64,000 nt of DNA, from NCBI RefSeq assembly GCF_000266945.1, contig NC_018025.1, positions 3,972,001 to 4,036,000 on the forward strand. Reading direction: 5' to 3'. The notes under the pieces were generated by a model, which ran no database searches, was not told the DNA's origin, and saw nothing but the letters and a program-made list of their open reading frames with translations. This stretch comes from Desulfomonile tiedjei DSM 6799 (GTDB lineage Bacteria > Desulfobacterota > Desulfomonilia > Desulfomonilales > Desulfomonilaceae). The translations under genes were made by a program, and so were the position numbers. Shown here piece after piece: positions 1 through 64,000 of the stretch (the first letter of the stretch is position 1; each line of letters starts with the position of its first letter).

Positions 1-181
1 CCTAAAATAGGGATATGTCAGTACCAGACAGGCTTTGAGCTGTTTGGCGCGTTCTGAAAGTGTAAGGATATCGCGCGACTAGCGAGGACGCTAGTAGGGA
101 TGGGGTCGTTTTTGAAGTGGGTGAGTGTGGCGCGTGATCCGGTCGTCTCTCCCCTCCATCCTTTTCAAAGTGCCCGAGCAT

Positions 182-199
182 ACGCGCACGCGTGCGCGT
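182..199. repeat. Perfect 18-bp palindrome
   Basis: The sequence ACGCGCACGCGTGCGCGT equals its own reverse complement. It lies just downstream of the small minus-strand gene ending at 208. No T-run follows on either strand, so it is not a standard Rho-independent terminator. It could be a protein-binding site. Confidence 0.6.
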
Positions 200-207
200 T
201 CTCTCTG

Positions 208-432
208 TTAATCCACTATCCGCCATAGGTGCCCCCTGCTCCAGATAGCAGCGGCAATGTTGCGGTATTTTGTTTGCTCGTTTGTCCGGAGGTTGACTCT
301 CAGGTGATAGGTGCGTTTGAGACGTGCGAGGTCGATCTGTTCCTTGCCGAGTAGATCCACGATCTCTTGGATGGTATCGAGCATGAGCGCAGCGTGGTAG
401 GTGTTGGATGCGTATAGGATGGTGGTAGGCAT
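208..432 (-). CDS. Small protein of unknown function (74 aa)
   Basis: I do not recognise this family. The start is well supported: an AAGGAGA ribosome-binding site sits about 7 bases upstream of the ATG. The protein is soluble, with a hydrophobic and acidic first half (residues about 14-30 likely helical) and an Arg- and aromatic-rich second half around residues 38-70. It has no cysteines and no membrane segment. It stands alone on the minus strand, about 750 bases from the + strand cluster at 1184. The basic C-terminal half would fit a nucleic-acid-binding role, but that is a guess. Confidence 0.55.
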   Translation of the reverse strand: MPTTILYASNTYHAALMLDTIQEIVDLLGKEQIDLARLKRTYHLRVNLRTNEQTKYRNIAAAIWSRGHLWRIVD

Positions 433-1183
433 GGGGTTGTCTCCTTATCTGTATGGACTAAGGGGGGGGCATCCCCCCGGATGTGCTCCTTATGCTGCTC
501 TCTTGATGGTTACGACTGCCCATGTGGGGACCCGTCGCCAGTGTCCGCGGACCGGATGACCGTTGCGAAGGTGGGGACGGACCCAAGTGAATCCATATTT
601 CCGCATTTCGTTTCTTTGTTTTTGTGTCGGTTCCGGTCTTTCCATTATCCTTCCCCTCTCTTTTGTGTGTCGCTGTTATCATTTTATAGAGCAAAATAGA
701 TGCCAAATGATGTTGTAAATATAACTTAGGCGTCATTATGGTTAAGTAGAATGTATTATGATACATTTCACTGTGCGTTTAATGTGTGCTCAATATGTAT
801 AACGACACCCTTTGTCACAATTAATGACATTTTACGTCACCAGTATGACATTTATTGTCACATGGTGTATATGTGCTATTTATACTTACACATTTTGATA
901 TGTGTTCCTGTAAACTTTGTTGATAGTGGTTGACGTAAATTGTCACATTTTGGCGGTGTTTTTGGGTCGGAATGTTGCCTAAATCTGGTGAGCGTGTGGC
1001 GCGTGCGCTCAAAATAATGAAGTCCTTTACGTGTCATTACTTCCACTTTTCGTTTGCAATAGTAGTATTGTTCAGGTAAACCTTTGTCGAAATTAAGCCC
1101 CGATACGCGGGGAGTTGGTAGACACGACAAATTTTTCAAATATCTCATGACCGGCAAATTGTTTACAGAGAGGCCGAAAACGT
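433..1183. other. Gene-poor leader region with repeat cluster
   Basis: I see no supported gene on either strand. Positions 433-740 hold a G-run and pyrimidine-rich DNA without recognisable features. From about 740 the composition turns AT-rich and contains the TGACA/TGTCA cluster at 813-945. The promoter of the + strand genes starting at 1184 should lie in the right part of this stretch. Confidence 0.5.
813..945. repeat. Cluster of TGACA/TGTCA motifs with two 15-bp palindromes
   Basis: TGACATTTATTGTCA at 846-860 is an inverted repeat with a 5-base spacer. TGACGTAAATTGTCA at 931-945 is the same arrangement with one changed base. Further half-sites are TGTCAC at 813-818, TGACA at 825-829 and CGTCAC at 835-840. 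The DNA is AT-rich. This looks like an operator array or an iteron cluster. It lies 240-370 bases upstream of a ribbon-helix-helix-type gene, whose product could bind it. Confidence 0.6.
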
Positions 1184-1396
1184 ATGGACAGAGCACCCGA
1201 GAAACAGTCATTCAACCAGACGATTGCAATCAAAGTTGATGCCAGCACGGCCGATTTGCTTGCCAACCTCGCAGCACAGCGCGGTCAAACCGTATCCTCG
1301 TTTGTGCGCGGGTTGATCGACATGCAGTTGAGATTGACGGGGAATGGTGTCGACCGTCCCGCGATAGCCCGAAGGCGACCATTGCGTGGTTGGTAG
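1184..1396 (+). CDS. Ribbon-helix-helix (Arc/CopG/MetJ-like) DNA-binding protein
   Basis: This 70-aa protein has the layout of a ribbon-helix-helix repressor. A short strand around residues 12-19 (QTIAIKVD) is followed by a helix (residues about 20-32), a turn with RGQTVSSF, and a second helix ending near residue 50. The tail is Arg-rich. Such proteins bind DNA as dimers through the paired strands and often act on operators near their own gene. It is the first of four + strand genes and lies downstream of the TGACA/TGTCA repeat cluster, which makes autoregulation plausible. A GAGAGG ribosome-binding site lies upstream of the ATG at a long spacing. Confidence 0.6.
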   Translation: MDRAPEKQSFNQTIAIKVDASTADLLANLAAQRGQTVSSFVRGLIDMQLRLTGNGVDRPAIARRRPLRGW

Positions 1397-1453
1397 TCCT
1401 TTGAAAACGATCTTAACGATAGTTCCGCAATAGTAAGAGAGGAAGGGTTTTAT

Positions 1454-2164
1454 ATGGAAAGCGTTTTGGCATACAGCAGAGACAGGCATCAATTGCGATG
1501 TGCGCTCATGGATAAAGGTTTTCACAAGGCACTTGCCGCTTGCGACGCCATGGAGCCCGCCATATTGGAACAGCTTATCGGTACGTGCTTTACGTTGCAA
1601 CACCATAGAGACACGCAAAAGACGGCAAAGCAGCCCACATTATGGCACAAGATCCGTAGCGAGCTTGGTTTGAGCCAAGCCGAACTTGCCGCGGAGATTT
1701 CCAAGTTTCACCGGTTGGATGTTTCCGGCCAAACAAAGAAATGGAGAGTGGACCGCGAAAAATTCGCCGAAGCATCTTTCAACAAGAATGATTTGCGCAT
1801 GTGGAAATCGGGAAGCCTCTATTCAAAGAAAATGGATGCATGGGAAAAAACCCATCCGCAGCCGTCCCTCAGGCATATTGGTGTTGAGGATATCATGCAA
1901 ATCGAGCGGACCCGGCCGCACCGGGAGTCGCTTAAAAGCGGTTTTGTCGAGGTCTTCGAGCGGTTTTTCACAGAAAAGTGTGGTGTCGCTTTGTCTTGGG
2001 AAGACTTGACAGCTCCGCTTATCGGCTCCCGCGATCCTCGCAAATCGAGGATGCCCGAGACCGAGAAAAAACGGAATAAGGAGAAGCGTGCGACAACCGA
2101 CGCACTTGACGGCCCTCTCTTCCCGGACGGAACCGAGCAGGAATTAGTGGCTGAAGTCGCATAG
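1454..2164 (+). CDS. Unknown protein with an XRE-like helix-turn-helix segment
   Basis: The protein has 236 residues and starts behind AGGAAGG. Residues about 63-80 (ELGLSQAELAAEISKFH) resemble the first helices of a Cro/XRE fold, but the recognition segment is followed by an insertion rich in charged residues rather than a classic second half. The C-terminal 40 residues are strongly basic (RKSRMPETEKKRNKEK) and then acidic. There is no membrane segment or signal peptide. It is the second gene of the 1184-2847 cluster, 57 bases after the first. A DNA-binding regulator is likely. I cannot name a family. Confidence 0.5.
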   Translation: MESVLAYSRDRHQLRCALMDKGFHKALAACDAMEPAILEQLIGTCFTLQHHRDTQKTAKQPTLWHKIRSELGLSQAELAAEISKFHRLDVSGQTKKWRVDREKFAEASFNKNDLRMWKSGSLYSKKMDAWEKTHPQPSLRHIGVEDIMQIERTRPHRESLKSGFVEVFERFFTEKCGVALSWEDLTAPLIGSRDPRKSRMPETEKKRNKEKRATTDALDGPLFPDGTEQELVAEVA

Positions 2165-2208
2165 AGCGTCAGCATCTTTTTCAAATAGTAAACGATAGGA
2201 GAAACAAT

Positions 2209-2601
2209 ATGAGTGGTCCGATAATGCGAGCGCTGTCTGCAGCAGCCGAAACTCTGAAAGACATACAGAATAGCGTTAAAGAATTGAAACAGAAGGGCGA
2301 TGTTGCTCCCCTTCGCAGCCCAGAATTGTTGACCCTGCGTAAAGACTTGGGGTTGATTGAGACGCGTATCAATTCGATGTTTCCGGAGTCAAAAATACCC
2401 CCGAAGCAGGCCGAGCCGCAACCGCCCCGTGAGCCCGCATACACCACGAAGTCAGAGCAGGCATCTTACAATTTTCAGAAGATCTCGGGCAAATTTGATG
2501 GTCTGTTCGCAAGCGGCTCAATCACTGTCGACATCCCTTCCGAATCCGAGCCCGTGAAGAAATTTGATGCGCCAGTGGGTAAGTTTACCGGCGCTTGGTA
2601 G
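2209..2601 (+). CDS. Unknown 130-aa protein
   Basis: A TAGGAGA ribosome-binding site precedes the ATG. The N-terminal half (about residues 8-60) is predicted helical and could form a coiled coil. The middle is Pro- and Glu-rich (EPQPPREP), a likely linker, and the C-terminal third has repeated FDG/FDAP-type turns. I do not recognise it. It lies 44 bases after the preceding gene and 69 before the next, in the same direction, which suggests one transcript. The hairpin at 2617-2648 may lower expression of the last gene. Confidence 0.5.
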   Translation: MSGPIMRALSAAAETLKDIQNSVKELKQKGDVAPLRSPELLTLRKDLGLIETRINSMFPESKIPPKQAEPQPPREPAYTTKSEQASYNFQKISGKFDGLFASGSITVDIPSESEPVKKFDAPVGKFTGAW

Positions 2602-2616
2602 TCTGGATATTTGAAA

Positions 2617-2650
2617 AATAAAGGGGGAGTGATTCCGATCCCCCTTATTA
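2617..2650 (+). terminator. GC-rich hairpin, possible attenuator
   Basis: AAGGGGGA pairs with TCCCCCTTATT across a 10-base loop, and a short AT-rich tail follows. It sits between two genes of the same cluster, 20 bases ahead of the next start codon. It could be a leaky terminator or protect an mRNA end. Confidence 0.55.
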
Positions 2651-2670
2651 CCCTATCAGGAGTATTTGTT

Positions 2671-2847
2671 ATGAAGATCGAGGAAGTCGAAGCAATGCAA
2701 GAGCTGGTCCGCAATATGGCCGGCGGGTTCTCCGTGATGGTCGAGGCGTTTCAGAAGACAAGCGAACTGTTTACGACTATGGATGCCTGGCTCGAGAATG
2801 CCAAGGCCAGTATAACGGACGAGCAACCGGAACAAGAGCCTTTGTGA
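2671..2847 (+). CDS. Unknown acidic 58-aa protein
   Basis: The start is taken at 2671 because CAGGAG lies 9 bases upstream; an in-frame codon at 2611 has no such site and would fall before the hairpin. The protein is acidic, especially at the C-terminus (DEQPEQEP), and helical by composition (EEVEAMQELVRNMAGGF at the start). It has no cysteines or membrane segment. It is the last gene of the + strand cluster and converges on the tape-measure gene, whose stop codon is 18 bases away on the other strand. Function unknown. Confidence 0.5.
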   Translation: MKIEEVEAMQELVRNMAGGFSVMVEAFQKTSELFTTMDAWLENAKASITDEQPEQEPL

Positions 2848-2865
2848 TCGAGTTCCTTCAAACGA

Positions 2866-5800
2866 CTATATAATCCTTCGGACACTGCCGAGTGATGCGC
2901 CGTCGTCATCACTCAAATTCACATCGATTTGCATGCCCCGCCCAAACGCATCTTCGATTGAACGTTCCGTCGTGTCTGCGAACCGTCCACCAGCATCGTC
3001 CATTACTGACTCGAATTTGTCGCTAAAGTTGTTGAAAACGTTCTCCAGTTGTTTGGTCATGTCACCGATTTGATTATTCAATTGGGTTTGGGGGTCAAGT
3101 GCTTCTTTAGCGCCGTCGACGGTTGACTTGGCGCGCTCATACATACTCCCAAGCTTCTGATCGATACCCATCCGCATAGCGTCAAAATCAAAGGTGTCTC
3201 GGCCTAAGATTCTCTGTAGCGCTTGGCTGATGTCCATATCGCTTAATCCGAACTCCGGATCTGCCATGTCTTGCGGACCTAACGTCCCGAAATAACCCAT
3301 TCTTTCCTTGTAGTCGAGATTTTTGGCCGCAGATTCCAGGTATTTTAAAGCATCCATGCGCGCGGCCATGGTCTGACTCTCGGTTTGAGATTTTGCAAGC
3401 AATCGGTCTGTCTGAGCGAGTAGGCGTGCCACTTCCGGAGAATTGGCAGCATAAGCTGACATGCCGGACATGGATGATCCGTATCCGCCGCCCCCCAATC
3501 CATAGTCACTACTACCAAGACGCGTCGATGTGCCGTCGGGCAATACGAATATATCTGGTCCTGAGTCGCCACTTGCTCCTGTTTGGCCCGATTGGTTTGG
3601 CGCTTGACCCTGTTGTCCAGGGGCGCCTGCGTTCCCTTGCAATGCCGCAGTATTGGCGTTTAATGCTGCTATCAGATTTTCAGAGCTCTTAATTTGCGCT
3701 CTAATTAAATCCTCAATCATTTTTTGTGCCGCTTCAAGATTCTTTTTTGCTTGCTCATTCGTTTTTTCGGCCTGCAGCTTTTGAAGATTGATCACATCTG
3801 TTAGGCCGTTTGAAGCCAAAGTGATATATGATCGTGCGGTTTCTTTCGCATCCTCAAGATTTCTCTTGTCAACTTCAGCATCCCCCGTCTTTTTGACAGC
3901 GCTAGGCAGTGTCTCTGCTGTGCTAATGAGGGAATTAAAATACTGTTCAGCTGATTGAAAATTTCCTCCGGCAATAGCTTGATTTGCCCGCTCTGCCAAC
4001 AAGCGGGAATTCCTGGCCACCTCGAAATATTTGTTAGCCCCTTCCAAACCAAATTGATCCACGCGACGGAGTGCGTCCTGAGTATTGATCGCCACATTCT
4101 GCAGCTTACTATTGAACTGCTCGATATTATTAACCATTCCAGCACTTTCGCTCTTCACCTGTTTGAAAAGTTCGAGTGCTTTTTCCGGCATGGTCGGAAT
4201 TAATTTGGTAGCTTGTTTAAATTTCTCATTGATATCAAAAAGTTTAACTTCTATCTTCCCGTATTCGTTAAGATAAGCTCCGCTAATCCCTTTTAAGGCT
4301 TCTTGCGTGCTAGTCTGCTCGGACTGTAATTCCTTCTCGAGATCTTTGATTTTTTTGACTGCATCACTTTTAGCATTGAGCTGGTTTTGCGCCTCTTGCA
4401 ATACGACTTCGGACAATTTGCGTTGGTCGGTGATTCGGAATTCCGTTTCCGTCTTTTCGAGTTCGGCAAGTCCTTTTTTCGCAGCGGCAACGTCTTCGCC
4501 ATTTTTCAGCATATCCTGGTATATGGTGCGTTGTTCGGAGAATCCTTTCTCCCGGGCTGTGCGTGTGGCCATATATTCTTGTTCCGCCAATGCAATACGC
4601 TGCTGTGAACTGGACGCGACAAGGCTGTTTATCTGTTGCTCCGCTAGTAGCGTGCTTTTTGTGTTCGCTTCAATGGCAACTTTGCGCTGTTCCGTCTCCA
4701 ACTTGAAAGTATTCTCTTTGTTTTTTATGGAATCACCAATGAGCTTTAATTCAACCTCGGATCTGTTTTTGGTAAGCTGTAGCAGCTCTTCAGAAGTCTT
4801 GACCTCTTGCTTTTGGGCATTGACAAGCTTTTCATGAGCGACCACCAAACCTTCAATAGCGGCTTGCTGATCGATCCGACTGTTAATCTCCGCCTGGATA
4901 AGGTCGAGATTCTGACGTGCCAAGACGAAATTTCGTTCCGCCGTTTTGGCCTCTGTCGATTTACCCGGCAACCACGATTGCGCATCCTTTTCCCGAGCTT
5001 GTGTCAGCTGCTCGCCGATCCCAACGAACTCCGCAACAGCCTGTTTACGCTTCGCCACAAGATCGACATACGGATCATTCTGTAAATCTGCTCCGGAAAC
5101 TCTTTTGATAGCAGCTTTCGGGTCGAACCCTTCACTGATAGCGCGTTGTAAGTCGTCTTGCGACTTTTTCAGTGTCTCCGCCTGGATTCTTGCGGCCTCT
5201 GCCCGGTCACTCAGTATTTTGTACCCGCCCGCTACCGCTCCAATAACAGCACCTATCGCTAGACCGATTGCAGCAATAGGACCGCTTGCGAACGCTGCAA
5301 TGGCTGTGCCTGCCGTCCCGAGCACAGAAATAAACGAACCAATCGCAGCGGTAAGCCCTGCCCACGATGGAACAACAGCCGTAACCATTGAGCCGAGAGA
5401 GGCAATGCTGCTTCCTGCAATCGCTGTGCCAAGCCCTCCTAACGCATAGCTCACACCCGCAATGGCAAGGCTAATAGTTCCTGCAGCCGTTGCTAACAGG
5501 CCGAAGCTTGCTACAATTGCAGTAATCGCCTGTGTAATGATTGGATGTGCCTTTGAAAATTCGCTCACGCCCCGAAGAAATGCAGACACCTGATCAAGAG
5601 CGCTTTTCAATGATTCCAAAAACGGACCGGCCAGAGCAATCGCAACCTCACCCAAAGCAGACGTGAAATTTTTCCAAGCTGGCCCAAGCCCTTTGTTGAT
5701 AATACTGACAACCTTATCGAGACTACCTTTCGCATTCTCATTCTCAACGGTCAGTTTCTTGATTGCATCAATATTCTTCGTTGCCGTGATCGCTACGTTT

Positions 5801-6786
5801 CCGCCCTGATCTCCGAATATCTTGAATGCGTTTGCTGTCGATAAACCTGCTTTGTTCAGTGCCTCAAACGTTTTAGTAAGGTTGACGGAACCGTCAGAAT
5901 TCTTCGCGATTTCTACTCCCAGATTTGCTAGCGCCGCCTTAGCATCTTTGGTCGGATTTGATAGGTCTCCCAGGATGCGCCGGAGCCCTGTTCCCGCCAT
6001 GGACGCGTCAACACCGTTTTGAGCAAATATGCCGAGATACGCTGTCGTCTCCTCAATGTTCATGCCAACGTTGTTCGCCATGGACGCCACATACTTGAGA
6101 CCTTCAACAAGGCCGCTCATACTGGTTGTTGTCGCTAAACTCGTCTTTGACAACACATCTGTAGCCCGTCCCGCTTGATCCGCACTCATTCCGAAACTGG
6201 CCAAAACCTTAACAAGGTCCTCCGCTGTGTCCTTCATGGACCGCCCTTCAGTAAAGGCGAGATTGAGCGCAGGCCCTATCGATGCGAGTACTTCTTCGGT
6301 CTTAAAGCCCGCTTTATACAACTCTCCCATACCTGACGCCACTTCAGCAGCCGTAAATTGAGTCGTGGCCCCGAGTTCGCGAGCTTTGTCGGTTGCCGCT
6401 TGAAAAGCCTTTTGGCCGGCATCCGTCTTTATATCGATCTCACCGAATGCCTGAAGTTTATTCATTTCAGTCTCAAAGTCTGCAGCCGTCTTAACAGCCA
6501 ACCCCATAGGCGCCGTGATTGATGCGCCAAGAGCGGTCAACGATGCGCCCATACTGGCCAGCTTGTTGGAAAAACTTTCAACCCCCTTATTCATCTTGTC
6601 CAAATGGTCGGGAATGGACGCGAACGCATTTCTAATCTGATTCCCCGCCGCACTCGCCTTGCCGCCTGCAGTAGTAGAACTCAGTCCAATCTTATCGAGA
6701 AAACTGGATATTTTTTGCAAGACTGGCGAGCCCTCGTCAATTGCTTTGATAACAAGAGAAATACCGATGTTACTATCGTTTGCCAT
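2866..6786 (-). CDS. Phage tail tape measure protein, TP901 family
   Basis: At 1306 residues this is the largest gene in the window. Residues about 90-340 match the TP901-type tape measure core, with motifs such as FETEMNKLQAF, GATTQFTAAEVASGM and GTGLRRILGDLSNPT. A block of Ala/Gly-rich hydrophobic segments follows near 420-540, as usual for proteins that pass DNA through the host membrane. Long coiled-coil regions run from about 540 to 1060, then a Gly/Ser-rich stretch and a helical tail. Tape measures set tail length in siphophages and myophages. Oddly, no other tail genes are present: the upstream neighbour is an XRE-type gene and the downstream one converges. A GAAGG ribosome-binding site precedes the ATG. 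Confidence 0.9.
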   Translation of the reverse strand: MANDSNIGISLVIKAIDEGSPVLQKISSFLDKIGLSSTTAGGKASAAGNQIRNAFASIPDHLDKMNKGVESFSNKLASMGASLTALGASITAPMGLAVKTAADFETEMNKLQAFGEIDIKTDAGQKAFQAATDKARELGATTQFTAAEVASGMGELYKAGFKTEEVLASIGPALNLAFTEGRSMKDTAEDLVKVLASFGMSADQAGRATDVLSKTSLATTTSMSGLVEGLKYVASMANNVGMNIEETTAYLGIFAQNGVDASMAGTGLRRILGDLSNPTKDAKAALANLGVEIAKNSDGSVNLTKTFEALNKAGLSTANAFKIFGDQGGNVAITATKNIDAIKKLTVENENAKGSLDKVVSIINKGLGPAWKNFTSALGEVAIALAGPFLESLKSALDQVSAFLRGVSEFSKAHPIITQAITAIVASFGLLATAAGTISLAIAGVSYALGGLGTAIAGSSIASLGSMVTAVVPSWAGLTAAIGSFISVLGTAGTAIAAFASGPIAAIGLAIGAVIGAVAGGYKILSDRAEAARIQAETLKKSQDDLQRAISEGFDPKAAIKRVSGADLQNDPYVDLVAKRKQAVAEFVGIGEQLTQAREKDAQSWLPGKSTEAKTAERNFVLARQNLDLIQAEINSRIDQQAAIEGLVVAHEKLVNAQKQEVKTSEELLQLTKNRSEVELKLIGDSIKNKENTFKLETEQRKVAIEANTKSTLLAEQQINSLVASSSQQRIALAEQEYMATRTAREKGFSEQRTIYQDMLKNGEDVAAAKKGLAELEKTETEFRITDQRKLSEVVLQEAQNQLNAKSDAVKKIKDLEKELQSEQTSTQEALKGISGAYLNEYGKIEVKLFDINEKFKQATKLIPTMPEKALELFKQVKSESAGMVNNIEQFNSKLQNVAINTQDALRRVDQFGLEGANKYFEVARNSRLLAERANQAIAGGNFQSAEQYFNSLISTAETLPSAVKKTGDAEVDKRNLEDAKETARSYITLASNGLTDVINLQKLQAEKTNEQAKKNLEAAQKMIEDLIRAQIKSSENLIAALNANTAALQGNAGAPGQQGQAPNQSGQTGASGDSGPDIFVLPDGTSTRLGSSDYGLGGGGYGSSMSGMSAYAANSPEVARLLAQTDRLLAKSQTESQTMAARMDALKYLESAAKNLDYKERMGYFGTLGPQDMADPEFGLSDMDISQALQRILGRDTFDFDAMRMGIDQKLGSMYERAKSTVDGAKEALDPQTQLNNQIGDMTKQLENVFNNFSDKFESVMDDAGGRFADTTERSIEDAFGRGMQIDVNLSDDDGASLGSVRRII

Positions 6787-6801
6787 ACTAATTACCTTCT
6801 T

Positions 6802-7494
6802 TTACGCTGTACGTATCGGCTGTATTAATTCGTCAAAGGGAGCGCCGAGAGTGTCTTCAAGTATTTTTTGATCTTCTGGTGAAATGTCTGGTCGTGTCTT
6901 CAGTAGGCCGTTTTCGAGCAAGAAAATCCGGTTTTGTTTGCATCCAATTAACTCGCCAAGCGCCTTTTGTGAAATTCCTGCCTGTTCCCGGTAATAGCGA
7001 AGTTTTAGGGGGCCGGAGTCATTTTTCCGTCTGGTGCGTCCCGGTCGCTTTTGTGTCGTTGGTGTGGGGTCCGTCCTGGAATCCGTCCAGTTTTGATTCG
7101 TACACCGAATCCTGATAGTTGCGGCTGTCTGGTCGGACTGTTCAGACCTGTTGAGCGCTTCAGATGTGTCGGGTATGGTGGGCAGTGTGGAAATATGACA
7201 GGGATGATCCGCCGTCGTACGTTGCGCGTGTTCCACCTTCACATCGGCATCCGCCTGTTTGCGCTCCCAAAAAATCTTACTACCCGCAAGCACATCTTTC
7301 TGGAATTCCGGATCAATAGACAGATACCAATGGCCAAGCCCATCGCATACTTTTTCAAGTAGCAGAGAAAATGAGAGCCTGTCTTTCTCCGTGATCTCTA
7401 TCCCGTAAAACTGGTCGTGAAGAGGGGATGGTGTGCGTGATGGTGTGTCAGTAGGTATGAGAGAATACGCCCTTGCCGTCTGATCTGCTATCAT
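6802..7494 (-). CDS. XRE-family helix-turn-helix protein with long N-terminal extension
   Basis: The C-terminal 70 residues form a Cro/CI-type DNA-binding domain: LRYYREQAGISQKALGELIG, then CKQNRIFLLENG, the canonical XRE layout. The first 150 residues are unlike known repressors. They are Pro/Thr-rich at both ends, with a compact segment around residues 25-75. A basic linker (RPGRTRRKND) joins the halves. The gene ends 15 bases before the tape-measure gene on the same strand, so the two are probably co-transcribed, an unusual pairing of a regulator with a single structural gene. An alternative is a small terminase-like DNA-binding protein, but the domain order does not favour that. Confidence 0.7.
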   Translation of the reverse strand: MIADQTARAYSLIPTDTPSRTPSPLHDQFYGIEITEKDRLSFSLLLEKVCDGLGHWYLSIDPEFQKDVLAGSKIFWERKQADADVKVEHAQRTTADHPCHISTLPTIPDTSEALNRSEQSDQTAATIRIRCTNQNWTDSRTDPTPTTQKRPGRTRRKNDSGPLKLRYYREQAGISQKALGELIGCKQNRIFLLENGLLKTRPDISPEDQKILEDTLGAPFDELIQPIRTA

Positions 7495-7842
7495 GTAACC
7501 CGTCCTATCAATTCCGTGTGTCGTGTGTCTTGTACCATTGAAAACGAGTGCCGGAGGCTGTTTTCAGCCACAATTCATAAGGTTTACTTAGCATGAAGGT
7601 GGGGGTGAGGAAAGGGAAAAACAGACGACTTAACCACAACCTTGTGGATTGTCAGATCTCCACATTGCCGCTTAGACATGTGGCAAGAGAATAAACCAGA
7701 TTACCAATATGAGTTACTACCCAGTTACTATTTTTCCGAAAACAATCAGGATTTATTAGGACAGGTCAAGACTGAAGTGGACTTAAACAGATTGAAATTG
7801 TTAAGGGAAATCGGTTAAAGCGTTGATAGTATATACTGTTAG
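7495..7842. other. Intergenic region ahead of the att repeat
   Basis: No gene is supported here. It contains a small inverted repeat (CCACAA/TTGTGG at 7634-7647). The promoter of the XRE-like and tape-measure genes should lie near its left end. The right end abuts the tRNA-Val fragment and shows no D-arm or 5' acceptor strand, so the tRNA gene is not complete. Confidence 0.5.
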
Positions 7843-7912
7843 ATTGCCTTCACACGGCAGGGGTCGGAGGTTCAAATCCTCTCCCGCCTACCATTTAACC
7901 AGTTGATAGTAT
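7822..7912. repeat. 11-bp direct repeats flanking the att core
   Basis: GTTGATAGTAT occurs at 7822-7832 and again at 7902-7912, bracketing the 51-bp tRNA-derived core. The copies are 80 bases apart in the same orientation. They could be recombinase or accessory-protein binding sites, or traces of earlier insertion. Confidence 0.5.
7843..7893 (+). repeat. Att core: 3' fragment of tRNA-Val(CAC), left end of element 1
   Basis: These 51 bp run from the anticodon stem to the terminal CCA. The anticodon arm reads TTGCC, loop TTCACAC, GGCAG, giving anticodon CAC (valine). The T arm is GGAGG, loop TTCAAAT, CCTCT. The 3' acceptor strand is CCCGCCT followed by ACCA. No matching 5' acceptor (AGGCGGG) or D arm lies upstream, so it is a fragment. 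An identical copy is at 52665-52715. Tyrosine recombinases commonly use tRNA 3' ends as attachment sites and carry a copy of that end. Confidence 0.9.
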
Positions 7913-9145
7913 TTAGGGTATGGCCATGTGACCGCATGGCCTTTTTTCTTTTTCAGGGGTCTTGTACACGCCTTGTACACGCGTTCGAGGGGACCCTTCC
8001 GACACGAAGATCTCCGACGGGCCGTGATCAAAAGTCACCCCATCTATGGCTCGAACGAGTTCTTCGTTGCTGATGCGGCCGTAGCGTTCGGACACGGACT
8101 TCTCCCTGAACCAATGACCCAAGATACTTTCCCGAATTTCCGGGTCCATGCCGGAGCGTCGCGCATTGGTCTTCCATGTGTGCCGTAAATCGTGAAATCG
8201 AGGCCAGGGCTTTTCCAGCCCAAGTTTCTCACATGCCCTTGGCCAAGGGTTCTTCATAGTCTCCACCTCGATCTGCCGCACCCCCCTCTTATCCTGCAGG
8301 AGGAAAACAGCGTCAGTCCCCATGCTCGTGACCTTCAGCACGTCCTCAAGAATTGGAACAAGGTCAACATGGATGGGAACTCTCTTCCAACGACCTTCCT
8401 TTGTGTCCTCTGGTCCCAGAATGATCATCCGTTCGGATAGCATGATCTGCTTTCTCCTGAGAAACAGGATCTCCCCGCGTCGCATCCCCGTGTAATATGC
8501 GGTCTGGGCAAGCTTCCTGAACCACACTGGGGACTGGTCGGCAATTCGGTGAAAATCGATCCATCCTATGTAGACTTGCCTCTGGCCGGAAACCTCACTC
8601 AAGCGTTTCACCAGGGGGACCGGATTGCTTTCCATCAACTGTAGATCGACCAAGACCGAAAACAATTTCGACAGCGTACTGATTTCCCTGTTGATAGTGG
8701 CTGGAGCTGCCCCGTCGTTCATGCGGTCGATCTGATATCTCTTCAGATCGGGCACCCAGATGGACTTGATCGGACAGTCCCGCCCTAGTTTCTCAACCAG
8801 GTTCACCATACAGCACTCGTAACGCCACCTTGTGGCGCTATCCTTTATCTCCGGGTACTTGAAGAAAATCTCAGCCGACTCCCACAAGGAGAGTTCCCGG
8901 ACCGGTTCCCGGCCCATGAGGTCAGGTGGAAGCTCCCATCCCTGATTCCTGAACATCCGTACACAAACCTCTCTGGAAACTGGGTCCAGTGAACGATAAT
9001 CTCCAGATCTACAGGCCGTGACAACCGCGGCTTCGATTTGTCTTGCCTCCGTTTTTGACTTTGCGGCGGTTTTCACGCCTATGACTTCCTCGCCAAAAGG
9101 CCGAATTCGGAGGTAGTAATTCTTTCCACGTCTCGTTATCGCCAT
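7913..9145 (-). CDS. int: Tyrosine recombinase (integrase) of element 1
   Basis: The 410-aa protein has the catalytic set of the lambda-integrase family. The first Arg is in YYTGMRRGEI (about residue 225), HxxR is in FHDLRHTW (about 320), the third-position His is in ILGHWF, and the nucleophilic Tyr is in SERYGRI (about 365). The N-terminal part contains a SAM-like core-binding segment. The gene points at the att core, with its stop 20 bases away, and its ATG overlaps the excisionase gene by 10 bp. GAGGAGA precedes the start. It should integrate and, with the excisionase, excise element 1 at tRNA-Val. The recombinase of element 2 is a clear homologue (shared HTWKTNA and RSGMDP). Confidence 0.93.
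   Translation of the reverse strand: MAITRRGKNYYLRIRPFGEEVIGVKTAAKSKTEARQIEAAVVTACRSGDYRSLDPVSREVCVRMFRNQGWELPPDLMGREPVRELSLWESAEIFFKYPEIKDSATRWRYECCMVNLVEKLGRDCPIKSIWVPDLKRYQIDRMNDGAAPATINREISTLSKLFSVLVDLQLMESNPVPLVKRLSEVSGQRQVYIGWIDFHRIADQSPVWFRKLAQTAYYTGMRRGEILFLRRKQIMLSERMIILGPEDTKEGRWKRVPIHVDLVPILEDVLKVTSMGTDAVFLLQDKRGVRQIEVETMKNPWPRACEKLGLEKPWPRFHDLRHTWKTNARRSGMDPEIRESILGHWFREKSVSERYGRISNEELVRAIDGVTFDHGPSEIFVSEGSPRTRVQGVYKTPEKEKRPCGHMAIP
7922..7952 (+). terminator. Rho-independent terminator directly after the att core
   Basis: GGCCATG and CATGGCC form a perfect 7-bp stem with loop TGACCG, followed by six T residues and a T-rich tail. It acts on the + strand, the direction of the tRNA. 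It lies inside the 3' end of the integrase gene on the other strand. It would terminate transcripts of a tRNA rebuilt by integration. Confidence 0.85.
7962..7985 (+). repeat. Left arm-type repeat of element 1
   Basis: The 24 bp contain two GTACAC units separated by about 9 bases. The same sequence with one mismatch is at 52545-52568, in the same orientation, near the right end. In the excised circle these two sites would flank the att core at distances of 69 and 96 bases. That geometry matches arm-type integrase-binding sites. The site overlaps integrase codons for the TRVQGVYKT segment. Confidence 0.6.
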
Positions 9146-9468
9146 GAACGTATCTCCTCACGAAGATCCGTCCGTGAAAGCCCAACCGATTTCCTGTCAC
9201 CCCCTTTCTTGGGACGTGATTGTACCGGCCTGGGGTCTTTCTTGTCAACGCGTACTGGGGTGCTTTGGGAGCGTATATATTCTTGGATCTGTTCGTGGGT
9301 GAATCGGCGGTCGCGGGAGGTGACCTGAACGCAGGCGAGCTTCTTTTCGCGGACGAGTTTGTGGACGGTCTTCGGGGAAATACCCAGGATAGAGGCAACC
9401 GTCACCGCGGTGAGGAGCCGCTCAATTGCGGCTGAGTCACTGTGGTTTTCGGGGTAATTCTTGATCAT
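9136..9468 (-). CDS. xis: Excisionase-like helix-turn-helix protein of element 1
   Basis: The 110-aa protein has a MerR/AlpA-type (HTH_17) winged-helix segment: LLTAVTVASILGISPKTVHKL, then a wing and RFTHEQIQEYI. Such small proteins are recombination directionality factors next to tyrosine recombinases. The start is placed at 9468 because AAGGAAAAGG lies just upstream; the in-frame ATG codons at 9495 and 9507 lack this. The stop overlaps the integrase start by 10 bp, exactly as in element 2, so translation is probably coupled. The tail ends SRTDLREEIRSW, resembling SWRDLRQEVSSW in the element 2 counterpart. Confidence 0.8.
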   Translation of the reverse strand: MIKNYPENHSDSAAIERLLTAVTVASILGISPKTVHKLVREKKLACVQVTSRDRRFTHEQIQEYIRSQSTPVRVDKKDPRPVQSRPKKGGDRKSVGLSRTDLREEIRSWR

Positions 9469-9629
9469 TGCCTTTTCCTTGGGGTGCGGTTCCATTGTCG
9501 TCGTCATGCTATGCCGTGTTCATAGGGCGTTTTATCGAGGAATCTGTGCGGTCTTCGTGGGGCAGAGAGGCCGTCTCGCAAAGGCCTCCCCGCCCAAGGG
9601 AGCGATCATTTACTCCGGGGAATCACAGA

Positions 9630-10289
9630 TTAGCCTTCCCTCTCGTGGTGGTCCTTTTCACCAGCATCATCCGCGTGGTCGCGGCAATGTCCGAGGAGCC
9701 ATTTAGCCAGAGCCTTCCCATCCGAAATGAGATCATCGTCATCATCAAGCTCATACCCGCAGTGATCGCATTGAAACTGGACTTCCTCATCGTCGTCAAC
9801 AGTACGGTATCTTCCCCATGCGATCTCCCCGTCGTCAAAGACGCCTTTGACTCCGCAGTCTTCAACCATGCCAGTAACGATTTCTCGCAGATCATGTTCC
9901 CCGCAATTAGGACATGTGAACCGGAACATCTTACTTCGAGGCTGTTCCATTGCCTCCTCATCCCGTTTCTGCCGAAGCCATTCGAGGAGCAACGGGAAGC
10001 CCCAAAAAGCGTTCCCTTCTTTATCAAGGAGCGGGACTCCGCATCTGCTGCAGCGGTAGTGATTCCTACCGGTTTCTGAGGAGATACCTATACGGCCTAT
10101 GGATACGTTGCGGTTATCGTCCTCAGACCAGTCGTAATTTGGATCACCCGGAACCGCAATCCATCCGATGTTACGTTCCATCATCACAAACTCTTCGATA
10201 CGGTGCCCGCCGCAGTGAGGGCACGTGAAGGTCAGTACTTCGATTTCGCAGCTTTCATGCTGCTTGGTTTCAGTCTTCATGTCGTTCAT
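9630..10289 (-). CDS. Protein with two tandem acidic zinc-ribbon domains
   Basis: The 219-aa protein contains the same domain twice. Each copy starts with (L/F)xFTCPxCG, continues with an acidic and aromatic stretch, has a second CxxCG or CDHCGY pair, and ends with a LxxWL helix. Copy 1 spans about residues 17-107 and copy 2 about 120-205. Four-cysteine ribbons of this kind usually bind one zinc. Two further genes at 10645 and 11627 carry the same domain, so it has expanded locally. The second copy has a run of Asp residues next to the last Cys pair. Function unknown; interaction with a partner protein or nucleic acid is possible. Confidence 0.75.
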   Translation of the reverse strand: MNDMKTETKQHESCEIEVLTFTCPHCGGHRIEEFVMMERNIGWIAVPGDPNYDWSEDDNRNVSIGRIGISSETGRNHYRCSRCGVPLLDKEGNAFWGFPLLLEWLRQKRDEEAMEQPRSKMFRFTCPNCGEHDLREIVTGMVEDCGVKGVFDDGEIAWGRYRTVDDDEEVQFQCDHCGYELDDDDDLISDGKALAKWLLGHCRDHADDAGEKDHHEREG

Positions 10290-10290
10290 C

Positions 10291-10431
10291 TTATTCGCTT
10301 CCTTTCTTGTTACTTGTTGTACGGGTAGTTTCGATGCTGACGCCCATCACCTTTGCCGCAGCGGAGATACGCCAAAACGCAGTCAGACCTGGATCAATAG
10401 TGTCTTCCTCTTGCTGTTCCACTGTGGTCAT
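10291..10431 (-). CDS. Possible 46-aa protein upstream of the double zinc-ribbon gene
   Basis: A short frame begins at an ATG (with a second ATG immediately before it) and stops one base before the ATG of the zinc-ribbon gene, which suggests translational coupling. The peptide is acidic at the start and contains FWRISAAAKVMGVSIETT, which resembles the first helices of an AlpA-type helix-turn-helix. An AGGAGA lies upstream at a long spacing. It may be a real regulator or a degraded remnant. Confidence 0.35.
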   Translation of the reverse strand: MTTVEQQEEDTIDPGLTAFWRISAAAKVMGVSIETTRTTSNKKGSE

Positions 10432-10644
10432 CATTCACCGTCTGCTTCTCCTGTCTGCCGTTCGATGGATTTAGTGCCAATGTGTCTTCACTGCGCTGAA
10501 CCCTGTTTCTGTGGACTCGCAGGAGGCCAGGTCTTCGGCAATTAGCCCTGCCTCCTGACGGTCGATCTGATTCTTGTGAGTCGGACAGAGGCATCGCACC
10601 AAGACCCGATGCTATGCCCCCTCCGATCTCAGAGGGGCAGCCCT

Positions 10645-11106
10645 CTATGAACGGTTCTCGAACGTATTGCCATTTTCCGAGGGTTCCCTGCGGTTCCGAA
10701 TCAACCACTTAGCGAGGTGAATATCGTCTTCCACCGGAGGTTCGTAGTCACACTCGGCACACCGAAACCAGGAATGGTGATCCGACGCATTATCCACGCC
10801 GAAATCCCAGATCTCGCTCCCGTCCGGGCGCGACTGGACCACTACGTAAGCATCTTCCACATCGTCATATGCAGTGACATCTTGCTCATCGAGTCCCTCC
10901 TCGGTATCTTCTTCGTTGTCCTCTTCCCATTCTTCTGTCTTGTAGTGGATTTCGTCCACCTGACCGTACACCACTCTGCCGCCTAAGCATTTGATGAGGC
11001 TGTTGGAGCCACATTTAGGACAGGTGAACGTAAGTTGAGACCAGCCGCCCGTGGCCGCTGCATCTGTCGTGGTATTCTCAAAGCCTATTTCTCTTTTTTC
11101 AGTCAT
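10645..11106 (-). CDS. Acidic zinc-ribbon protein (paralogue of 9630 and 11627)
   Basis: The start at 11106 has GGAGGAGG a few bases upstream and gives 153 residues. The protein has LTFTCPKCG at about residues 24-32, a long acidic insert (EEWEEDNEEDTEEG), FRCAECDY near 120 and a final LAKWLIRNR helix. This is the same order as in the other two zinc-ribbon genes. The reading frame stays open upstream and encodes what looks like the end of a TPR-like domain (see 11107-11549). The gene may therefore be the surviving 3' part of a TPR and zinc-ribbon fusion like the one at 11627-12787. Confidence 0.7.
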   Translation of the reverse strand: MTEKREIGFENTTTDAAATGGWSQLTFTCPKCGSNSLIKCLGGRVVYGQVDEIHYKTEEWEEDNEEDTEEGLDEQDVTAYDDVEDAYVVVQSRPDGSEIWDFGVDNASDHHSWFRCAECDYEPPVEDDIHLAKWLIRNRREPSENGNTFENRS

Positions 11107-11549
11107 CGTCGTTTCCTCCTCCAATGCGATAAGGTAATGATCCTCTATTTGGCGGTGGGCTCGGTCGGAGCCGAAGCATGCCTTCACGAATGCCCATTCG
11201 GACCACGGCTGGCCCAACATCGTTGGAGTTATAAGAGGGGCCGCCCTGAAAAAACGTGCGATGAGCCCCTGCTCGGCAGGTTGTCCGGTTTGCCCACTGA
11301 CATGAGGCTGGTGAGCCCTCAACGACTCGACCAGCTCCTGTTCGTCCTCGACGGGACTGCCGTCCTCCTCCACCAGTTCAAGGCTCCCGCCGCACCGATA
11401 CCTGAGACCTGAACGGGCTCCACCGTTTCTTTCGCGGCCTGGCCGTATTGCTTCTCCGCACGTTGCAAGTCTTTTCGGGCGTGATCTATGGTGTCCATCA
11501 TCACTGCCATTCCAGCTACACTTCTTTTGCTGAAAAATGTTTTTGCCAT
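11107..11549 (-). pseudogene. Truncated, frameshifted TPR-like gene
   Basis: The start MAKTFFSKR matches MAKTFFAKR of the intact gene at 14864-15580 and is followed by a similar helix with KDLQRAEKQYGQAAKET. The frame then stops. A second frame picks up near 11390 with acidic residues (LELVEEDGSPVEDEQEL) and runs through SEWAFVKACFG, resembling DEWNWLVKHAH and YWQWLIRHCN in the two intact paralogues. It continues in frame into the zinc-ribbon gene. So this looks like a TPR and zinc-ribbon fusion gene that lost its middle and acquired a frameshift. The downstream zinc ribbon seems to keep its own start. Confidence 0.6.
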
Positions 11550-11579
11550 TTCGTGTATCCTTTCGCTTTCAGGGAGTAA

Positions 11580-11609
11580 CCTGCCCTTGTCGCTATTCGC
11601 AAGGGCAGG
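11580..11609. repeat. 10-bp inverted repeat between genes
   Basis: CCTGCCCTTG and CAAGGGCAGG form a perfect stem around a 10-base loop. It lies between the TPR/zinc-ribbon gene and the truncated paralogue. No T-run follows on the minus strand, so it may be a weak terminator, an mRNA-stabilising hairpin or a binding site. Confidence 0.55.
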
Positions 11610-11626
11610 AGTATGTGTGTACGGAG

Positions 11627-12787
11627 CTATTCCGCAGACGGTTTATTCTCCGTGCTCGGCAAGTCTTCATCTTGAGGGCAGTTATCGAGGAGCCATCTGG
11701 CAAGAGACTCTTCCTGCGACTCTTCTTCATGGTTCTGTTCCAGGTAGGGCGCCAAGCCGCATTTGTCGCACCAGAATTCCCATTCGTCCGTATGACCTAC
11801 ACCTTCATATTCGGACGGCTCTCGCTCATCGATGTACCAGGGATCACCATTCGCGCCGGGATCTTTCTTGACTGCATCCAGTGTGGATATCTGATATAGA
11901 GGCTCCGGGAACTTAGTCCGCAGGTCTTGAGAACCGCACAAAGGGCACACGAATTTGAGTTCCAAAGGATTTCCGCCGGATTTCAATATTCGTCTTTTGA
12001 ATCCGGTGTCTTTGTGAATAGGAAATTCCTGAACCAAGGCAGCGAGGGCCTCTTCCCGCATTGCAGTCGTGAGCGATGGGCGGCCTTCTGCGGGAAGAAG
12101 TTGTTTGTCCAGGAGAATACTTACCAATCCGACAAGATCATTCAGATTGTTATTGCAATGTCGGATGAGCCATTGCCAATAATCGTTAACAAATCCATAG
12201 GATTGAAAGATGGCCTCCAGTTGAGGAACATGCCGGGTGTAAATGTTGTGAAGTCCGGCTACCTTTACCCCAGTAATCCCGAGGTAGTCGGGATCATTCG
12301 GATACCGCACGCACCAACTGAGCGCGAGGAGGGAGAGTATGAATCCGCGTTGCTTGTTTGCCGGCTCTTCGGCACCGTGATATATCCCAGCAAGGTCCTG
12401 TAAACCTTCCAATATGGAATCACGACTAAAGGAACAGCGTTCCCGCACGGATTTCACCCGTTCGAGTGCAAAGCGAGACTCTTCCGGTCGTCCCCACCCC
12501 ATGCAATTGTTGGAGAGAAGAATGAGACCGCATAGCACCTCATCCGAATGCAATCCATATCTTTCTTCAGCCACATATATGTAGTTTCGGATAAGAGGAT
12601 CGGCTCTCTTGTGTTCACCGACCACGCAATAGAATGAGGCCAAAATCAGACCTTCTTGAGCAGCTTCGATGCAGTCTGGACCGTGGGTTTTCAAGGTTTC
12701 GTTCCAAACTTGTGCGACATGATCGGTGAGATCAGTCGTGGTTTGCCTGCCTGCTTTCGTGACATTATTCTCAAACAATCTAGCCAT
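11627..12787 (-). CDS. TPR-like domain fused to an acidic zinc ribbon
   Basis: The 386-aa protein has two parts. Residues 1 to about 265 are helical repeats, with AQVWNETLKTHGPD, ASFYCVVGEHKRADPLI and a late YWQWLIRHCNNN segment, homologous to the stand-alone protein at 14864. Residues about 280-375 are the local zinc ribbon: LKFVCPLCGS, an acidic insert, EFWCDKCG and a final LARWLLDNC. AAAGGGAGC precedes the ATG. TPR-like scaffolds usually bind other proteins, and the ribbon could add a zinc-dependent contact. It belongs to the minus-strand block downstream of the sigma-54 promoter, but the promoter for this gene itself is not evident. Confidence 0.7.
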   Translation of the reverse strand: MARLFENNVTKAGRQTTTDLTDHVAQVWNETLKTHGPDCIEAAQEGLILASFYCVVGEHKRADPLIRNYIYVAEERYGLHSDEVLCGLILLSNNCMGWGRPEESRFALERVKSVRERCSFSRDSILEGLQDLAGIYHGAEEPANKQRGFILSLLALSWCVRYPNDPDYLGITGVKVAGLHNIYTRHVPQLEAIFQSYGFVNDYWQWLIRHCNNNLNDLVGLVSILLDKQLLPAEGRPSLTTAMREEALAALVQEFPIHKDTGFKRRILKSGGNPLELKFVCPLCGSQDLRTKFPEPLYQISTLDAVKKDPGANGDPWYIDEREPSEYEGVGHTDEWEFWCDKCGLAPYLEQNHEEESQEESLARWLLDNCPQDEDLPSTENKPSAE

Positions 12788-12976
12788 GTTATGCTCCCTT
12801 TCTTACGAACGATTTGCGTCTGGTAATACCAGAATGAATGGATCAGATGAGCGCTGTGGGGATGATCGCCGCGGTAATAGGAAACCATCCCCGAAGCACT
12901 CGCGTGTTTCCGTGTCAAAAAATCTCCCGGTCGTCCGGGGAATTACACGGGCTACGCTATCGTGCTACAACCCAGA

Positions 12977-14455
12977 TTATCCTTCACCCAAACCGGAAAG
13001 AATTCCCTCAAGGGTATCCATCAGGTTTTTCCACTCGTCTAAGCCGGGTTTCCGCGCCTTGATCAATGCCCGTATCCTCTTGCGCTCCGTCTTGCTCAAT
13101 TCATCGACTAATCTGTCCTTGTCGGTGCAAAGTGCCATGAGATCAGGATCTTCAAGGATTGGAACGGGCTGATCGAGAGTCCTGATGATTTCCTTACCGG
13201 GATCGTGATCGTCCTTATGCTCTCTGAGCTGTTCAATAGCTCCCTTAAGTTGCCGAACCGTGTAGTTGTGCCTGCTCGCGTCTTCCGCCAACGCAAGGAT
13301 TAGCTTCAGATCCTTCATGGAGTACATCTCGATGAAATGGGTGCTGCTGAAGGGCGAAATGTCTATTCCCTCCGCGAGACAGTACCGCCTCACAGCCGCG
13401 GCTCCCGTCCATTCTCTCCATCGACGGGGATCGATCAGCAGTTCGGGATGCTTCCAAAGCTTACGAAACCTCTTGTATTCCTGTGACCTTGGTTTCAGTA
13501 CGGGCATGTAGGAACTCTTGAAAACGGTGTTAATGGTATGGTCGCCCGTTTCAAGAACAGCCTTGTCCAGGACCTTTACGCTCTTTTCATTGATCCCTCG
13601 CACCATCTTGTGATCCCAGGCGTCGAACACGATCTTCTCGTCATTTGCAGCGAGAATGCTGTCCGGGATAGCTGGCCTGGTCTCTATTGTCTTCTCCAAC
13701 ACAGGGGCATGTCGGCTGTTAATGGCGCTCCAAACGCTCTCGGTCTGCTCACCTGCACCGGACGATTCCGGTACGGGCTCAGCCCCATCGCTCTGTGACT
13801 GCGACGCCGCCTCCTCTTTCAGAGCCTCCACTGCGATTTCAGGCTCCTGCTGTGCCTTGAAGTACGGAGATTCCGCCATCTCGGGAATTGACTCGATGTC
13901 CAATTCTGGGACGTAAGAGCTAGGTTGCGGCGATGGTGCCATGGCAGCAGCGACCGGCAGCAAAGCCCCGGCCGGGCCATCTGTTATTGGCCCGTCATCA
14001 TCCGGGTCCGTCGGTATCTCTTCTTTGATAGGGCTCGTTGAATCGGCCGATTGCTCCGACAGGAAAGCGACTACATCGTCGTGTCCCATCTCCTGCGCGA
14101 TTGCCAGCGGCGTCATGTCGTCGTTGTTGCGGAGATTCCCATCGGCTCCGTGTGACATCAGCAATTCCACCACATCGAGGTGCCCGCCGTATGCCGCCTT
14201 CACGAGAGGGGTTTCGCCCTCGAAATCCACCGCATTGGGGTCTGCACCATGGCGAAGGAGCAGTCCAACCATGGCGGCATCTCCTGCTTCAGATGCGTGC
14301 ATTAAGGGGGTTCCCCCTTTCTCATTTCTGCAATCCGGGGAGACCCTCCTTCGAGACAATAGCTTCTCGGCTTGAGCGGGAGCTTTTATCTTCACTGCAT
14401 TAAATAGTTGGATATCCCAGTTGATTATTCGCCTATTGTTTTGATCTTCTTGCAT
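12977..14455 (-). CDS. Ankyrin-repeat protein
   Basis: The start at 14455 has AAGGAG upstream and gives 492 residues. Ankyrin repeats fill about residues 20-135, with GGTPLMHASEAGDAAMVGLL, LRHGADPNAVDFEGETPLV, GGHLDVVELLMSHGADGN and DMTPLAIAQEMGHDDVVAFL. They are followed by an acidic, Pro/Ser-rich linker to about 250 and a C-terminal helical domain (about 290-490) that I do not recognise, with RRWREWTGAAAVRRYCLAEG. Ankyrin stacks bind proteins. There is no signal peptide. The gene sits between the two TPR-type genes on the same strand and may act with them. Confidence 0.75.
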   Translation of the reverse strand: MQEDQNNRRIINWDIQLFNAVKIKAPAQAEKLLSRRRVSPDCRNEKGGTPLMHASEAGDAAMVGLLLRHGADPNAVDFEGETPLVKAAYGGHLDVVELLMSHGADGNLRNNDDMTPLAIAQEMGHDDVVAFLSEQSADSTSPIKEEIPTDPDDDGPITDGPAGALLPVAAAMAPSPQPSSYVPELDIESIPEMAESPYFKAQQEPEIAVEALKEEAASQSQSDGAEPVPESSGAGEQTESVWSAINSRHAPVLEKTIETRPAIPDSILAANDEKIVFDAWDHKMVRGINEKSVKVLDKAVLETGDHTINTVFKSSYMPVLKPRSQEYKRFRKLWKHPELLIDPRRWREWTGAAAVRRYCLAEGIDISPFSSTHFIEMYSMKDLKLILALAEDASRHNYTVRQLKGAIEQLREHKDDHDPGKEIIRTLDQPVPILEDPDLMALCTDKDRLVDELSKTERKRIRALIKARKPGLDEWKNLMDTLEGILSGLGEG

Positions 14456-14863
14456 GATTTCTCCTTTTTGAAATCGAACTGAATCCGTCGGCGGGCATAC
14501 CACTCCGGTTCGCACCCATGGTGGTGTGCACCGACCAATCGGGCACTGAAAAGTGCCGCGGAAATCCTTGAAGTGATCGCTTACGGGTTAGCCGAAGGAG
14601 TCCTATGCAGGGAGCAGTCCGGCAGTTCTTTGTCGTGGTTTTTGTGTCAAGAACTGATAAAATGAACTTATCCGTGCCGAGGCTTCATCGGGTTCCCCGT
14701 GAGCTTGGTGAATCGGGTCTTGTGCTCGGACGAGGCCCACACGCCTGTGTTTGGCGACTCGGAACGTGTGGGCTTCTTCTTTGGCCTTTTCTCAGGCCAC
14801 GTTCAATGAACTAACCCGCAAACTCATCGCCGCAAGCCGGACACTTGCGGCACCTGATTCAGA
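14456..14863. other. Intergenic region with a + strand terminator
   Basis: I accept no protein gene here. A 69-codon + strand frame at 14605 has a good AGGAG site, but it reads through a strong hairpin, so I leave it out. The hairpin at 14735-14773 with its T-rich tail suggests a short + strand transcript, perhaps a small RNA, starting near 14600. The promoter of the ankyrin gene should lie at the left end. Confidence 0.4.
14735..14782 (+). terminator. Terminator-like hairpin
   Basis: GCCCACACG pairs perfectly with CGTGTGGGC, a 9-bp stem with a 21-base loop, followed by TTCTTCTTT. It would stop + strand transcription, yet no convincing + strand gene precedes it. Confidence 0.6.
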
Positions 14864-15580
14864 TCAGCGCACTTCAATAACCCTAGGCTCTCGCTTCATC
14901 CATGATTTCGCCGACACGGGTGAGAGGTCCGCGTTGTAAAGAACAATGCTCAGCAGGCCGATGAAATCGTACTTGGTCAAATGGGCGTGCTTTACAAGCC
15001 AGTTCCACTCGTCGAGGACAATTCCATAGGATGAAAAGTGCAAACGGAGGTAATCCAGCGCCTGTGCACCCCATTGGGTTCTATACAGTCCACGGGTTAT
15101 GCTCCAGCAAAGGGCCATGAGAGCGACAGCGACTCCTCGTTGACGGTTCTCAGTGTCACCTTTGGCCTCAAAGGACATGGCCAGATGCCACAGCGCTTCA
15201 AACACCGGGTCAGGAGCAGACGGGTCGATTGCTCTTGAGAGAGGTTTTGCTTCGCTGCTGACCATCATTGCTTCCGGAATGGGATTCATGGCACCATAAG
15301 CCTCTGCGAGCAAAGCGTTTGCCCAAGAAAGCGCGTCCGCATTCTGTGGCAGCCTATTTTTGGCTGTGGCTATGCACCTCTTCAGTAGCGGCTCGGCCTC
15401 CTCATAGCGCTCCACTACACAATACATGGCCGCCAGCAACAAAGAGGCCACAAGAGTCTTCCGGCTCATCTGACCATGCCGCTTTTCTGTCTTCCTTAAG
15501 CGCTTAAGGACGCAGGCCAAAGTTTTTGCTGTAATTTCTGTTCCTTTCGGGATCCTCTTGGCGAAAAATGTCTTTGCCAT
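14864..15580 (-). CDS. TPR-like protein (stand-alone paralogue)
   Basis: The start at 15580 has AAAGGAG upstream and gives 238 residues, beginning MAKTFFAKRIPKG. The body is a set of helical hairpins, with LLLAAMYCVVERYEEAEPLL near residue 50 as the clearest TPR unit, then ALLAEAYGAM, FEALWHLAMSFEAKGDTENRQ and DEWNWLVKHAH near 185. It matches the N-terminal two-thirds of the 11627 protein but has no zinc ribbon. It is the gene nearest to the sigma-54 promoter at 16056-16070, with a leader of about 460 bases containing alternative hairpins, so it is the best candidate target of the adjacent activator. A scaffold role is inferred from the repeats. Confidence 0.7.
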   Translation of the reverse strand: MAKTFFAKRIPKGTEITAKTLACVLKRLRKTEKRHGQMSRKTLVASLLLAAMYCVVERYEEAEPLLKRCIATAKNRLPQNADALSWANALLAEAYGAMNPIPEAMMVSSEAKPLSRAIDPSAPDPVFEALWHLAMSFEAKGDTENRQRGVAVALMALCWSITRGLYRTQWGAQALDYLRLHFSSYGIVLDEWNWLVKHAHLTKYDFIGLLSIVLYNADLSPVSAKSWMKREPRVIEVR

Positions 15581-15894
15581 TTCGGCTCTCCTTTCAGTGT
15601 CGTTAATGTGCAGCCACTTCCGGAGAGCCCGCCACCGAGATGTTGTCAAACGGAACGGGGTGGACTTTCCTGTTAATGACCGGCTAAACAGGTTCGCGTC
15701 CGCTTCGAATATCCCAGGGGAGTGACCTCGTGCAAAGAGTTCGAACCGCACCCCTTGCTGAATCGCTCAAGCGGGCTTCCGGAGCCTGATCTAAGAAAAT
15801 GATTGGAGGGCTCAGCCCTTTGTTCGCCAATTTTGGCAGAAATTCAGACTGAGCCACTCCAAGAGGGAGGTATGGAGGTGGTCTGTATGCTCCC

Positions 15895-15948
15895 GGAAAT
15901 CAATTCCTGGGGGGAGCAGGAATTTGAGCATCAATTGATTTCCAGGAA
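15895..15948 (-). promoter_or_regulatory. Overlapping alternative hairpins in the TPR-gene leader
   Basis: Three pairings share bases. GGAAATCAATT (15895-15905) pairs with AATTGATTTCC (15933-15943). AATTCCT (15902-15908) pairs with AGGAATT (15918-15924). TTCCTGG (15904-15910) pairs with CCAGGAA (15942-15948). They cannot all form at once. In an RNA leader this resembles a switch between structures, though a DNA-binding site would also show such symmetry. It lies about 100-150 bases into the predicted transcript. Confidence 0.5.
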
Positions 15949-16055
15949 CGCCTCTGCCTCTTCGTGTATATGCATGAACGCCTCGCTGGGCGGTAACAGA
16001 AGTCTCCTTTTCACTCTTTTCGTTTTTGTATTTCGTTCGTTGACTTTATGAATAA

Positions 16056-16070
16056 GCAATGGCCGTGCCA
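16056..16070 (-). promoter_or_regulatory. Sigma-54 (-24/-12) promoter
   Basis: Read on the minus strand the sequence is TGGCACG, four bases (GCCA), TTGCT, an exact match to the sigma-54 consensus with GG and GC ten bases apart. The predicted transcription start is near 16044. It points toward 14864-15580 and lies about 190 bases beyond the stop of a sigma-54 activator gene, the expected partner. I found no equally good copy upstream of the other genes of the block. Confidence 0.85.
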
Positions 16071-16260
16071 CACATGAAGGAGGGTGAATAAAGCTTAAAT
16101 TATGACTTAATAACAATAAGATATGGAATAAGGTTAGCTCATGGTCAGAAGGGGGTCAGTAGCGGCGAGTAATAAGAGCGTGATGATCAGTCACGCACCA
16201 GCGAATGCTGTCAGAAGATTATATTGTTTTGTCAGCGATATAGACCGACGCTATAGTTTG

Positions 16261-17955
16261 TCACGCTTTGATATCTCGTGATCGATCGTCACGGTCAATT
16301 CCCATCCTATCGAGTTTCCTCGAAACCGTCTCACGCGCCGTGCCGAGTAGTTTAGCGGCCTGAGCCTTATTTCCCCCGGTTCGCTTCAGGGCTTCCTCGA
16401 AAAGAGCGCGCTCAAGGTCCTCTAGTATCTCGGTGTAATTGCGGCCTGGGGAGAATTCCGTTGTCCAAGTCCATTTTTCGGTTTCAGTTGGACCGGCGTC
16501 CTTGTCGCATTCCGGAGCCGGACCCGTACCTTCCCGGACAGACTTAACGTTTTCGGAACCTAGGCTTCTGTCGAGTTCCGCTTCTCCAAGGTCCGCCATG
16601 GCCCTCATAAGGTTCTTAAGCTCGCGGATGTTTCCCGGCCAGCTATATTTCCGAAATCGTTCGAGCACCGATTGGTCGATATACGGGAGACGAATCCCCG
16701 GATTCGCCTTACGCAAATCCTGTTCGATTCGCTTTATCAACAAAGGAAAGTCACCCAGGTGATCTCGTAAGGGTGGAATCCTGATCACAATTTGCTTGAT
16801 TCGATAGTACAAATCTGCTCTGAATCTACCCTCGTTGACCTCTTCCAGAAGATCCCTGTTGGTGGCCACCATCAATCGCACGTTTACGCTCCTGGGGCGC
16901 TTGGCCCCGAGCCTGACAACCAATTTGTCATCCAGGAATGACAGGAGCTTCGCCTGGGCTTCTGGAGGTAACTCGCCAATTTCGTTGAGCAATAGAGTGC
17001 CACCGTCAGCCTGTTCAATTCTACCCGGTTTGGCAGCAATGGCACCGGTAAAAGCGCCTCTTTCGTAACCAAAAAGCTCCGACTCAACCAGATCCTTAGG
17101 AAGTGCGGCACAGTTCAGATTCAAATAAGGACCTTTGGAGCGGTCTGAATGATCGTGAATGAAACGTGCCAAATGATCCTTTCCGACGCCCGTTTCTCCC
17201 TGCAGAAGAACAATGCTGTCAGATCTCGATGCCTTATGGCAATCACTTATGACAGTCTTCATTGCATTAGAAGAATACTCTCTTTTCCGAAACTCACCTA
17301 CTCCCACTAGCTCATTGTAATAGGTTGTTACTTCTCGCGAAATTCCAAGAATAAACTGGAGAGCACCTTCGTTGTCTCGCCATGGTAGCAGCACATCCAA
17401 GAAAGTCATCGGTTGCCCGCGCACTTCTCGCGTATGCACCTGACTGACCGAATTCCCGTTGATGACCTCCTCGTCAAGGGATTCGAGTCGCCGGACGGAA
17501 ATTTCGTCATAAAAATCGTTGTCGGTATGCCCTACGATCCCGGAGGGAAGGAGCCCCAAGTCCTCTACCATGATTCCATTTGCGTATATGTACTCGTGCT
17601 CTCTGTTCTTGACGAAAACCCAATCCTTACAGGTACCCGATCGGAACATGTCTAGAAGGCATTCCTCGGGGCTCGACCGTATCATTATGTACGATCCTTC
17701 GTCATCGAACTGGTCGAGCGTATCCCAACTGAGAAATAATCTGGGAAGAGCGTCCTCAAACACGTCAGCGGTAAGTTTCCCCGCGTCTCGTGCCGCACGA
17801 AGATCGGAATGAGCCTGCTCTCTTAATTCATCCACAAATTTCTTCATCTCTCGTTTCCATTTCTTGCGCTGTTGGCGAAAGGTTAAGTCGGCATCGTTTT
17901 CAAGTTCATTTGAGTCAGTGGGGATTGAGGTTTTTGATTTTATCTTTTCATTCAT
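16261..17955 (-). CDS. Sigma-54-dependent transcriptional activator with PAS domain
   Basis: The 564-aa protein is a complete bacterial enhancer-binding protein. Residues about 80-220 form a PAS-type sensor (DWVFVKNREHEYIYANGIM). The AAA+ domain (about 235-470) has the Walker A GETGVGKDHLAR, the sigma-54 contact motif GAFTGA, and GGTLLLNEIGELP and LMVATNRDL. A Fis-type helix-turn-helix ends the protein (GGNKAQAAKLLGTARETVSR). It should hydrolyse ATP to open sigma-54 promoters in response to a small ligand or redox signal. There is no receiver domain, so it is not a classical two-component regulator. An AGAGG site precedes the ATG. Its likely target is the promoter at 16056-16070. Confidence 0.92.
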   Translation of the reverse strand: MNEKIKSKTSIPTDSNELENDADLTFRQQRKKWKREMKKFVDELREQAHSDLRAARDAGKLTADVFEDALPRLFLSWDTLDQFDDEGSYIMIRSSPEECLLDMFRSGTCKDWVFVKNREHEYIYANGIMVEDLGLLPSGIVGHTDNDFYDEISVRRLESLDEEVINGNSVSQVHTREVRGQPMTFLDVLLPWRDNEGALQFILGISREVTTYYNELVGVGEFRKREYSSNAMKTVISDCHKASRSDSIVLLQGETGVGKDHLARFIHDHSDRSKGPYLNLNCAALPKDLVESELFGYERGAFTGAIAAKPGRIEQADGGTLLLNEIGELPPEAQAKLLSFLDDKLVVRLGAKRPRSVNVRLMVATNRDLLEEVNEGRFRADLYYRIKQIVIRIPPLRDHLGDFPLLIKRIEQDLRKANPGIRLPYIDQSVLERFRKYSWPGNIRELKNLMRAMADLGEAELDRSLGSENVKSVREGTGPAPECDKDAGPTETEKWTWTTEFSPGRNYTEILEDLERALFEEALKRTGGNKAQAAKLLGTARETVSRKLDRMGIDRDDRSRDIKA

Positions 17956-18653
17956 GACGATTACCTCTGTACGTAAACAATTTATGTCAGGACTCGGAGG
18001 TTCTCCACGGCAGTCCTAACAATCCGAATGCGGGGAGGTTTTTTCTTCACCCTGGGAGTTGGAAGTGTGTTGAGACTAGTCGCAATCACATGGTAACGTC
18101 CGGACTTCCCCACATCAGGACAGGATAGGCCACCTTACAACGACATAGTGTACACCGAGGGCAAAATCTGGTCAAACCAGACCGCCCTAAATATTAATGA
18201 TATAGACTGCCGGGTAAGTGGCTGTGCATGGAAAGGGGCTGGTCCATATCTCGCTCCGATCCATGTCAACGGGTATTTCTTAGACGGTTCATTGATCCGT
18301 GTCGAGACTGGCCATAAACGGCAGCTCCCACTCAATGCGTAAACCTCGGCGATGACGCAGACAGCACCGGCGCGATTTCCGGATAATTTGCCGGGGCATA
18401 TTAGGGAGTAAGCGAGATCCCTGAGAGATGGAGAGAAGTTATTGGCTTGAGAGACTGATCGAATCATTGGCAGACGGGCTATATCAAGTAGGAATTGCTT
18501 TTCAGGACTCCTGCCCGGACCCGGAGTGATTTCGCAACGAGCTTTCAGGGGAGTCCCAAAAGTGTTTCTGATATGATCTGGCCCCCTCCATGGCCGGAGT
18601 GCTCGTTCAGAGTACGATCGCTCATACCTACTGGCCTATTCAAGGATTGTACA
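17956..18653. other. Intergenic region, no gene recognised
   Basis: About 700 bases separate the activator start from the stop of the membrane zinc-ribbon gene. Both strands have frames around 18135-18467 but without ribosome-binding sites or recognisable similarity. The activator's own promoter should lie at the left end. I see no exact sigma-54 site here. Confidence 0.4.
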
Positions 18654-20285
18654 TCAACCTCTCCGACCCTTCGCCTCTCTCACCTTACTTCGTGCTACAG
18701 ATAAGAAGCCTTGGGCGGCGCTCTTCGTTGCCGGATACTGTTTGTTCCCACCGTTGACCAAGCTGAGCACCAGAAATCCTTCGACCGGTTTACCGTCTCT
18801 TGTTGCTTCAGACAAAAGTTTCGCCCTTATTTTTGCGTTCAGTTGACGGAGATAAGCGTTGACTGATCCCCTTCCTGTTTCCTGGGAGGCCATATATGTG
18901 ACTTCAACGACATCTTGATAATGGAACTCATCGGTATTCCATGTATCGGGTTTCGATACGGAATACGTCGGAACATCTTCTTCCACGAGCGTATACGATG
19001 TAGCCTCCATATCGAAAATGACGTTGCTCACGGCTGTCACATGGCCGTTAGAGAAGATGTAAGTCCCAGCATTTCGCTTGATTGGTATCCCATTTGGCTC
19101 CAGAGCCGTGGGGTGTGAAAACAAAAGAAAACTGGATTCCGGTTTCATGCCTGCCTCGGAAAGAGCCATGGTTTGAGCAATTCTTTTCATTTCTTCAAAC
19201 CACTTGCCGTAAGCGCTCCCAATAAAAGAAATCGCCAGCTGCTTAAGGTTCTGGTGATGTGCCGCTGAATGATGGGCCGTTTTCTCGGCCTTCAAGACAA
19301 ACCCCAACAGCCGATCAACGAAAAAACTTACGAAATGATAACAGGCTATCACGAACGCTCCGAACATGAGGATGCCTGCGGCAGCAAGAAACATCCAAGG
19401 AATGTCGGTCACTTGATCATTAGGAGCTGGTTTCACCACTGCTCCCGCGATTGCGACACACATGCCGATGCCGCCAAACCATGACCACCCACCGATAATG
19501 AACACTAGGATCTTGCCCAGCCATCCGCCCCAGGGCACGCCATAGCGGGCCATCAGGGTACTCCCGGCCGCAGCTGCTTCTCTCGAAGCCAGCCCGAGTC
19601 CTGTTGACCACATCAAGTTCAACGCAAGCTTCCGATTTGCAGTGTTCAGATCTAGAAATGAGTCGGGTAATCGCTCGGGGCTGGAAGTCTCTTTGACTGC
19701 CGCCAGACGAGTTGCGATGGGCTTGAAGACACCCCATAACAGCCAAACAGAGAACAGACCACAGCCGATGGTCAACGCGGTTAGAGAGATGTAGAGTACC
19801 ACACCCGAAGTGTCGTATGGGGGCTTGTCGCCCAAGGTGTTCAAGCCCAATTTGGCTACAAGAAAGATAACCACGGGGAAAGTCACAAACACTATTCCCA
19901 GGATTTGTTGTTTCCTGGACACCGCCCACTTGATCGAATCCTTCTGTGTTGCCTTTTCCTTAGCAGACACATCCTCCCAATTATCACGTCCGGCATGACG
20001 CTGTTCATCTCTTGCAGCAGTGAGTTTCGCCCCGCATTCTGAACAAAACTTGCCACCGGCATCATTCAGTCTGCCACAGTCGTTGCAGCGGATCATGCTG
20101 CTTTGGGACATGAGATTTGATAGGTCTTCCTCGGTTATCAGTCCTTTCTGCAAAAGCTGGTTCAAAAGACGCTGAAGACCCTGGGCCGAAACCCCATATT
20201 TCTTCATCAATGACTCTGCATTCAGTCCCGATTTGATATCCTCCGCGAGTTCCTTGGCACTGACTTTTCGGCTAGATTGCGACAT
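18654..20285 (-). CDS. Membrane protein with N-terminal helix-turn-helix-like segment and zinc ribbon
   Basis: Domains in order over 543 residues: a small helical domain (about 8-55, AKELAEDIKSGLNAESLMKK) of the kind found at the start of many deltaproteobacterial proteins; a four-cysteine zinc ribbon at about 66-86 (CNDCGRLNDAGGKFCSECG); then two adjacent membrane segments at roughly 130-200, and two more pairs near 255-330. A soluble C-terminal domain of about 200 residues follows, which I do not recognise. The first gene upstream on the same strand is a lipoprotein. A role as a membrane sensor is possible, but only topology supports that. Confidence 0.65.
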   Translation of the reverse strand: MSQSSRKVSAKELAEDIKSGLNAESLMKKYGVSAQGLQRLLNQLLQKGLITEEDLSNLMSQSSMIRCNDCGRLNDAGGKFCSECGAKLTAARDEQRHAGRDNWEDVSAKEKATQKDSIKWAVSRKQQILGIVFVTFPVVIFLVAKLGLNTLGDKPPYDTSGVVLYISLTALTIGCGLFSVWLLWGVFKPIATRLAAVKETSSPERLPDSFLDLNTANRKLALNLMWSTGLGLASREAAAAGSTLMARYGVPWGGWLGKILVFIIGGWSWFGGIGMCVAIAGAVVKPAPNDQVTDIPWMFLAAAGILMFGAFVIACYHFVSFFVDRLLGFVLKAEKTAHHSAAHHQNLKQLAISFIGSAYGKWFEEMKRIAQTMALSEAGMKPESSFLLFSHPTALEPNGIPIKRNAGTYIFSNGHVTAVSNVIFDMEATSYTLVEEDVPTYSVSKPDTWNTDEFHYQDVVEVTYMASQETGRGSVNAYLRQLNAKIRAKLLSEATRDGKPVEGFLVLSLVNGGNKQYPATKSAAQGFLSVARSKVREAKGRRG

Positions 20286-20419
20286 GCGTTCCTCCAGAGC
20301 GGCAGCTCTTTACCATTATCAAAGGTCATAAAACATAAGGCAGCCCGACCGCTTCGCTGTAGCGGGAAGGCTGCTTATAGTGGTGAATGCAGAGAATGGC
20401 ACGTTTGTTGATGTGCCGA

Positions 20420-20869
20420 CTATTCGTTGCTGTATTGAGGGAAAGAGCAGGTTTGATTCCACAGACTATTGAATACTTCCTTCGCTTTTCTCCTATCTGA
20501 CGTAAATGAGAAGCTATCACCGCCGTAGCTGTCAGTTATTGAACTTACATCTACTATGCTCAAAGCTCCTGACTGGTTTTTTACAACTATACAATGGTTG
20601 ACGTAATCAAGCTTAGGTGAATTCTCAAATTGTGATACAGTCCTGCAAGCCACACAATATACTATCTGAGGGTTATATTTAGCCTTAAAGTCTTGTGAGG
20701 GTGACCCTTCTTTGCTCTTCTTTATGTCATTGCTAAGTATCTTTGTGTCTTGGTCAGGCTTGCCATAATGGCTTAGCACTGCCTTTTCAATTTCAGACGG
20801 TGCCCCTCCGCAACCCCATAGACAAACCGCAACCAGAAGTCCAGCTAATACTGAGACACATCTCTTCAC
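20420..20869 (-). CDS. Putative lipoprotein
   Basis: I chose the GTG at 20869: AAAGGAGATGG lies just upstream and the resulting start, VKRCVSVLAGLLVAVCLWGC, is a textbook lipoprotein signal with a lipobox LWGC. An in-frame ATG further upstream would add 14 residues before the signal. The mature protein is about 130 residues, with one CVAC pair near residue 75 and a final QTCSF. It should be anchored to a membrane facing the periplasm. It starts 19 bases after the small membrane protein gene and precedes the large membrane protein, so the three are likely one operon. Confidence 0.65.
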   Translation of the reverse strand: MKRCVSVLAGLLVAVCLWGCGGAPSEIEKAVLSHYGKPDQDTKILSNDIKKSKEGSPSQDFKAKYNPQIVYCVACRTVSQFENSPKLDYVNHCIVVKNQSGALSIVDVSSITDSYGGDSFSFTSDRRKAKEVFNSLWNQTCSFPQYSNE

Positions 20870-20888
20870 AGTTCCATCTCCTTTCCAC

Positions 20889-21110
20889 TTACTTGCCCGT
20901 TTCACGAGCATTATTTATTTCTGTATTTCGACCGTCTTGATGCCGCTCCGGCTCATCGACCACTTTCTTTGGTTCTTTCTTTTTGCTTTTTCCTGATATC
21001 ACCACGGCCCACGCAATGGCCAATAGTATGAATCCTACGGCGCTTAGAAGACCAAGTGCAGGACTGACAGATATTATCTTAGAAATCACTTTGAATAATG
21101 CTTCTATCAT
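20889..21110 (-). CDS. Small single-pass membrane protein (73 aa)
   Basis: Residues about 15-40 form one strong membrane helix (ALGLLSAVGFILLAIAWAVV). A basic stretch (GKSKKKEPKK) and a charged tail follow, so the C-terminus should be cytoplasmic. There is no cysteine. It is the first gene of a minus-strand group with the lipoprotein and the membrane zinc-ribbon protein. The ribosome-binding site is weak. Function unknown. Confidence 0.5.
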   Translation of the reverse strand: MIEALFKVISKIISVSPALGLLSAVGFILLAIAWAVVISGKSKKKEPKKVVDEPERHQDGRNTEINNARETGK

Positions 21111-21668
21111 GATGGATCACCGATCCGATGGTGCTTTTTAACGTCCTTTTCGCAGAATGAGACAAGATCCCTCTCTCCCAGCCGCAGACTTAAGTCGTCT
21201 CTGTGGGCCGAAACAAGTGATCGCCCTGACTTCGGTTCAAGAGCCGGTATCCCGTTCCGCGACACTGTCGGATACCGAGACGGGGCTCCGATATTATCAA
21301 GAGCGGTCGGGACATGTCATCCCTTTTCTACAGCGCCTTCCCGCTTTGCCGCGTCTCTCTCCGGGGGCGTCGCGTCCGCGATCTGATCGAGACCTGTGAC
21401 TGATTTTCGGGATTACCTGACCACTTATGAGCCATCTCCCAAGGATGAACGGATATTGAAGCAAGCACCTATACTCCCTACGCAGCTCACAGCCCGAATC
21501 TTTCACAGGAAGACTCTTTTTCTCGCGTGGCTTGAAAGGAAATCCCACGAGAGAGCAGAGAACCCCGATGGATTGCAGATTTGATGCGCTTACGCGGTTG
21601 ACAAGAAAGCGGGTTACCTCTACTGTATCCGGGTCGCCAGAAGCAGAGTTCATGTCCGGCTGGAGAGT
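21111..21668. other. Intergenic divergent promoter region
   Basis: These bases separate the minus-strand membrane-protein group from the + strand sigma-factor gene and should contain both promoters. A 62-codon + strand frame at 21396 lacks a ribosome-binding site and similarity. I see no repeat or hairpin of note. Confidence 0.4.
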
Positions 21669-22400
21669 ATGAGAGCCGATTCACCGAATTTCAAGGTTAC
21701 CGTGAAGGACTTGATAGCAGTTCCGCCCCCGGAAAGCGTGGTGGTTCTCGTGGTGGCTCTGCTCGACGGTAACCGGAACGCGCAGGCCGTTTTTTTCGAG
21801 GTGATGACGCCCATTGTGAAGCAGTTTGTACGAAAATGGAACGCCAACCATTGTAGGCCGCTCGGGCTCCCAACACTGGATGAAGACGACGATTGCCAAA
21901 ATGTGATGATGCGTCTGATTTATGGCGAAAGGGTATCAGGGACGGTTCGTGAGTGCGACTCTCCGTTGAAGAACTGGCTTAATTACGACGGAGAAAGGAA
22001 GAGATCACTTTACCGGTACGTTCAATGGAACGTGAGTTTCTACCTGCGTGATCTTCGCAGGAACTCCGACTTTCGCATTCGTGGTGATAACGCTCGTAGA
22101 CAGGGCGAAGCCCCCGGCAACGCTCAAGAAACGGAGGCCCGCGATCATTTGGTTCTATCTGAGGAAGAAAGATTTTACCTCAGACGATGTACGAGAACGT
22201 GCTGGGAGAGACTGAATCTGGCCCATCAGGAGGTCTTGGAATCAATCAGTCTAGGCTTCTCACAAGCTCAGGCGGCCCAGAGGTTGGGTGTATCGGAGGC
22301 CACGGTGAGTCGATGGCTTCGCGACGCTGCAAGGCAGTTCAGGGACTGTCTGGAGCACAACTGTCCGGCGGAATTGCTGCCGTTTGAAACACGCCGGTGA
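21669..22400 (+). CDS. Sigma-70 family (ECF-like) RNA polymerase sigma factor
   Basis: The 243-aa protein has the two-domain layout of an ECF sigma factor. A region-2-like helical part (about 35-140) contains VFFEVMTPIVKQFVRKW and DEDDDCQNVMMRLI. A region 4 helix-turn-helix at about 190-225 reads LNLAHQEVLESISLGFSQAQ then AAQRLGVSEATVSRWL. The linker is longer than usual. It is followed 35 bases later by a protein with a zinc-binding HC motif, the classic arrangement of an ECF factor with its anti-sigma. It probably directs transcription of nearby element genes. GGAGAG precedes the ATG closely. Confidence 0.75.
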   Translation: MRADSPNFKVTVKDLIAVPPPESVVVLVVALLDGNRNAQAVFFEVMTPIVKQFVRKWNANHCRPLGLPTLDEDDDCQNVMMRLIYGERVSGTVRECDSPLKNWLNYDGERKRSLYRYVQWNVSFYLRDLRRNSDFRIRGDNARRQGEAPGNAQETEARDHLVLSEEERFYLRRCTRTCWERLNLAHQEVLESISLGFSQAQAAQRLGVSEATVSRWLRDAARQFRDCLEHNCPAELLPFETRR

Positions 22401-22435
22401 CAGCGCAACAGATGTAGGTTCTGAAGGAAACCACA

Positions 22436-23191
22436 ATGGACGAAGATCTCGCACAAATTGCCGGGCTCATAAGACATCACCTGCATCTGACCGATGGAGA
22501 GATCGAAGGCTATCTCGAAGACAGCCTTGATCGAGATCAGCGTGAGATGGTGGAAGAGCACCTGCGGCGCTGTCCTTACTGTTCCAGCGAACTTGCATTT
22601 GTGCGTGATACCCTAGCGGAGGAGGGTCCCAGCAGCATTTTGGAGGACATCCTTGAGGCCGCACGAAGGCTGATTCGTTTCCGTCCCCGGCAAGAAACCT
22701 TTGATCCGAAGACCACTTATACCACCCTCTGTATTGGCGCCAGATACTATCCTCTCTTGGCGCTGACCGCCACCGAAGGTTCGGTTTACCTGGAAACGGT
22801 GGGTCTGGTGGCCTCCAAGTTGCTGCTCGCCAGAGACAGGGATCGGACAGATCCGGGAAGCCAACCGGTAGGAATAGGAATAGCCGGGAAGCGTCCTATT
22901 ATCGCTTCCCTGAGTGATTTCCATGTCACGCAGGGGTTCCAAGACCAGAGAGAAGATAGTCGTGCTCGGGGCAAGCTCGCTCACCATGGCCCCGCCAAAG
23001 GCGAAGCGGTAAGATCAGCCGCTATGGATCTCTCCAAAGTTGCAAGAATGCCGGACAAGAAGCCCCCTGAAGTAGAGAAGCTCAAGTCCGACATGTATCT
23101 GAAATGCGACACCAAGACCCACCTTATTGAGTTTTTCTTGCAATCCTCCTCTGAAAAGGTCTTCCTGCGGATAACAAAAAAGAAACATTGA
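22436..23191 (+). CDS. Anti-sigma-factor-like zinc-finger protein
   Basis: Residues about 15-50 match the anti-sigma zinc finger (zf-HC2) pattern: HLHLTDGEIEGYLED, then EEHLRRCPYCS, giving the H(x3)C(x2)C cluster. The remaining 200 residues are soluble and unusual, with a Gly/Ile-rich segment (PVGIGIAGKRPIIASL) near 145 and a lysine-rich end. There is no membrane helix, so it would be a cytoplasmic anti-sigma that may release its partner when the zinc site changes. It directly follows the ECF-like sigma gene. Confidence 0.65.
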   Translation: MDEDLAQIAGLIRHHLHLTDGEIEGYLEDSLDRDQREMVEEHLRRCPYCSSELAFVRDTLAEEGPSSILEDILEAARRLIRFRPRQETFDPKTTYTTLCIGARYYPLLALTATEGSVYLETVGLVASKLLLARDRDRTDPGSQPVGIGIAGKRPIIASLSDFHVTQGFQDQREDSRARGKLAHHGPAKGEAVRSAAMDLSKVARMPDKKPPEVEKLKSDMYLKCDTKTHLIEFFLQSSSEKVFLRITKKKH

Positions 23192-23409
23192 GAACAGGAT
23201 TCCTGCAGACCAATGGCGGAATATTCTCCTTTGGTTCTTTGATGCACAGTGCTCGGTATCGGAGGGGTCTGTCGCAACCTGAAGTGGCAATGCCTTCAAG
23301 TCGCAAATTGATTTCTCCAGTCGGCAGGATTGATTTCTTAGATTCCCCTTGTGGCGAAATAATTCTTCTTGTAAGATTCTCCAACGATTTGTCAAAGGGA
23401 GTTTGAGCC

Positions 23410-24288
23410 ATGACCGCAAGAGAAGGCGTGAAGCCCAAGACCGGATCTGAAACGAAGCGAGAGAGAGATCGAAAGATCGCGAAGCCCAAGACTGAGGCCC
23501 AGGATTTGGTGAAACCGGAAAACCTCGAAGAGCCGCAGATCCTTGAAGAGCCGAAAATCGAGGTTCGGGACAGCCTGGAACCTGATAAGCTCGAAGAACC
23601 TCAACAAGACACTGCTATTCTCTCCACCGAGGAGGCCGGAGCCGACGTCATGGCCATGGCCGGTCCTGATCGGCTAAAGGAAATGCTGGGTGAACTTCGC
23701 GCCAAGGACAAAATCACGACCGATGATGGAGCGGAAATTGAGTTTGATCGAGAGACCAAGGAGTATTTCATCCGGGCTTGCGAGGAAGCGTACCCTATCA
23801 TCGGGCAAGCTCTCAAGAGCATGTACGAAATGGGTCGATTCCTGCACGGAGTGCGGGCAGAACTTAAGCCCAGGAAATTATACAACACTTGGCTTGAATT
23901 CACCGGTATCCCCAGGCGGACGGCCCACAATTATCTTCAGGCCTACGAGAGATTTCAGGACCGCTTGCCGCAGTATTCCTATCTAGGAATCAAGAAGCTA
24001 CTCATTGCCTCGCGATTGCCGGACAGCGCAGAATATATTGACAAAAACATTCAACGGATCGCAAAAGAATCGGCGGCGGAGCTGGAGAAAGAAGTGAAGG
24101 CTCTGCTGGCAAAAGAGCGGCCCAAGGACTCGGGGCGTGGGCGAAAGTCGAATCGTTTGGACGTGGGTAACTACGTCCTGCGTCCCTCGTTGGATGGAAA
24201 GAAGCTGACCATCGAAGGCTTGTCCGAAAAGAAGCGGACTGAACTAATTGAGATCATCAAGTCTTGGTTATTGCAAGAGAACCAGTAG
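23410..24288 (+). CDS. DUF3102-like protein
   Basis: The 292-aa protein begins with about 75 charged residues containing repeats of the LEEPQ/LEEPK kind. The middle (about 125-210) has the DUF3102 signature: IGQALKSMYEMGRFLHGVRA, then YNTWLEFTGIPRRTAHNYLQ and YERFQ. This domain is common in phage and plasmid proteins, often next to ParB-like or replication genes. Its function is not established. The C-terminal 80 residues are basic and then Leu-rich. It stands between the sigma/anti-sigma pair and the recombination module. Confidence 0.65.
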   Translation: MTAREGVKPKTGSETKRERDRKIAKPKTEAQDLVKPENLEEPQILEEPKIEVRDSLEPDKLEEPQQDTAILSTEEAGADVMAMAGPDRLKEMLGELRAKDKITTDDGAEIEFDRETKEYFIRACEEAYPIIGQALKSMYEMGRFLHGVRAELKPRKLYNTWLEFTGIPRRTAHNYLQAYERFQDRLPQYSYLGIKKLLIASRLPDSAEYIDKNIQRIAKESAAELEKEVKALLAKERPKDSGRGRKSNRLDVGNYVLRPSLDGKKLTIEGLSEKKRTELIEIIKSWLLQENQ

Positions 24289-25316
24289 ATGTGCCACCGT
24301 GGCACGTCGGCAATGTTTGCGGGCGGTGAGAAACGGACAGGATTCTTCACACACTGTTTTGAATCTCATCGCCCTGCGGCATTGCCTCTTTTCAAGTTTA
24401 CAATTAGGAAGCCGTCATGCTGCTAAACGTAAGCTTCGCACGGGTGACCACGAGCGGATAATGCTAGAAAACCAAGCACCCATGCATCATATCCTTAGAG
24501 TTATAGCGCTACTGGAATTTCGCCTCACGCGGGATAGAATTATGGGACTCCTAACTTTATTTTGGATTTAATATAGCCCCCCTTTTCCGTTTTTGCAGTA
24601 TCCATGCGGCATTCCTCTCATTCATGTATCCCGAACGCCTGGTAGAATCATCGATATTGCAGGTAAGACCCTCCGAATTCTGTTCTTGATTCTATGACAA
24701 TGGGTGTAACCCACTGCACTTTCTGCGGTAATGAAGCTACTAATCAGTAGGAACTCGACGAAGGGCACCCTCAGTAACGCTTGAGCGATGGCCTGATAGT
24801 TTCGCCGTTTGTCCCGCAACCGCGCACCATATCACCCATTTGCATACGTTCCAACTGGCTGTAAAGTGGTCGATGTTCGAAGAGCGAAGGGCAAGAACGA
24901 CAGCTTGGATGCGGAACCCTGCCGATGGCCCTTGAAGACAGACTGTGTGCCTTTCTCACGGATTGAACCCCAAGAAATAGGCTCTGCCACCGTCTGCGGC
25001 TCTATGTTCCTCGAAATTTGGTCTCTCTCTCATGATCCCTCCCACGGGTTGACGTTCCTGCAGCTTGATTATCATGCTTTTGTCCCATTTTGCCGTCTTC
25101 CCGGCAGTCCCACTGATCTACTCTTTCTTCTTTGTTCTTTCTTCTTTCCCCTTCTTCTATTGATGGGGTTATAGAGGGGGCTTCATTGAAGGGTACAATG
25201 AATTTATGTGTCCGTCTGTACGGCTCCATTCGTTCTCGGACGCTCGTCTTCACGAACAGCCGCACAGGCGACGCTATCTATATTTAATGGGTAAATGGTT
25301 CTTATTTGGAGGGGAA
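24289..25316. other. Long intergenic region, no gene recognised
   Basis: About 1 kb without a supported gene. Directly after the DUF3102 stop is a GTGCCAC/GTGGCAC inverted repeat (24291-24305), without a T-run. Near 24698 a very short frame encodes THCTFCGNEA, a zinc-knuckle-like fragment, probably a remnant. The promoter of the small-peptide and recombination operon should lie near the right end. Confidence 0.4.
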
Positions 25317-25370
25317 ATGAGTGAACGAGCGTCTCTGCGTTCATCCGCTTTTCTGGAAGACAGGAGGTGA
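25317..25370 (+). CDS. Possible 17-aa leader peptide
   Basis: A short frame with a strong GGAGGGG ribosome-binding site ends DRR-stop, and its last codons contain the AGGAGGTGA that serves as ribosome-binding site for the next gene 3 bases on. This layout favours translational coupling. The peptide itself, MSERASLRSSAFLEDRR, has no recognisable feature. Confidence 0.35.
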   Translation: MSERASLRSSAFLEDRR

Positions 25371-25373
25371 TCG

Positions 25374-25553
25374 ATGCTGGTCTGTCAAATCGGAATCCTG
25401 ATACTAGCGTGTTGGAACTTCGTCGTAAACCACGCTCTTGGCCTGATGATCTTGCTTCGGCGGCCTTATGGCGTATGGCCTAGGCCGGTGGCAAGGCATG
25501 ATCTGAAACTGAACGAGAAAGGAGAACTACCCAATGAAGAAACCGTGGTCTGA
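25374..25553 (+). CDS. Small membrane protein (59 aa)
   Basis: A perfect AGGAGGTGA site lies just upstream. Residues 2-27 are hydrophobic (QIGILILACWNFVVNHALGL), a single membrane helix, followed by a basic RRPYG stretch and a charged tail. Its end overlaps the start of the next small gene by 20 bp. It opens a chain of three overlapping tiny membrane-protein genes just ahead of the recombination genes. Phage lysis and superinfection genes can look like this, but nothing identifies a function. Confidence 0.5.
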   Translation: MLVCQIGILILACWNFVVNHALGLMILLRRPYGVWPRPVARHDLKLNEKGELPNEETVV

Positions 25554-25638
25554 TGTGTTGGTGGCTGTATTGATAGCAGCCTCTGGGGCGATTTTGGAAA
25601 TCATCAAGATCTTCAGCAAGAAAGGCAGGGCAGCATGA
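25534..25638 (+). CDS. Tiny membrane peptide (34 aa)
   Basis: GAAAGGAGAA precedes the ATG. The peptide has one hydrophobic helix (DVLVAVLIAASGAILEII) and a basic end (KKGRAA). The gene overlaps its upstream neighbour by 20 bp and its downstream neighbour by an ATGA junction, so all three are probably translated together. A single amphipathic or membrane helix with a lysine-rich tail also resembles toxin peptides of type I systems, but there is no antisense RNA evidence. Confidence 0.45.
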   Translation: MKKPWSDVLVAVLIAASGAILEIIKIFSKKGRAA

Positions 25639-25781
25639 TGAATGAACTTGACAAACTGATCCTCGGTGCTGCCGCAGCGATGGTCGTGATGCACTTGATC
25701 GGCCCCGCCGCCATTTGGGGGATTACCAGGACGGTAGCTGAGTGTTTGTTGGTTATCCCCGTGCTGATCTGGGCGCTGTAA
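25635..25781 (+). CDS. Tiny membrane protein (48 aa)
   Basis: The ATG overlaps the preceding stop (ATGA). Two hydrophobic stretches, LILGAAAAMVVMHLIGPAA and ECLLVIPVLIWAL, make a likely helical hairpin in the membrane. It lies 43 bases before the annealing-protein gene. Element 2 has a single unrelated-looking membrane peptide (60366-60515) at the same place, so a short membrane protein here may be part of the conserved plan. Confidence 0.45.
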   Translation: MMNELDKLILGAAAAMVVMHLIGPAAIWGITRTVAECLLVIPVLIWAL

Positions 25782-25824
25782 GCGTCGTCAACTTCCTGCT
25801 GACAACAAGAAGAAGGAGAATCAC

Positions 25825-26502
25825 ATGAGCACAAACGCTTTCTTGGATTATGAACTGGTGACCCGTCGAGTGAAGGTTGGCAATGAATGGCAGACCAAGG
25901 TGTTCCCTGTGGTCGGTGGCCGACTGAGAATCGTACATGAGAGCAATGACCACCTGAGCATCGAAACTCAAATCGTCAAGCTGGAGTCCGACTTCGTGGT
26001 CGTTCGGGCTACCGTGGAAACAACCAAAGGCAAATTCAGCGGTACCGGCACTGCGTCGACCCAAAGAGATGCGAGGCTTGCCGATGCTCTGGTGGAATTG
26101 GCGGAGACTCGGGCGATTGCGAGGGCTCTTCGGTTTGGCGGCATCGGAAGCGAATACACCTCGGCAGAAGAGGTTTCTCATGTCGTGGCAGAACCTGAGC
26201 CCGCGACGGGAGGAAATGAAAGCAAAGTGGGCAAACCCGTGTTTGAGCCGCAGGAGAGCGAGAACAAACAAGAAACAAAGCAACCGGTTCAACCCAAGAA
26301 TGGTGGCAACGGAAACGGAGGCCGGGCCACGGGGGCTCAATGCAGAGCCTTGTATGCCCTTTCCAAAAAGGCCAAGATGTGCGACGAGGACTTGGAGTCC
26401 GTGCTCAGGCCGTTGAATGCCAACCGCTTCGAAGACCTCACCTTGTCCGATGCCAGCCGCTTGATCCAGTACTTCCAGACCCAGGTCCAGGTCGCCGCCT
26501 AA
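25825..26502 (+). CDS. Putative single-strand annealing/recombination protein (element 1 copy)
   Basis: GAAGGAGAA precedes the ATG. Residues about 5-125 form a conserved domain with NEWQTKVFPVVGGRLRI, KGKFSGTGTASTQRDARLAD and AETRAIARALRFGGIG followed by EYTSAEE. A low-complexity linker and a C-terminal helical mini-domain follow (ALYALSKKAK...FEDLTLSDASRLI). The element 2 protein at 60573 has the same two domains, with most positions of the first domain identical by eye. The layout (core, linker, small C-terminal domain) and the nuclease gene downstream are typical of phage annealing proteins paired with an exonuclease. The exact family is uncertain, so the function is inferred from context. 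Confidence 0.6.
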   Translation: MSTNAFLDYELVTRRVKVGNEWQTKVFPVVGGRLRIVHESNDHLSIETQIVKLESDFVVVRATVETTKGKFSGTGTASTQRDARLADALVELAETRAIARALRFGGIGSEYTSAEEVSHVVAEPEPATGGNESKVGKPVFEPQESENKQETKQPVQPKNGGNGNGGRATGAQCRALYALSKKAKMCDEDLESVLRPLNANRFEDLTLSDASRLIQYFQTQVQVAA

Positions 26503-26572
26503 ACTTCCTCAGATGAAACCATTATCACCGCTCGCAGGTGGGCGAGTGCCCAAACTCTTCCGGGGGAGAAGT

Positions 26573-26710
26573 ATGTACAGGTTTACACGATTCCTTCGTC
26601 AACTATTCGAGGAAAGAAAACACTGGAGGAGAAGAAACCGCAAACTGTTCCGGTATCGTAGCCGTTTGACCTACCGGCCGGGTCTGCGCCAAAAAAGGAG
26701 AAGACGATGA
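26573..26710 (+). CDS. Tiny Arg-rich protein (45 aa), conserved in both elements
   Basis: GGGGGAG lies 6 bases upstream of the ATG and the stop overlaps the nuclease start (ATGA). The protein is extremely basic: MYRFTRFLRQLFEERK, then HWRRRNRKLF and a final RQKRRRR. The element 2 counterpart at 61366 shares the start (M-x-R-x-T-x-FL), the aromatic-Trp-Arg pattern (NYWRNR/HWRRRNR), the position between the same two genes, and the same 4-base overlap. Such conservation argues for a real gene. It probably binds nucleic acid or the nuclease. I know of no named family. Confidence 0.65.
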   Translation: MYRFTRFLRQLFEERKHWRRRNRKLFRYRSRLTYRPGLRQKRRRR

Positions 26711-27483
26711 ACGACCAGGGGCAAGAGAAGCCTCATCTCAGTTACAGCCAGATCAACACGTATTGCACGTGTCCCTTGAAATACCGCTTCCACTACATTG
26801 ACCGGATCGAGCCGCCCTTCACCGCAGCGCCACTTGCGTTCGGCTCTGCTATCCATGAGGCCGTGGGAGCCTTCTACCAGAGTTGCCTTGAAGGTGATCC
26901 TCTGTCCGCGGATCAGATTCACGACGTGTATCGTCAGGCGTGGGAAAGCCATTCCAAGGAACGACCGATACGTTTCTCGAACGGTGACAGTGAGGACAGT
27001 CTCACGACCAAGGCAAAGCGGATGCTTGAGGTGTTCCACGCAGAATTCGATCCGGCAGTTCAGATCGTCGGGATCGAGGAACCCTTCGAGGTGGATCTCG
27101 GCAAGCGCATGCCACCACTGGTGGGTTGGATTGATGTGGTGGAACAGGCCCCGGACGGCACCGTAACCGTAGCGGATCTGAAGACCGCATCAAAACGCTA
27201 TGCAGACCAGACCGTCCATTCCAACTTGCAGCTCACGTGCTATTCGTTGGGAGCACAATCCTTAGGCTTCAACGGGGACACTCGCTTTCGACTGGACGTG
27301 CTCTTGAAGACCCAGAATCCCGAGGTGATACGGTACGAGACAACCCGAACCAACGCTGATCGGGACCGCTTCCTCAAGCTGGTGAAGAGCGTGTGGCAGG
27401 GCATAAGGAAGGAAATCTTCTTCCCCAAATCGGATTGGCAGTGCGGGCAATGTCCCTTTGCCGATCCTTGTAAGGAGTGGTAG
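26707..27483 (+). CDS. PD-(D/E)XK nuclease, RecB/Cas4-like (element 1 copy)
   Basis: The 258-aa protein has the RecB-family nuclease core. GSAIHEAV carries the motif I His (about residue 52), GWIDVVE has the metal-binding Asp (about 140), VADLKTASK is the D-x-K motif (about 158), and QLTCYSLG follows. A Cys in YCTCPLKYRF near the start and C(x2)C(x5)C at the end (WQCGQCPFADPC) match the iron-sulfur layout of Cas4 and AddB nucleases. It should degrade or trim DNA ends to feed the adjacent annealing protein. The gene overlaps the Arg-rich gene by ATGA. A homologue is at 61509. Confidence 0.85.
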   Translation: MNDQGQEKPHLSYSQINTYCTCPLKYRFHYIDRIEPPFTAAPLAFGSAIHEAVGAFYQSCLEGDPLSADQIHDVYRQAWESHSKERPIRFSNGDSEDSLTTKAKRMLEVFHAEFDPAVQIVGIEEPFEVDLGKRMPPLVGWIDVVEQAPDGTVTVADLKTASKRYADQTVHSNLQLTCYSLGAQSLGFNGDTRFRLDVLLKTQNPEVIRYETTRTNADRDRFLKLVKSVWQGIRKEIFFPKSDWQCGQCPFADPCKEW

Positions 27484-27492
27484 GAGGGCGAG

Positions 27493-27753
27493 ATGGCCAC
27501 AAAAGCGAAACCGGCAGCAGCCGTGGAAGAGCCTGCCCCGGGTACGGTCGAAAGACACATATCTTTGGAGATGGAAAGAGGGAGCGTAGCCGTATCTCGC
27601 AACGGGCTCACCCTTTCCGTGTCAGGCAAGAACGTGCAGTTGCGCAAGCAGTCCCCTCTCAACCTGTCGTTCGACTCCGGCGAGGTCGAGTACGACGACG
27701 GCGAGATCCAGGTCAAGGCTGAAGGAGATGCGATTAAGCTGCAACTGGATTGA
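27493..27753 (+). CDS. Unknown 86-aa beta-rich protein
   Basis: AGGAGG precedes the ATG, 9 bases after the nuclease stop. After an Ala/Pro/Glu-rich start, residues 25-86 alternate hydrophobic and charged residues in short strands (SVAVSRNGLTLSVSGKNVQL, GEVEYDDGEIQVKAEGDAI), suggesting a small beta-sandwich. There are no cysteines. Element 2 has a different, helical protein (62309) at this place. A Rho-independent terminator follows about 20 bases later, so this may be the last gene of the recombination operon. Confidence 0.55.
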   Translation: MATKAKPAAAVEEPAPGTVERHISLEMERGSVAVSRNGLTLSVSGKNVQLRKQSPLNLSFDSGEVEYDDGEIQVKAEGDAIKLQLD

Positions 27754-27772
27754 TTCATCACGGTTTCATCAT

Positions 27773-27810
27773 GAGCCCGGCTGGTCTTCGGATCAATCGG
27801 GCTCTTTCAT
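27773..27810 (+). terminator. Rho-independent terminator after the recombination module
   Basis: GAGCCCG (27773-27779) pairs with CGGGCTC (27798-27804), followed by TTTCATT. It separates the recombination genes from the methyltransferase operon that starts at 27824. Confidence 0.7.
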
Positions 27811-27823
27811 TGGGAGGATACCC

Positions 27824-28837
27824 ATGCGCACAGCAGGCCGGATGAAGATGGGCTATTACCCGACTCCTCCGGGAGTTGTGGAACAGATAAGGAAATGTTT
27901 TTCTTTTCCCCGCGAGCCGTTCACCGCCTTGGACCCGTGCTGCGGCGAGGGCATCGCATTGGAACAACTCGCCAGCGGCAGCCATGCCGTCACCTACGGT
28001 GTGGAGCTGGATGAGCATCGAGCGGGAGCAGCCCAAGATCGCATTCAGAACGTTCTGAAGTGCGGAATCGAGGAGACACGGATCGCCCACCAGTCCTGCT
28101 CTCTTCTCTTTCTCAACCCGCCTTACGATGAAGCGACGTGCGAGGAGGATGCGGACACCAAGACCGAGCGCCAAGAAAAGGCGTTTCTCCGAATGACGGT
28201 ACCGTATTTGGTTCCCGGTGGGGTGCTCGTCTACATCATTCCCCAGACACGCCTCAGCGCAGGCATCGCTCGGTTGTTGGCATCCCGTTTCGAAGATATC
28301 AAAGTCTTTTGTTTTCCTGATCCCGAATACGACGACTTCCGGCAGGTGGTGGTGATGGGTGTCCGCAAGACGGGAAATTCCTTGGATGAGGGGTTGGCTT
28401 TGAACCTTCAGAATGTTCCGAACCGCAAGCTTAAGCCCTTGCCGGAGACTGACACGGCACAGTACTCAGTTCCCCCCGCCGGACCCTTGAAGTTGTTCCG
28501 CTCGACGGTAATCGACCCTGAAGAACTGGCGAAGCAGATGGATCAATCTCCTTTGTGGCGCAGGTTCTATGCAATGACCACTCAGAGTGCGTTGAAATTG
28601 CCCCGCCCGCCTCTGCCTTTGCACTCGGGACACTTGGGTCTGCTGTTGGCGGCGGGAAAGCTCGACGGAGTGGTGGGTGAAGGCGCGGATCGCCATGTGG
28701 TGAAAGGCAAAGTAACCAAGGTCGTTTCCCGGGTGGAGGAGTACAAGGGAGACGTGTTGGAGCAGCGGGAGCTGGATCGGTACGTGGTCTCCATCAAGAT
28801 TCTCAATCGTAACGGGGAAATCCGTGAGCTGACCTGA
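27824..28837 (+). CDS. DNA N6-adenine methyltransferase-like protein (DUF6094 type)
   Basis: The start at 27824 follows GGGAGGA. The 337-aa protein opens with YYPTPPGVVEQI, has the SAM-binding motif I at ALDPCCGEGIALEQL (about residue 38), the acidic GVELDEHR, and the catalytic NPPY (about 94). NPPY is the gamma-class amino-methyltransferase signature, so adenine-N6 methylation is most likely. VPGGVLVYIIPQ follows. No restriction enzyme is next to it. It is followed by a 196-aa unknown protein and an SNF2 helicase, a trio I associate with other plasmids and integrative elements. Confidence 0.75.
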   Translation: MRTAGRMKMGYYPTPPGVVEQIRKCFSFPREPFTALDPCCGEGIALEQLASGSHAVTYGVELDEHRAGAAQDRIQNVLKCGIEETRIAHQSCSLLFLNPPYDEATCEEDADTKTERQEKAFLRMTVPYLVPGGVLVYIIPQTRLSAGIARLLASRFEDIKVFCFPDPEYDDFRQVVVMGVRKTGNSLDEGLALNLQNVPNRKLKPLPETDTAQYSVPPAGPLKLFRSTVIDPEELAKQMDQSPLWRRFYAMTTQSALKLPRPPLPLHSGHLGLLLAAGKLDGVVGEGADRHVVKGKVTKVVSRVEEYKGDVLEQRELDRYVVSIKILNRNGEIRELT

Positions 28838-28849
28838 AGGGGCGCCATC

Positions 28850-29440
28850 ATGTTGGACAGAATCGTCTTTGAACCGTACGGGCGAGGCATCAAGGTATCG
28901 GTCTACACGGACCGGTATGCCTACAACCCGGAGGACAATTCATTGGTGTTCATTTCCTTGGCCGGTACCGAGCAGGCGGTAAAGGCCCTATCATCCGCGA
29001 TTATCGGGGGCCAAACCGTGAGCATCAGGGGTGCAGACAATTCGGAAATCCAGCTGGACGGGCACCCTGCAACCCATTTCCGAGTCTTGTCCACGAGGCT
29101 TCCCGGCGGCGCTGTGCATCAACTGGTGGCGGACACCAGGTTCTTCGTGAGTGACGAGTCCGGGGCCTATCTCGTGGTCATCCCTCAACACGAGGATGTA
29201 TCCAAGGTTGTCTATAGCCAAGTTCTTACCCACTTGGCTTCTCCGCTACTTCCCGAGTGGAGCGCATGGATCTGCAAACAAATGAAGCGACAGGATCTTA
29301 TGCGGCAGATGGAAGGAACTCTGAAAGTGATCGAGGTCTCGGCAAATGAGTCAAGTGTGGATGAAATCGTATCGAAAGGAGTACGGACAGGACGAATCCG
29401 TCTCGATAACAGAGGAGGAGCGTATGCTGGAATCAATTAA
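28850..29440 (+). CDS. Unknown protein between methyltransferase and helicase (196 aa)
   Basis: The gene starts 12 bases after the methyltransferase stop and overlaps the helicase start by 17 bp, so all three are probably translated together. It is a mixed alpha/beta soluble protein without cysteine clusters beyond one WICKQ. Visible segments include FEPYGRGIKVSVYTDRYAYN near the start and LVADTRFFVSDESGAYLVVI near residue 95. I do not recognise the family. The tight coupling suggests it works with the helicase or methyltransferase. Confidence 0.6.
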   Translation: MLDRIVFEPYGRGIKVSVYTDRYAYNPEDNSLVFISLAGTEQAVKALSSAIIGGQTVSIRGADNSEIQLDGHPATHFRVLSTRLPGGAVHQLVADTRFFVSDESGAYLVVIPQHEDVSKVVYSQVLTHLASPLLPEWSAWICKQMKRQDLMRQMEGTLKVIEVSANESSVDEIVSKGVRTGRIRLDNRGGAYAGIN

Positions 29441-31484
29441 CGACGTGAACGGATACTTGCATCAGTTTGGAGGGGCTCTGGCTCAGAAGACACAAACCGA
29501 GGCCGAGCCGCTTTTCAAACCTGGGGACTCGTGGCACCCACGTATGCATCAGCTCAAACGGAAGCCCTTTCAAGCGCAAGCCGATGCGATCCAAGGGGCT
29601 GTCGAAACGTTACGCACGCACAATCACGTGATGTGCATCGGAGAAATGGGTGTGGGCAAGACGCTCATCGGAGCCGCTGTGCCGTACATCATGGAGAACG
29701 GTCATCCTCCGCGTGTCTTGGTCATGTGCCCCGGCCATCTCACGCGCAAGTGGGTGCGAGAGGTGAGAGAAACCGTGCCGGGCGCTGAGGCCGACATCAT
29801 CACGAGTCTGTCCGCTGTGCAGGCCATTGATCCTCGTGAACCGCACACGGGCCTGCGCTACTACGTGGTGAGTAAAGAGCGGGCAAAACTGTCCTATGCG
29901 TGGCGGCCCGCTTTCAATCTCCGTCGCGGGATTCCGGTGTGCCCCGATTGCGGAGCGACCGTGGTGGATCGAGACGGAGTGGAGGTGAGTGTTGAAGCTC
30001 TACAGCATCGGAAGGCTCGTTGCGGTACATGTGGAGCTGCACTGTGGCAGGCGGACAATACCCGGTTCCGCCGATTCTCCATTGCGGATTACGTCAAGCG
30101 ACACTTGAAGGGGTATTTCGATTTCTTCATCTGTGATGAAGTCCATGAGATGAAGGGGGGAGACACTGCTCAGGGCAATGCCTTCGGGACTCTGGCGAGT
30201 GCTTGCAAGAAGACCATAGCGCTTACGGGAACCCTATTGGGAGGGTACGCCAGTCACATGTTTCATCTCCAGTACCGGATGAGCCCACGGGCGATGAACG
30301 CGGACGGATTCTCCTACGGCAACCGCATGAACTTCGTCAATCGTTACGGAGTGCTCGAAAAGGTCACCCGCTACTATCCCGGTGATGACAACATCTGCTC
30401 CAAGGGCCGCAAGGGAGCGACGGTTACGCGGGAGAAGCCCGGCGTGAGCCCTGCAATCTTCTCGAATCATTTGATGGGCTCCACGGTGTTTCTCCATTTG
30501 CAGGACATTGCCGTGGATCTGCCGAGCCTCAAGGAAGAAGTGGTTCCGGTTGCTATGGAAGACGACCTGTCCGTTGCCTACAAGGACCTTGAGCACAGGA
30601 TAGGCTCTGAGATGAAACGACTCCTGGTCCAAGGATCTCGGCGGCTCCTCGGCGCGTATCTCAATACCCTGCTCTGCTATACCGACCGACCTTTTCACAA
30701 TGAGCCCGTGGTCGATCCTGCGAATGGAAACGTCATTGCAGAGCCTGCTCACTTGGCTTGGGATCGCACGTACCCGAAAGAGCGAGAGCTTCTGAGGATA
30801 GTTCAGGGAGAGATCTCTCGCAACCGGCGGTGTTTCGTGTACTGCACGTACACCAACACAAAGGACGTGACGGGTCGTCTCAAAGAGATTCTCGCCCGCC
30901 GGGGCATCTGTGCCGAGATCATCAGGTCATCGGTTAAGCCGGAACAGCGTGAGGAGTGGCTGCGGCAGAAGGTGAGAGACGATGTACAGGTGGTGATCGG
31001 GAATCCGATACTCGTCCAGACCGGCTTGGATCTGCTCGACTTCCCCACTATCATCTTCTATCAGACCGGATATTCCGTTTTCACGCTGAGGCAGGCCTCC
31101 CGCAGATCCTGGCGTATCGGACAGGAGGAGCCTGTACGGATTCACTATTTGCACTACGCGGGAACCATGCAGGAGCGTGCTTTGGAGCTGGTGGGTAGAA
31201 AGCTCTCGGCTTCTTTGGCCATTGAAGGCAAGCTCACCGATGATGGTCTCGCGTCCATGTGTGGTGGAGAAGACATGACGCTGCTATTGGCCAAGGCTCT
31301 GGTAGGAGGGACGCATATCCAGGGTGCGGAGTCCGTGTGGCGAGCGCTGAACCAGCTGCGAGAAGCGGCCAGCGACAAGAATGTGATCCCCTTTCTCCGG
31401 AAGAACTGGTCTCTGGAGTTATTGGAAGAGCGTTCGGATATGCTGAGGGAAGATTTCCTGGACATCCTCGCGCACGCTCTTTGA
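29424..31484 (+). CDS. SNF2-family helicase/ATPase with zinc-finger insert
   Basis: I place the start at 29424, behind GAGGAGGAG, giving 686 residues. The N-lobe has Walker A in CIGEMGVGKTLIG (about residue 75) and a DEVH box in FFICDEVHEMKGG (about 240). Between them is a four-cysteine insert (CPDCG and CGTCG, about 170-205). The C-lobe has FVYCTYTNTKDV and the SNF2 signature RQASRRSWRIGQ (about 565). Such proteins translocate on double-stranded DNA to move or strip bound proteins. With the adjacent methyltransferase it may act in element maintenance or defence; neither is shown. Confidence 0.85.
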   Translation: MLESINDVNGYLHQFGGALAQKTQTEAEPLFKPGDSWHPRMHQLKRKPFQAQADAIQGAVETLRTHNHVMCIGEMGVGKTLIGAAVPYIMENGHPPRVLVMCPGHLTRKWVREVRETVPGAEADIITSLSAVQAIDPREPHTGLRYYVVSKERAKLSYAWRPAFNLRRGIPVCPDCGATVVDRDGVEVSVEALQHRKARCGTCGAALWQADNTRFRRFSIADYVKRHLKGYFDFFICDEVHEMKGGDTAQGNAFGTLASACKKTIALTGTLLGGYASHMFHLQYRMSPRAMNADGFSYGNRMNFVNRYGVLEKVTRYYPGDDNICSKGRKGATVTREKPGVSPAIFSNHLMGSTVFLHLQDIAVDLPSLKEEVVPVAMEDDLSVAYKDLEHRIGSEMKRLLVQGSRRLLGAYLNTLLCYTDRPFHNEPVVDPANGNVIAEPAHLAWDRTYPKERELLRIVQGEISRNRRCFVYCTYTNTKDVTGRLKEILARRGICAEIIRSSVKPEQREEWLRQKVRDDVQVVIGNPILVQTGLDLLDFPTIIFYQTGYSVFTLRQASRRSWRIGQEEPVRIHYLHYAGTMQERALELVGRKLSASLAIEGKLTDDGLASMCGGEDMTLLLAKALVGGTHIQGAESVWRALNQLREAASDKNVIPFLRKNWSLELLEERSDMLREDFLDILAHAL

Positions 31485-32123
31485 TTCGCTGAACACCAGA
31501 GCAATGGACAGCTCTGCCCTTGAAGTATCGCAGTACTAAATCTGCGGTCTTCTTTTTGCGGTATCCTAGCTGACGCTGTCAGGATCGGAGCATAAGACGT
31601 CATAGTTTTCTCTGCTATGATCATGAGAAGAGACGATTTCGCATTTGTGCCTGCAACAAAGAGCTACAAAAACAATCAAATACTTACAGACGGGCGATCC
31701 CATCCTTGACGTGTTATGACGCCGAGGTAGATTTGCCGAGCTTGAGGCAGTTTCCCTTGGGCACAGTAGTGGATATCGGAGTAGAAATCGGCATGTCAAT
31801 CGATGGGGGGAGAGAAATCGAGCTTCAGATCTGAGACTTGAAGCGGATGCGGAACTGAAGGGATCAAAGGGCTTGCTCCAAGAAATACCCTGGCCAAGCC
31901 GGGGATAAGCGCAATCGAGAAAAGAATATATCTTGGTTTCCACTCGGATAATCATCGTGAACGCGTGCTTTCTTATGATCTGGCCTCAACCTGTCCTACT
32001 GCCGGGCGAAAGCTGTGGTGGATTTTATCAAACCAGAATTGACTCGGCGAAAAGGACAACAGATCATCGGAAAAAAGATTTCTCGAAGCGAGGCCGTAAT
32101 ACTCCTCATTCGCTACTATCCAA
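31485..32123. other. Intergenic region, no gene recognised
   Basis: This is a convergent gap between the helicase and the cyclase gene. A minus-strand frame at 31566-31955 has no ribosome-binding site or similarity. No clear terminator or repeat was found. Confidence 0.4.
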
Positions 32124-33071
32124 TCAGGCTTTGCTTCTAAGTCCCTCCACACGATATAGGATGACCGGTCGCTCAATACCCTTGAGAACACACTCCCTTG
32201 CCTCCTTCACTAAAAACTCGCCGCTGAGATTATGAACGACTGCTTGGGGCACGAGCACCTCCCCGTCCTTGGCCTCTGACTGAATCCTAAAGGCCAAGTT
32301 TATGGGGCTTCCCACCGCTCCGTATTTCTTGCGTTTCTCCGAGCCTATGTCGCCGACAATTAGCTGACCAGTGCTCACCCCGATCCCCATTTGAAGTTCC
32401 GGGAGGCCAAGTTGCAGATTGCTTCTGTTTAGTCCCTCCATGGCTTTCTGCATCTCCAAAGCACAGGCCACGGCCCGCATGCAGTGGTCCGGGACAAAGG
32501 TGGGCGCTCCAAAGAATACGAGGATTCCATCACCGGTGAATTCGTCGATCATGCCTCCATGTTTCATTATAATATCCGTCATTTCCGCCAGGTAACGGTT
32601 GAGCGTTTCCAACACCTTTCTCGGTCCCAACAATTCGGTTGTGCGTGTGAACTCACGAATGTCCGACACGAGAATGGTTATCTCTCTCAGCTCACCCCTT
32701 AGCTCTACACCCGCTGGAGCTTTCAGGATCTCGTCAACGACCTCTGGGCTAAGGTAGCGACCAAAGGTATCCCGGATAGAGTCAAGGCTGCTGTGCTCCT
32801 TGAGCATGCCATTGAATCCTTCGCCAAGCCACGCCCCTAGTTCCTTGAGGAGACGGTCTCTTTCCGTCCCTTTCAGCTCTGTTAAGATGGAATCAATATT
32901 CTCGATATAGTCGAGACAAGCTACTTTTATTCCCACGTCTCTCCCGAGCTTTTCGGAAAGGAACCACTTGTGTTGCAGAATATGCATCCACAGAGCCTCG
33001 GCGAGTTCTGACTGCAATTTGCAGCCTCTCTGATCTGCCACCGGGCTCCTATATGCTCCCATCGCTTCCAT
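32124..33071 (-). CDS. Class III adenylate/guanylate cyclase
   Basis: AAGGAGGG precedes the ATG. The C-terminal catalytic domain (about residues 125-305) has the first metal Asp in ILVSDIREFT, the second in DEFTGDGILVFFGAP, and the transition-state Asn/Arg pair in GSPINLAFRIQ. The N-terminal 110 residues are helical and contain QHKWFLSEKLGRDVG, a segment common in deltaproteobacterial signalling proteins. There is no membrane helix, so it is cytosolic. It should make cyclic AMP or GMP in response to an unknown signal. No cyclic-nucleotide receptor is next to it. It is transcribed away from the RpoH-type gene. Confidence 0.85.
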   Translation of the reverse strand: MEAMGAYRSPVADQRGCKLQSELAEALWMHILQHKWFLSEKLGRDVGIKVACLDYIENIDSILTELKGTERDRLLKELGAWLGEGFNGMLKEHSSLDSIRDTFGRYLSPEVVDEILKAPAGVELRGELREITILVSDIREFTRTTELLGPRKVLETLNRYLAEMTDIIMKHGGMIDEFTGDGILVFFGAPTFVPDHCMRAVACALEMQKAMEGLNRSNLQLGLPELQMGIGVSTGQLIVGDIGSEKRKKYGAVGSPINLAFRIQSEAKDGEVLVPQAVVHNLSGEFLVKEARECVLKGIERPVILYRVEGLRSKA

Positions 33072-33579
33072 GTCGCCCTCCTTTTAGGAAGTGAACGACA
33101 AAGAGCTTTACGGAAAGTTCCGACAAAAGTACGTGCGTCACCTGCCATGAACACATGTCTTCCTCGGCTGTGAGTTTGCCTCAAACGGAGGTGTCACGGA
33201 TTCTCTGCCCCTGCGAACGCCGCGTGAGTTCCGCCCAAGGAATTGTCCCAACAGCAGAAATGTCCTCGCGAGCCATCTCGCAAACAACTGATGTATTGCT
33301 AATTGATGACGTAATGTTATGAACTGTATTTCACGTTAAACAAAGACTGTATTTATAAGATACTGATGTTATGTGTCTAATTCGTATCACTCCTGAAGAC
33401 GATTACGTTGTCAAGATCTCTGGAACTTTTTGGATCAAGAGTGGACAGAAAAAATTTAGAAGAAGAAAGGCGGAGCGGGGTCAATTTCCGTCTCCCCTCT
33501 GAACCACGAAAGGAGTCAGAAGCACAGGCCAAGAGTCATTTTCATGACTTGGTCTTCTGAAAATTCACAGGAGGATTCG
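33072..33579. other. Divergent intergenic region ahead of the rpoH-like gene
   Basis: The region between cyclase and sigma-factor genes is AT-rich from about 33290 to 33390 and should hold both promoters. I could not assign a convincing -35/-10 pair or a CIRCE element. Confidence 0.4.
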
Positions 33580-34431
33580 ATGAATTATCCTGCCGTCGAG
33601 GACGATTTCACACGCTTTCTCAGTGAGTGTAGGAAAATCAAGCCATTAACCCGCGAACGTGAATATGAGCTTGCGGTGCGATACCACGAAACAGGCGATC
33701 CGAAGACTGCCCAACAACTCGTGATCTGCCATTTGCCCTTCGTTGTCCGAGTAGCTCTTCGCTACCGCCAATACCACCTGCCCATGCTGGATCTTGTTCA
33801 TGAGGGGGTCATCGGTTTGATAAAAGCCGTAAAACGGTTCGATCCCTTCAAAGGGTACCGACTGGCTACTTTTGCCATCTGGTGGGTCAAAGCCTATATC
33901 CAAAATTTCATCATCAGGTGCTGGAGACTCGTCAAGCTTGGGACTACCCAGACCCAGCGAAGGCTGTTCTACCATCTGAAGCGTCTCAAGGGTCAGAACG
34001 AGTCGATTCTCAACGACCAGGCTCTGAGGGAGCTCGCGGAAGATCTGGACGTGAAAGAAGACGAAGTGATCGAGATGGAGGCCAGGTTGAATGCTGCCGA
34101 CCTTTCGCTTCATGCACCCTTGGCTGACAATGGGGAACTCACTTTCATGGATGTGGTCCCCGACCCAAGGCCCAATCCTGAAGAAGTGCTGGCCGCGGAG
34201 CAAATGAACTCTGACGCGAGTCTAAAGATTTTCAATGCGATTAATCAATTGGATCTGCGGGAGAAATTCGTGATAAGGAAAAGATATCTTGAGGAGTCGC
34301 CCTGGACACTCGCGCAAATTGGGAGACATTTTTCGATCACGCGTGAAAGGGCACGCCAGCTTGAGCAACGTGCTCTCAGGAAGTTGCGAGCAGCACTTCA
34401 AGCACCTGCAGAAAACGCTCTTTTGAATTAG
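33580..34431 (+). CDS. rpoH: RNA polymerase heat-shock sigma factor, RpoH (sigma-32) type
   Basis: The start at 33580 follows CAGGAGGA and gives 283 residues, the usual size for RpoH. Region 2 is clear (DLVHEGVIGLIKAVKRFDPF, then FAIWWVKAYIQNFII). It is followed by the RpoH-box-like QRRLFYHLKRLKG, which distinguishes this group from RpoD and RpoS. Region 4 ends the protein (ESPWTLAQIGRHFSITRERA). It should direct stress transcription. It sits directly upstream of two Hsp20 genes, which are typical sigma-32 targets. It is probably an accessory copy carried on the element in addition to a chromosomal rpoH. Confidence 0.88.
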   Translation: MNYPAVEDDFTRFLSECRKIKPLTREREYELAVRYHETGDPKTAQQLVICHLPFVVRVALRYRQYHLPMLDLVHEGVIGLIKAVKRFDPFKGYRLATFAIWWVKAYIQNFIIRCWRLVKLGTTQTQRRLFYHLKRLKGQNESILNDQALRELAEDLDVKEDEVIEMEARLNAADLSLHAPLADNGELTFMDVVPDPRPNPEEVLAAEQMNSDASLKIFNAINQLDLREKFVIRKRYLEESPWTLAQIGRHFSITRERARQLEQRALRKLRAALQAPAENALLN

Positions 34432-34924
34432 CGATCCAGAGCCACAGTACTGGGAAGGCATACTCGACAGGTCGCCATTGTTCGGGTCACGGGTGCGTCC
34501 TTGCCCGCAAAGATTCTTGTCGGGAACCCCATGAATGACTACTTGACATCTGGAACTCCATGAACATCCAATTTCTTGCCGGACCGAAGAAACGAGAACG
34601 CTATAGGCCTCAGGGTTTCAAGGCACCCGAGCATTGGAATGGCGTCGAGGTCATGCAGGACTCGGAGACGACGAGTGCAGCGGTAAGGGAAAGATCAAGA
34701 TGAAGGTGATTAATCGGCGTCCGTTTCGGCATCTCTCTTGTTCTGCCTGCCGGGACTCACCATCGCGTGCTGGATCGGCGCTCTGAGAGGATTCGTTAGA
34801 GTTCTTGAAGCCATGACTTCGGCATGACGGACACGGGGTTTGAAGCTGGCTTCTGACAGTCGTGGCCTGCCACAAGTCTTCGATTTTCAAGATGAGAATG
34901 CGCTCGCTTATGGAGGAGGAAGGC
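34432..34924. other. Intergenic region, no gene recognised
   Basis: Nearly 500 bases between the sigma factor and the 322-aa unknown gene contain no supported frame. Promoter elements for the downstream gene are expected but I cannot point to one. Confidence 0.35.
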
Positions 34925-35893
34925 ATGAAGCGCAACATGGACAATAACGGGACGCTTTCCGGGAACATTCAGACAGTTGCAGAATCCGCTGGTGGAGATG
35001 GCAAGTATAAGCGATCAGGTCAAAAGACCTCGCCATTGCGAATGGCAGAGATCAGGCAGATTTTGCGGAAAGGACAAGAGGCGGGAACTCACAAGGAATT
35101 CCTGGAAGTCTGCTTAAAACTTGGCGAAAAGCTGCTGAGGGAATTCTTCAATGACGCGATTGATTTGTACGAAAAACAGGGTTCGTGGGCTGGGGACCGA
35201 AAGAGCCAATTGGATCGTTACAGACAAGAGATCCTGAAGGACCCCGATCTGGAATGCAGGTCGAGTGACACGCTTCTGAAAGCGCTTTACCTGGCTTCCC
35301 AGGACAAGTGGCTTGAACACAAAGGCATCAAAGGCCGAGAGAAACTAAATTCTCTGGACAAGGAAGCGCTCATCCAACTGGAGCCTGGAGACCGCAAGGC
35401 GAAACTTGTAGAGAATTATCTCAACGGAGAACAGAGGCTTCTGGAAGTGTTACAGGTGATGATCAAGCATGAAACGTATTTTGGGGAATCGTGGCAAAAC
35501 CTGACCATTGACCAACTCAAGAAACTGCTTGAGCTTCATGACGTGACCCTTTTCCTTCCTGAAACCATAAACAAACTTGTGGAGATTTGCCACGACGCCA
35601 GCCCCGAGGATAAGGACAAGCTTGTGGAGCTGGTTTTGGCCACTTACGAGTACATAACCAAGTACCTTTTGGGGGGAATTTCGGCTTTGTATCTTACTCT
35701 GGGACGTCTGGATCTCGCCAAAGAAGTCCAAAACCAGCAGGAAAGGATGATGGATCGAGGTACAACTGATCATGAACGCGCTGTCATGATCCGTGATCCA
35801 CTTTCTGGCCATGATCCGGGGCATGACCACTCGGCTAAGTCCAGGGGAAAGATTGGGAGAACGGAGCGCCCCGAGAGTATCCCATTGACATAG
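34925..35893 (+). CDS. Unknown helical protein in the heat-shock island (322 aa)
   Basis: The start at 34925 follows GGAGGAGGAAGG; an in-frame ATG upstream lacks a site. The protein is almost wholly alpha-helical and highly charged. Segments such as CLKLGEKLLREFFNDAIDLY (about 60) and LDKEALIQLEPGDRKAKLVE (about 140) suggest a helical bundle. The tail is His- and Asp-rich (HDPGHDHS). There are no cysteine motifs and no membrane segment. It lies between rpoH and the first Hsp20 gene in the same direction. A chaperone-related or regulatory role is inferred only from position. Confidence 0.55.
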   Translation: MKRNMDNNGTLSGNIQTVAESAGGDGKYKRSGQKTSPLRMAEIRQILRKGQEAGTHKEFLEVCLKLGEKLLREFFNDAIDLYEKQGSWAGDRKSQLDRYRQEILKDPDLECRSSDTLLKALYLASQDKWLEHKGIKGREKLNSLDKEALIQLEPGDRKAKLVENYLNGEQRLLEVLQVMIKHETYFGESWQNLTIDQLKKLLELHDVTLFLPETINKLVEICHDASPEDKDKLVELVLATYEYITKYLLGGISALYLTLGRLDLAKEVQNQQERMMDRGTTDHERAVMIRDPLSGHDPGHDHSAKSRGKIGRTERPESIPLT

Positions 35894-36024
35894 CAACCAA
35901 TAAAAAGTTTTTTACCCCACTTGACATCCATTTTTCGATGGTTAGTCAGTTTGTTGATCAAATGATCAGGTTTCACACGTGCCGAGTATCATCGGCTCAA
36001 TCTATCCACAGGAGGTTTACGCGG

Positions 36025-36501
36025 ATGTTCGACCTCATTCCTTGGAGACAACGCGATGCGGGGATGGCTCCAGAACGGTCTGCTGTTGACCTCTGGAGAG
36101 AGATGGACAACCTCTTTGACCGCTTCTTTGGCGACATGCCTTGGCCTGGGCGCTCCACGACGAGACAGTTCGCTCCGGCTCTCGACGTCTTGGAGAATGA
36201 CAACGAGTTCGTCATAAAGGCTGAGCTTCCTGGAGTTGATCCGAAAGAAGTGGACATCAACCTTACGGGAAATCTCTTGACCATCAAAGGTGAGAAGAAA
36301 GATGAAAGAGAGGAAACACGAGAGGACTTCCATAGAGTTGAGCGGTCATACGGTAGCTTCTCCAGGTCTTTCCAACTCCCCTGCGAAGTACTGGAAGACA
36401 AGATCGAAGCCCAGTACAAGAATGGGGTACTGGATCTCAGAATTCCCAAGGCTGAGGGAGCCAAGAGGAAGTCAGTCAAAATTGAGGTGAAGCAAGCATA
36501 G
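36025..36501 (+). CDS. hsp20: Small heat shock protein, Hsp20/alpha-crystallin family
   Basis: CAGGAGG precedes the ATG at 36025. The 158-aa protein has a short N-terminal arm (SAVDLWREMDNLFDRFF) and the alpha-crystallin domain from about residue 50: ALDVLENDNEFVIKAELPGV, LTIKGEKK, ERSYGSFSRSFQLP, and YKNGVLDLRIPK. The last ends in the conserved A-x-x-x-n-G-V-L motif. A basic C-terminal tail follows. It holds unfolding proteins as an ATP-independent chaperone. A TTGACA-like box at 35923 lies upstream, with no good -10 partner. Another Hsp20 gene follows 376 bases later; the two differ clearly in sequence and N-terminus. Confidence 0.92.
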   Translation: MFDLIPWRQRDAGMAPERSAVDLWREMDNLFDRFFGDMPWPGRSTTRQFAPALDVLENDNEFVIKAELPGVDPKEVDINLTGNLLTIKGEKKDEREETREDFHRVERSYGSFSRSFQLPCEVLEDKIEAQYKNGVLDLRIPKAEGAKRKSVKIEVKQA

Positions 36502-36877
36502 CTACAGACCGGTCACAAAACCGGGATGCACGGAGGGGGGTCTTTTCATGATGTGAAGTTGCCGGGCGCAATCCAGACCTGTGAAGAATTGGTCACATGG
36601 TGCAGGAACCGGAATTGATTCCACTGCTGCCGGGTCACGGACTCCTCGGACATTACGAAGAGAACGGGGGTCAATTTCCAATTGAGTCCTGCAAATCATA
36701 GTACGTGCGACCGAAAAAGGGTCCCAATTGTCCCTCGCAGGAAGAAGTAAGGAGGTATATCGTCCGGCGTGGCGGGTGGCAGCGGGGCCTCGTCTACGGG
36801 GCTCTCGTCGCCACTCCTTGATCTCTACTTCTAACTACCGGCAGTAGTAGGTGCTCGAAATAGGAGGAAGCATAGCA
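36502..36877. other. Intergenic region between the two Hsp20 genes
   Basis: No gene is supported. The region probably contains a separate promoter for the second Hsp20 gene, given its length. I see no clear terminator, CIRCE element or sigma-32 consensus. Confidence 0.35.
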
Positions 36878-37441
36878 ATGGATATCAGCAAACTTGCTCC
36901 CTGGAATTGGTTCAAAAAGGAAGAAGAACGTGAGGGGTCTACATTGCCAATCAAGAGGAAAGACTCACAGGCCCTGAGCCATTACTCCCATCCAATGTCG
37001 CAACTTCATTATGAGATAGATCGCCTATTCGAGGACGTTTTTCGGGGCTTCGGATTTCCTTCATTGGGGATTGGCAGGGGTTTTCCGAGGATTGCCCAGA
37101 CCGACTGGCTGAAACCTACTCTGGATGTTGGAGCCACGGACAAGGAATACACGATTTCGGTCGAACTGCCCGGAGTGGACCAAAAGGACGTCCATTTGGA
37201 ACTGGTCAGCGACACTCTCCAAATCAAGGGCGAGAAGAAGCAGGACAAGGAAGAGCGAGATAGAGACTTCTATCGTATTGAACGGTCCTACGGATCGTTC
37301 CAGCGTGTATTATCGCTACCGGAAGACGCTGACCGAGATCATATCAGCGCTGTGTTCAAAAATGGGGTGATGAAGATTACCCTACCGCGTAAAGCGTTAC
37401 CTCAAATCGGGACGAAACAGATCGAGATCAAGACGGGGTAA
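36878..37441 (+). CDS. hsp20: Small heat shock protein, Hsp20 family (second copy)
   Basis: The start at 36878 follows TAGGAGGA and gives 187 residues. The N-terminal arm is longer than in the first copy and contains WNWFKKEEE and QLHYEIDRLFEDVFRGFGFP. The alpha-crystallin domain runs from about residue 75: TLDVGATDKEYTISVELPGV, LQIKGEKK, ERSYGSFQRVLSLPEDAD, and FKNGVMKITLPRK. It lies 47 bases upstream of the radical SAM gene in the same direction. Two distinct Hsp20s often form mixed oligomers with different clients. Confidence 0.92.
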   Translation: MDISKLAPWNWFKKEEEREGSTLPIKRKDSQALSHYSHPMSQLHYEIDRLFEDVFRGFGFPSLGIGRGFPRIAQTDWLKPTLDVGATDKEYTISVELPGVDQKDVHLELVSDTLQIKGEKKQDKEERDRDFYRIERSYGSFQRVLSLPEDADRDHISAVFKNGVMKITLPRKALPQIGTKQIEIKTG

Positions 37442-37488
37442 GCGTTATTCTTTCTGATTTTGGCCGTCCTGAGAAAAGGGGGATTCCC

Positions 37489-38880
37489 ATGGAATTCATG
37501 AACCGAGTAAAGAGGATGACAAGAGAGCAGGCTGCACATACTATGCTCCAGCTACTGCCTCACGTTTCCGCTGACACGTTCATGAAACTGACACTGCTGG
37601 CGTCACGAGTTGTGGAAGGTGAAGAGGCGAATGCAGCCATTCGAGCCGTCATGGACAGTCTCCGAGAAGGCGATGACAGCCAGGCTTCACGAATGTTCAG
37701 GCGTGTGATGACAGAACTTTCGCCTCATTGCTTACAGGCGGTCGGCCGAACCCTGTTTGTAAACGGACTTTTACGCAGCTCTGCGATTCGCCGAGATTTT
37801 GAGGCTAAGCACGGTTTCGATCCCCCTTTTACGCTTCTCATCAGTCCCACCATGCAGTGCAACCTCAACTGTGTGGGCTGCTATTCGGGGCGATATGTGC
37901 GTGAAAAAGGACTATCGAATGAGCTTCTTGACCGCCTCCTGGCCGAAGCACGGGACATGGGAACCCTTTTTATAGTGTTTAGCGGAGGAGAGCCTCTCAC
38001 GCGTAGACAGGACCTGTTTGAACTGATACGCAAGTACAACGACATGTATTTCATGTTTTACACCAACGGGACGCTCATTAATGACTCCGTGGCCGACGAG
38101 CTTCACGACTTGGGAAACGCCGGGGCAGTGATCAGTCTTGAGGGTTTCGAGGAGGCGACCGACGCCAGGCGTGGTAAAGGAACCTACCAAAGGGTCATGG
38201 CTGCAATGGACATGCTCAAGGAAAGGGGAGTGCCTTTCGGCACTTCTCTCACTGTTACCAGGAACAATGTTGAGGAGATTACAAGTTCGGAGTTCTTCGA
38301 ACATTTGTACAACAAGGGAGTTATGGTGGCGTGGTTCTTTCTGTTCATGCCGGTTGGCAAAGACCCTGATGTCTCACTCATGCCCACTCCGGAGCAGCGA
38401 GAATATCTCCGGCATCGTGATCGGGCTCTTCGGGAAGAGTTTCCCATATTCATAGCCGACTTCTGGAATGACGCCCCTTACGTGGGGGGATGCATTGCAG
38501 GAGGCAGGCGCTACCTGCATATTACGCCCAAAGGCGATGTTGAACCTTGCGTTTTCACACACGTAGCTGTAGAAAAGATCTATAATAAGACTCTGGTCGA
38601 AGTCCTGAACAGCGATTTCTTCAAGTATATCCGTTCCCTGCAACCTTACTCTGAGAATCTTTTGACGCCCTGCATGATCATCGATAATCCGCACGTTTTC
38701 AGAGACGTATGTCGCAAATGCGGGGCGTATGGAACGCATGACGGGGCAGAGGACGTTCGAACCAAGATCAAAGATGAAATGGACGATTATGGCAGCCAAG
38801 TGAGAGCGCTTTTCGATCCAATCTGGGCAACCGAAAAGGCTGAATACGGCTACACCGATTCCCTGCAGGCAGCAGGATAA
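37489..38880 (+). CDS. Radical SAM protein with SPASM-like C-terminal domain
   Basis: The 463-aa protein has the radical SAM iron-sulfur motif CNLNCVGC at about residue 125, then FSGGEPLTR and TNGTLINDSVADEL. The C-terminal third has cysteines in GGCIAGGRRYLHITPKGDV, PCVFTHV, TPCMII and CRKCGAYG, as in SPASM proteins that bind extra iron-sulfur clusters. The first 110 residues are a helical domain found on a subgroup of these enzymes. SPASM enzymes mostly modify peptides or install cofactors. No precursor peptide gene is evident. The gene closes the rpoH and Hsp20 group. GGGGG precedes the ATG. Confidence 0.8.
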   Translation: MEFMNRVKRMTREQAAHTMLQLLPHVSADTFMKLTLLASRVVEGEEANAAIRAVMDSLREGDDSQASRMFRRVMTELSPHCLQAVGRTLFVNGLLRSSAIRRDFEAKHGFDPPFTLLISPTMQCNLNCVGCYSGRYVREKGLSNELLDRLLAEARDMGTLFIVFSGGEPLTRRQDLFELIRKYNDMYFMFYTNGTLINDSVADELHDLGNAGAVISLEGFEEATDARRGKGTYQRVMAAMDMLKERGVPFGTSLTVTRNNVEEITSSEFFEHLYNKGVMVAWFFLFMPVGKDPDVSLMPTPEQREYLRHRDRALREEFPIFIADFWNDAPYVGGCIAGGRRYLHITPKGDVEPCVFTHVAVEKIYNKTLVEVLNSDFFKYIRSLQPYSENLLTPCMIIDNPHVFRDVCRKCGAYGTHDGAEDVRTKIKDEMDDYGSQVRALFDPIWATEKAEYGYTDSLQAAG

Positions 38881-38967
38881 ACTTTAGGCCCTGTTCGTGA
38901 TGTATGTCGGCTCATCAACCAGACAACCGGACCTTTGGGAAGCATGTGTGTTCAGTGGCAACAGAGA

Positions 38968-39919
38968 CTAAGGAGCCCTTGGTGAATTCGTGCAAAGTTC
39001 ACAGAGGTCCTCTATTGCGGCCGTTCCCGCGCACATCACGGTGTCGGCTCCTCCCCAATAGATCTTGACGGAGCCATCGTCTTCGGGGATCGCTCCACAG
39101 GTGAAAACGACATTGTGAACGTACCCTGTCACCTCCCACGGATCTTCAGGTTGAAGTATCCAGTCGTCGGCAATTCCCAAAACTTGCGAGGGATTACGGG
39201 AATCGTGGAGGGCGCATCCCAATCTGTAAATTGCCCCGTCCATGGTCCGAAAGACACCGTGGTAAATACTGAGCCATCCCTTTTCAGTCTCAATCGGTGT
39301 CGCACCAGGGCCGATCTTCATCTGATCCCAATGGTACGGGGCGGGCTTCATAGCGACACGGGAATCACCCCAATGAATCAGATCGGGAGAGTAGGAAATC
39401 CAGATGGACCAAGGAGCAATTTCAGTGTGCGGCCGGTCGAGTCGAGCAAATCGGCCGCCGAACTTCTTTGGAAAAAGGACCACATTGCGGTTATCAGCCT
39501 GAGTTATGAGCGCAACGCGTTCGACTGACTTGAAGTCTTCAGTCTTGGCCAGGCCTATTCGCACTCCATGTCTGGAATACGCGCTGTAAGTGACAAAAAA
39601 CTCTTGTCCCATCCGGCAGATTCGAGGGTCTTCAATGCCGTACTCTTCATATTCGGCAAACAAACCTTGCTCGGCCGGTCTCATAAAGGGCCGTGGATCA
39701 ACGCTGAATCGGAACCCGTCCTCGCTTCGCGCTTCGGGCAAGCCCAAGAATTGAACGCCCATTGCTCAGGTGGGACCGGAAAACCAGAACATAGTCAGTC
39801 CGGGTCTTGACCGCACCGGCGTTGTGAACTGTCTCAACCGTGTAGGGCACGTCCTCTTTCGTAAGTATGGGATTTCCATCGTACCTGCGTACCGGCCAGT
39901 TCTTTGATCTGGTTGACAT
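38968..39919 (-). pseudogene. GH130 mannoside phosphorylase, frameshifted by a 7-bp duplication
   Basis: The start at 39919 follows GGCAGGAG. The first frame encodes RRYDGNPILTKEDVPYTVE and VHNAGAVK up to GRSILGLARSA, then stops. The next frame continues GFRFSVDPRPFM, YGIEDPRICRM (catalytic Asp region), WISYSPDLIHWGD and YHGVFRTMDG. Removing one copy of the tandem CGCTTCG at 39723-39736 restores a continuous LARSEDGFRF and a 314-codon frame, the same length as the intact paralogue at 46664. GH130 enzymes phosphorolyse beta-mannosides. The gene overlaps the end of the glycosyltransferase gene by 86 bp. It is either inactive or switched on by loss of the repeat. Confidence 0.85.
39723..39736. 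repeat. 7-bp tandem duplication in GH130 gene
   Basis: CGCTTCG occurs twice in immediate succession. The second copy shifts the reading frame of the GH130 gene. Slippage at such a repeat could restore the frame. Confidence 0.85.
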
Positions 39920-41276
39920 TGTCTCCTGCCCTTCCATAGTCGTCCTCAAATCGCTCTATATCATCCTCGCCGAAATAGCTGCCCATCTGCACTTCAATGA
40001 ATACGACCGGCTCATCTCCAGGATTCGAAACGCGATGCTTGGCTCCTTCAGGAATATCAATGGAATCACCAGGATTTAAAGAAATTTTTTCAGCATCTCG
40101 AATGACGAGCGGATTGCCGCTGACGACCGTCCAATGCTCTGCTCGTCTCTTGTGGCGTTGCAGGCTAAGCCGTTTTCCGGGAAAGACGACTATTCGTTTC
40201 ACCTTATGGTCGGGCAGATCAGAGAGAACCTCGTAGTAGCCCCATGGCCGGTGGTCTTCTCTCTTCGTTTGTTCCAGGATTTGGTGGTAGAGTCCGAGGT
40301 ATTCGTCTACCATGCGATCTCTGGAAAACCGCTCTTCCGCTATCTTCCTACAGTCACGGCGCGATATCTCTCCAATTCGCTCGACCGCTTCAGCCGCGGC
40401 GGACACATCTTTCACAAGAAACCCGTTGATCCCATTATGGATAATTTCCGGCATGGAACCTCTCGGGTAAGCTATAACCGGCGTGCCACACGCGTTGGCT
40501 TCAACCACGGAAAGGCCGAACGGTTCCTCAAAGCTTATGGGATGCAAGAGTGCGAGTGCGCTTCCGAGAAGTTCGTTTCGTTTCTCAGGCCCTACTCTGC
40601 CTATGTACTTGATGCGTTGACCGTCCAGCCGTGGCTCAATCTGGGAGCGAAAATACTCCTGATCCTGGATCACCCCAGCAATAATAAGCTCTCGCCTGGC
40701 TCGGCTGGCAATTTCAATGGCCTCTCGGGTTCCTTTCTCAGGGTGAATGCGTCCGAAAAAGAGCAGATAGTCGCCGTTACAATCGTTAAACGTGAAAGAT
40801 TCAAGGTCGATCCCATGATAGACCGTCGCCATGTACGTGAGTTCAGGTGACCGATCCGCGTCGCTTATGGACACGTAGTAAACCTTGCCATTGTATTTCT
40901 TGTATGCTGGCAGAATTCTCTGAGAGGAGAATCCGTGAATGGTGGTCAGCACAGGGGTCGTCGTCAGACCTGAATAGCTGAGTGGGAGAAAATCGAAGTG
41001 GTTGTGAATAAGATCAAAATCATCTGCCATTTCAAAGAGTTCACTAATGTGAAGGCATTCCCAAACCTTGGGGTCTAGTGTCTTGTCCTCCTCATAAGGC
41101 CTCGGAACAACGGCGTGCAATATGCCGCTCGTTTCGGAGTCTGCCGTTGCAAAAAGGGTAACTTCCACTCCTCGCCTCACCAAACCCTCGGTAAGGAGCG
41201 AAACGACTCTCTCCCACGGCCCGTAATGTCTTGGAGGAGTTCGCCACGCAATGGGCGAAAGCATCGCTATACGCAT
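39834..41276 (-). CDS. GT4 glycosyltransferase fused to a mannose-6-phosphate-isomerase-type cupin
   Basis: Residues 1 to about 345 are a GT-B glycosyltransferase of family 4. They contain GPWERVVSLLTEGLVRRGVE, FGRIHPEKGTREAIEIA, the sugar-nucleotide site FEEPFGLSVVEANACGTPVI and MPEIIHNGINGFLV. Residues about 355-450 match the C-terminal cupin of bifunctional ManC/PMI enzymes: RPWGYYEVLSD, PGKRLSLQRHKRRAEHW, PGDSIDIPEGAKHR and GEDDIERFEDDYGR. The separate gene 27 bases upstream is ManC without its cupin. So the isomerase half appears transferred onto a glycosyltransferase. AGGAGG precedes the ATG. It probably transfers mannose from GDP-mannose. Confidence 0.85.
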   Translation of the reverse strand: MRIAMLSPIAWRTPPRHYGPWERVVSLLTEGLVRRGVEVTLFATADSETSGILHAVVPRPYEEDKTLDPKVWECLHISELFEMADDFDLIHNHFDFLPLSYSGLTTTPVLTTIHGFSSQRILPAYKKYNGKVYYVSISDADRSPELTYMATVYHGIDLESFTFNDCNGDYLLFFGRIHPEKGTREAIEIASRARRELIIAGVIQDQEYFRSQIEPRLDGQRIKYIGRVGPEKRNELLGSALALLHPISFEEPFGLSVVEANACGTPVIAYPRGSMPEIIHNGINGFLVKDVSAAAEAVERIGEISRRDCRKIAEERFSRDRMVDEYLGLYHQILEQTKREDHRPWGYYEVLSDLPDHKVKRIVVFPGKRLSLQRHKRRAEHWTVVSGNPLVIRDAEKISLNPGDSIDIPEGAKHRVSNPGDEPVVFIEVQMGSYFGEDDIERFEDDYGRAGDNVNQIKELAGTQVRWKSHTYERGRALHG

Positions 41277-41302
41277 ACCGAAAACCTCCTGCCGGCAATA
41301 AG

Positions 41303-42376
41303 TTACAGCAAGTGCTCGTACCCGTGATTCTTGAGTATTTCGTGCAGCTTCCTAACGTCCTGGGCACGGTCTTTCCTGCAGATCATGAGAGCGTCGGATG
41401 TATCGACCACGATCAAGTTCTCAGCTCCTATCAAGGTCGCAAGTTTGTAAGGGGAACTTACAATGCACTCCCTGCTTTGAAGCGAAACAACCTGGCCCCT
41501 GATCGCGTTCCCCCCATCGTCGCAATCCCACACGCTTTCAAGCGAGGCCCAGCTGCCCACATCGTTCCAATCTACGTCGATAGGCAGACAAAGCACGTTG
41601 TCAGCCTTTTCCATGACTCCATGGTCAATGGAAACGGCCTCAATACGATCATAGGCTTGCTTGATGGCCAGGCTTTCTTCAGCTGTTCCCAATGACCCTG
41701 AAATCTCCCTTATCGCATTGCTGAGCTTGGGAAGGTGCTTGTCAAGAGCATTTATGATGTTAGCGGCCTTCCATACGAACATGCCGCTGTTCCACATATA
41801 CTTTCCAGAGGCAAGGTAAGATTCTGCAGTGACGAGGTCCGGTTTTTCAACAAATTGGGCGACCTTGTACACGGTCTTGGGTCCGCCTCCCGATAGGCGC
41901 TCCCCGATTCTGATGTACCCGTAACCTGTCTCCGGGCGATTGGGCACGATGCCGAACATGAGAAGGTATTCACCGTTGGTTACTGTGTCTACGGCTACCT
42001 TCATAGCTTCCAGAAATTCCTTCTCTTTACCAATCAAATGGTCAGAAGGGAGCACGACCATCAAAGCTTCCGGGTCTTTATTGCTGAGCTTGTACGCCGC
42101 GAGTGCAATACATGCGGCTGTGTTTCTGCCCACAGGCTCAGCCACAACCTGATCATTGCCCAATTCGGGCAATTGACGCTTTAGTTCGTCTACGTGGGGA
42201 GCGCCAGCGATGACCATGATCCGCTCATACGGGATGATCGGAGTGATTCGCTCCACAGTGGCCTGGATCATGGTCTTCTGGCCAGCGATGCTAAGAAGCT
42301 GCTTGGGTCGTTTTCTTCTACTGTGAGGCCAAAAACGGGTTCCGCTCCCGCCTGCCATGATTACTCCGTGAACCAT
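41303..42376 (-). CDS. manC: Mannose-1-phosphate guanylyltransferase
   Basis: The 357-aa enzyme has the nucleotidyltransferase signature GVIMAGGSGTRFWPHSRRKR and PKQLLSIAGQ at the start, then VVLPSDHLIG, ETGYGYIRIG, FVEKPDL and WNSGMFVWKA. It makes GDP-mannose from mannose-1-phosphate and GTP. Compared with bifunctional ManC/AlgA (about 480 aa) it lacks the C-terminal cupin; that domain is found on the next gene of the operon. GAGG lies upstream of the ATG. It is the first gene of the minus-strand operon ManC, GT4-cupin, GH130. Confidence 0.9.
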   Translation of the reverse strand: MVHGVIMAGGSGTRFWPHSRRKRPKQLLSIAGQKTMIQATVERITPIIPYERIMVIAGAPHVDELKRQLPELGNDQVVAEPVGRNTAACIALAAYKLSNKDPEALMVVLPSDHLIGKEKEFLEAMKVAVDTVTNGEYLLMFGIVPNRPETGYGYIRIGERLSGGGPKTVYKVAQFVEKPDLVTAESYLASGKYMWNSGMFVWKAANIINALDKHLPKLSNAIREISGSLGTAEESLAIKQAYDRIEAVSIDHGVMEKADNVLCLPIDVDWNDVGSWASLESVWDCDDGGNAIRGQVVSLQSRECIVSSPYKLATLIGAENLIVVDTSDALMICRKDRAQDVRKLHEILKNHGYEHLL

Positions 42377-42905
42377 TGTTCAGTAACCTCACCCCAGATT
42401 TCGCTCCGGCGGAACATGCTATTCTCTCTTTGAGACCCAGTCCTTTTGTCAAACAGGCGCCAGCCAGTGGCATGTATTTCGCCGGATGCCCTATTGAGAG
42501 TTCCTCTGGAATCCGTACTGTACGTGGAATTGACCATGTCAAGTCCCTCTGGGGAAAAAACTCCCAACACCCAAAACTATTCATGGCTGATCCACAAGAT
42601 TTTATCAGGTCAAGGCGGCAGTTTTTTTACAGAATTGCTTGTGCAGGAGATTTTTTCCTCGGAATCAGGGGCTCTCAAGCAGACGTTTCCCCTGTTTCCA
42701 ATGTGGTTTCTTGCTCACGCGGATTGAAGACACAGATGGCGGTAATTGTGACTGGTACGGGGCTTGACATTCGCAGCCCCGATGACCATTCCGTTAAACA
42801 AAACGGCGAGCAGCAGCTGGCTCTTGGCGTGTCGATTTGCGGAATAAGGATTGATTGTACCTTCGGGCCAAGGGGTCCGCGCAGGGAGGACATGGAGGGA
42901 CAGTC
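42377..42905. other. Divergent promoter region of the mannoside operons
   Basis: These 529 bases lie between two divergent operons and should carry both promoters. A TTGACA at 42766 could be a -35 box for the + operon, but no good -10 follows. No gene is supported. Confidence 0.4.
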
Positions 42906-45239
42906 ATGAAAGAGAAAATTCGCTTCTCTGGGTTACACCCCGAAATGGACATAGTCTATCTGGCCACATCGGTCCCTCGTAAGTGTGGAATAGCGACATT
43001 CACCAAAGATTTAGCGGATTCCATTTCCGACGAGGTTGGGGGACTCCCGTACCGAGTGACGGCCCTGTCGGAGTCTACCAATGGGTATGACTACCCGCCT
43101 CAGGTCACTTTTGAAATTCGGAAAAACGAGATTCGAGATTACGCAAGGGCTGCCGAATACCTGAACGGATCGTCCGCTCAGGTCGTGAGCCTTCAGCATG
43201 AGTTCGGCATCTTCGGCGGAGAAGCCGGCAAGTACCTCGGCGTCTTGCTCAGTTATCTGCGCAAGCCGTTAGTGACCACCTGTCACACCATAATCAAGAA
43301 CCCTGCGAAAGAGTACAGAGAATCATTTGAGCGCGTGATTGAGTTCTCAGATCGGCTGGTGGCGATGAGTCCCACCGGTGTCGAAATCCTTCGCACAATC
43401 TACGGTGTCCCCGAAAACAAAATCGTTCTCATCCACCACGGAGTACCTGATGTCCCGTTCGTTGATTCCAACTTCTATAAAGATCAATTCGGAGTTGAAG
43501 GACGAACCGTGCTTCTTACCTTTGGATTGCTCAGTCCCAATAAAGGCATAGAGACGGCCCTGGATTCCATGCCCGCGGTAGTTGAGCGGCATCCTGAAGT
43601 GATCTACATAGTTCTCGGTGCTACCCACCCGGAAGTGCGCCGACATTCAGGAGAGGAGTACCGGCTGTCTTTGGAAAGGAAGGTCAGGGACTTGGGACTG
43701 GGCAACCATGTAGTTTTTCATAATCGATATGTGGATCTTCAAGAACTCATTGAATATATTTGTTCCTGCGACATTTATGTCACACCTTATCTCGCAAAAG
43801 AGCAGATAACCTCTGGAACCCTTGCCTACGCCATGGGAGCTGGGAAAGCGATCATCTCAACACCCTACTGGTATGCGGAAGATATGTTGAGCGATCACAG
43901 AGGGATCATCGTCGATTTCGGGGATACGAAAGGACTGTCAGACGCGCTGGTCAACTTGATAGAAGACCCGGTCATGCGTAATAAGATGCGTAAGAAAGCG
44001 TATGAGTTCGGACGGTTGATGATATGGCGAGAGGTCGCGCGGCGGTATGTGGAACTCTTCCAGGAGGTGCTCAAGGAGAGAGAGCACAGAGAAGTCCGTG
44101 AGGTATGGCAGGCTCGAATGTTTCCACAGGCAACTCTGCCCGACATTAAGCTGGATCATCTGCTCGCACTATCTGACGATTTGGGCCTCATACAACACGC
44201 AGCGTTCGGAATTCCAGATAGGGATCACGGATACAGTGCTGACGACGTAGCCCGAGGTCTAGCCGTCTTGATGACCTATTATAACCAGGTCAAGAGCCCC
44301 GCAATTCTTCCAACTGTGCGGACCTACATGAGTTTCCTGAAACATGCCCAGACAGACACAGGGCATTTCCATAATTTCATGTCGTATGATCGCCGTTTTC
44401 TCGACCAGGAAGGAAGCGACGATACTCTGGGGCGAGTGATATGGGGACTTGGCACAGTCGTGAGATGGGGTCCGAATCAGAGATTAAGACACTTGGCTCA
44501 GAATCTGATGGAAAAAGCCTTGCCTAAGCTAGAACTTGTGGAATCGCCGAGAGGCAAAGCCTACGCTATTCTCGGATTCCACCATCTCCTGGATAGGTTT
44601 GCAGGGGCCAGCCGCTTTCGATGGCTTTTGGAAAAGTTCGCGGACGACCTGGCAACACATTACAAGGCCCACAGAACGACTTATTGGCACTGGTTTGAGG
44701 ACATTCTGACCTATGGGAACGCCAAACTTCCTGAAGCCTTATTTCGGGCATACCAGGACACCGGAAAAGAGGAGTTTTTGGAAGTTGCGGTCGAGTCTCT
44801 CGACTTCCTGACTCAAACTCAGTGGAACGGAGTCTACTTTGAGCTGATCGGCAACGAAGGGTGGTATCCGAAGAATGGAGAAAAGGCGACGTTTGGTCAG
44901 CAACCGGTCGATGCCGGATACTTGGTGGAAGCTTATATCGCTGCATACCAGGTCACGGGCAAGGACGAATACCTGGATTCTGCTCAATATGCGTTTGAAT
45001 GGTTCCTGGGCCGTAACCGCCTCAATGAAGCTCTGTACGACTTTGCTGACGGAGCTGTCGCTGATGGAATAGATTCAAGCGGCATCAGCGCGAATCAGGG
45101 CGCGGAGTCCGTGATTTGCTTTCTCATGGCCCTGATCGGAATGTCCGAGTTCAGATCGCAACGGCTCATGGCATCTCAACCTGAGAGCCCTGAGATTACC
45201 ACGAGCCTCAATCTCACGAGGTACGCAGCAGCACATTGA
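42906..45239 (+). CDS. GT4 glycosyltransferase with C-terminal glycosidase-like helical domain
   Basis: The start at 42906 follows GGAGGGA and gives 777 residues. Residues 1 to about 400 are a GT-B enzyme: VPRKCGIATFTKDLADSI, QHEFGIFGGEAG, TFGLLSPNKGIETALDS and the donor-site region TSGTLAYAMGAGKAIIS. Residues about 440-770 form an alpha-helical domain with AFGIPDRDHGYSADDVARGL, THYKAHRTTYWHWFEDILTY and QQPVDAGYLVEAYIAAYQ, resembling (alpha/alpha)6 glycosidases. The fusion suggests one protein that both builds and trims, or recognises, a mannoside. It starts the + strand operon with a second GT4 and a GH130 enzyme. Confidence 0.82.
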   Translation: MKEKIRFSGLHPEMDIVYLATSVPRKCGIATFTKDLADSISDEVGGLPYRVTALSESTNGYDYPPQVTFEIRKNEIRDYARAAEYLNGSSAQVVSLQHEFGIFGGEAGKYLGVLLSYLRKPLVTTCHTIIKNPAKEYRESFERVIEFSDRLVAMSPTGVEILRTIYGVPENKIVLIHHGVPDVPFVDSNFYKDQFGVEGRTVLLTFGLLSPNKGIETALDSMPAVVERHPEVIYIVLGATHPEVRRHSGEEYRLSLERKVRDLGLGNHVVFHNRYVDLQELIEYICSCDIYVTPYLAKEQITSGTLAYAMGAGKAIISTPYWYAEDMLSDHRGIIVDFGDTKGLSDALVNLIEDPVMRNKMRKKAYEFGRLMIWREVARRYVELFQEVLKEREHREVREVWQARMFPQATLPDIKLDHLLALSDDLGLIQHAAFGIPDRDHGYSADDVARGLAVLMTYYNQVKSPAILPTVRTYMSFLKHAQTDTGHFHNFMSYDRRFLDQEGSDDTLGRVIWGLGTVVRWGPNQRLRHLAQNLMEKALPKLELVESPRGKAYAILGFHHLLDRFAGASRFRWLLEKFADDLATHYKAHRTTYWHWFEDILTYGNAKLPEALFRAYQDTGKEEFLEVAVESLDFLTQTQWNGVYFELIGNEGWYPKNGEKATFGQQPVDAGYLVEAYIAAYQVTGKDEYLDSAQYAFEWFLGRNRLNEALYDFADGAVADGIDSSGISANQGAESVICFLMALIGMSEFRSQRLMASQPESPEITTSLNLTRYAAAH

Positions 45240-45404
45240 TCTTCTGTTGAAATCGTCTTCAGAGTGAGATAGGAAAAGCGCTGGCATGACAGAGAGGGAC
45301 GCGAACGAGGCCAGCGTATTTTTTTGGCCCGAGACTCTTTCCTTCTCGACTAGGCGTGTCTAAGGTTTTTAATCGAACATCAAGACATTCCTGAGGAAGA
45401 TCAT

Positions 45405-46637
45405 ATGGGCGAGTCACAACCTATTGTAATGATTTCAAGTTACCCGCCGCGGCTCTGCGGCATAGGAACCTTCACAGAGGAAGCGCGGGAGTTCATCCAA
45501 AAGGCCAATCCGGGCAGAGAAGTTCTGGTCATCAGTCACACGGACGGGTCAGGAGAAGGGGTATTTCCTATCATCGACATGTCTCGGAAAGACTGGTGGG
45601 TACCGGTAGCGAACAAGATCAGGGGGTTGCGGCCCTACGCAATCCATCTTGAACATGAATACGGATTGTACGAATACGTCGATCCACGAGGATACGGTGA
45701 CGGAAACGAGGGTGTCCTGAGTCTTCTCAGTGCCCTAAGCGATTACCCTACGGTAGTGGAACCCCACACTGTTCACGGGCGACTAACGGAATTTGAAGCT
45801 AACTTCATCTATCAAATGTGCCAGCGGGCACGCATTGTGCTTTTGAAGTGCCATTATCAGAAATGGCGACTAGACTGGAATTTCATGGGCCGAGGATGGG
45901 CGACGCCTCGAAACATCATGGTTGTCCCGCATGGGGCGCGTCCTGACAGACGCTGGGGGATTGAAGATGTTCCACAACTGAAAGAGGAAATTGGCTTAAA
46001 CCGGTTCCCATACCTAGGTGAACACATAATCGGACTTGTAGGATGGATACAGTCGAACAAACGGTGGGACATCCTTACTTCGATATGGGAGGAAGTCCAC
46101 GATCTGATCCTTCAAGAATCCGGACAAGACTGGAACCTTCTGGCGGCTGGCTCGATGAGAGATCCAAATCATCTCAGGGACTACGAGGAATACCGACAAC
46201 AGGTGGAAGTGCTTGAGCAGAAAGGATTGGCGCACTATTTTGAATTCATCCCGAGAGGAGATATCTACTACAAGGTGATGGCGGTTTGCGACTTCATTGT
46301 GCTTCCGTCCATAGACGAAACACAGTCGGGTACGCTGGCGCGAATCATATCACTTAACAAGCCATTCATCACAACCGCCCCCATGGAAGGGCTCACGGCC
46401 CAGACTCTGGAAAGCAAAGGAGGGCTCCTATTTACCACTAAGGCCATGCTGAAGGAACAGGTTGTGCGTTTGGCCTGCGATGAGGACCTCAGACTAGAAC
46501 TAGGAGACAACCTGAAGAAATATCTCGATGGTGTGGTCTCGTGGGACGTGGTTGCGGGACAGTACAATGAAGCCTACGCTCTGGCAAGAGAGTCGGTTGA
46601 TTCCGGACGACCAATAGAATTGCCGCTGGAATTCTGA
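45405..46637 (+). CDS. GT4-like glycosyltransferase
   Basis: The 410-aa protein is a GT-B glycosyltransferase: SSYPPRLCGIGTFTEEAREF at the start (like the N-terminus of its upstream neighbour), HLEHEYGLYEYVDPRGYG, IGLVGWIQSNKRWDILTSI, and LPSIDETQSGTLARIISLNK as the donor region. The final E-x7-E part is replaced by a related arrangement, so the donor is uncertain; GDP-mannose is likely from context. GAGGAAG precedes the ATG. It ends 26 bases before the GH130 gene. Confidence 0.8.
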   Translation: MGESQPIVMISSYPPRLCGIGTFTEEAREFIQKANPGREVLVISHTDGSGEGVFPIIDMSRKDWWVPVANKIRGLRPYAIHLEHEYGLYEYVDPRGYGDGNEGVLSLLSALSDYPTVVEPHTVHGRLTEFEANFIYQMCQRARIVLLKCHYQKWRLDWNFMGRGWATPRNIMVVPHGARPDRRWGIEDVPQLKEEIGLNRFPYLGEHIIGLVGWIQSNKRWDILTSIWEEVHDLILQESGQDWNLLAAGSMRDPNHLRDYEEYRQQVEVLEQKGLAHYFEFIPRGDIYYKVMAVCDFIVLPSIDETQSGTLARIISLNKPFITTAPMEGLTAQTLESKGGLLFTTKAMLKEQVVRLACDEDLRLELGDNLKKYLDGVVSWDVVAGQYNEAYALARESVDSGRPIELPLEF

Positions 46638-46663
46638 AGACACCGTTGGCGAGGAGTGAGAGA

Positions 46664-47608
46664 ATGAAAAGGTCTCGTAATCCTGTGCTGTTTCAAAGGC
46701 ACCCAAATAATCCCATATTGTCTGCCAAGGACTGGACGTACCCGGTCAACTCGGTGTTCAATGCCGGTGCTACTCTCATGGGCGAGGAACATATCCTTGT
46801 TGCAAGAGTGGAAGACAGGACAGGGATGTCACATCTGTGCATAGCACGGAGTCATGATGGCGTCGGCGGCTGGAGAATAGACCGCAAACCGTCTCTTTTG
46901 CCGTCGCCGGAGACGCACCCGGAAGAAATGTGGGGTATAGAAGATCCTAGAATCACATGGTTGGAAGACCTCGGAACCTGGGCGATTGCCTATACCGCTT
47001 ATTCCGAGGCAGGCCCACTTGTATCGTTGGCCACTACGGAGGATTTCATCGATTTCAAACGTCTTGGCCCGGTCATGCCTCCTGAAGATAAAGATGCTGC
47101 ATTGTTTCCGGCGAAATTTGATGGCCGATATGCCATGCTACATAGGCCTGTGTCGGCGTTTGCCGGCGTTGACAAGCACATTTGGATTTCCTATTCACCA
47201 GACCTTAAGCATTGGGGCGATCACCGGGTCTTAATCCGAGCCAGGCGAGGAGGATGGTGGGACGCTAACAAAATCGGGCTGTCTCCACCGCCGCTGGAAA
47301 CTCCCGAAGGATGGTTGATACTCTATCACGGAGTTCGCGAAACGCCCGGAGGCTGCATATACAGACTCGGCCTCGCACTCCTGGACCTTGAGGACCCTGC
47401 CAAAGTGATCAAGCGTTCAGACGAGTGGGTTTTTGGTCCGCAAGAATCCTACGAGATAAGTGGGGATGTGGGAAACGTTGTTTTCCCATGCGGTTGGATT
47501 CTAAACAAAGACGAGTTGCGCCTGTACTACGGGGCGGCCGACAGCTGCATAGCTTTGGCTTCAGCCCGATTGAACGACGTCTTGGCCTTCTTGAAACAGT
47601 CTGAATAG
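46664..47608 (+). CDS. GH130 beta-mannoside phosphorylase/hydrolase (intact copy)
   Basis: I place the start at the ATG at 46664, preceded by GAGGAG, giving 314 residues. It begins NPVLFQRHPNNPILSAKDW, then FNAGAT, WGIEDPRITWLED (catalytic Asp), YTAYSEAGP, RPVSAF, WISYSPDLKHWGDHRVLI, GWLILYHGV and GDVGNVVFPCGW. This is the full set of GH130 blades and motifs. Most GH130 members release mannose-1-phosphate from beta-1,2- or beta-1,4-mannosides. That product is the substrate of the ManC in this cluster, so the group may recycle or store mannoside. The paralogue at 38968 is frameshifted. Confidence 0.85.
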   Translation: MKRSRNPVLFQRHPNNPILSAKDWTYPVNSVFNAGATLMGEEHILVARVEDRTGMSHLCIARSHDGVGGWRIDRKPSLLPSPETHPEEMWGIEDPRITWLEDLGTWAIAYTAYSEAGPLVSLATTEDFIDFKRLGPVMPPEDKDAALFPAKFDGRYAMLHRPVSAFAGVDKHIWISYSPDLKHWGDHRVLIRARRGGWWDANKIGLSPPPLETPEGWLILYHGVRETPGGCIYRLGLALLDLEDPAKVIKRSDEWVFGPQESYEISGDVGNVVFPCGWILNKDELRLYYGAADSCIALASARLNDVLAFLKQSE

Positions 47609-48012
47609 ATATGAGTCGGTGCTAAGGTAGGCCAGTCGACGTGTTAATTTCGTCAGGAGCCCGAATTCATTCCGTTCCGAAGTTGTTCTTGCTTCCTGGG
47701 AAAGAGTATCTCCGAAAGACTTCCTGCGAGACAAAAGCTAATCAAGTGGACCGAGACGAGTGTAGAAAATGGTTGATATTACTCGATGGAAAAGCTGGAC
47801 CATGTTTCAACGTGGTGACACGCGGTCAACTCACCTCCGCCTTGAGAGGAACAGAAAGCCTCACAGAATTCTCCATGATTTTCTGGATTTCTTCAGTAAC
47901 TCGCGCGACAGTCGCGCGCTCATCTGGGCACGTGAACCAAATGCCGTCGTAGAGAAGGAGTGACGTATTATCGTTAATTCCAGGGCAATGAGACTTTGCC
48001 ACTCCGCGACGC
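47609..48012. other. Intergenic region containing a polymerase remnant
   Basis: This convergent gap has no complete gene. Its right half encodes the polymerase C-terminal fragment listed separately. Positions 47609-47825 hold nothing I recognise. Confidence 0.45.
47826..48012 (-). pseudogene. Fragment of a family A DNA polymerase C-terminus
   Basis: Directly after the polymerase gene's stop, a minus-strand frame encodes LLLYDGIWFTCPDERATVAR then EEIQKIMENSVRLSVPLKAE and stops. This aligns with the end of the intact polymerase (ACIHDSIWLEAPLAEEQSVR, MSLSAPLLVDF) and with the usual PolA motif C and terminal LSVPLKVE. So a second copy of the palm-domain end survives, with the motif C His replaced by Tyr. 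It is too short to act alone. It may be left from recombination between two polymerase genes. Confidence 0.6.
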
Positions 48013-49671
48013 TCAGTCTTCAAAGTCCACGAGCAGAGGAGCCGACAGACTCATCGCCGTAGTCATGACCGTTTCCATGATCTCCCGGACACTTTGTTCT
48101 TCGGCAAGCGGCGCTTCAAGCCATATCGAGTCGTGAATGCACGCGACTATCCGCGCATCCAGGCCTCTTCTCCTAATTTCCCCGTTGAGTTTGACCAGCG
48201 AGACTTTGAGAAGATGGGACTCGACCTGCTGTAGCAGCGTGGCCTTCATTTCACGCTGCAACTTGTCGCTCTTCTGCTTGGGGAATCGACGGAGGCGTCC
48301 TGTAACCGGATTCTTGAGCACTCGCTCTGAGACCCTCGTGTCCGTGAGCCTGCCAAACTCTTCATAGAAATAGGGAAGAATGCCCTTATAGGTACCGAAG
48401 AAGGCGTCGATGTACCTTTGGGCTTGGGCTTCATCGACCCTCCCCGACCTCCCTTGTTCATTCCACGAAGCCGTAATCTCTCGGGCTAAAGCCCGCGGAC
48501 TCTGGCCGAAGATAATTCCAAAGTTTATGGGCTTCGCTTCATCACGACTGCCCAGGCCAAGCATCTGGGCCGTCCGGGAGTGAAGGTCTTCTCCGTCCGT
48601 GAACAGGCGTATCAGCTCCGGGTCTTTGCTTAAATGGGCCAAAATCCGCGCTTGGCAGGTCTTCCAGTCGGCCTTTACCAGAGTGCGGCCTGGCGGGGCG
48701 ATGAGAAGAGGACGGTATTTCTTCTTGTCGATGTTCTGCACCGGCGGATCTGACGCCACGATTCGGCCGGTGGACGTGCGAGTCATCCGCCACACAGGAT
48801 GAACTCGATCAGCCCCCGCGCCCGCCTCAAGGAATCGCACATCCCGCTTGAGCTTTCGCCACAGCAAGACTTGGGCCGCAAGCTCGATCCCATGTTGCTC
48901 GGCCAGTTCTTTCAGTTCATCGTCGTCTATTCGAAAACCGCGCCCAATGTCATCTGGAAAATCCACACCTGCGTCATGCAGGTACCAATAGGTCTTCCGA
49001 GCAGAGAAGAGGTTACGGGAGCCAAACCTAAATTGTGATTCCAAGTGTTCAAGCTCTTGCCGCGCAGCCGCAAGACGTCTTTCACAGCCGGCCTGATTAA
49101 CGGCGATACCGTCCAGGTGCATCTGTACAAGGACTGATGACACAGGGAACTCCGCTTCGCGGTAGAGCTGGAGCAGGTCCGAGTCCATCTTCATCACGAG
49201 AGTCTCTGTCATACGGTGGACAAGCTCAGCATCCTTCTCGACGCAACGGCGTAGGAACTCTGGGTAATCCTGTGCGAACAGGTTCTCGCCCATGTACGGA
49301 TAGTCTTGATTGAGATGCGTCCGCACAAGAGCGCTCAAACGGTAACCGTGGTCATCGTCCCGGCCTGGGTCAAGCAGATGGGCCATGAGCCGCGTGTCCC
49401 AAATTCTTTCGTGCTCAAGGTCCAGATCGCGGAGCTGGTACACCTCCCGCATCCTCTTCAGCCCATGAACGGCCACGGGGAAATCTTTGCCCGTGTAGAG
49501 CAATCCTACAGCGGCTTTCAATTCACTCTGGGGAAGCCTGACATGTCCTGCGCCCGTTTCAGGCCGGAAGTACCCGATCATGATCGAGTCATCTTCAGGC
49601 ACGGATAATGGAACACTTAATCCTACGAGTGAATCTGTATTCAAGGTGCTCATGAAGCTCTTTAGATCCAC
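48013..49671 (-). CDS. Divergent family A DNA polymerase
   Basis: I chose the GTG at 49671 behind GAGGAG; a TTG further upstream is possible. The 552-aa protein has a weak 3'-5' exonuclease-like N-terminus and a polymerase domain from about 175. Motif A is LVKADWKTCQARILAHLS (metal Asp kept). Motif B is RDEAKPINFGIIFGQSPRAL, where the usual Tyr of the O helix is Phe. Motif C is CIHDSIWLE, with Ser in place of the usual Glu of HDE. There is no 5' nuclease domain. It resembles element- or phage-encoded polymerases rather than cellular Pol I (about 900 aa). It may replicate or repair the element. Confidence 0.85.
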   Translation of the reverse strand: MDLKSFMSTLNTDSLVGLSVPLSVPEDDSIMIGYFRPETGAGHVRLPQSELKAAVGLLYTGKDFPVAVHGLKRMREVYQLRDLDLEHERIWDTRLMAHLLDPGRDDDHGYRLSALVRTHLNQDYPYMGENLFAQDYPEFLRRCVEKDAELVHRMTETLVMKMDSDLLQLYREAEFPVSSVLVQMHLDGIAVNQAGCERRLAAARQELEHLESQFRFGSRNLFSARKTYWYLHDAGVDFPDDIGRGFRIDDDELKELAEQHGIELAAQVLLWRKLKRDVRFLEAGAGADRVHPVWRMTRTSTGRIVASDPPVQNIDKKKYRPLLIAPPGRTLVKADWKTCQARILAHLSKDPELIRLFTDGEDLHSRTAQMLGLGSRDEAKPINFGIIFGQSPRALAREITASWNEQGRSGRVDEAQAQRYIDAFFGTYKGILPYFYEEFGRLTDTRVSERVLKNPVTGRLRRFPKQKSDKLQREMKATLLQQVESHLLKVSLVKLNGEIRRRGLDARIVACIHDSIWLEAPLAEEQSVREIMETVMTTAMSLSAPLLVDFED

Positions 49672-49850
49672 GAATCTTTTGCTCCTCAAGCGCTAAGCGT
49701 CTTGTAATCTATATTTTCCGGGGCGGTAGTTAAGTCCTAAATCTCAGGGAAATCCTCTATTAATCTATACTCCGAAAGAGGAATCTCTGAACCGCAGAGC
49801 GGCCCAGAGCACTATTAAATCTAATATGTACGCCGAGAGAACTTATCAGT

Positions 49851-49917
49851 GGGTACTACAAGAACTCGATTTCATTGGGCACAACCCAGCCAAAAAACAG
49901 GGGTTTTTGTAGTACCC
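49851..49917. repeat. 11-bp inverted repeat next to the Rep-like gene
   Basis: GGGTACTACAA (49851-49861) and TTGTAGTACCC (49907-49917) are exact inverted copies 45 bases apart. The second copy ends two bases before the stop of the Rep-like gene. It could be a Rep-binding site or a large terminator. Element 2 also has repeats just downstream of its Rep-like gene. Confidence 0.6.
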
Positions 49918-49919
49918 AT

Positions 49920-50945
49920 TTACACGTTCTCCCTTGGATTTTTGTCGGGGAGTAAACCGACCGATTCCAGGTGCTCAAGATACCTCTGGGCTGACCTCCG
50001 GGAGATCTTGTAGCCCCCCACCTCCGTGTCCGTTTCGATCTCCGCCGGTGTAGGAATGCTGAAGGGACGATTGGCTATGGTGGCTTCCAGCCTGATCACG
50101 AGTAGGTGAAGATAGAGAATGACCGCCGGATGATTGATCCCTTCCAGTGTACCCTCGGCCACTATGGACTGTGGAAAGCAAAAGTGGTTCTGGGATATCT
50201 CCGGTGGCGGTTTGCGGATGAAGTAGACCAACTGCGAACGCTTGCCCGTGCACCTGTTCCGAAAGTTCTTGATGAGCCTGGAAATATCGTCACGATAGTT
50301 GTTCAGGAGCTTCACGAAAGCTTCCTTGGGGATGGCGTAGTACGGTGAGCCAAAGTCATGAAGTGGAAGGTCAAATACAGCCGACACTTCGCTCACCGCC
50401 TTGCTCAAAGGCATCTTCTGTTCGCCGCAGAAGATCTGGAGCAGCTCGAATAGGTCCACCCGGTTGAGTCTTTTTTGGTCGTTCTTCTTCCTTTGCAGAT
50501 TCAGGGGGCACTTGATGCGTTGGCATCTCCGGGACCGGCAACTGAAGCCCACGCCGACCTTCCCGTCGTACATAAACGCGCCCATCCGCAGAGCCCGGAC
50601 GTACCAGTGCCGCTCCCCCTTTTCAGCAATTTCGTCGGAGAATCTACCTTGGTATTTCCCGGCCAGGCAATCGAAGAGGTAATAGGGGCTGATGTGAAGC
50701 CCGAACCGCTCCCGTAGAAATCTCCGCGTGTCCTCCCACCATCTCAAATGCCTTATAACTCTCGGATCAAATCTCCCTTCCTGATCCGGCTCGGGCCCAT
50801 AAGGCTCGTACATATCCGAATGCCACACGTCGGCGGGTGGCAGCGGCTGCTCGTCGGGATGGAAGACGGCGAAGCGTTCCCCGTGCTCGTGCCAAAGCCT
50901 CAACATCCATTTCTTTCTTTCCATCGGATCGTCAGGGATACTCAC
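49920..50945 (-). CDS. Replication-initiator-like protein (341 aa, tentative)
   Basis: The start is a GTG at 50945 with GAGGAGG 9 bases upstream. No exact family is recognised. The N-terminal third is rich in Trp, His and Arg (WWEDTRRFLRERFGLHISP). A cysteine and arginine cluster CRSRRCQRIKCP sits near 137. The C-terminal 90 residues look like a winged helix (PAVILYLHLLVIRLEATIAN, ISRRSAQRYLEHLESVGLLP). Winged-helix proteins next to repeats and a polymerase gene are often plasmid-type replication initiators. The element 2 protein at 56740 occupies a comparable place. Confidence rests on context. Confidence 0.45.
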   Translation of the reverse strand: MSIPDDPMERKKWMLRLWHEHGERFAVFHPDEQPLPPADVWHSDMYEPYGPEPDQEGRFDPRVIRHLRWWEDTRRFLRERFGLHISPYYLFDCLAGKYQGRFSDEIAEKGERHWYVRALRMGAFMYDGKVGVGFSCRSRRCQRIKCPLNLQRKKNDQKRLNRVDLFELLQIFCGEQKMPLSKAVSEVSAVFDLPLHDFGSPYYAIPKEAFVKLLNNYRDDISRLIKNFRNRCTGKRSQLVYFIRKPPPEISQNHFCFPQSIVAEGTLEGINHPAVILYLHLLVIRLEATIANRPFSIPTPAEIETDTEVGGYKISRRSAQRYLEHLESVGLLPDKNPRENV

Positions 50946-51449
50946 CGGCGCTGCCTCCTCGAAGCGGAATGCGAAGGCAGTCTATCACATAGAGCACGGT
51001 CACAGGGAGTTTGAATATAAGGGCTGAGTGCAAGCCTTCCCGGTACTGAGGAACGGCTCTGTGGTCCGAAATCGCAAATAGACTGGTCGCGAGATTCGTC
51101 TCCAAACGCAAGGAGAACGATTCTCAGTAACTTTGTGGAGACGGGAATAGTCTAGCACGGTCGTTTCGGAAGATTATTGAATAATAATTGGGAGTTGCCA
51201 AATGTGCCTGTGATATCGCCAATATAGAGCCGCGTCCATTAAGAGGCTTTCCGCCATTCAGGGTTCCCTGCACGGGGAAACGAACGAAAAGGCACCTGAG
51301 AGGCGATTTGAGCGATTTTCGTGTAACAGTTCCTCTGGTGGGGCAGTTCCATTGAGTCCGTGATAGCCTCAGATAGCGGTGTTAGTCCGGTACGCTGTCC
51401 AAAGCGTCAATAGCGTAGTTGATCGAAAACTGACCCCATAGCCTCTGCA
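50946..51449. other. Intergenic region, no gene recognised
   Basis: Five hundred bases between the Rep-like gene and the small cysteine-containing gene show no supported frame, repeat or terminator. It may contain the Rep promoter at its left side. Confidence 0.35.
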
Positions 51450-51710
51450 CTAATCAGGGTCACCCGCCCTAGCATTCAAGTAATACTCCTCAGGCCTGAT
51501 ATTGGCAGGGAAGAAATCACACAGAGGCTGATGACGGTCATCGCCGGGTTCGCCGTCTTCCCAGTCCTCTATTTCTGTGCATCTCACATGCCTCAGGTGC
51601 AAATGGTCGGCTATATGATCGCACATTGTGCAAAAGACGAGACCGTGCTTTGCAGCCCGTAATCCGTCTAGTGTCACGTTCCGGAAGTTCGGAGTGCAAA
51701 TAGAATACAC
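51450..51710 (-). CDS. Small cysteine-containing protein (up to 86 aa)
   Basis: The frame starts at a GTG 22 bases after the SprT-like gene; the ribosome-binding site is poor, so the true start may be a few codons later. The body has LVFCTMCDHIADHLHL, a C(x2)C pair followed by three His residues, then VRCTEIEDWEDGEPGDD and PLCDFFP, ending RPEEYYLNARAGD. Four Cys and several His could bind zinc. I do not recognise it. It is probably co-transcribed with the SprT-like gene. Confidence 0.45.
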   Translation of the reverse strand: MYSICTPNFRNVTLDGLRAAKHGLVFCTMCDHIADHLHLRHVRCTEIEDWEDGEPGDDRHQPLCDFFPANIRPEEYYLNARAGDPD

Positions 51711-51732
51711 AAGCGACCAGCATGACGGAATA

Positions 51733-52260
51733 TCATGCGGTTCGCATGCAGACCTTATTTCGAGAACGCAACACTAGGCCGATGGATTCAAGGAACGCAA
51801 ACTTCCTGTCTGAGTCTCGCTTGGAGACCTCGTACCAATCGATATTACCGGCGCTGGCCCCCCAACATATCTCGCAGAATGCGTGCACCATTTCGTGCAG
51901 CATGAGATCAGCCACATATCTGAAACGCCCTTCCGAGTACTCGTGGCCTTCTTTCCAAAGAGGATGATCCTCTCCCGCAAGAACGTTCTCGCACAGTCGA
52001 ATAACCGGATACTCTGATGGCACGTCGTCTGAGTCGTCCGCGCGTCCGCCTATTCGGTCATAGAATCCTTCGTAACCGTCGCTCAATGTGAATAATGGCT
52101 CTATGACAATGACTGGTGTATTTTCTTCCTCAAAGATGCCGTCAAAGAAGGCAATGTTCCATCGGTGCCACAAGTCATACAGCCTCATGATGGCCTCATG
52201 ATGGCGCTCTTCATTTGCTCCCAGCGCCTCGATTACGGCTGGTCGGTCCTTCATTGCCAT
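51733..52260 (-). CDS. SprT-like zinc metalloprotease-like protein
   Basis: GGAGGAG precedes the ATG. The 175-aa protein has a helical start (AIMRLYDLWHRWNIAFFDGI) and the zinc-protease motif HEMVH (DLMLHEMVHAFCEICWG, about residue 121), the H-E-x-x-H of SprT/Spartan-type domains. SprT-like proteins on mobile elements are thought to cleave proteins bound or crosslinked to DNA. The typical C-terminal zinc ribbon of SprT is missing. It is the last gene before the right boundary of element 1. Confidence 0.7.
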   Translation of the reverse strand: MAMKDRPAVIEALGANEERHHEAIMRLYDLWHRWNIAFFDGIFEEENTPVIVIEPLFTLSDGYEGFYDRIGGRADDSDDVPSEYPVIRLCENVLAGEDHPLWKEGHEYSEGRFRYVADLMLHEMVHAFCEICWGASAGNIDWYEVSKRDSDRKFAFLESIGLVLRSRNKVCMRTA

Positions 52261-52664
52261 TTCTCCTCCCGCTCTTCCCCTCCGTGATTTTCCTTATCAC
52301 CGATTTTTTGATCGGTGGCCTGAATTGCCTGGGTCCATTCTTTCCGAACTGTCACAAGCTCGTTGGTTAGCAGCAAATCTATCACGGCTCAACAGAGTGT
52401 TCAACGAGATGTGCGGCACCGATCCATCACTCATGACATGCGCAAACCGGAGAGTTGCTTTCTTGAAATGAATAGCGACGACCTGACCACAGAAGCTGCG
52501 CCGCGTGTCCTGAGCAACAAGGGGTACGGGATGCCACACCGGTTTTGTACACTCCTTGTACACGCGTTGAGGAACTCTCAGGGACTGAAAGGGATCGGAA
52601 AGGATCTATTCGGCTTGAAATGGTTGGGCTTTTCGGACAGACGGTTGATTTCATTAAGGGGGCT
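52261..52664. other. Right terminal region of element 1
   Basis: No supported gene. It contains the right arm-type repeat (52545-52568). A minus-strand frame across it encodes TRVQGVYKT, the same residues as the integrase C-terminus, simply because the repeat overlaps integrase codons at the left end. Nothing else is recognised. Confidence 0.5.
52545..52568 (+). repeat. Right arm-type repeat of element 1
   Basis: This copy differs from 7962-7985 at one of 24 positions and has the same orientation. It ends 96 bases before the right att core. No copy is seen near the element 0/1 junction on the left side or in element 2, so it is specific to element 1. Confidence 0.6.
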
Positions 52665-52715
52665 ATTGCCTTCACACGGCAGGGGTCGGAGGTTCAAATC
52701 CTCTCCCGCCTACCA
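52665..52715 (+). repeat. Att core: 3' fragment of tRNA-Val(CAC), element 1/element 2 junction
   Basis: The 51 bases are identical to 7843-7893. Flanking bases on both sides differ, so the repeat is sharply bounded. As on the left, no 5' half of the tRNA is present. It is both the right end of element 1 and the left end of element 2. Confidence 0.9.
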
Positions 52716-52729
52716 GAAAAGCTAAAAGG

Positions 52730-52770
52730 AATCAGGAAGATAGGTTGACGGCCACTTCCTGATTTTCTTT
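52730..52770 (+). terminator. Rho-independent terminator directly after the second att core
   Basis: ATCAGGAAG (52731-52739) pairs with CTTCCTGAT (52755-52763), followed by TTTCTTTT. It has the same place and direction as the terminator at 7922 but a different sequence. Confidence 0.8.
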
Positions 52771-52771
52771 T

Positions 52772-52808
52772 GGGGCCAAGGCCTTTGGCACTTTTTTGGC
52801 CCCTTTTT
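52772..52808 (+). terminator. Second terminator between att core and integrase
   Basis: GGGGCCAA (52772-52779) pairs with TTGGCCCC (52796-52803), followed by five T residues. Together with the preceding hairpin it would block transcription from the tRNA side into the integrase gene. Confidence 0.75.
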
Positions 52809-52819
52809 CGGTAAGGCCA

Positions 52820-54007
52820 TCAGGCTTGGCCTTCCTCCACCATGTCAAGCTCAGTCCATCCATTGTCAAACCTCATGCTGTCCACGGCTTTCAAGAGTTC
52901 CTCATCCGAAACCCTGATGTAGCGATCCTCTACGGAGCGATTGGAGGAATGGCCAACAATGATGTTCCTCACGGTGGGGTCCATTCCTGATCGCTGCGCA
53001 TTCGTCTTCCAGGTGTGCCGCAGATCACGCATTTGCAGTCCGTCGATCCCCGCCTTGGCAGTTGCCTTGGCCCATGCTTTGCGCACCATTGAGGCTACCA
53101 CGGCCTTTCCTTGATGAGTGCCACAGTGCTTTTTGTAACGCCCCTCATACGGGAAAATGGGTCCCATAGCTCGCAGGACGTTCTCGCCCTGATCTTTTCG
53201 CCGACCCTCAAGCATTTGGATCATTTCCATGCGCAGGGGGACTCTTTTCGTCCGTAGCCGCACCTTGTTCGCACTCTTGCCCTCTTTGGTTGCCTCGGGG
53301 GGCAAGACCAGCATCCGTCTCTCAGGTTTGTACATTTCCCACCTGAGGCTGACCACCTCTTTGAATCGCATTCCCGTGTAGTACATTGCCGTGAGGATGT
53401 CCCGCAACCACCAGCTGTGTTCAAGAACACGGTTGAAGTCTTCCCATGAAAGATACGAGTCTCGCTGTCTTTCAGGAAGTCTGTGGGCCATGGTGCAAGG
53501 ATTGATTTCCACCCTTTCCAGTTCCAATTGAAGACGGAATATTCCTGAAAGCACGCCTAACTCTCGGTTGACGGTTCCATTCTCCGCCTTCTGACTGCGA
53601 ATCCTCTGGTAAGCCCGTATATCGGCCACCTTAATGTTCTTCAACGGATAGTGCTCCCCGAAGTGCTCAGTGATGCGGTCAATCGCATAGAGATTCCTCT
53701 CTGCTCTGTGCTTCAGATCAGCCTTCAGGTATTCCCTCGTGGCCTTAATCAAGGTCAGCTCTTCTGTGGGCTCGGGGCGAGCAAGTTCAGGCGGTAAAGC
53801 CCATCCCTTGTTCTCATGCGTCCTGAGAACCACATCGAGACAGTCAGGGTCTAAATGGCCAAAAGAGCCAATGGTAAATGCCGTCTTCACAGCTTTCTCT
53901 ATCTTCTTTGCGTCTGTCGAGTTAGTGGCTGGGGTTACCGTCCTGATGCGGTGTCCCTTCCACTTAAATGAAACATAGTATTTATCGCCGATTTTCATCA
54001 ATCCCAC
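52820..54007 (-). CDS. int: Tyrosine recombinase (integrase) of element 2
   Basis: I prefer the GTG at 54007, behind ACAGGAGG, giving 395 residues and a 10-bp overlap with the excisionase gene identical to element 1. Catalytic residues are Arg in YYTGMRFKEV (about 220), R-x-x-R in MRDLRHTW (about 310), His in IIVGHSSN and the nucleophile in VEDRYIRV (about 358). The usual first His of the HxxR motif is Arg here, whereas element 1 has His. It shares HTWKTNA and RSGMDP with the element 1 enzyme and should use the same tRNA-Val site. Its stop lies 104 bases from the att core. Confidence 0.92.
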   Translation of the reverse strand: MGLMKIGDKYYVSFKWKGHRIRTVTPATNSTDAKKIEKAVKTAFTIGSFGHLDPDCLDVVLRTHENKGWALPPELARPEPTEELTLIKATREYLKADLKHRAERNLYAIDRITEHFGEHYPLKNIKVADIRAYQRIRSQKAENGTVNRELGVLSGIFRLQLELERVEINPCTMAHRLPERQRDSYLSWEDFNRVLEHSWWLRDILTAMYYTGMRFKEVVSLRWEMYKPERRMLVLPPEATKEGKSANKVRLRTKRVPLRMEMIQMLEGRRKDQGENVLRAMGPIFPYEGRYKKHCGTHQGKAVVASMVRKAWAKATAKAGIDGLQMRDLRHTWKTNAQRSGMDPTVRNIIVGHSSNRSVEDRYIRVSDEELLKAVDSMRFDNGWTELDMVEEGQA

Positions 54008-54321
54008 GACGAAACCTCCTGTCTGAGGTCTCGCCAAGATTCCCCTGTATTTTTCTTACCACCTCCCTTCCGAACCACCTGAGGGTAATTTGTCGCACGC
54101 AGGGCAGATTGATGATTCTTGGTTGCTAATTCTACTCGATTCGTCTTTTCTTTCAAAAAACTATCTATGGCCTCGATGCTGAATAGCACGATCTTGGCCG
54201 AAATCTTTACTCGCTCAATTTTCCCTTTTCTGGCCCATTTCAAAATAGTTGCCTTTGACACATTCAAATAATCCGCCGCTTCTTCAGCGGTCAACAACTC
54301 CTTTCTGTTTTCGCTTTTCAT
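53998..54321 (-). CDS. xis: Excisionase-like helix-turn-helix protein of element 2
   Basis: GGAGGA precedes the ATG. The 107-aa protein starts with a MerR/AlpA-type helix-turn-helix (ELLTAEEAADYLNVSKATIL, KWARKGKIERVKI) and a wing, followed by a basic region and the end SWRDLRQEVSSWD, which resembles the end of the element 1 excisionase. Such proteins bend DNA at attachment sites and steer the recombinase toward excision. The ATG lies 113 bases from the ParB-like gene's stop. Confidence 0.82.
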   Translation of the reverse strand: MKSENRKELLTAEEAADYLNVSKATILKWARKGKIERVKISAKIVLFSIEAIDSFLKEKTNRVELATKNHQSALRATNYPQVVRKGGGKKNTGESWRDLRQEVSSWD

Positions 54322-54434
54322 TAATCATTTTTTCCTCCGCTAGATTTGCGGGACTACACCCGCCTTGTGCCCCCTCGCCGTTGGAGGTAACGGCGGAAAG
54401 GGCCTTAAATCAGATCATGTGGGGCGACAACACC

Positions 54435-55448
54435 TCAGTCTGTTTCGTCATCATCGTCAACCACATGTCCGTTACTATCGACTAATAGGTATTCGTCATT
54501 ATCATCTCTGGACTCATCATGTTCCTTTTCGTCCTGGGGTTTCTTAACTGTATCGCCATTTTCATCATCGTACTCTGCGGGGTTAAAGTATTCCTCATCA
54601 TCCTCGTCTGGAGCCTCCCCCGTACCAGTCTGCTCACATTCATTCGTGAACGATTCCAGGTAACGCTTGATAGCTTCGGATGCATGATCCTCGACTAAGC
54701 CACCCAACTCTTGGAGCGCCCCGACCAGTTCCAAAGGAATGGGAACGGGAACCATAGCTGCGGATTTGGTATCCTTAGCGCCCTGTTCAACTTCTCGGCT
54801 TTCATCGATGGCCATATCGTCAGAATTCTCTGTGGAGAGCTCGGCCTCAAGCTGCTTCCGTTGGTTCTGAGTCTTCTGATATGCTTTGTTGATCGAAATC
54901 TCGTTTCTCAAAACTGCTTCCCTGATTTCGGGCAGTCCTTTGTTGATAACCGTAAGAGCCTGTTCGACTTTGCGAGAGCTGATGTTCAGGAGGTCAGCGG
55001 TGCGCTTGGCTCCTGCAGATCGACCGTCTCGGCTGCCGCAACTTTGCGGCGCTGATTCTGCTACCCCCACATTCTTACGATCTCCCCCTCGGGGCTTACG
55101 TTCGTGGAGTCGTTCGATACAATGGATCAGGTCACCGTCGGTCAGATTTCTTCGGTTGCCCTGGAGACGTAGCGCATACTCAAAGGCATCCTCTTCTGTC
55201 TCGAACTGGTATGAGTAGACTGAAACTTTTTCAATCTCGGCATTGGTAGCTGCCTTCAACCGAGTATGACCGTCGATACACACAGGTTCCTCCTGACCTT
55301 CCCAGGTTGCCAAGATGATGGGCTGGGAGTCGTCGTAATTCTCTTCACGCATGTTTTGCTCAATTCTCGCCAACAAATCGTCATTGATCGTGAATAGTCC
55401 CTCAAATAGGGGATGGGTCTTAATGTCTTCAATCTTTTTCGTTGCCAT
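54435..55448 (-). CDS. ParB-like protein with long acidic tail
   Basis: The start at 55448 follows AAGGAG and gives 337 residues. The N-terminal ParB/Srx domain (about 15-100) has YDDSQPIILATWEGQEEP, CIDGHTRLKAATNA and RLQGNRRNLTDGDLI. A helix-turn-helix region follows (KRTADLLNISSRKVEQAL, about 160). The last 90 residues are almost purely acidic (DEDDEEYFNPAEYDDENGD). There is no ParA gene nearby. It could bind a centromere-like site; a 16-bp palindrome lies inside the gene at 55035-55050 and twice more in element 2. Alternatively it is a regulator like the phage and plasmid ParB-domain proteins. Confidence 0.75.
   Translation of the reverse strand: MATKKIEDIKTHPLFEGLFTINDDLLARIEQNMREENYDDSQPIILATWEGQEEPVCIDGHTRLKAATNAEIEKVSVYSYQFETEEDAFEYALRLQGNRRNLTDGDLIHCIERLHERKPRGGDRKNVGVAESAPQSCGSRDGRSAGAKRTADLLNISSRKVEQALTVINKGLPEIREAVLRNEISINKAYQKTQNQRKQLEAELSTENSDDMAIDESREVEQGAKDTKSAAMVPVPIPLELVGALQELGGLVEDHASEAIKRYLESFTNECEQTGTGEAPDEDDEEYFNPAEYDDENGDTVKKPQDEKEHDESRDDNDEYLLVDSNGHVVDDDDETD
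55035..55050. repeat. GCCGCAA(CT)TTGCGGC palindrome, copy 1
   Basis: This 7+2+7 inverted repeat lies inside the ParB-like gene. Copies 2 and 3 are at 57723-57738 and 61082-61097. I found none in element 1. Confidence 0.65.
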
Positions 55449-55938
55449 AGTCTCTTTACTCCTTGTCTGGGCCGAGCATGAACGTACTCGACCCGAGTGG
55501 CGGGGCAACCTATTACGGTGCCCGCCTCCTAAAATTGTTGATGAATCTGGCTATGGAATAATCAGGGGGGCTGGCCGTTTCTGGGTGTCCGTGAGGCCAC
55601 GGGGCCAGCCGATCAGGTAATTATCTGTAGACTATGGGGAAAACTCGATTGACCATGAAAAAGGATCTCTGCTGCTGTTCAGCTGCGCACCCTGGTCTGT
55701 TTTTCATCTGTGGACCAAGGCGCTGTCCTAATTTTTGTTTCTACCTTTTAACTAGTACACAAATCCATCTCTAATGAAAAAAGAATGAACGGCTAGTAAT
55801 TGCGCATTGTTGCAAACATGAGACGGAGAAATATGTCGTGCATTTTTTCATCCCTCCGTCGGTATGGGGTGCTGCCCCCGTGGGAGGATGCGGAGGCGCT
55901 CTTGGATTTTTGCTCTTTCGTGGTCTTGCTCTCATTTC
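55449..55938. other. Promoter region of the parB-like gene
   Basis: The only notable feature is the 33-bp repeat at 55741-55773, which recurs upstream of the Rep-like gene. No gene is supported. Confidence 0.45.
55741..55773. repeat. 33-bp direct repeat, copy 1 (upstream of parB-like gene)
   Basis: It contains AACTAGTACACAAAT and matches 57585-57617 at 30 of 33 positions. It lies 293 bases upstream of the ParB-like start. The second copy lies 213 bases upstream of the Rep-like start, which suggests shared regulation. Confidence 0.65.
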
Positions 55939-56238
55939 TCAGTAACAGTAGTCATCGTCTTCGATTACCCCGTCCAAGAGAAAGGAGGTTTGGCCCTCGA
56001 CATCGGCAAGAAAATAATCTTGTCTGAGCAATTCTCGTTTGGTTCTATCCAGCTGGTCTCTTAGTTTCACCAAGTTACGAAGGTCCCAGCGGTCAGAGCA
56101 GGTGCTTATCTTTGTTTGGCAGTGTTGCTCAAGCCAGTCAGTCTCTGCCTTGAGTACTTTCACTAGATAACCAATTTCTTCGGACACGTCTTTTTGCAGT
56201 TTTTCGTAATTGTTCTTCTTCTCTTTTTCTTTCATCAT
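55939..56238 (-). CDS. Small coiled-coil protein (99 aa)
   Basis: TGGAGAA precedes two consecutive ATG codons. The protein is highly charged and helical: KEKEKKNNYEKLQKDVSEEI and LRNLVKLRDQLDRTKRELLR are probable coiled-coil segments. It has two Cys near the middle (HCQTKISTC) and ends with an acidic DDDYCY. Function unknown. It sits between the ParB-like and Rep-like genes on the same strand, which fits a maintenance role. Confidence 0.55.
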   Translation of the reverse strand: MMKEKEKKNNYEKLQKDVSEEIGYLVKVLKAETDWLEQHCQTKISTCSDRWDLRNLVKLRDQLDRTKRELLRQDYFLADVEGQTSFLLDGVIEDDDYCY

Positions 56239-56739
56239 TTCTCCATGGGCTCTCCCGCCCGTAATTGTCGTTGAGGCCCGTGCAGGGCGTAAAGCAATTC
56301 ATCAGTCAGCATCTCGGTTCATGTCATAATTCCGCTTTCGCAGTTCAGTCTCAGGTCGTCTATGATGATGTTCTGTCTTCTGTTTGTCGCTCAATGAGAA
56401 CCCCGCAGACATGAATTCCGTGTTTTGGCAGGGGAATGTTTGCCTTCATATGCAAATTCGCTCAGCGGGGCTCTCAGGTGCCTATTTGTTGATGTCTGTT
56501 TTAGTATAATGTCGCAGATGTATTCTCTGGTACGACTATAATATCACTTATATTGTTACCAAGCATTTTCCAGTGTGATAATCCCAACGAGACATATCGC
56601 ATTCCTTTGATAATCGCAAAACCTACTTTCATATTCCTTTGATTATCACACATCAGTAACAGGGTCTCCCTATGGGATTATCACACATCTCATATATATA
56701 CCATATCTACCTCGGTAATGTACAACTATGGGTATCTTT
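56239..56739. other. AT-rich region with iteron-like repeats
   Basis: No gene. The right part (about 56510-56730) is AT-rich and contains the GATTATCACA repeats at 56574-56689. Together with the adjacent Rep-like gene this is the best origin candidate in the window. Confidence 0.5.
56574..56689. repeat. Iteron-like repeats (GATTATCACA type), possible replication origin
   Basis: TGTGATAATCCC at 56574-56585 is the exact inverse of GGGATTATCACA at 56674-56685. ATTCCTTTGATAATCGC (56601-56617) and ATTCCTTTGATTATCAC (56633-56649) are near-identical direct repeats. GATTATCACACATC occurs at 56641-56654 and 56676-56689. The cluster is AT-rich and starts about 50 bases downstream of the Rep-like gene's stop. 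Confidence 0.65.
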
Positions 56740-57372
56740 CTATTCATTAGCAGAGCAACCAGCATAATCTGTAAAGAGATCCAGTTGCACATAACCTAAA
56801 GTATCTGCTTCGTGAACATCAAGAGAAGTAGTTTCAGACCTTGAGTTTGCAACATTACGCTTAACAATATTCGGATAATGACAATAGCCAGGTAGAGGAC
56901 CATCATAGAGCGGCTCTCCATGTTCCGACATGAGAGCTGAACCATTGTAGATACGCCACCTGTCAGAATATCGGAACCTGCCCGCCTTGCGAAAGGAACC
57001 TTGGGTGACCACATCCATGAATCCGACCTGTACCAGCTTCCTCTTTGCCCGTGCTATGGTGTCTTCTCCTTTTATGCCTCGCTCTTGGAGGTACTTGGTG
57101 GGCAGTCCGAATTCTCCTCCATTCAGCAGCCAACCGAGGCCGCACTGGAATAACGTGTCCTTTGGTATCTTCTTTCGTTTCTTCTCGCTTTTTGGTGCGT
57201 ACCGCAATTGAGACAGGCATTCCAAGAGGATTAATTTCTCGGATTTCTCCAGGGCATGAAAGGCTTCTCCGTTCCACAATTCCATCGGTATGAGCACGAA
57301 CCCTTTTTCCTGCTTTGCTTTTCTCAGTCTCTCCTTTCCCCATTCTTCAATAGTTTTTGGTTTTTTCAACAT
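56740..57372 (-). CDS. Replication-initiator-like winged-helix protein (tentative)
   Basis: The start at 57372 follows GAGGAG and gives 210 residues. Residues about 25-125 look like a winged-helix domain: GFVLIPMELWNGEAFHALEK, LILLECLSQLRYAPKSEKKR, and EDTIARAKRKLVQVGFMDVV, with the last as recognition helix and wing. Similar single-domain proteins start replication or regulate copy number in plasmids. The iteron-like repeats just downstream support a Rep role. It is not clearly homologous to the 341-aa protein of element 1. Confidence 0.5.
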   Translation of the reverse strand: MLKKPKTIEEWGKERLRKAKQEKGFVLIPMELWNGEAFHALEKSEKLILLECLSQLRYAPKSEKKRKKIPKDTLFQCGLGWLLNGGEFGLPTKYLQERGIKGEDTIARAKRKLVQVGFMDVVTQGSFRKAGRFRYSDRWRIYNGSALMSEHGEPLYDGPLPGYCHYPNIVKRNVANSRSETTSLDVHEADTLGYVQLDLFTDYAGCSANE

Positions 57373-57584
57373 GTTTACTCCTCGGGGCTCGTACACTCCA
57401 TTGCTGCGGCCCCCTTTTCCCTTGCTTTGGGTCTTATTTGATTGTTGACGAATTCGCCTGTGACTAAATCAGCGATGTGGGTAATAAGTCTGGGAAATCA
57501 TGTCAAATTCTTGGGGCTACAAATTACACTAAATATTATAGCTAGTTATCGCCATGCATCAGTTCATGCATCGCCTCTTTGTCT

Positions 57585-57617
57585 CTACCCTATAACTAGT
57601 ACACAAATTCATCTCTA
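57585..57617. repeat. 33-bp direct repeat, copy 2 (upstream of rep-like gene)
   Basis: It matches 55741-55773 with three mismatches, in the same orientation. It is about 210 bases upstream of the Rep-like start. Confidence 0.65.
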
Positions 57618-57721
57618 CTGCCATAGTCATATTAGCTACTTAGCCGTAACGGACCAATATTAGCCATGAATATATTTTGCATTTTGGCCGAAAAAATTCT
57701 GTGGGGCCAGTACCGACGGTC

Positions 57722-57739
57722 TGCCGCAATGTTGCGGCA
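57722..57739. repeat. TGCCGCAA(TG)TTGCGGCA palindrome, copy 2
   Basis: An 8+2+8 inverted repeat, the longest of the three copies. It is in noncoding DNA between the Rep-like gene and the MerR-like operon. Confidence 0.65.
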
Positions 57740-57848
57740 TCAAAATTGCCCTGAAACTTGGGGAGCCAGCGACTCCTCATGGACAAATTCAACTGCTGAG
57801 ATTGGCCAAAATTGCAGCAGATTTGCCGTGCGAAAAGTGCTCGAATCC

Positions 57849-57874
57849 GAACATGCTCGACGTCTAGCATGTTC
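57849..57874. repeat. GAACATGCT/AGCATGTTC inverted repeat
   Basis: A perfect 9-bp inverted repeat with an 8-base spacer, about 30 bases from the stop of the 76-aa gene. It may be a terminator stem or a regulator site. The GAAC/GTTC ends recall some LexA boxes, but the spacing does not fit the known ones. Confidence 0.5.
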
Positions 57875-57902
57875 CAAGGTGGCTCCCTGACAGCGTTTGG
57901 CC

Positions 57903-58133
57903 TCAAATGGGCAGCAGCCCTTCATAGGGGCTCACGTAATCGGGCCGCTCAGATTTGATCATTTCCCGCAATGCTGTAACGTAATCTATTGACGATCCCA
58001 GATCGTCCCGCACCACCGTAATGGAGTCCAGAACCAGCCAGTGGTAGAGGCGGTCTTCATTCAATTCCAAGACCCTTATGAGTTCGTCCGTGTCGTAATT
58101 ATTGAGTCGGCGTATCATTTCCATATCAATCAT
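57903..58133 (-). CDS. Unknown small protein (76 aa)
   Basis: AAGGAGGG precedes the ATG at 58133, which lies inside the end of the MerR-like gene, so the two are probably coupled. The protein is acidic and helical (IDMEMIRRLNNYDTDELIRV, LELNEDRLYHWLVLDSITVV), ending in a Pro-rich YVSPYEGLLP. No motif is recognised. It could be a partner or modulator of the regulator. Confidence 0.5.
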   Translation of the reverse strand: MIDMEMIRRLNNYDTDELIRVLELNEDRLYHWLVLDSITVVRDDLGSSIDYVTALREMIKSERPDYVSPYEGLLPI

Positions 58134-58368
58134 TTTGTTGTCCCTCCTTCGTTGCCTGGGCAAAAGCGTCCCTTGCGCTCATACCTGTATCCATCAATCT
58201 TTTTGCTCGCCGTAGCACCCGCATGGTATCTTGGTCGTAAATCCTCAACGTGGTCTTGCCCATCGTTGCACGTTCTGGAGAAATCAGACCATTCTCCTCC
58301 CAACGCCGCAATGAAGAGGGATGCACGCCCAGTTCATGCGCTGCAAAGTCAATTCCGTAATATCTCAT
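58126..58368 (-). CDS. MerR-like helix-turn-helix regulator
   Basis: AGGAGG precedes the ATG at 58368. The 80-aa protein is a minimal MerR DNA-binding domain: YGIDFAAHELGVHPSSLRRW then EENGLISPERATMG and the wing TLRIYDQDTMRVLRRAKRL. It lacks the dimerisation helix and effector domain of full MerR proteins, as in HspR- or AlpA-like small regulators. HspR-type proteins control heat-shock genes, but no chaperone gene is adjacent here. It overlaps the next gene by 8 bp. Confidence 0.75.
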   Translation of the reverse strand: MRYYGIDFAAHELGVHPSSLRRWEENGLISPERATMGKTTLRIYDQDTMRVLRRAKRLMDTGMSARDAFAQATKEGQQND

Positions 58369-58678
58369 TCTCGTCCTCCTGAGGTAATTCATGGGTAGAG
58401 GTAGACCTCTGTCCATGCCAAAAGGTAGGTTATTCGCTGGAGGACAAAGGTTGTTGTTGAGGACGTCAGGAGAATAGGGATCGATGGATGTGTCAATTGG
58501 AGCCTGATATGCAGGGCATTTGAGGCACATACGAGAGATTGGAAACCTTGACAATCATCTTCTGAGATGAGTACTGTGGCCGCAGATGGCCCCTGTGAAT
58601 TTTGGGATTCCCTAATGGCAGGATGCCATGCAATGACCAGGCTCGTTACAGAGTCTTGCTTTCGGAGCGTGAGTTGAC
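58369..58678. other. Divergent intergenic region
   Basis: These 310 bases separate the MerR-like gene from the DUF4238-like gene and should contain both promoters. No distinct operator or gene is seen. Confidence 0.35.
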
Positions 58679-59914
58679 ATGAATGAAAGCATTTGCAGAC
58701 ACAAATTGATCAATCGAGCAGGAGATGATCAGATTAATAATATTGAGGGTCTCGCAGAAGTCTGGGACGAAGTCGTCCAGAGAATAATCAAGAGAATGAT
58801 CGAGCTCATTGCACCGCAGATCGATGGAATTCACGTCAACCTCCGTGAAGAGGTGACTTTTGACGTGGCGAGATTAATGGATTTTATTGCGGAAAAAGTG
58901 ATCAATCTTAGAATGGAACAAAGATCGCTGTCTCAGCTTGATGAAGAATCCGAACGTCAATATTTCCTGACTGAGGAAGGGAATACAAAAATCGAGCACA
59001 CTGCCTGCGTTTTGTCGCAGGCGTTACAAAAGAAATACTGCGAACGATGGAAACCAAAAACAGATGCCTTGCTCAGGAATGAAAAGAACCCCAAGAAGAC
59101 AAAGCTCTCAATCAAGAAAGTAGAGAAGAATCATTTCATTCCGAAGTCATTTATAAGACGTTACTGGTCGAGAGATGGCCTTGTGTGTCGATTCACAAAA
59201 GGAAAGGATGGCTCATTCAAGTCGAAACGAATTCCATTCAGTCAATGGGGGTATGCGAGGAACTTATGTAGCGACAGACTCGAAGCTTACTTTGGTTTAA
59301 TAGAAGGAGACGCAGTTCGCCCCATAGAGATGCTCCTGCAAGTCGTGCCTTTGAACAGGCCGCAAAAAGAGGCTCTAATAGGATTCATTGTCATTCAACA
59401 ACTCCGCAACCCACATCTGATTTCTCAGTCAAGAGAGTTGATGAAGCCCCTGGTCAAGAGCATGGTGGGTGAAAGGCAGTCGGAGAGTCGTGAATACATG
59501 AACTCCGTATATGAGACGTTATACGAAAACGACGAATTCTATGATCTAATAGCGAGGCCGATCTTCAACAGCAAATGGGTCCTAATAAGATCTGAGAGGC
59601 CGTGTTTTGTTCTCCCAGACACGTGCAGTGTATTTGGACACCATAAGGGCTTGCCATACTCTATAGTGCCGCTCACGCCAAGTGACTGTTTTGTGGCGTT
59701 GCCCCTGGCCGAAAAAGGGGAGCGGATCGTTCCACATTACGTCGAAGCAGACGAAGCTTTGGCTCAAAATATTGGTCAAGCCCTTATTATCAGTGCGCAA
59801 GAACAGTTCTTGGCTGACGAGTCGATGACAAATCAGGGCGTCATCGAACATGAGCCGAGCACCCTGATTCACAGGATAATGTCGTCTATGATCGAAGAAA
59901 CTGCCGACAAATAG
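58679..59914 (+). CDS. DUF4238-like protein
   Basis: The 411-aa protein has a helical N-terminal region (residues 1-140) and a DUF4238-like core from about 145: KVEKNHFIPKSFIRRYWSRD, then CRFTKGKDGSFKSKRIP, LCSDRLEAYFGLIEGDAV, IGFIVIQQLRNP and LIRSERPCFVLPDTCSVF. The N-H-F-(I/V)-P-(K/R) start of the core is the family hallmark. DUF4238 genes are scattered singly on mobile and defence-rich regions, and their activity is not established. It is bounded by noncoding gaps on both sides, so it looks like an independent cargo gene. Confidence 0.65.
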   Translation: MNESICRHKLINRAGDDQINNIEGLAEVWDEVVQRIIKRMIELIAPQIDGIHVNLREEVTFDVARLMDFIAEKVINLRMEQRSLSQLDEESERQYFLTEEGNTKIEHTACVLSQALQKKYCERWKPKTDALLRNEKNPKKTKLSIKKVEKNHFIPKSFIRRYWSRDGLVCRFTKGKDGSFKSKRIPFSQWGYARNLCSDRLEAYFGLIEGDAVRPIEMLLQVVPLNRPQKEALIGFIVIQQLRNPHLISQSRELMKPLVKSMVGERQSESREYMNSVYETLYENDEFYDLIARPIFNSKWVLIRSERPCFVLPDTCSVFGHHKGLPYSIVPLTPSDCFVALPLAEKGERIVPHYVEADEALAQNIGQALIISAQEQFLADESMTNQGVIEHEPSTLIHRIMSSMIEETADK

Positions 59915-60365
59915 ACTTACTCAATCAGTTACCCCACCAGTATGTTTCAACTTCCAATACCCCGCCAATGGTGGTCGAGGAGAAGAATTCAGGAACCGAC
60001 TACCGTTAACGAAAAGAACGGGATTACCATTCTGGCAAAGTGGTATTTCCGCCGCATATATAAGGTCGAACCCCGATTCGTGGAACCACTGCTATGCCGA
60101 GTAGTTTCCGATTCCGATCCGATCCAAGCACCGAAAGTTTGGATGACTCATTGCTGAGAAACGCTCAATGAATCAACGAGAGCCATTCTGAACCACGTTC
60201 TTCTAGGGGCGATGGTTGTAACAGGATGAATTCTCAATATTCCTTTCCCTCGCATCCCGCACCATCATTATCCCCTCAAGATCATATTTTATCTAAGGGT
60301 TAGTGGGGTCTCCCCCAAGAGGGATAGACCTGATCAAAGAGAAGTGCGTACGAAAGGAGGTTGCC
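59915..60365. other. Intergenic region, promoter side of the recombination operon
   Basis: No gene is supported; a 71-codon frame at 59942 has no ribosome-binding site. The promoter of the operon starting at 60366 is expected near the right end. No repeats were found. Confidence 0.4.
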
Positions 60366-60515
60366 ATGAACTATCAGCGTCAACACGATGGCTCGGGAAT
60401 CGGCTGGATTATCCTGCTAGTCCTGCTCTACATCATCTTTAACCCCATTCCTGGTCCCATAGACGATGCGGCGGCGGTGGCCATCGGAGGATACCAAGCT
60501 CTGAAGAGGATATGA
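60366..60515 (+). CDS. Tiny membrane protein (49 aa)
   Basis: AAAGGAGG precedes the ATG. After a polar start (NYQRQHDGSG) residues 12-28 form one hydrophobic helix (GWIILLVLLYIIFNPIPG), followed by an Ala-rich end. It lies 57 bases before the annealing-protein gene, the same position as the tiny membrane peptides in element 1, though without clear sequence similarity to them. Confidence 0.5.
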   Translation: MNYQRQHDGSGIGWIILLVLLYIIFNPIPGPIDDAAAVAIGGYQALKRI

Positions 60516-60572
60516 CGCACGCACGCCTTAAATCTAAAGAGAAACAGAATACTTCACAAAAGGAGCACCACT

Positions 60573-61277
60573 ATGGCCACAAATGGAAATGGGCAGTTCA
60601 GAGAGGACGAACTGGTAAGCCGAAAGGTCAAAGTCGGCCAAGAATGGCAAACCAGAATATTCCCGATCATTGGCGGGCGCTTGCGGATTCTCCACGAAAG
60701 CAACGATAACCTCAGCATCCAGACCGATATTGTCAGGTTGGAGCCTGACTTCGTGGTCGTAAAGGCAGCCATTGAAAGCCAGAGGGGAAAGTTCAACGGC
60801 ACAGGAACGGCATCAGGCCAAAGAGATGCGAGGCTGGCAGACTCCCTGGTTGAATTGGCTGAGACCAGGGCCATAGCAAGGGCGCTGCGCTTCGGCGGGA
60901 TAGGCGTTGAGTACACATCAGCAGAAGAAATCTCACACACCACCGCCACAGAATCTCACAATGAGCAAACCACAAGCAAAGCGCTACAATCAGTGTTCCC
61001 TGAAGGCAATGGCAACGGCAAACCCGAAGCGAAAGCATCGAGTGGCACTGCAGATGCACCTGCCCAGGGAAACGGAGATACGCCGCAACGTTGCGGCAAC
61101 GGTCGGGTCACTCAAGCGCAGGTGAGAGCTCTTTTCGCTCTCAGTAAAAGGGCAAACTATCACGATGACGACATTGCCCAAATGCTCGCACCATTCCAGG
61201 TCTCCCGCTTTGAAGACCTGCCCCGAGAAGCAGCCAGCAAATTGATCGGCGCTTTGCAGACCGAAGCCGCAGCGTAA
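60573..61277 (+). CDS. Putative single-strand annealing/recombination protein (element 2 copy)
   Basis: AAAGGAG precedes the ATG. The 234-aa protein repeats the architecture of the 25825 gene: QEWQTRIFPIIGGRLRILHE, RGKFNGTGTASGQRDARLAD, AETRAIARALRFGGIG with EYTSAEE, then a Gly/Thr/Asn-rich linker and RALFALSKRANYHDDDIAQM with FEDLPREAASKLIGALQ. The linker differs completely while both folded parts are conserved, which argues that both proteins are functional. The third GCCGCAA palindrome lies in the linker coding region. The function as an annealase is inferred from layout and from the following nuclease. Confidence 0.6.
   Translation: MATNGNGQFREDELVSRKVKVGQEWQTRIFPIIGGRLRILHESNDNLSIQTDIVRLEPDFVVVKAAIESQRGKFNGTGTASGQRDARLADSLVELAETRAIARALRFGGIGVEYTSAEEISHTTATESHNEQTTSKALQSVFPEGNGNGKPEAKASSGTADAPAQGNGDTPQRCGNGRVTQAQVRALFALSKRANYHDDDIAQMLAPFQVSRFEDLPREAASKLIGALQTEAAA
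61082..61097. repeat. GCCGCAA(CG)TTGCGGC palindrome, copy 3
   Basis: A perfect 16-bp palindrome within the linker region of the annealing-protein gene. Two of the three copies of this motif lie inside genes, in parts where the protein sequence is not conserved. Confidence 0.65.
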
Positions 61278-61365
61278 ACAAATCCCATAATCACAATCAA
61301 AGGCAAACCAGGGGGCGGGGCGCTACAGCTGCGTACCCGTCCTGCTACACAAAAGGAGAAGACCC

Positions 61366-61512
61366 ATGTTCAGATTGACGTCATTTCTTCAGCCGCAGAA
61401 GCCCAGGCCCAGAAACAGAAGGCTTGTTCGTGAACTCCGCCGTCTCATCCACCAACGGAATTATTGGCGCAATCGAACCCGTGAACTGCGGGGGGGAAGG
61501 AGGAAAAGATGA
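61366..61512 (+). CDS. Tiny Arg-rich protein (48 aa), element 2 copy
   Basis: AAAGGAGAA precedes the ATG and the stop overlaps the nuclease start by ATGA. The protein reads MFRLTSFLQPQKPRPRNRRL, then REL, RRLIHQRNYWRNRTRELRGG and RRKR. Start pattern, central aromatic-Trp-Arg motif, basic end, length and gene position all match the 45-aa protein at 26573. It is too basic for a typical folded domain and likely binds DNA or RNA. Confidence 0.65.
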   Translation: MFRLTSFLQPQKPRPRNRRLVRELRRLIHQRNYWRNRTRELRGGRRKR

Positions 61513-62297
61513 AACCCGCATTCGATTACGATCACTTCTCGCATTCACAGCTCAGCTGCTACACGCAGTGCAGTCTGAAATATCGGTTCTCCTACATAGA
61601 AAACCTGGAACCCGAGTTCACTTCTTCAGCCCTGGTGTTCGGGTCATCCATACATTCGGGTATACAAGCGTATCTGCAAAGTGTTTTGGAAGCAGACCCG
61701 CTTAGGGCTGACCAATTGGCCGATGTTTTTCGCAGTGAATGGACAGGCTTTGGTGGACCGCCAGTCCGTTACTCGGGTAGAGAAACAGAGAATGGGCTTC
61801 AAACCAAAGCGCAAGAGCTGTTCTCCCTGTTCGTGGATCACTATGACCCTGCATCCGAGGTGATAGCCGTAGAGGAGTCGTTTTCCATCGATCTGAACGA
61901 CAGGATAGAAGTGGCATGCTGCGGCCCTCTGCCTCCGTTTGTGGGGTACATCGATGCCATCATTGGAAAGGACGGGTCCACGGCGCTGATAGACTATAAG
62001 ACCAGTTCACGCAAGCCTAATGGTGATCTCAATCCCATGCAGCTTGTAGCCTACAGCATGGGGGCGTCAGTCCTGGGATACGAGCCGAATCAGCTTGATT
62101 ACAGGTTTGAGTACCTGATCAAAACTGCAAAGCCCGATTTCGTCCTGTGTCCTGTGAAAATCCGTGATCATGACCGTGAACGATTCCTGAAGATTGTGGC
62201 CAGGATATGGAAGGCGATCCGCTCGTCGATCTTCTATCCGAACCCAGGCTATCTGTGTAGTTCTTGCGGGTACCAAATATGGTGCAAGGAATGGTGA
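61509..62297 (+). CDS. PD-(D/E)XK nuclease, RecB/Cas4-like (element 2 copy)
   Basis: The 262-aa protein has the motif I His in FGSSIHSGI (about residue 48), the Asp in VGYIDAIIG (about 145), the D-x-K motif in ALIDYKTSSRK (about 160) and MQLVAYSMG. One Cys in YTQCSLKYRF near the start and CSSCGYQIWCKEW at the end give the four-Cys iron-sulfur pattern of Cas4/AddB-like nucleases. AGGAGGA lies upstream of the ATG. It should process DNA ends together with the annealing protein. It shares LKYRF, DPLRADQ-like and terminal CKEW segments with the element 1 enzyme. Confidence 0.85.
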   Translation: MKPAFDYDHFSHSQLSCYTQCSLKYRFSYIENLEPEFTSSALVFGSSIHSGIQAYLQSVLEADPLRADQLADVFRSEWTGFGGPPVRYSGRETENGLQTKAQELFSLFVDHYDPASEVIAVEESFSIDLNDRIEVACCGPLPPFVGYIDAIIGKDGSTALIDYKTSSRKPNGDLNPMQLVAYSMGASVLGYEPNQLDYRFEYLIKTAKPDFVLCPVKIRDHDRERFLKIVARIWKAIRSSIFYPNPGYLCSSCGYQIWCKEW

Positions 62298-62308
62298 AGG
62301 AGGACAAC

Positions 62309-62617
62309 ATGGCCAAGAAAGACAGTCGCAGCGTCACCGACATCGTTGCGTTTCAACCCACAGCCAATGTCACCGTGCTTCCTCCTGACTCAGGAGTGGT
62401 AGGACAGTTCCTCGATGATACCCGCAACATGCTCAAGGCCCGAGCTATGAGGATGAGCGGCTTGCTCAAGCGCATCAATGAGTCAGGCCAAAGGACTGAG
62501 CAATTGTTACGGCAGGCTGCGGAAAGAATGGAGTCCGCAGAAGCTGCGCTTGGTGCTCAGTTCAGGAGTGAGGGACTGTTGCCTGGGAACGATGAAGACC
62601 AGGAGGCGGAAGGCTGA
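62309..62617 (+). CDS. Unknown helical protein after the nuclease (102 aa)
   Basis: The start at 62309 follows AAGGAGG. Residues about 38-85 are a long helix or coiled coil (LDDTRNMLKARAMRMSGLLK, ESGQRTEQLLRQAAERMESA), with an acidic end. It holds the same position as the beta-rich 86-aa protein of element 1 but is unrelated in sequence, so this slot varies between the elements. Function unknown. A hairpin terminator follows 46 bases later. Confidence 0.55.
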   Translation: MAKKDSRSVTDIVAFQPTANVTVLPPDSGVVGQFLDDTRNMLKARAMRMSGLLKRINESGQRTEQLLRQAAERMESAEAALGAQFRSEGLLPGNDEDQEAEG

Positions 62618-62984
62618 AACAGCCATAACCAGATATTCTGCATTTCAATCATGTCAAATTCTATAGAGACCGAAGGTCTCTATTTCCCCGCCCAGACACG
62701 AATGTCTTGCTATTCTTACACATCCCGAACGTATGCAGATGGGAGATTTTGCAGGCAGGGACTGCAAGAACGACCCCCACCCCCTTTACTGTTTTCCAAA
62801 ATCCTGGATGGGACCCAAAAAAACAGCTCCTGGCCTTCTTAAATTCCTCACCGATCCAAATCACTAAGGACTTCATACAGTCCCCGCCTAGCAAATCTCA
62901 GCAGAGCCTATCCGTTTCCGCTAAGGCGAAAAGACCATTTTATTAGGTCCTACGAAATCTTTTGGAGTTTTGCAGGACGTCGAA
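62618..62984. other. Convergent intergenic region with terminator
   Basis: It contains the hairpin at 62663-62683. No gene is supported. Confidence 0.45.
62663..62688 (+). terminator. Terminator of the element 2 recombination operon
   Basis: ATAGAGACC and GGTCTCTAT form a perfect 9-bp stem with loop GAA, followed by TTCC. The T-run is short, so efficiency is uncertain. Confidence 0.6.
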
Positions 62985-63194
62985 TTACTGACATTTTTTT
63001 ATACATTCGTTATATTGACCCTCAAGGAAATACCCAAAAAAAGGTGTTCCTGATTTTCCCATTGCCTGATCTTTGCACCGCTCTTTGCAATCAATATAAC
63101 CTTCTACTCTGGCAGATCCGCCCGATGATTTTTTGTCACATCCACAGACGAGAATAGCCATTAACAACGCTAAGATCATCAACAGTCCTTTCAT
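62985..63194 (-). CDS. Small cysteine-rich putative lipoprotein with twin CX3C
   Basis: The start at 63194 follows GGGAGGG and gives 69 residues. The signal MKGLLMILALLMAILVCGC ends in a lipobox-like stretch (Cys at -2 is unusual). The mature part has CKERC and CIKKC, two CX3C motifs about 26 residues apart, a pattern that can form a disulfide-linked helical hairpin as in twin-CX3C proteins. It would sit in the periplasm or on the outer membrane. It is the first of three small cysteine-rich exported-looking genes at the right edge. Confidence 0.6.
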   Translation of the reverse strand: MKGLLMILALLMAILVCGCDKKSSGGSARVEGYIDCKERCKDQAMGKSGTPFFGYFLEGQYNECIKKCQ

Positions 63195-63286
63195 GTCTCG
63201 ATTCCCTCCCTTCCATTGCATAACGATTCAAAGCGATTGTCTACGCTGTCGCACTCATTGTTGTCTCGTCACCCCCGAACTTTGAC

Positions 63287-63691
63287 TCAGGGGAAGCATT
63301 TGGCATAGCCTTCACAATATCCACGCTGTGATCTGCAAAAACCTGCTTCCAGGACGCCGTGGTAGAATCTGGTGCCATCTGATTTGGTGCTGTAGCAGTG
63401 GCAACAGACCATTTCGACAGTCTGCCAAGGGGAAGCAGAATCCTGTGCATTGGTGCAGGTGCTAACCGAGGGCTCAAGTCCGTCATGGTTATGGGCCTGA
63501 ACCATGCCAGTAGAATATGCAGCGAAGGCTAAGAGGATGGCTAAGAGGTATCCGATCTTCAATCTGGCGTATTCTCGTGTGATAGTTGTTTTTGCTTCGG
63601 CACTGGAGACGGTTAGGAGCAGCCCCAACCATACCAGAATGCACCATGCTGTGATGCGCCGTTTGCCGTCACTATCTCGAAATCTTCTCAT
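63287..63691 (-). CDS. Cysteine-rich exported or membrane protein (134 aa)
   Basis: Two hydrophobic stretches precede the main domain: ITAWCILVWLGLLLTVSSAE (about 13-32) and LKIGYLLAILLAFAAYSTGM (about 44-63). The rest is rich in Cys: VEMVCCHCYS, FCRSQRGYCEGYAKC at the end. The frame with this Cys pattern is preferred over an overlapping alternative in another frame. The first stretch could be a cleaved signal or a membrane helix. I do not recognise it. It may be stabilised by disulfides outside the cytoplasm. Confidence 0.5.
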   Translation of the reverse strand: MRRFRDSDGKRRITAWCILVWLGLLLTVSSAEAKTTITREYARLKIGYLLAILLAFAAYSTGMVQAHNHDGLEPSVSTCTNAQDSASPWQTVEMVCCHCYSTKSDGTRFYHGVLEAGFCRSQRGYCEGYAKCFP

Positions 63692-63754
63692 TCTTGAACC
63701 TCGTTATGCTTCATTTTGAGCACACAGGTTATTTGGCTGGGAAATCGTGTTCCG

Positions 63755-64000
63755 TTACGGGCATCCACCATTGCAGATTTCTTTGGCATTACAGACCCAA
63801 ATAGTCTCACCGACTTCCAGGTTGTAGGGCGGATTTGGCTTGACTTGAAATATCTTGAATCCCATTAATTCGTATGACAGGGTGGTCGTTCCCGTTATAT
63901 CTTGCTTTTGCAGCTGCAGGATTTCTCCTGATGGTGCAGCGTAAACGAGTTTACCCCAGTCCTTCCCTCTTGCGATTGCCTTCGCTATGACGCGGCAGAA
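63755..64000 (-). CDS. Partial gene running off the right edge, cysteine-ended protein
   Basis: The minus-strand frame is open from the window edge to a TAA at 63755, giving 81 residues without a start codon in view. It contains RVIAKAIARGKDWGKLVYAA, a strand-rich middle and ends WVCNAKEICNGGCP. The final three Cys echo the neighbouring cysteine-rich genes. It is probably the 3' end of another exported protein; I cannot name it. Confidence 0.5.
   Translation of the reverse strand, partial: FCRVIAKAIARGKDWGKLVYAAPSGEILQLQKQDITGTTTLSYELMGFKIFQVKPNPPYNLEVGETIWVCNAKEICNGGCP

What the first reader, a model, noticed from the sequence alone, without database searches (positions are those of the whole stretch)
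26573..26710. A 45-48-aa Arg-rich peptide conserved between elements
The frame at 26573 and its partner at 61366 share start pattern, an aromatic-Trp-Arg core, a basic end, ribosome-binding sites and the same 4-base overlap with the nuclease gene. Such a gene is easily missed by annotation. It could be a nuclease cofactor, DNA condenser or inhibitor.
Basis: seen in the sequence. Interest (0 to 1): 0.7.

Follow-up and report, generated by a model that had tools for sequence, protein, structure and literature searches.

The report
Small arginine-rich gene in recombination cassettes
A tiny gene for a 43-48-residue, arginine-rich helical protein is real and conserved: it sits between a DNA-annealing-type protein and a Cas4-like nuclease in several repeated cassettes of one bacterial genus, but what it does is not yet shown.

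Summary
Frames at 26573 (45 aa) and 61366 (48 aa) lie between an ERF/SSAP-like gene and a Cas4-like PD-(D/E)XK nuclease, each with a ribosome-binding site and an ATGA overlap with the nuclease. This genome has four copies (one on its 27-kb plasmid); a second Desulfomonile genome has two. The 61366 group (4 sequences) is clearly coding: pS 0.65-0.93 against pN 0.06-0.19, with the reverse in other frames. The 26573 group (2 sequences) gives no codon-level signal alone, but its protein matches the 61366 group beyond composition (0 of 100,000 shuffles). No member was found in any other genus, plasmid or phage searched. The gene is optional (six of ten readable modules). One copy is not coupled to the nuclease, and peptide divergence follows the ERF-like gene, not the nuclease, so 'nuclease cofactor or inhibitor' is not favoured. 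Best reading: a trans-acting basic amphipathic helix that binds nucleic acid for the annealing side of a recombination cassette. That function is inferred, not shown. A hairpin in the same mRNA slot makes an RNA-binding role the main rival.

The parts
26573..26710 (+). Arg-rich small ORF, 45 aa (group A peptide)
   Evidence: translation; orthologue in second Desulfomonile genome, L046; matches group B beyond composition
61366..61512 (+). Arg-rich small ORF, 48 aa (group B peptide)
   Evidence: translation; purifying selection among 4 copies
26562..26568 (+). ribosome-binding-site-like GGGGGAG of the 26573 ORF
   Evidence: sequence
61353..61358 (+). ribosome-binding-site-like AAGGAG of the 61366 ORF
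   Evidence: sequence
25825..26502 (+). ERF/SSAP-like gene upstream of group A peptide (225 aa)
   Evidence: PHROG 11717, 7e-14, unknown function; predicted fold resembles phage annealing proteins, low confidence
60573..61277 (+). ERF/SSAP-like gene upstream of group B peptide (234 aa)
   Evidence: PHROG 11717, 4e-12; aligned family A3
26707..27483 (+). Cas4-like PD-(D/E)XK nuclease (258 aa), overlaps peptide stop by 4 bases
   Evidence: Pfam PDDEXK_1 2.5e-37; conserved H, D, DxK, QxxxY and four Cys columns
61509..62297 (+). Cas4-like PD-(D/E)XK nuclease (262 aa), overlaps peptide stop by 4 bases
   Evidence: Pfam PDDEXK_1 1.1e-27
61312..61343 (+). stem-loop between the ERF-like stop and the peptide's ribosome-binding site
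   Evidence: fold of the intergenic stretch; model R1 finds the same slot in the other own-genome modules and nothing else at E < 0.2
60366..60515 (+). small membrane-type ORF (49 aa) at the start of the 61-kb module
   Evidence: translation; homologue at the same place in L024
62309..62617 (+). about 102-aa protein after the nuclease in the 61-kb module, no family match
   Evidence: homologues in plasmid and L024 modules; no Pfam, NCBIfam or PADLOC match
27493..27753 (+). 86-aa protein after the nuclease in the 26-kb module
   Evidence: homologue in L042

Best explanation
The two frames are members of one small protein family, 43-48 aa, net charge about +15 to +18. It has a short N-terminal motif M-[FYL]-R-[FL]-T/M-x-[FL], in group B a Pro/Lys/Arg linker, then a basic amphipathic helix with a Leu/Leu/Trp/Leu stripe. 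The gene is an optional accessory of a small recombination cassette: ERF/SSAP-like annealing protein, peptide, Cas4-like exonuclease. Most likely the peptide acts in trans as a nucleic-acid-binding accessory of the annealing step: the basic faces hold DNA (or RNA) and the hydrophobic stripe docks on a protein, most likely the ERF-like protein. Shown: existence, conservation, coding constraint in group B, A-B homology, position, optional presence, co-divergence with the ERF-like gene. Inferred: the helix (AlphaFold), nucleic-acid binding, the partner, and the role in annealing.
For: Group B: pS 0.65-0.93 versus pN 0.06-0.19 in the core; other frames carry stops and the reverse pattern. A-B homology. 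All six copies sit between the same two genes. Helix 17-47, pLDDT about 90 over residues 21-40. Charges and pairwise identities: plasmid and L049 nucleases are 91% identical but peptides 67% and ERF-like proteins 63%; window-61k and plasmid nucleases are 39% but peptides 68% and ERF-like 73%. In L004 the peptide is uncoupled from the nuclease by about 85 bases, so it need not act as a leader for it. The ERF-like model's best viral fold matches include annotated annealing proteins, ERF, RecT and Sak3.
Against: No experiment and no family match. ERF membership of the neighbour is not shown by sequence: Pfam ERF does not match, the model is low confidence (mean pLDDT 63) and solved-structure matches are weak (best SSAP, 80a-Sak, E 0.03). 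The identity comparison rests on five related loci. Modules without the peptide exist, so it is not essential in cis.
Confidence: 0.4

Rival explanations
1. RNA-binding regulator: the Arg-rich helix binds the stem-loop that lies just before it in the mRNA and controls translation, stability or transcription of the cassette, in the manner of lambdoid N peptides on boxB.
For: A stem-loop lies in the same slot in most modules; the R1 model finds only these slots in the whole genome; L004 has one copy before the peptide and another before the nuclease. Arg-rich motif peptides fold on hairpin loops in phage N proteins (PMC11480772).
Against: Stem-loops also occur in modules without the peptide, and in distant genomes with no peptide (L059, L052). 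The group A slot has no R1 match and its orthologue folds no better than shuffles. Single-sequence z-scores are modest.
Confidence: 0.2
2. Partner of the nuclease: cofactor or inhibitor, made just before it by translational coupling.
For: ATGA overlap in five of six copies.
Against: The peptide goes with two nuclease clades about 40% identical while staying 68-77% identical itself, and its divergence does not follow the nuclease; the L004 copy is not coupled; close relatives of both nuclease types lack it (L005, whose nuclease is 69% identical to the 61k one; L002).
Confidence: 0.15
3. Leader peptide: its translation, not its product, matters, by coupling or by stalling of the ribosome on basic codons.
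For: Overlap with the nuclease start; the ribosome-binding site of the nuclease lies inside the peptide's last codons.
Against: Amino acids are conserved while codons, including Arg codons, change freely in group B; L004 is uncoupled.
Confidence: 0.12
4. The 26573 frame is a chance open frame, and only the 61366 group is a gene.
For: Five substitutions between species, four of them nonsynonymous; another frame shows three synonymous and two nonsynonymous. The high DNA identity could come from gene conversion, since the first half of the ERF-like gene is also 99.7% identical.
Against: N-terminal motif and core both match group B (p 7e-5 and 4e-5), in the same slot with a ribosome-binding site and the same overlap.
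Confidence: 0.1

Closest known systems
Phage recombination modules: single-strand annealing protein (ERF/RecT/Sak type) plus exonuclease
   Same: An annealing-type protein and a PD-(D/E)XK exonuclease-family gene stand side by side
   Different: A tiny Arg-rich gene lies between them; the cassettes are repeated several times on the chromosome and once on a plasmid; the nuclease is Cas4-like; Pfam ERF is not matched
Lambdoid phage N proteins (Arg-rich motif on boxB hairpin)
   Same: Short basic helix with a tryptophan; an RNA stem-loop lies close by
   Different: No sequence match; no role in antitermination tested; the stem-loops also occur without the peptide
Cas4 / PDDEXK_1 nucleases (the downstream neighbour)
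   Same: Pfam PDDEXK_1; Cas4 models match below cut-off; four conserved cysteines as in iron-sulphur Cas4 nucleases
   Different: Sits with an annealing-type protein; phage exonuclease families match better; no CRISPR genes seen in the stretches read

Membership tests
Single-strand annealing protein + exonuclease recombination module | exonuclease-family nuclease gene beside the annealing protein gene | tested here: met
   PDDEXK_1 2.5e-37 and 1.1e-27; phage exonuclease families phrog_69 and phrog_1218
Single-strand annealing protein + exonuclease recombination module | upstream protein belongs to a known annealing-protein family (Pfam ERF, or a confident fold match) | tested here: inconclusive
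   No Pfam ERF match in the genome; fold matches to annotated SSAP/ERF/RecT/Sak3 models, E about 1e-5 to 5e-4 with low TM-score, from a low-confidence model
Single-strand annealing protein + exonuclease recombination module | strand annealing and exonuclease activity | not testable with these tools
   needs biochemistry
Lambda N-type Arg-rich motif RNA-binding peptide | short Arg-rich helical segment | tested here: met
   12-17 Arg in 43-48 residues; predicted helix
Lambda N-type Arg-rich motif RNA-binding peptide | peptide and cognate transcript hairpin occur together | tested here: not met
   hairpin without peptide in L005, L002, L050; group A slot has no model match. A peptide acting in trans on other modules is not excluded
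Lambda N-type Arg-rich motif RNA-binding peptide | sequence relation to known N proteins | tested here: not met
   no match in Pfam, PHROGs (best 0.3, unknown function) or solved structures
Protein-coding gene (61366 group) | excess of synonymous over nonsynonymous change in this frame only | tested here: met
Protein-coding gene (26573 group) | excess of synonymous over nonsynonymous change in this frame only | tested here: inconclusive
   one synonymous, four nonsynonymous among five changes

The most novel reading that the evidence does not exclude
A genus-restricted family of mini-proteins that load or regulate an annealing protein, working together with a structured RNA element in the same mRNA, inside repeated recombination cassettes: a new kind of three-part recombination module (annealing protein, Arg-rich helper, Cas4-like nuclease).
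Probability: 0.15. Interest if true: 0.65.

Novelty: new variant of a known kind. Interest (0 to 1): 0.4.

Why it matters
Small basic proteins in recombination operons are easily lost to annotation and rarely tested. If this one helps an annealing protein, it would be a natural minimal helper for strand annealing, of use in recombineering. It also shows that an annealing-protein/nuclease cassette can gain and lose a tiny extra gene, and that this gene travels with the annealing protein, not with the nuclease.

Tried and rejected
Nuclease-specific partner: lowered by presence with two nuclease clades and by divergence following the ERF-like gene. Leader peptide with conserved rare Arg codons: lowered because Arg codons change freely. 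RNA structure inside the coding region as the reason for the high identity in group A: folds no better than shuffles (z 0.57 at 26538-26715, z 1.63 at 61330-61520). Known RNA family: no Rfam match in the loci or window. Relatives elsewhere: none in 395 phylum genomes at E 0.001 apart from the own genome, none in the other 16 family genomes, plasmids or phages (only weak chance-like hits), none in IMG/VR. A viral contig (L054) has a 49-aa basic ORF right after an ERF-like gene with RREKRRQTNQRNYR: core p 5e-4 but no N-terminal match; left as a lead. An ORF of L027 that scored next is an unrelated frame in a chance locus. RNA model R1 caught only 4 base pairs because the stems differ in sequence, so it is mainly a sequence model; no formal covariation test was made. 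Literature searches gave no paper on such a peptide.

Full report
Where it lies. The window is G000:C1:3972001-4036000 of a 6.5-Mb genome in two contigs, 6,500,104 and 26,923 bases. The relatives found are titled Desulfomonile; the sizes fit what I remember of Desulfomonile tiedjei DSM 6799 and its plasmid, which is memory, not a test.

The observation. Each has a ribosome-binding-site-like sequence and a stop that overlaps the nuclease start as ATGA. A nuclease search of the own genome gave seven places. Reading the slot before each showed the small frame in four: L001 (26573), L006 (61366), L003 (plasmid, 47 aa) and L004 (43 aa). It is absent in L005 and L002, where the ERF-like gene is followed directly by the nuclease; L007 is a truncated nuclease. 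A second Desulfomonile genome has two more copies, L049/L024 (45 aa) and L046/L042 (45 aa). L047 (same genome) and L050/L057 (another genus of the family) have both neighbours without the frame; L048 has a long insertion after the ERF-like gene, and L051 runs off its contig. So six of ten readable modules in the family carry the gene (L001, L006, L003, L004, L049, L046 against L005, L002, L047, L050).

Is it a gene. In the 24-codon core of the four group B sequences, every pair shows pS 0.65-0.93 and pN 0.06-0.19 in the peptide frame; the other two frames hold stops and show the reverse. That is codon-level purifying selection. Group A is only two sequences with five differences, four of them nonsynonymous. 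Its 138 bases are 96.4% identical, against 86.7% in the nuclease (pS 0.44) and 73% in the intergenic DNA before it. Either the DNA is constrained at all positions or a short tract was exchanged; the first 360 bases of the ERF-like gene are 99.7% identical too, so exchange in this region is plausible. Group A's claim to be a gene therefore rests on its likeness to group B. With composition kept, the N-terminal seven residues reach p 7e-5, the core 4e-5, and both together 0 of 100,000 shuffles; an HMM local score alone gives 71 of 20,000. I put the coding status at about 0.97 for 61366 and 0.85 for 26573.

Anatomy. The consensus is M-[FYL]-R-[FL]-[TM]-x-[FL], a Pro/Lys/Arg linker (missing in group A), then an LxRELRRLxxQRNYWRNRxREL-like core and a basic tail. 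AlphaFold gives one helix, residues 17-47, confident over 21-40. Reading the core as a helix, L20, L24, L27, W34 and L41 fall on one stripe and basic residues cover the rest (inference). The tail is partly dictated by the nuclease's ribosome-binding site, which it contains, but the uncoupled L004 copy also ends in RRRTR.

Neighbours. The downstream protein is a PDDEXK_1 nuclease with invariant H50, D143, D157-x-K159, Q175-xxx-Y179 and C22, C246, C249, C255 in six copies, the pattern of Cas4-type iron-sulphur nucleases (established knowledge); Cas4 models match below their cut-offs. The upstream protein matches PHROG 11717 of unknown function. I call it ERF/SSAP-like because its predicted fold matches viral proteins annotated as annealing proteins, ERF, RecT and Sak3. 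The model is low confidence, Pfam ERF does not match and solved-structure matches are weak, so this name is provisional.

Who is the partner. Peptide identity follows the ERF-like protein, not the nuclease: plasmid against L049, nuclease 91, ERF-like 63, peptide 67 percent; window-61k against plasmid, 39, 73 and 68; window-61k against L004, 42, 70 and 77. The peptide sits with two nuclease clades. In L004 it is followed by about 85 bases with a second stem-loop and a separate ribosome-binding site before the nuclease. These facts favour a trans-acting product tied to the annealing side or to nucleic acid in general. The sample is five related loci, so this is a lean, not a proof.

The stem-loop. 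Between the ERF-like stop and the next gene most modules hold a strong stem-loop with different stem sequences, after a conserved AATCACAACCA-like stretch. An RNA model finds only the six known own-genome slots, two of them in L004, and nothing else better than E 0.2; those slots built the model, so the result of interest is the absence of others. Hairpins also occur in modules without the peptide and in distant genomes. An Arg-rich helix beside an RNA hairpin recalls lambdoid N on boxB (PMC11480772), but membership is not met: no sequence relation and no one-to-one pairing.

Distribution. No member was found in 395 genomes of the phylum apart from the own genome, in the family apart from the two Desulfomonile, or in plasmids, phages or IMG/VR. 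Some of these tools may leave out records near the own genome. Within what was searched the family is limited to one genus.

Verdict. It is an optional accessory of a known kind of recombination cassette. Its function is open; a nucleic-acid-binding helper of the annealing protein is my first choice (0.4), an RNA-binding regulator second (0.2), a nuclease partner third (0.15), a leader peptide fourth (0.12).

Noticed in passing
61312-61343; L003, L004 (two copies), L005, L002, L050: Strong stem-loop with varied stems after a conserved AATCACAACCA-like stretch, between the ERF-like stop and the next gene; no Rfam match; also present without the peptide.
   Followed up: partly
26545-26710 versus L046: Segment almost identical between two species also at synonymous sites, while the nuclease has pS 0.44 and the DNA before it is 73% identical; gene conversion or extra DNA-level constraint.
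   Followed up: partly
60366-62617; plasmid L008 1921-4167; L004, L005, L002: A self-contained operon (small membrane-type ORF, ERF-like, optional peptide, Cas4-like nuclease, about 105-aa protein, terminator-like repeat) is repeated several times in the genome, with nuclease types shuffled between copies.
   Followed up: partly
L048, about 320 bases after the ERF-like stop: Insertion that begins like a group II intron (GTGCGCC...) downstream of an ERF-like gene in the second Desulfomonile genome.
   Followed up: no
L054 5590-5739: Viral contig with a 49-aa basic ORF directly after an ERF-like gene; RREKRRQTNQRNYR resembles the peptide core (p 5e-4) but the N-terminus does not match.
   Followed up: partly
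27728-31484: The 26-kb module continues with a DUF6094 methyltransferase (PADLOC mad2-like, 1e-17) and an SNF2-type helicase, unlike the 61-kb module.
   Followed up: no
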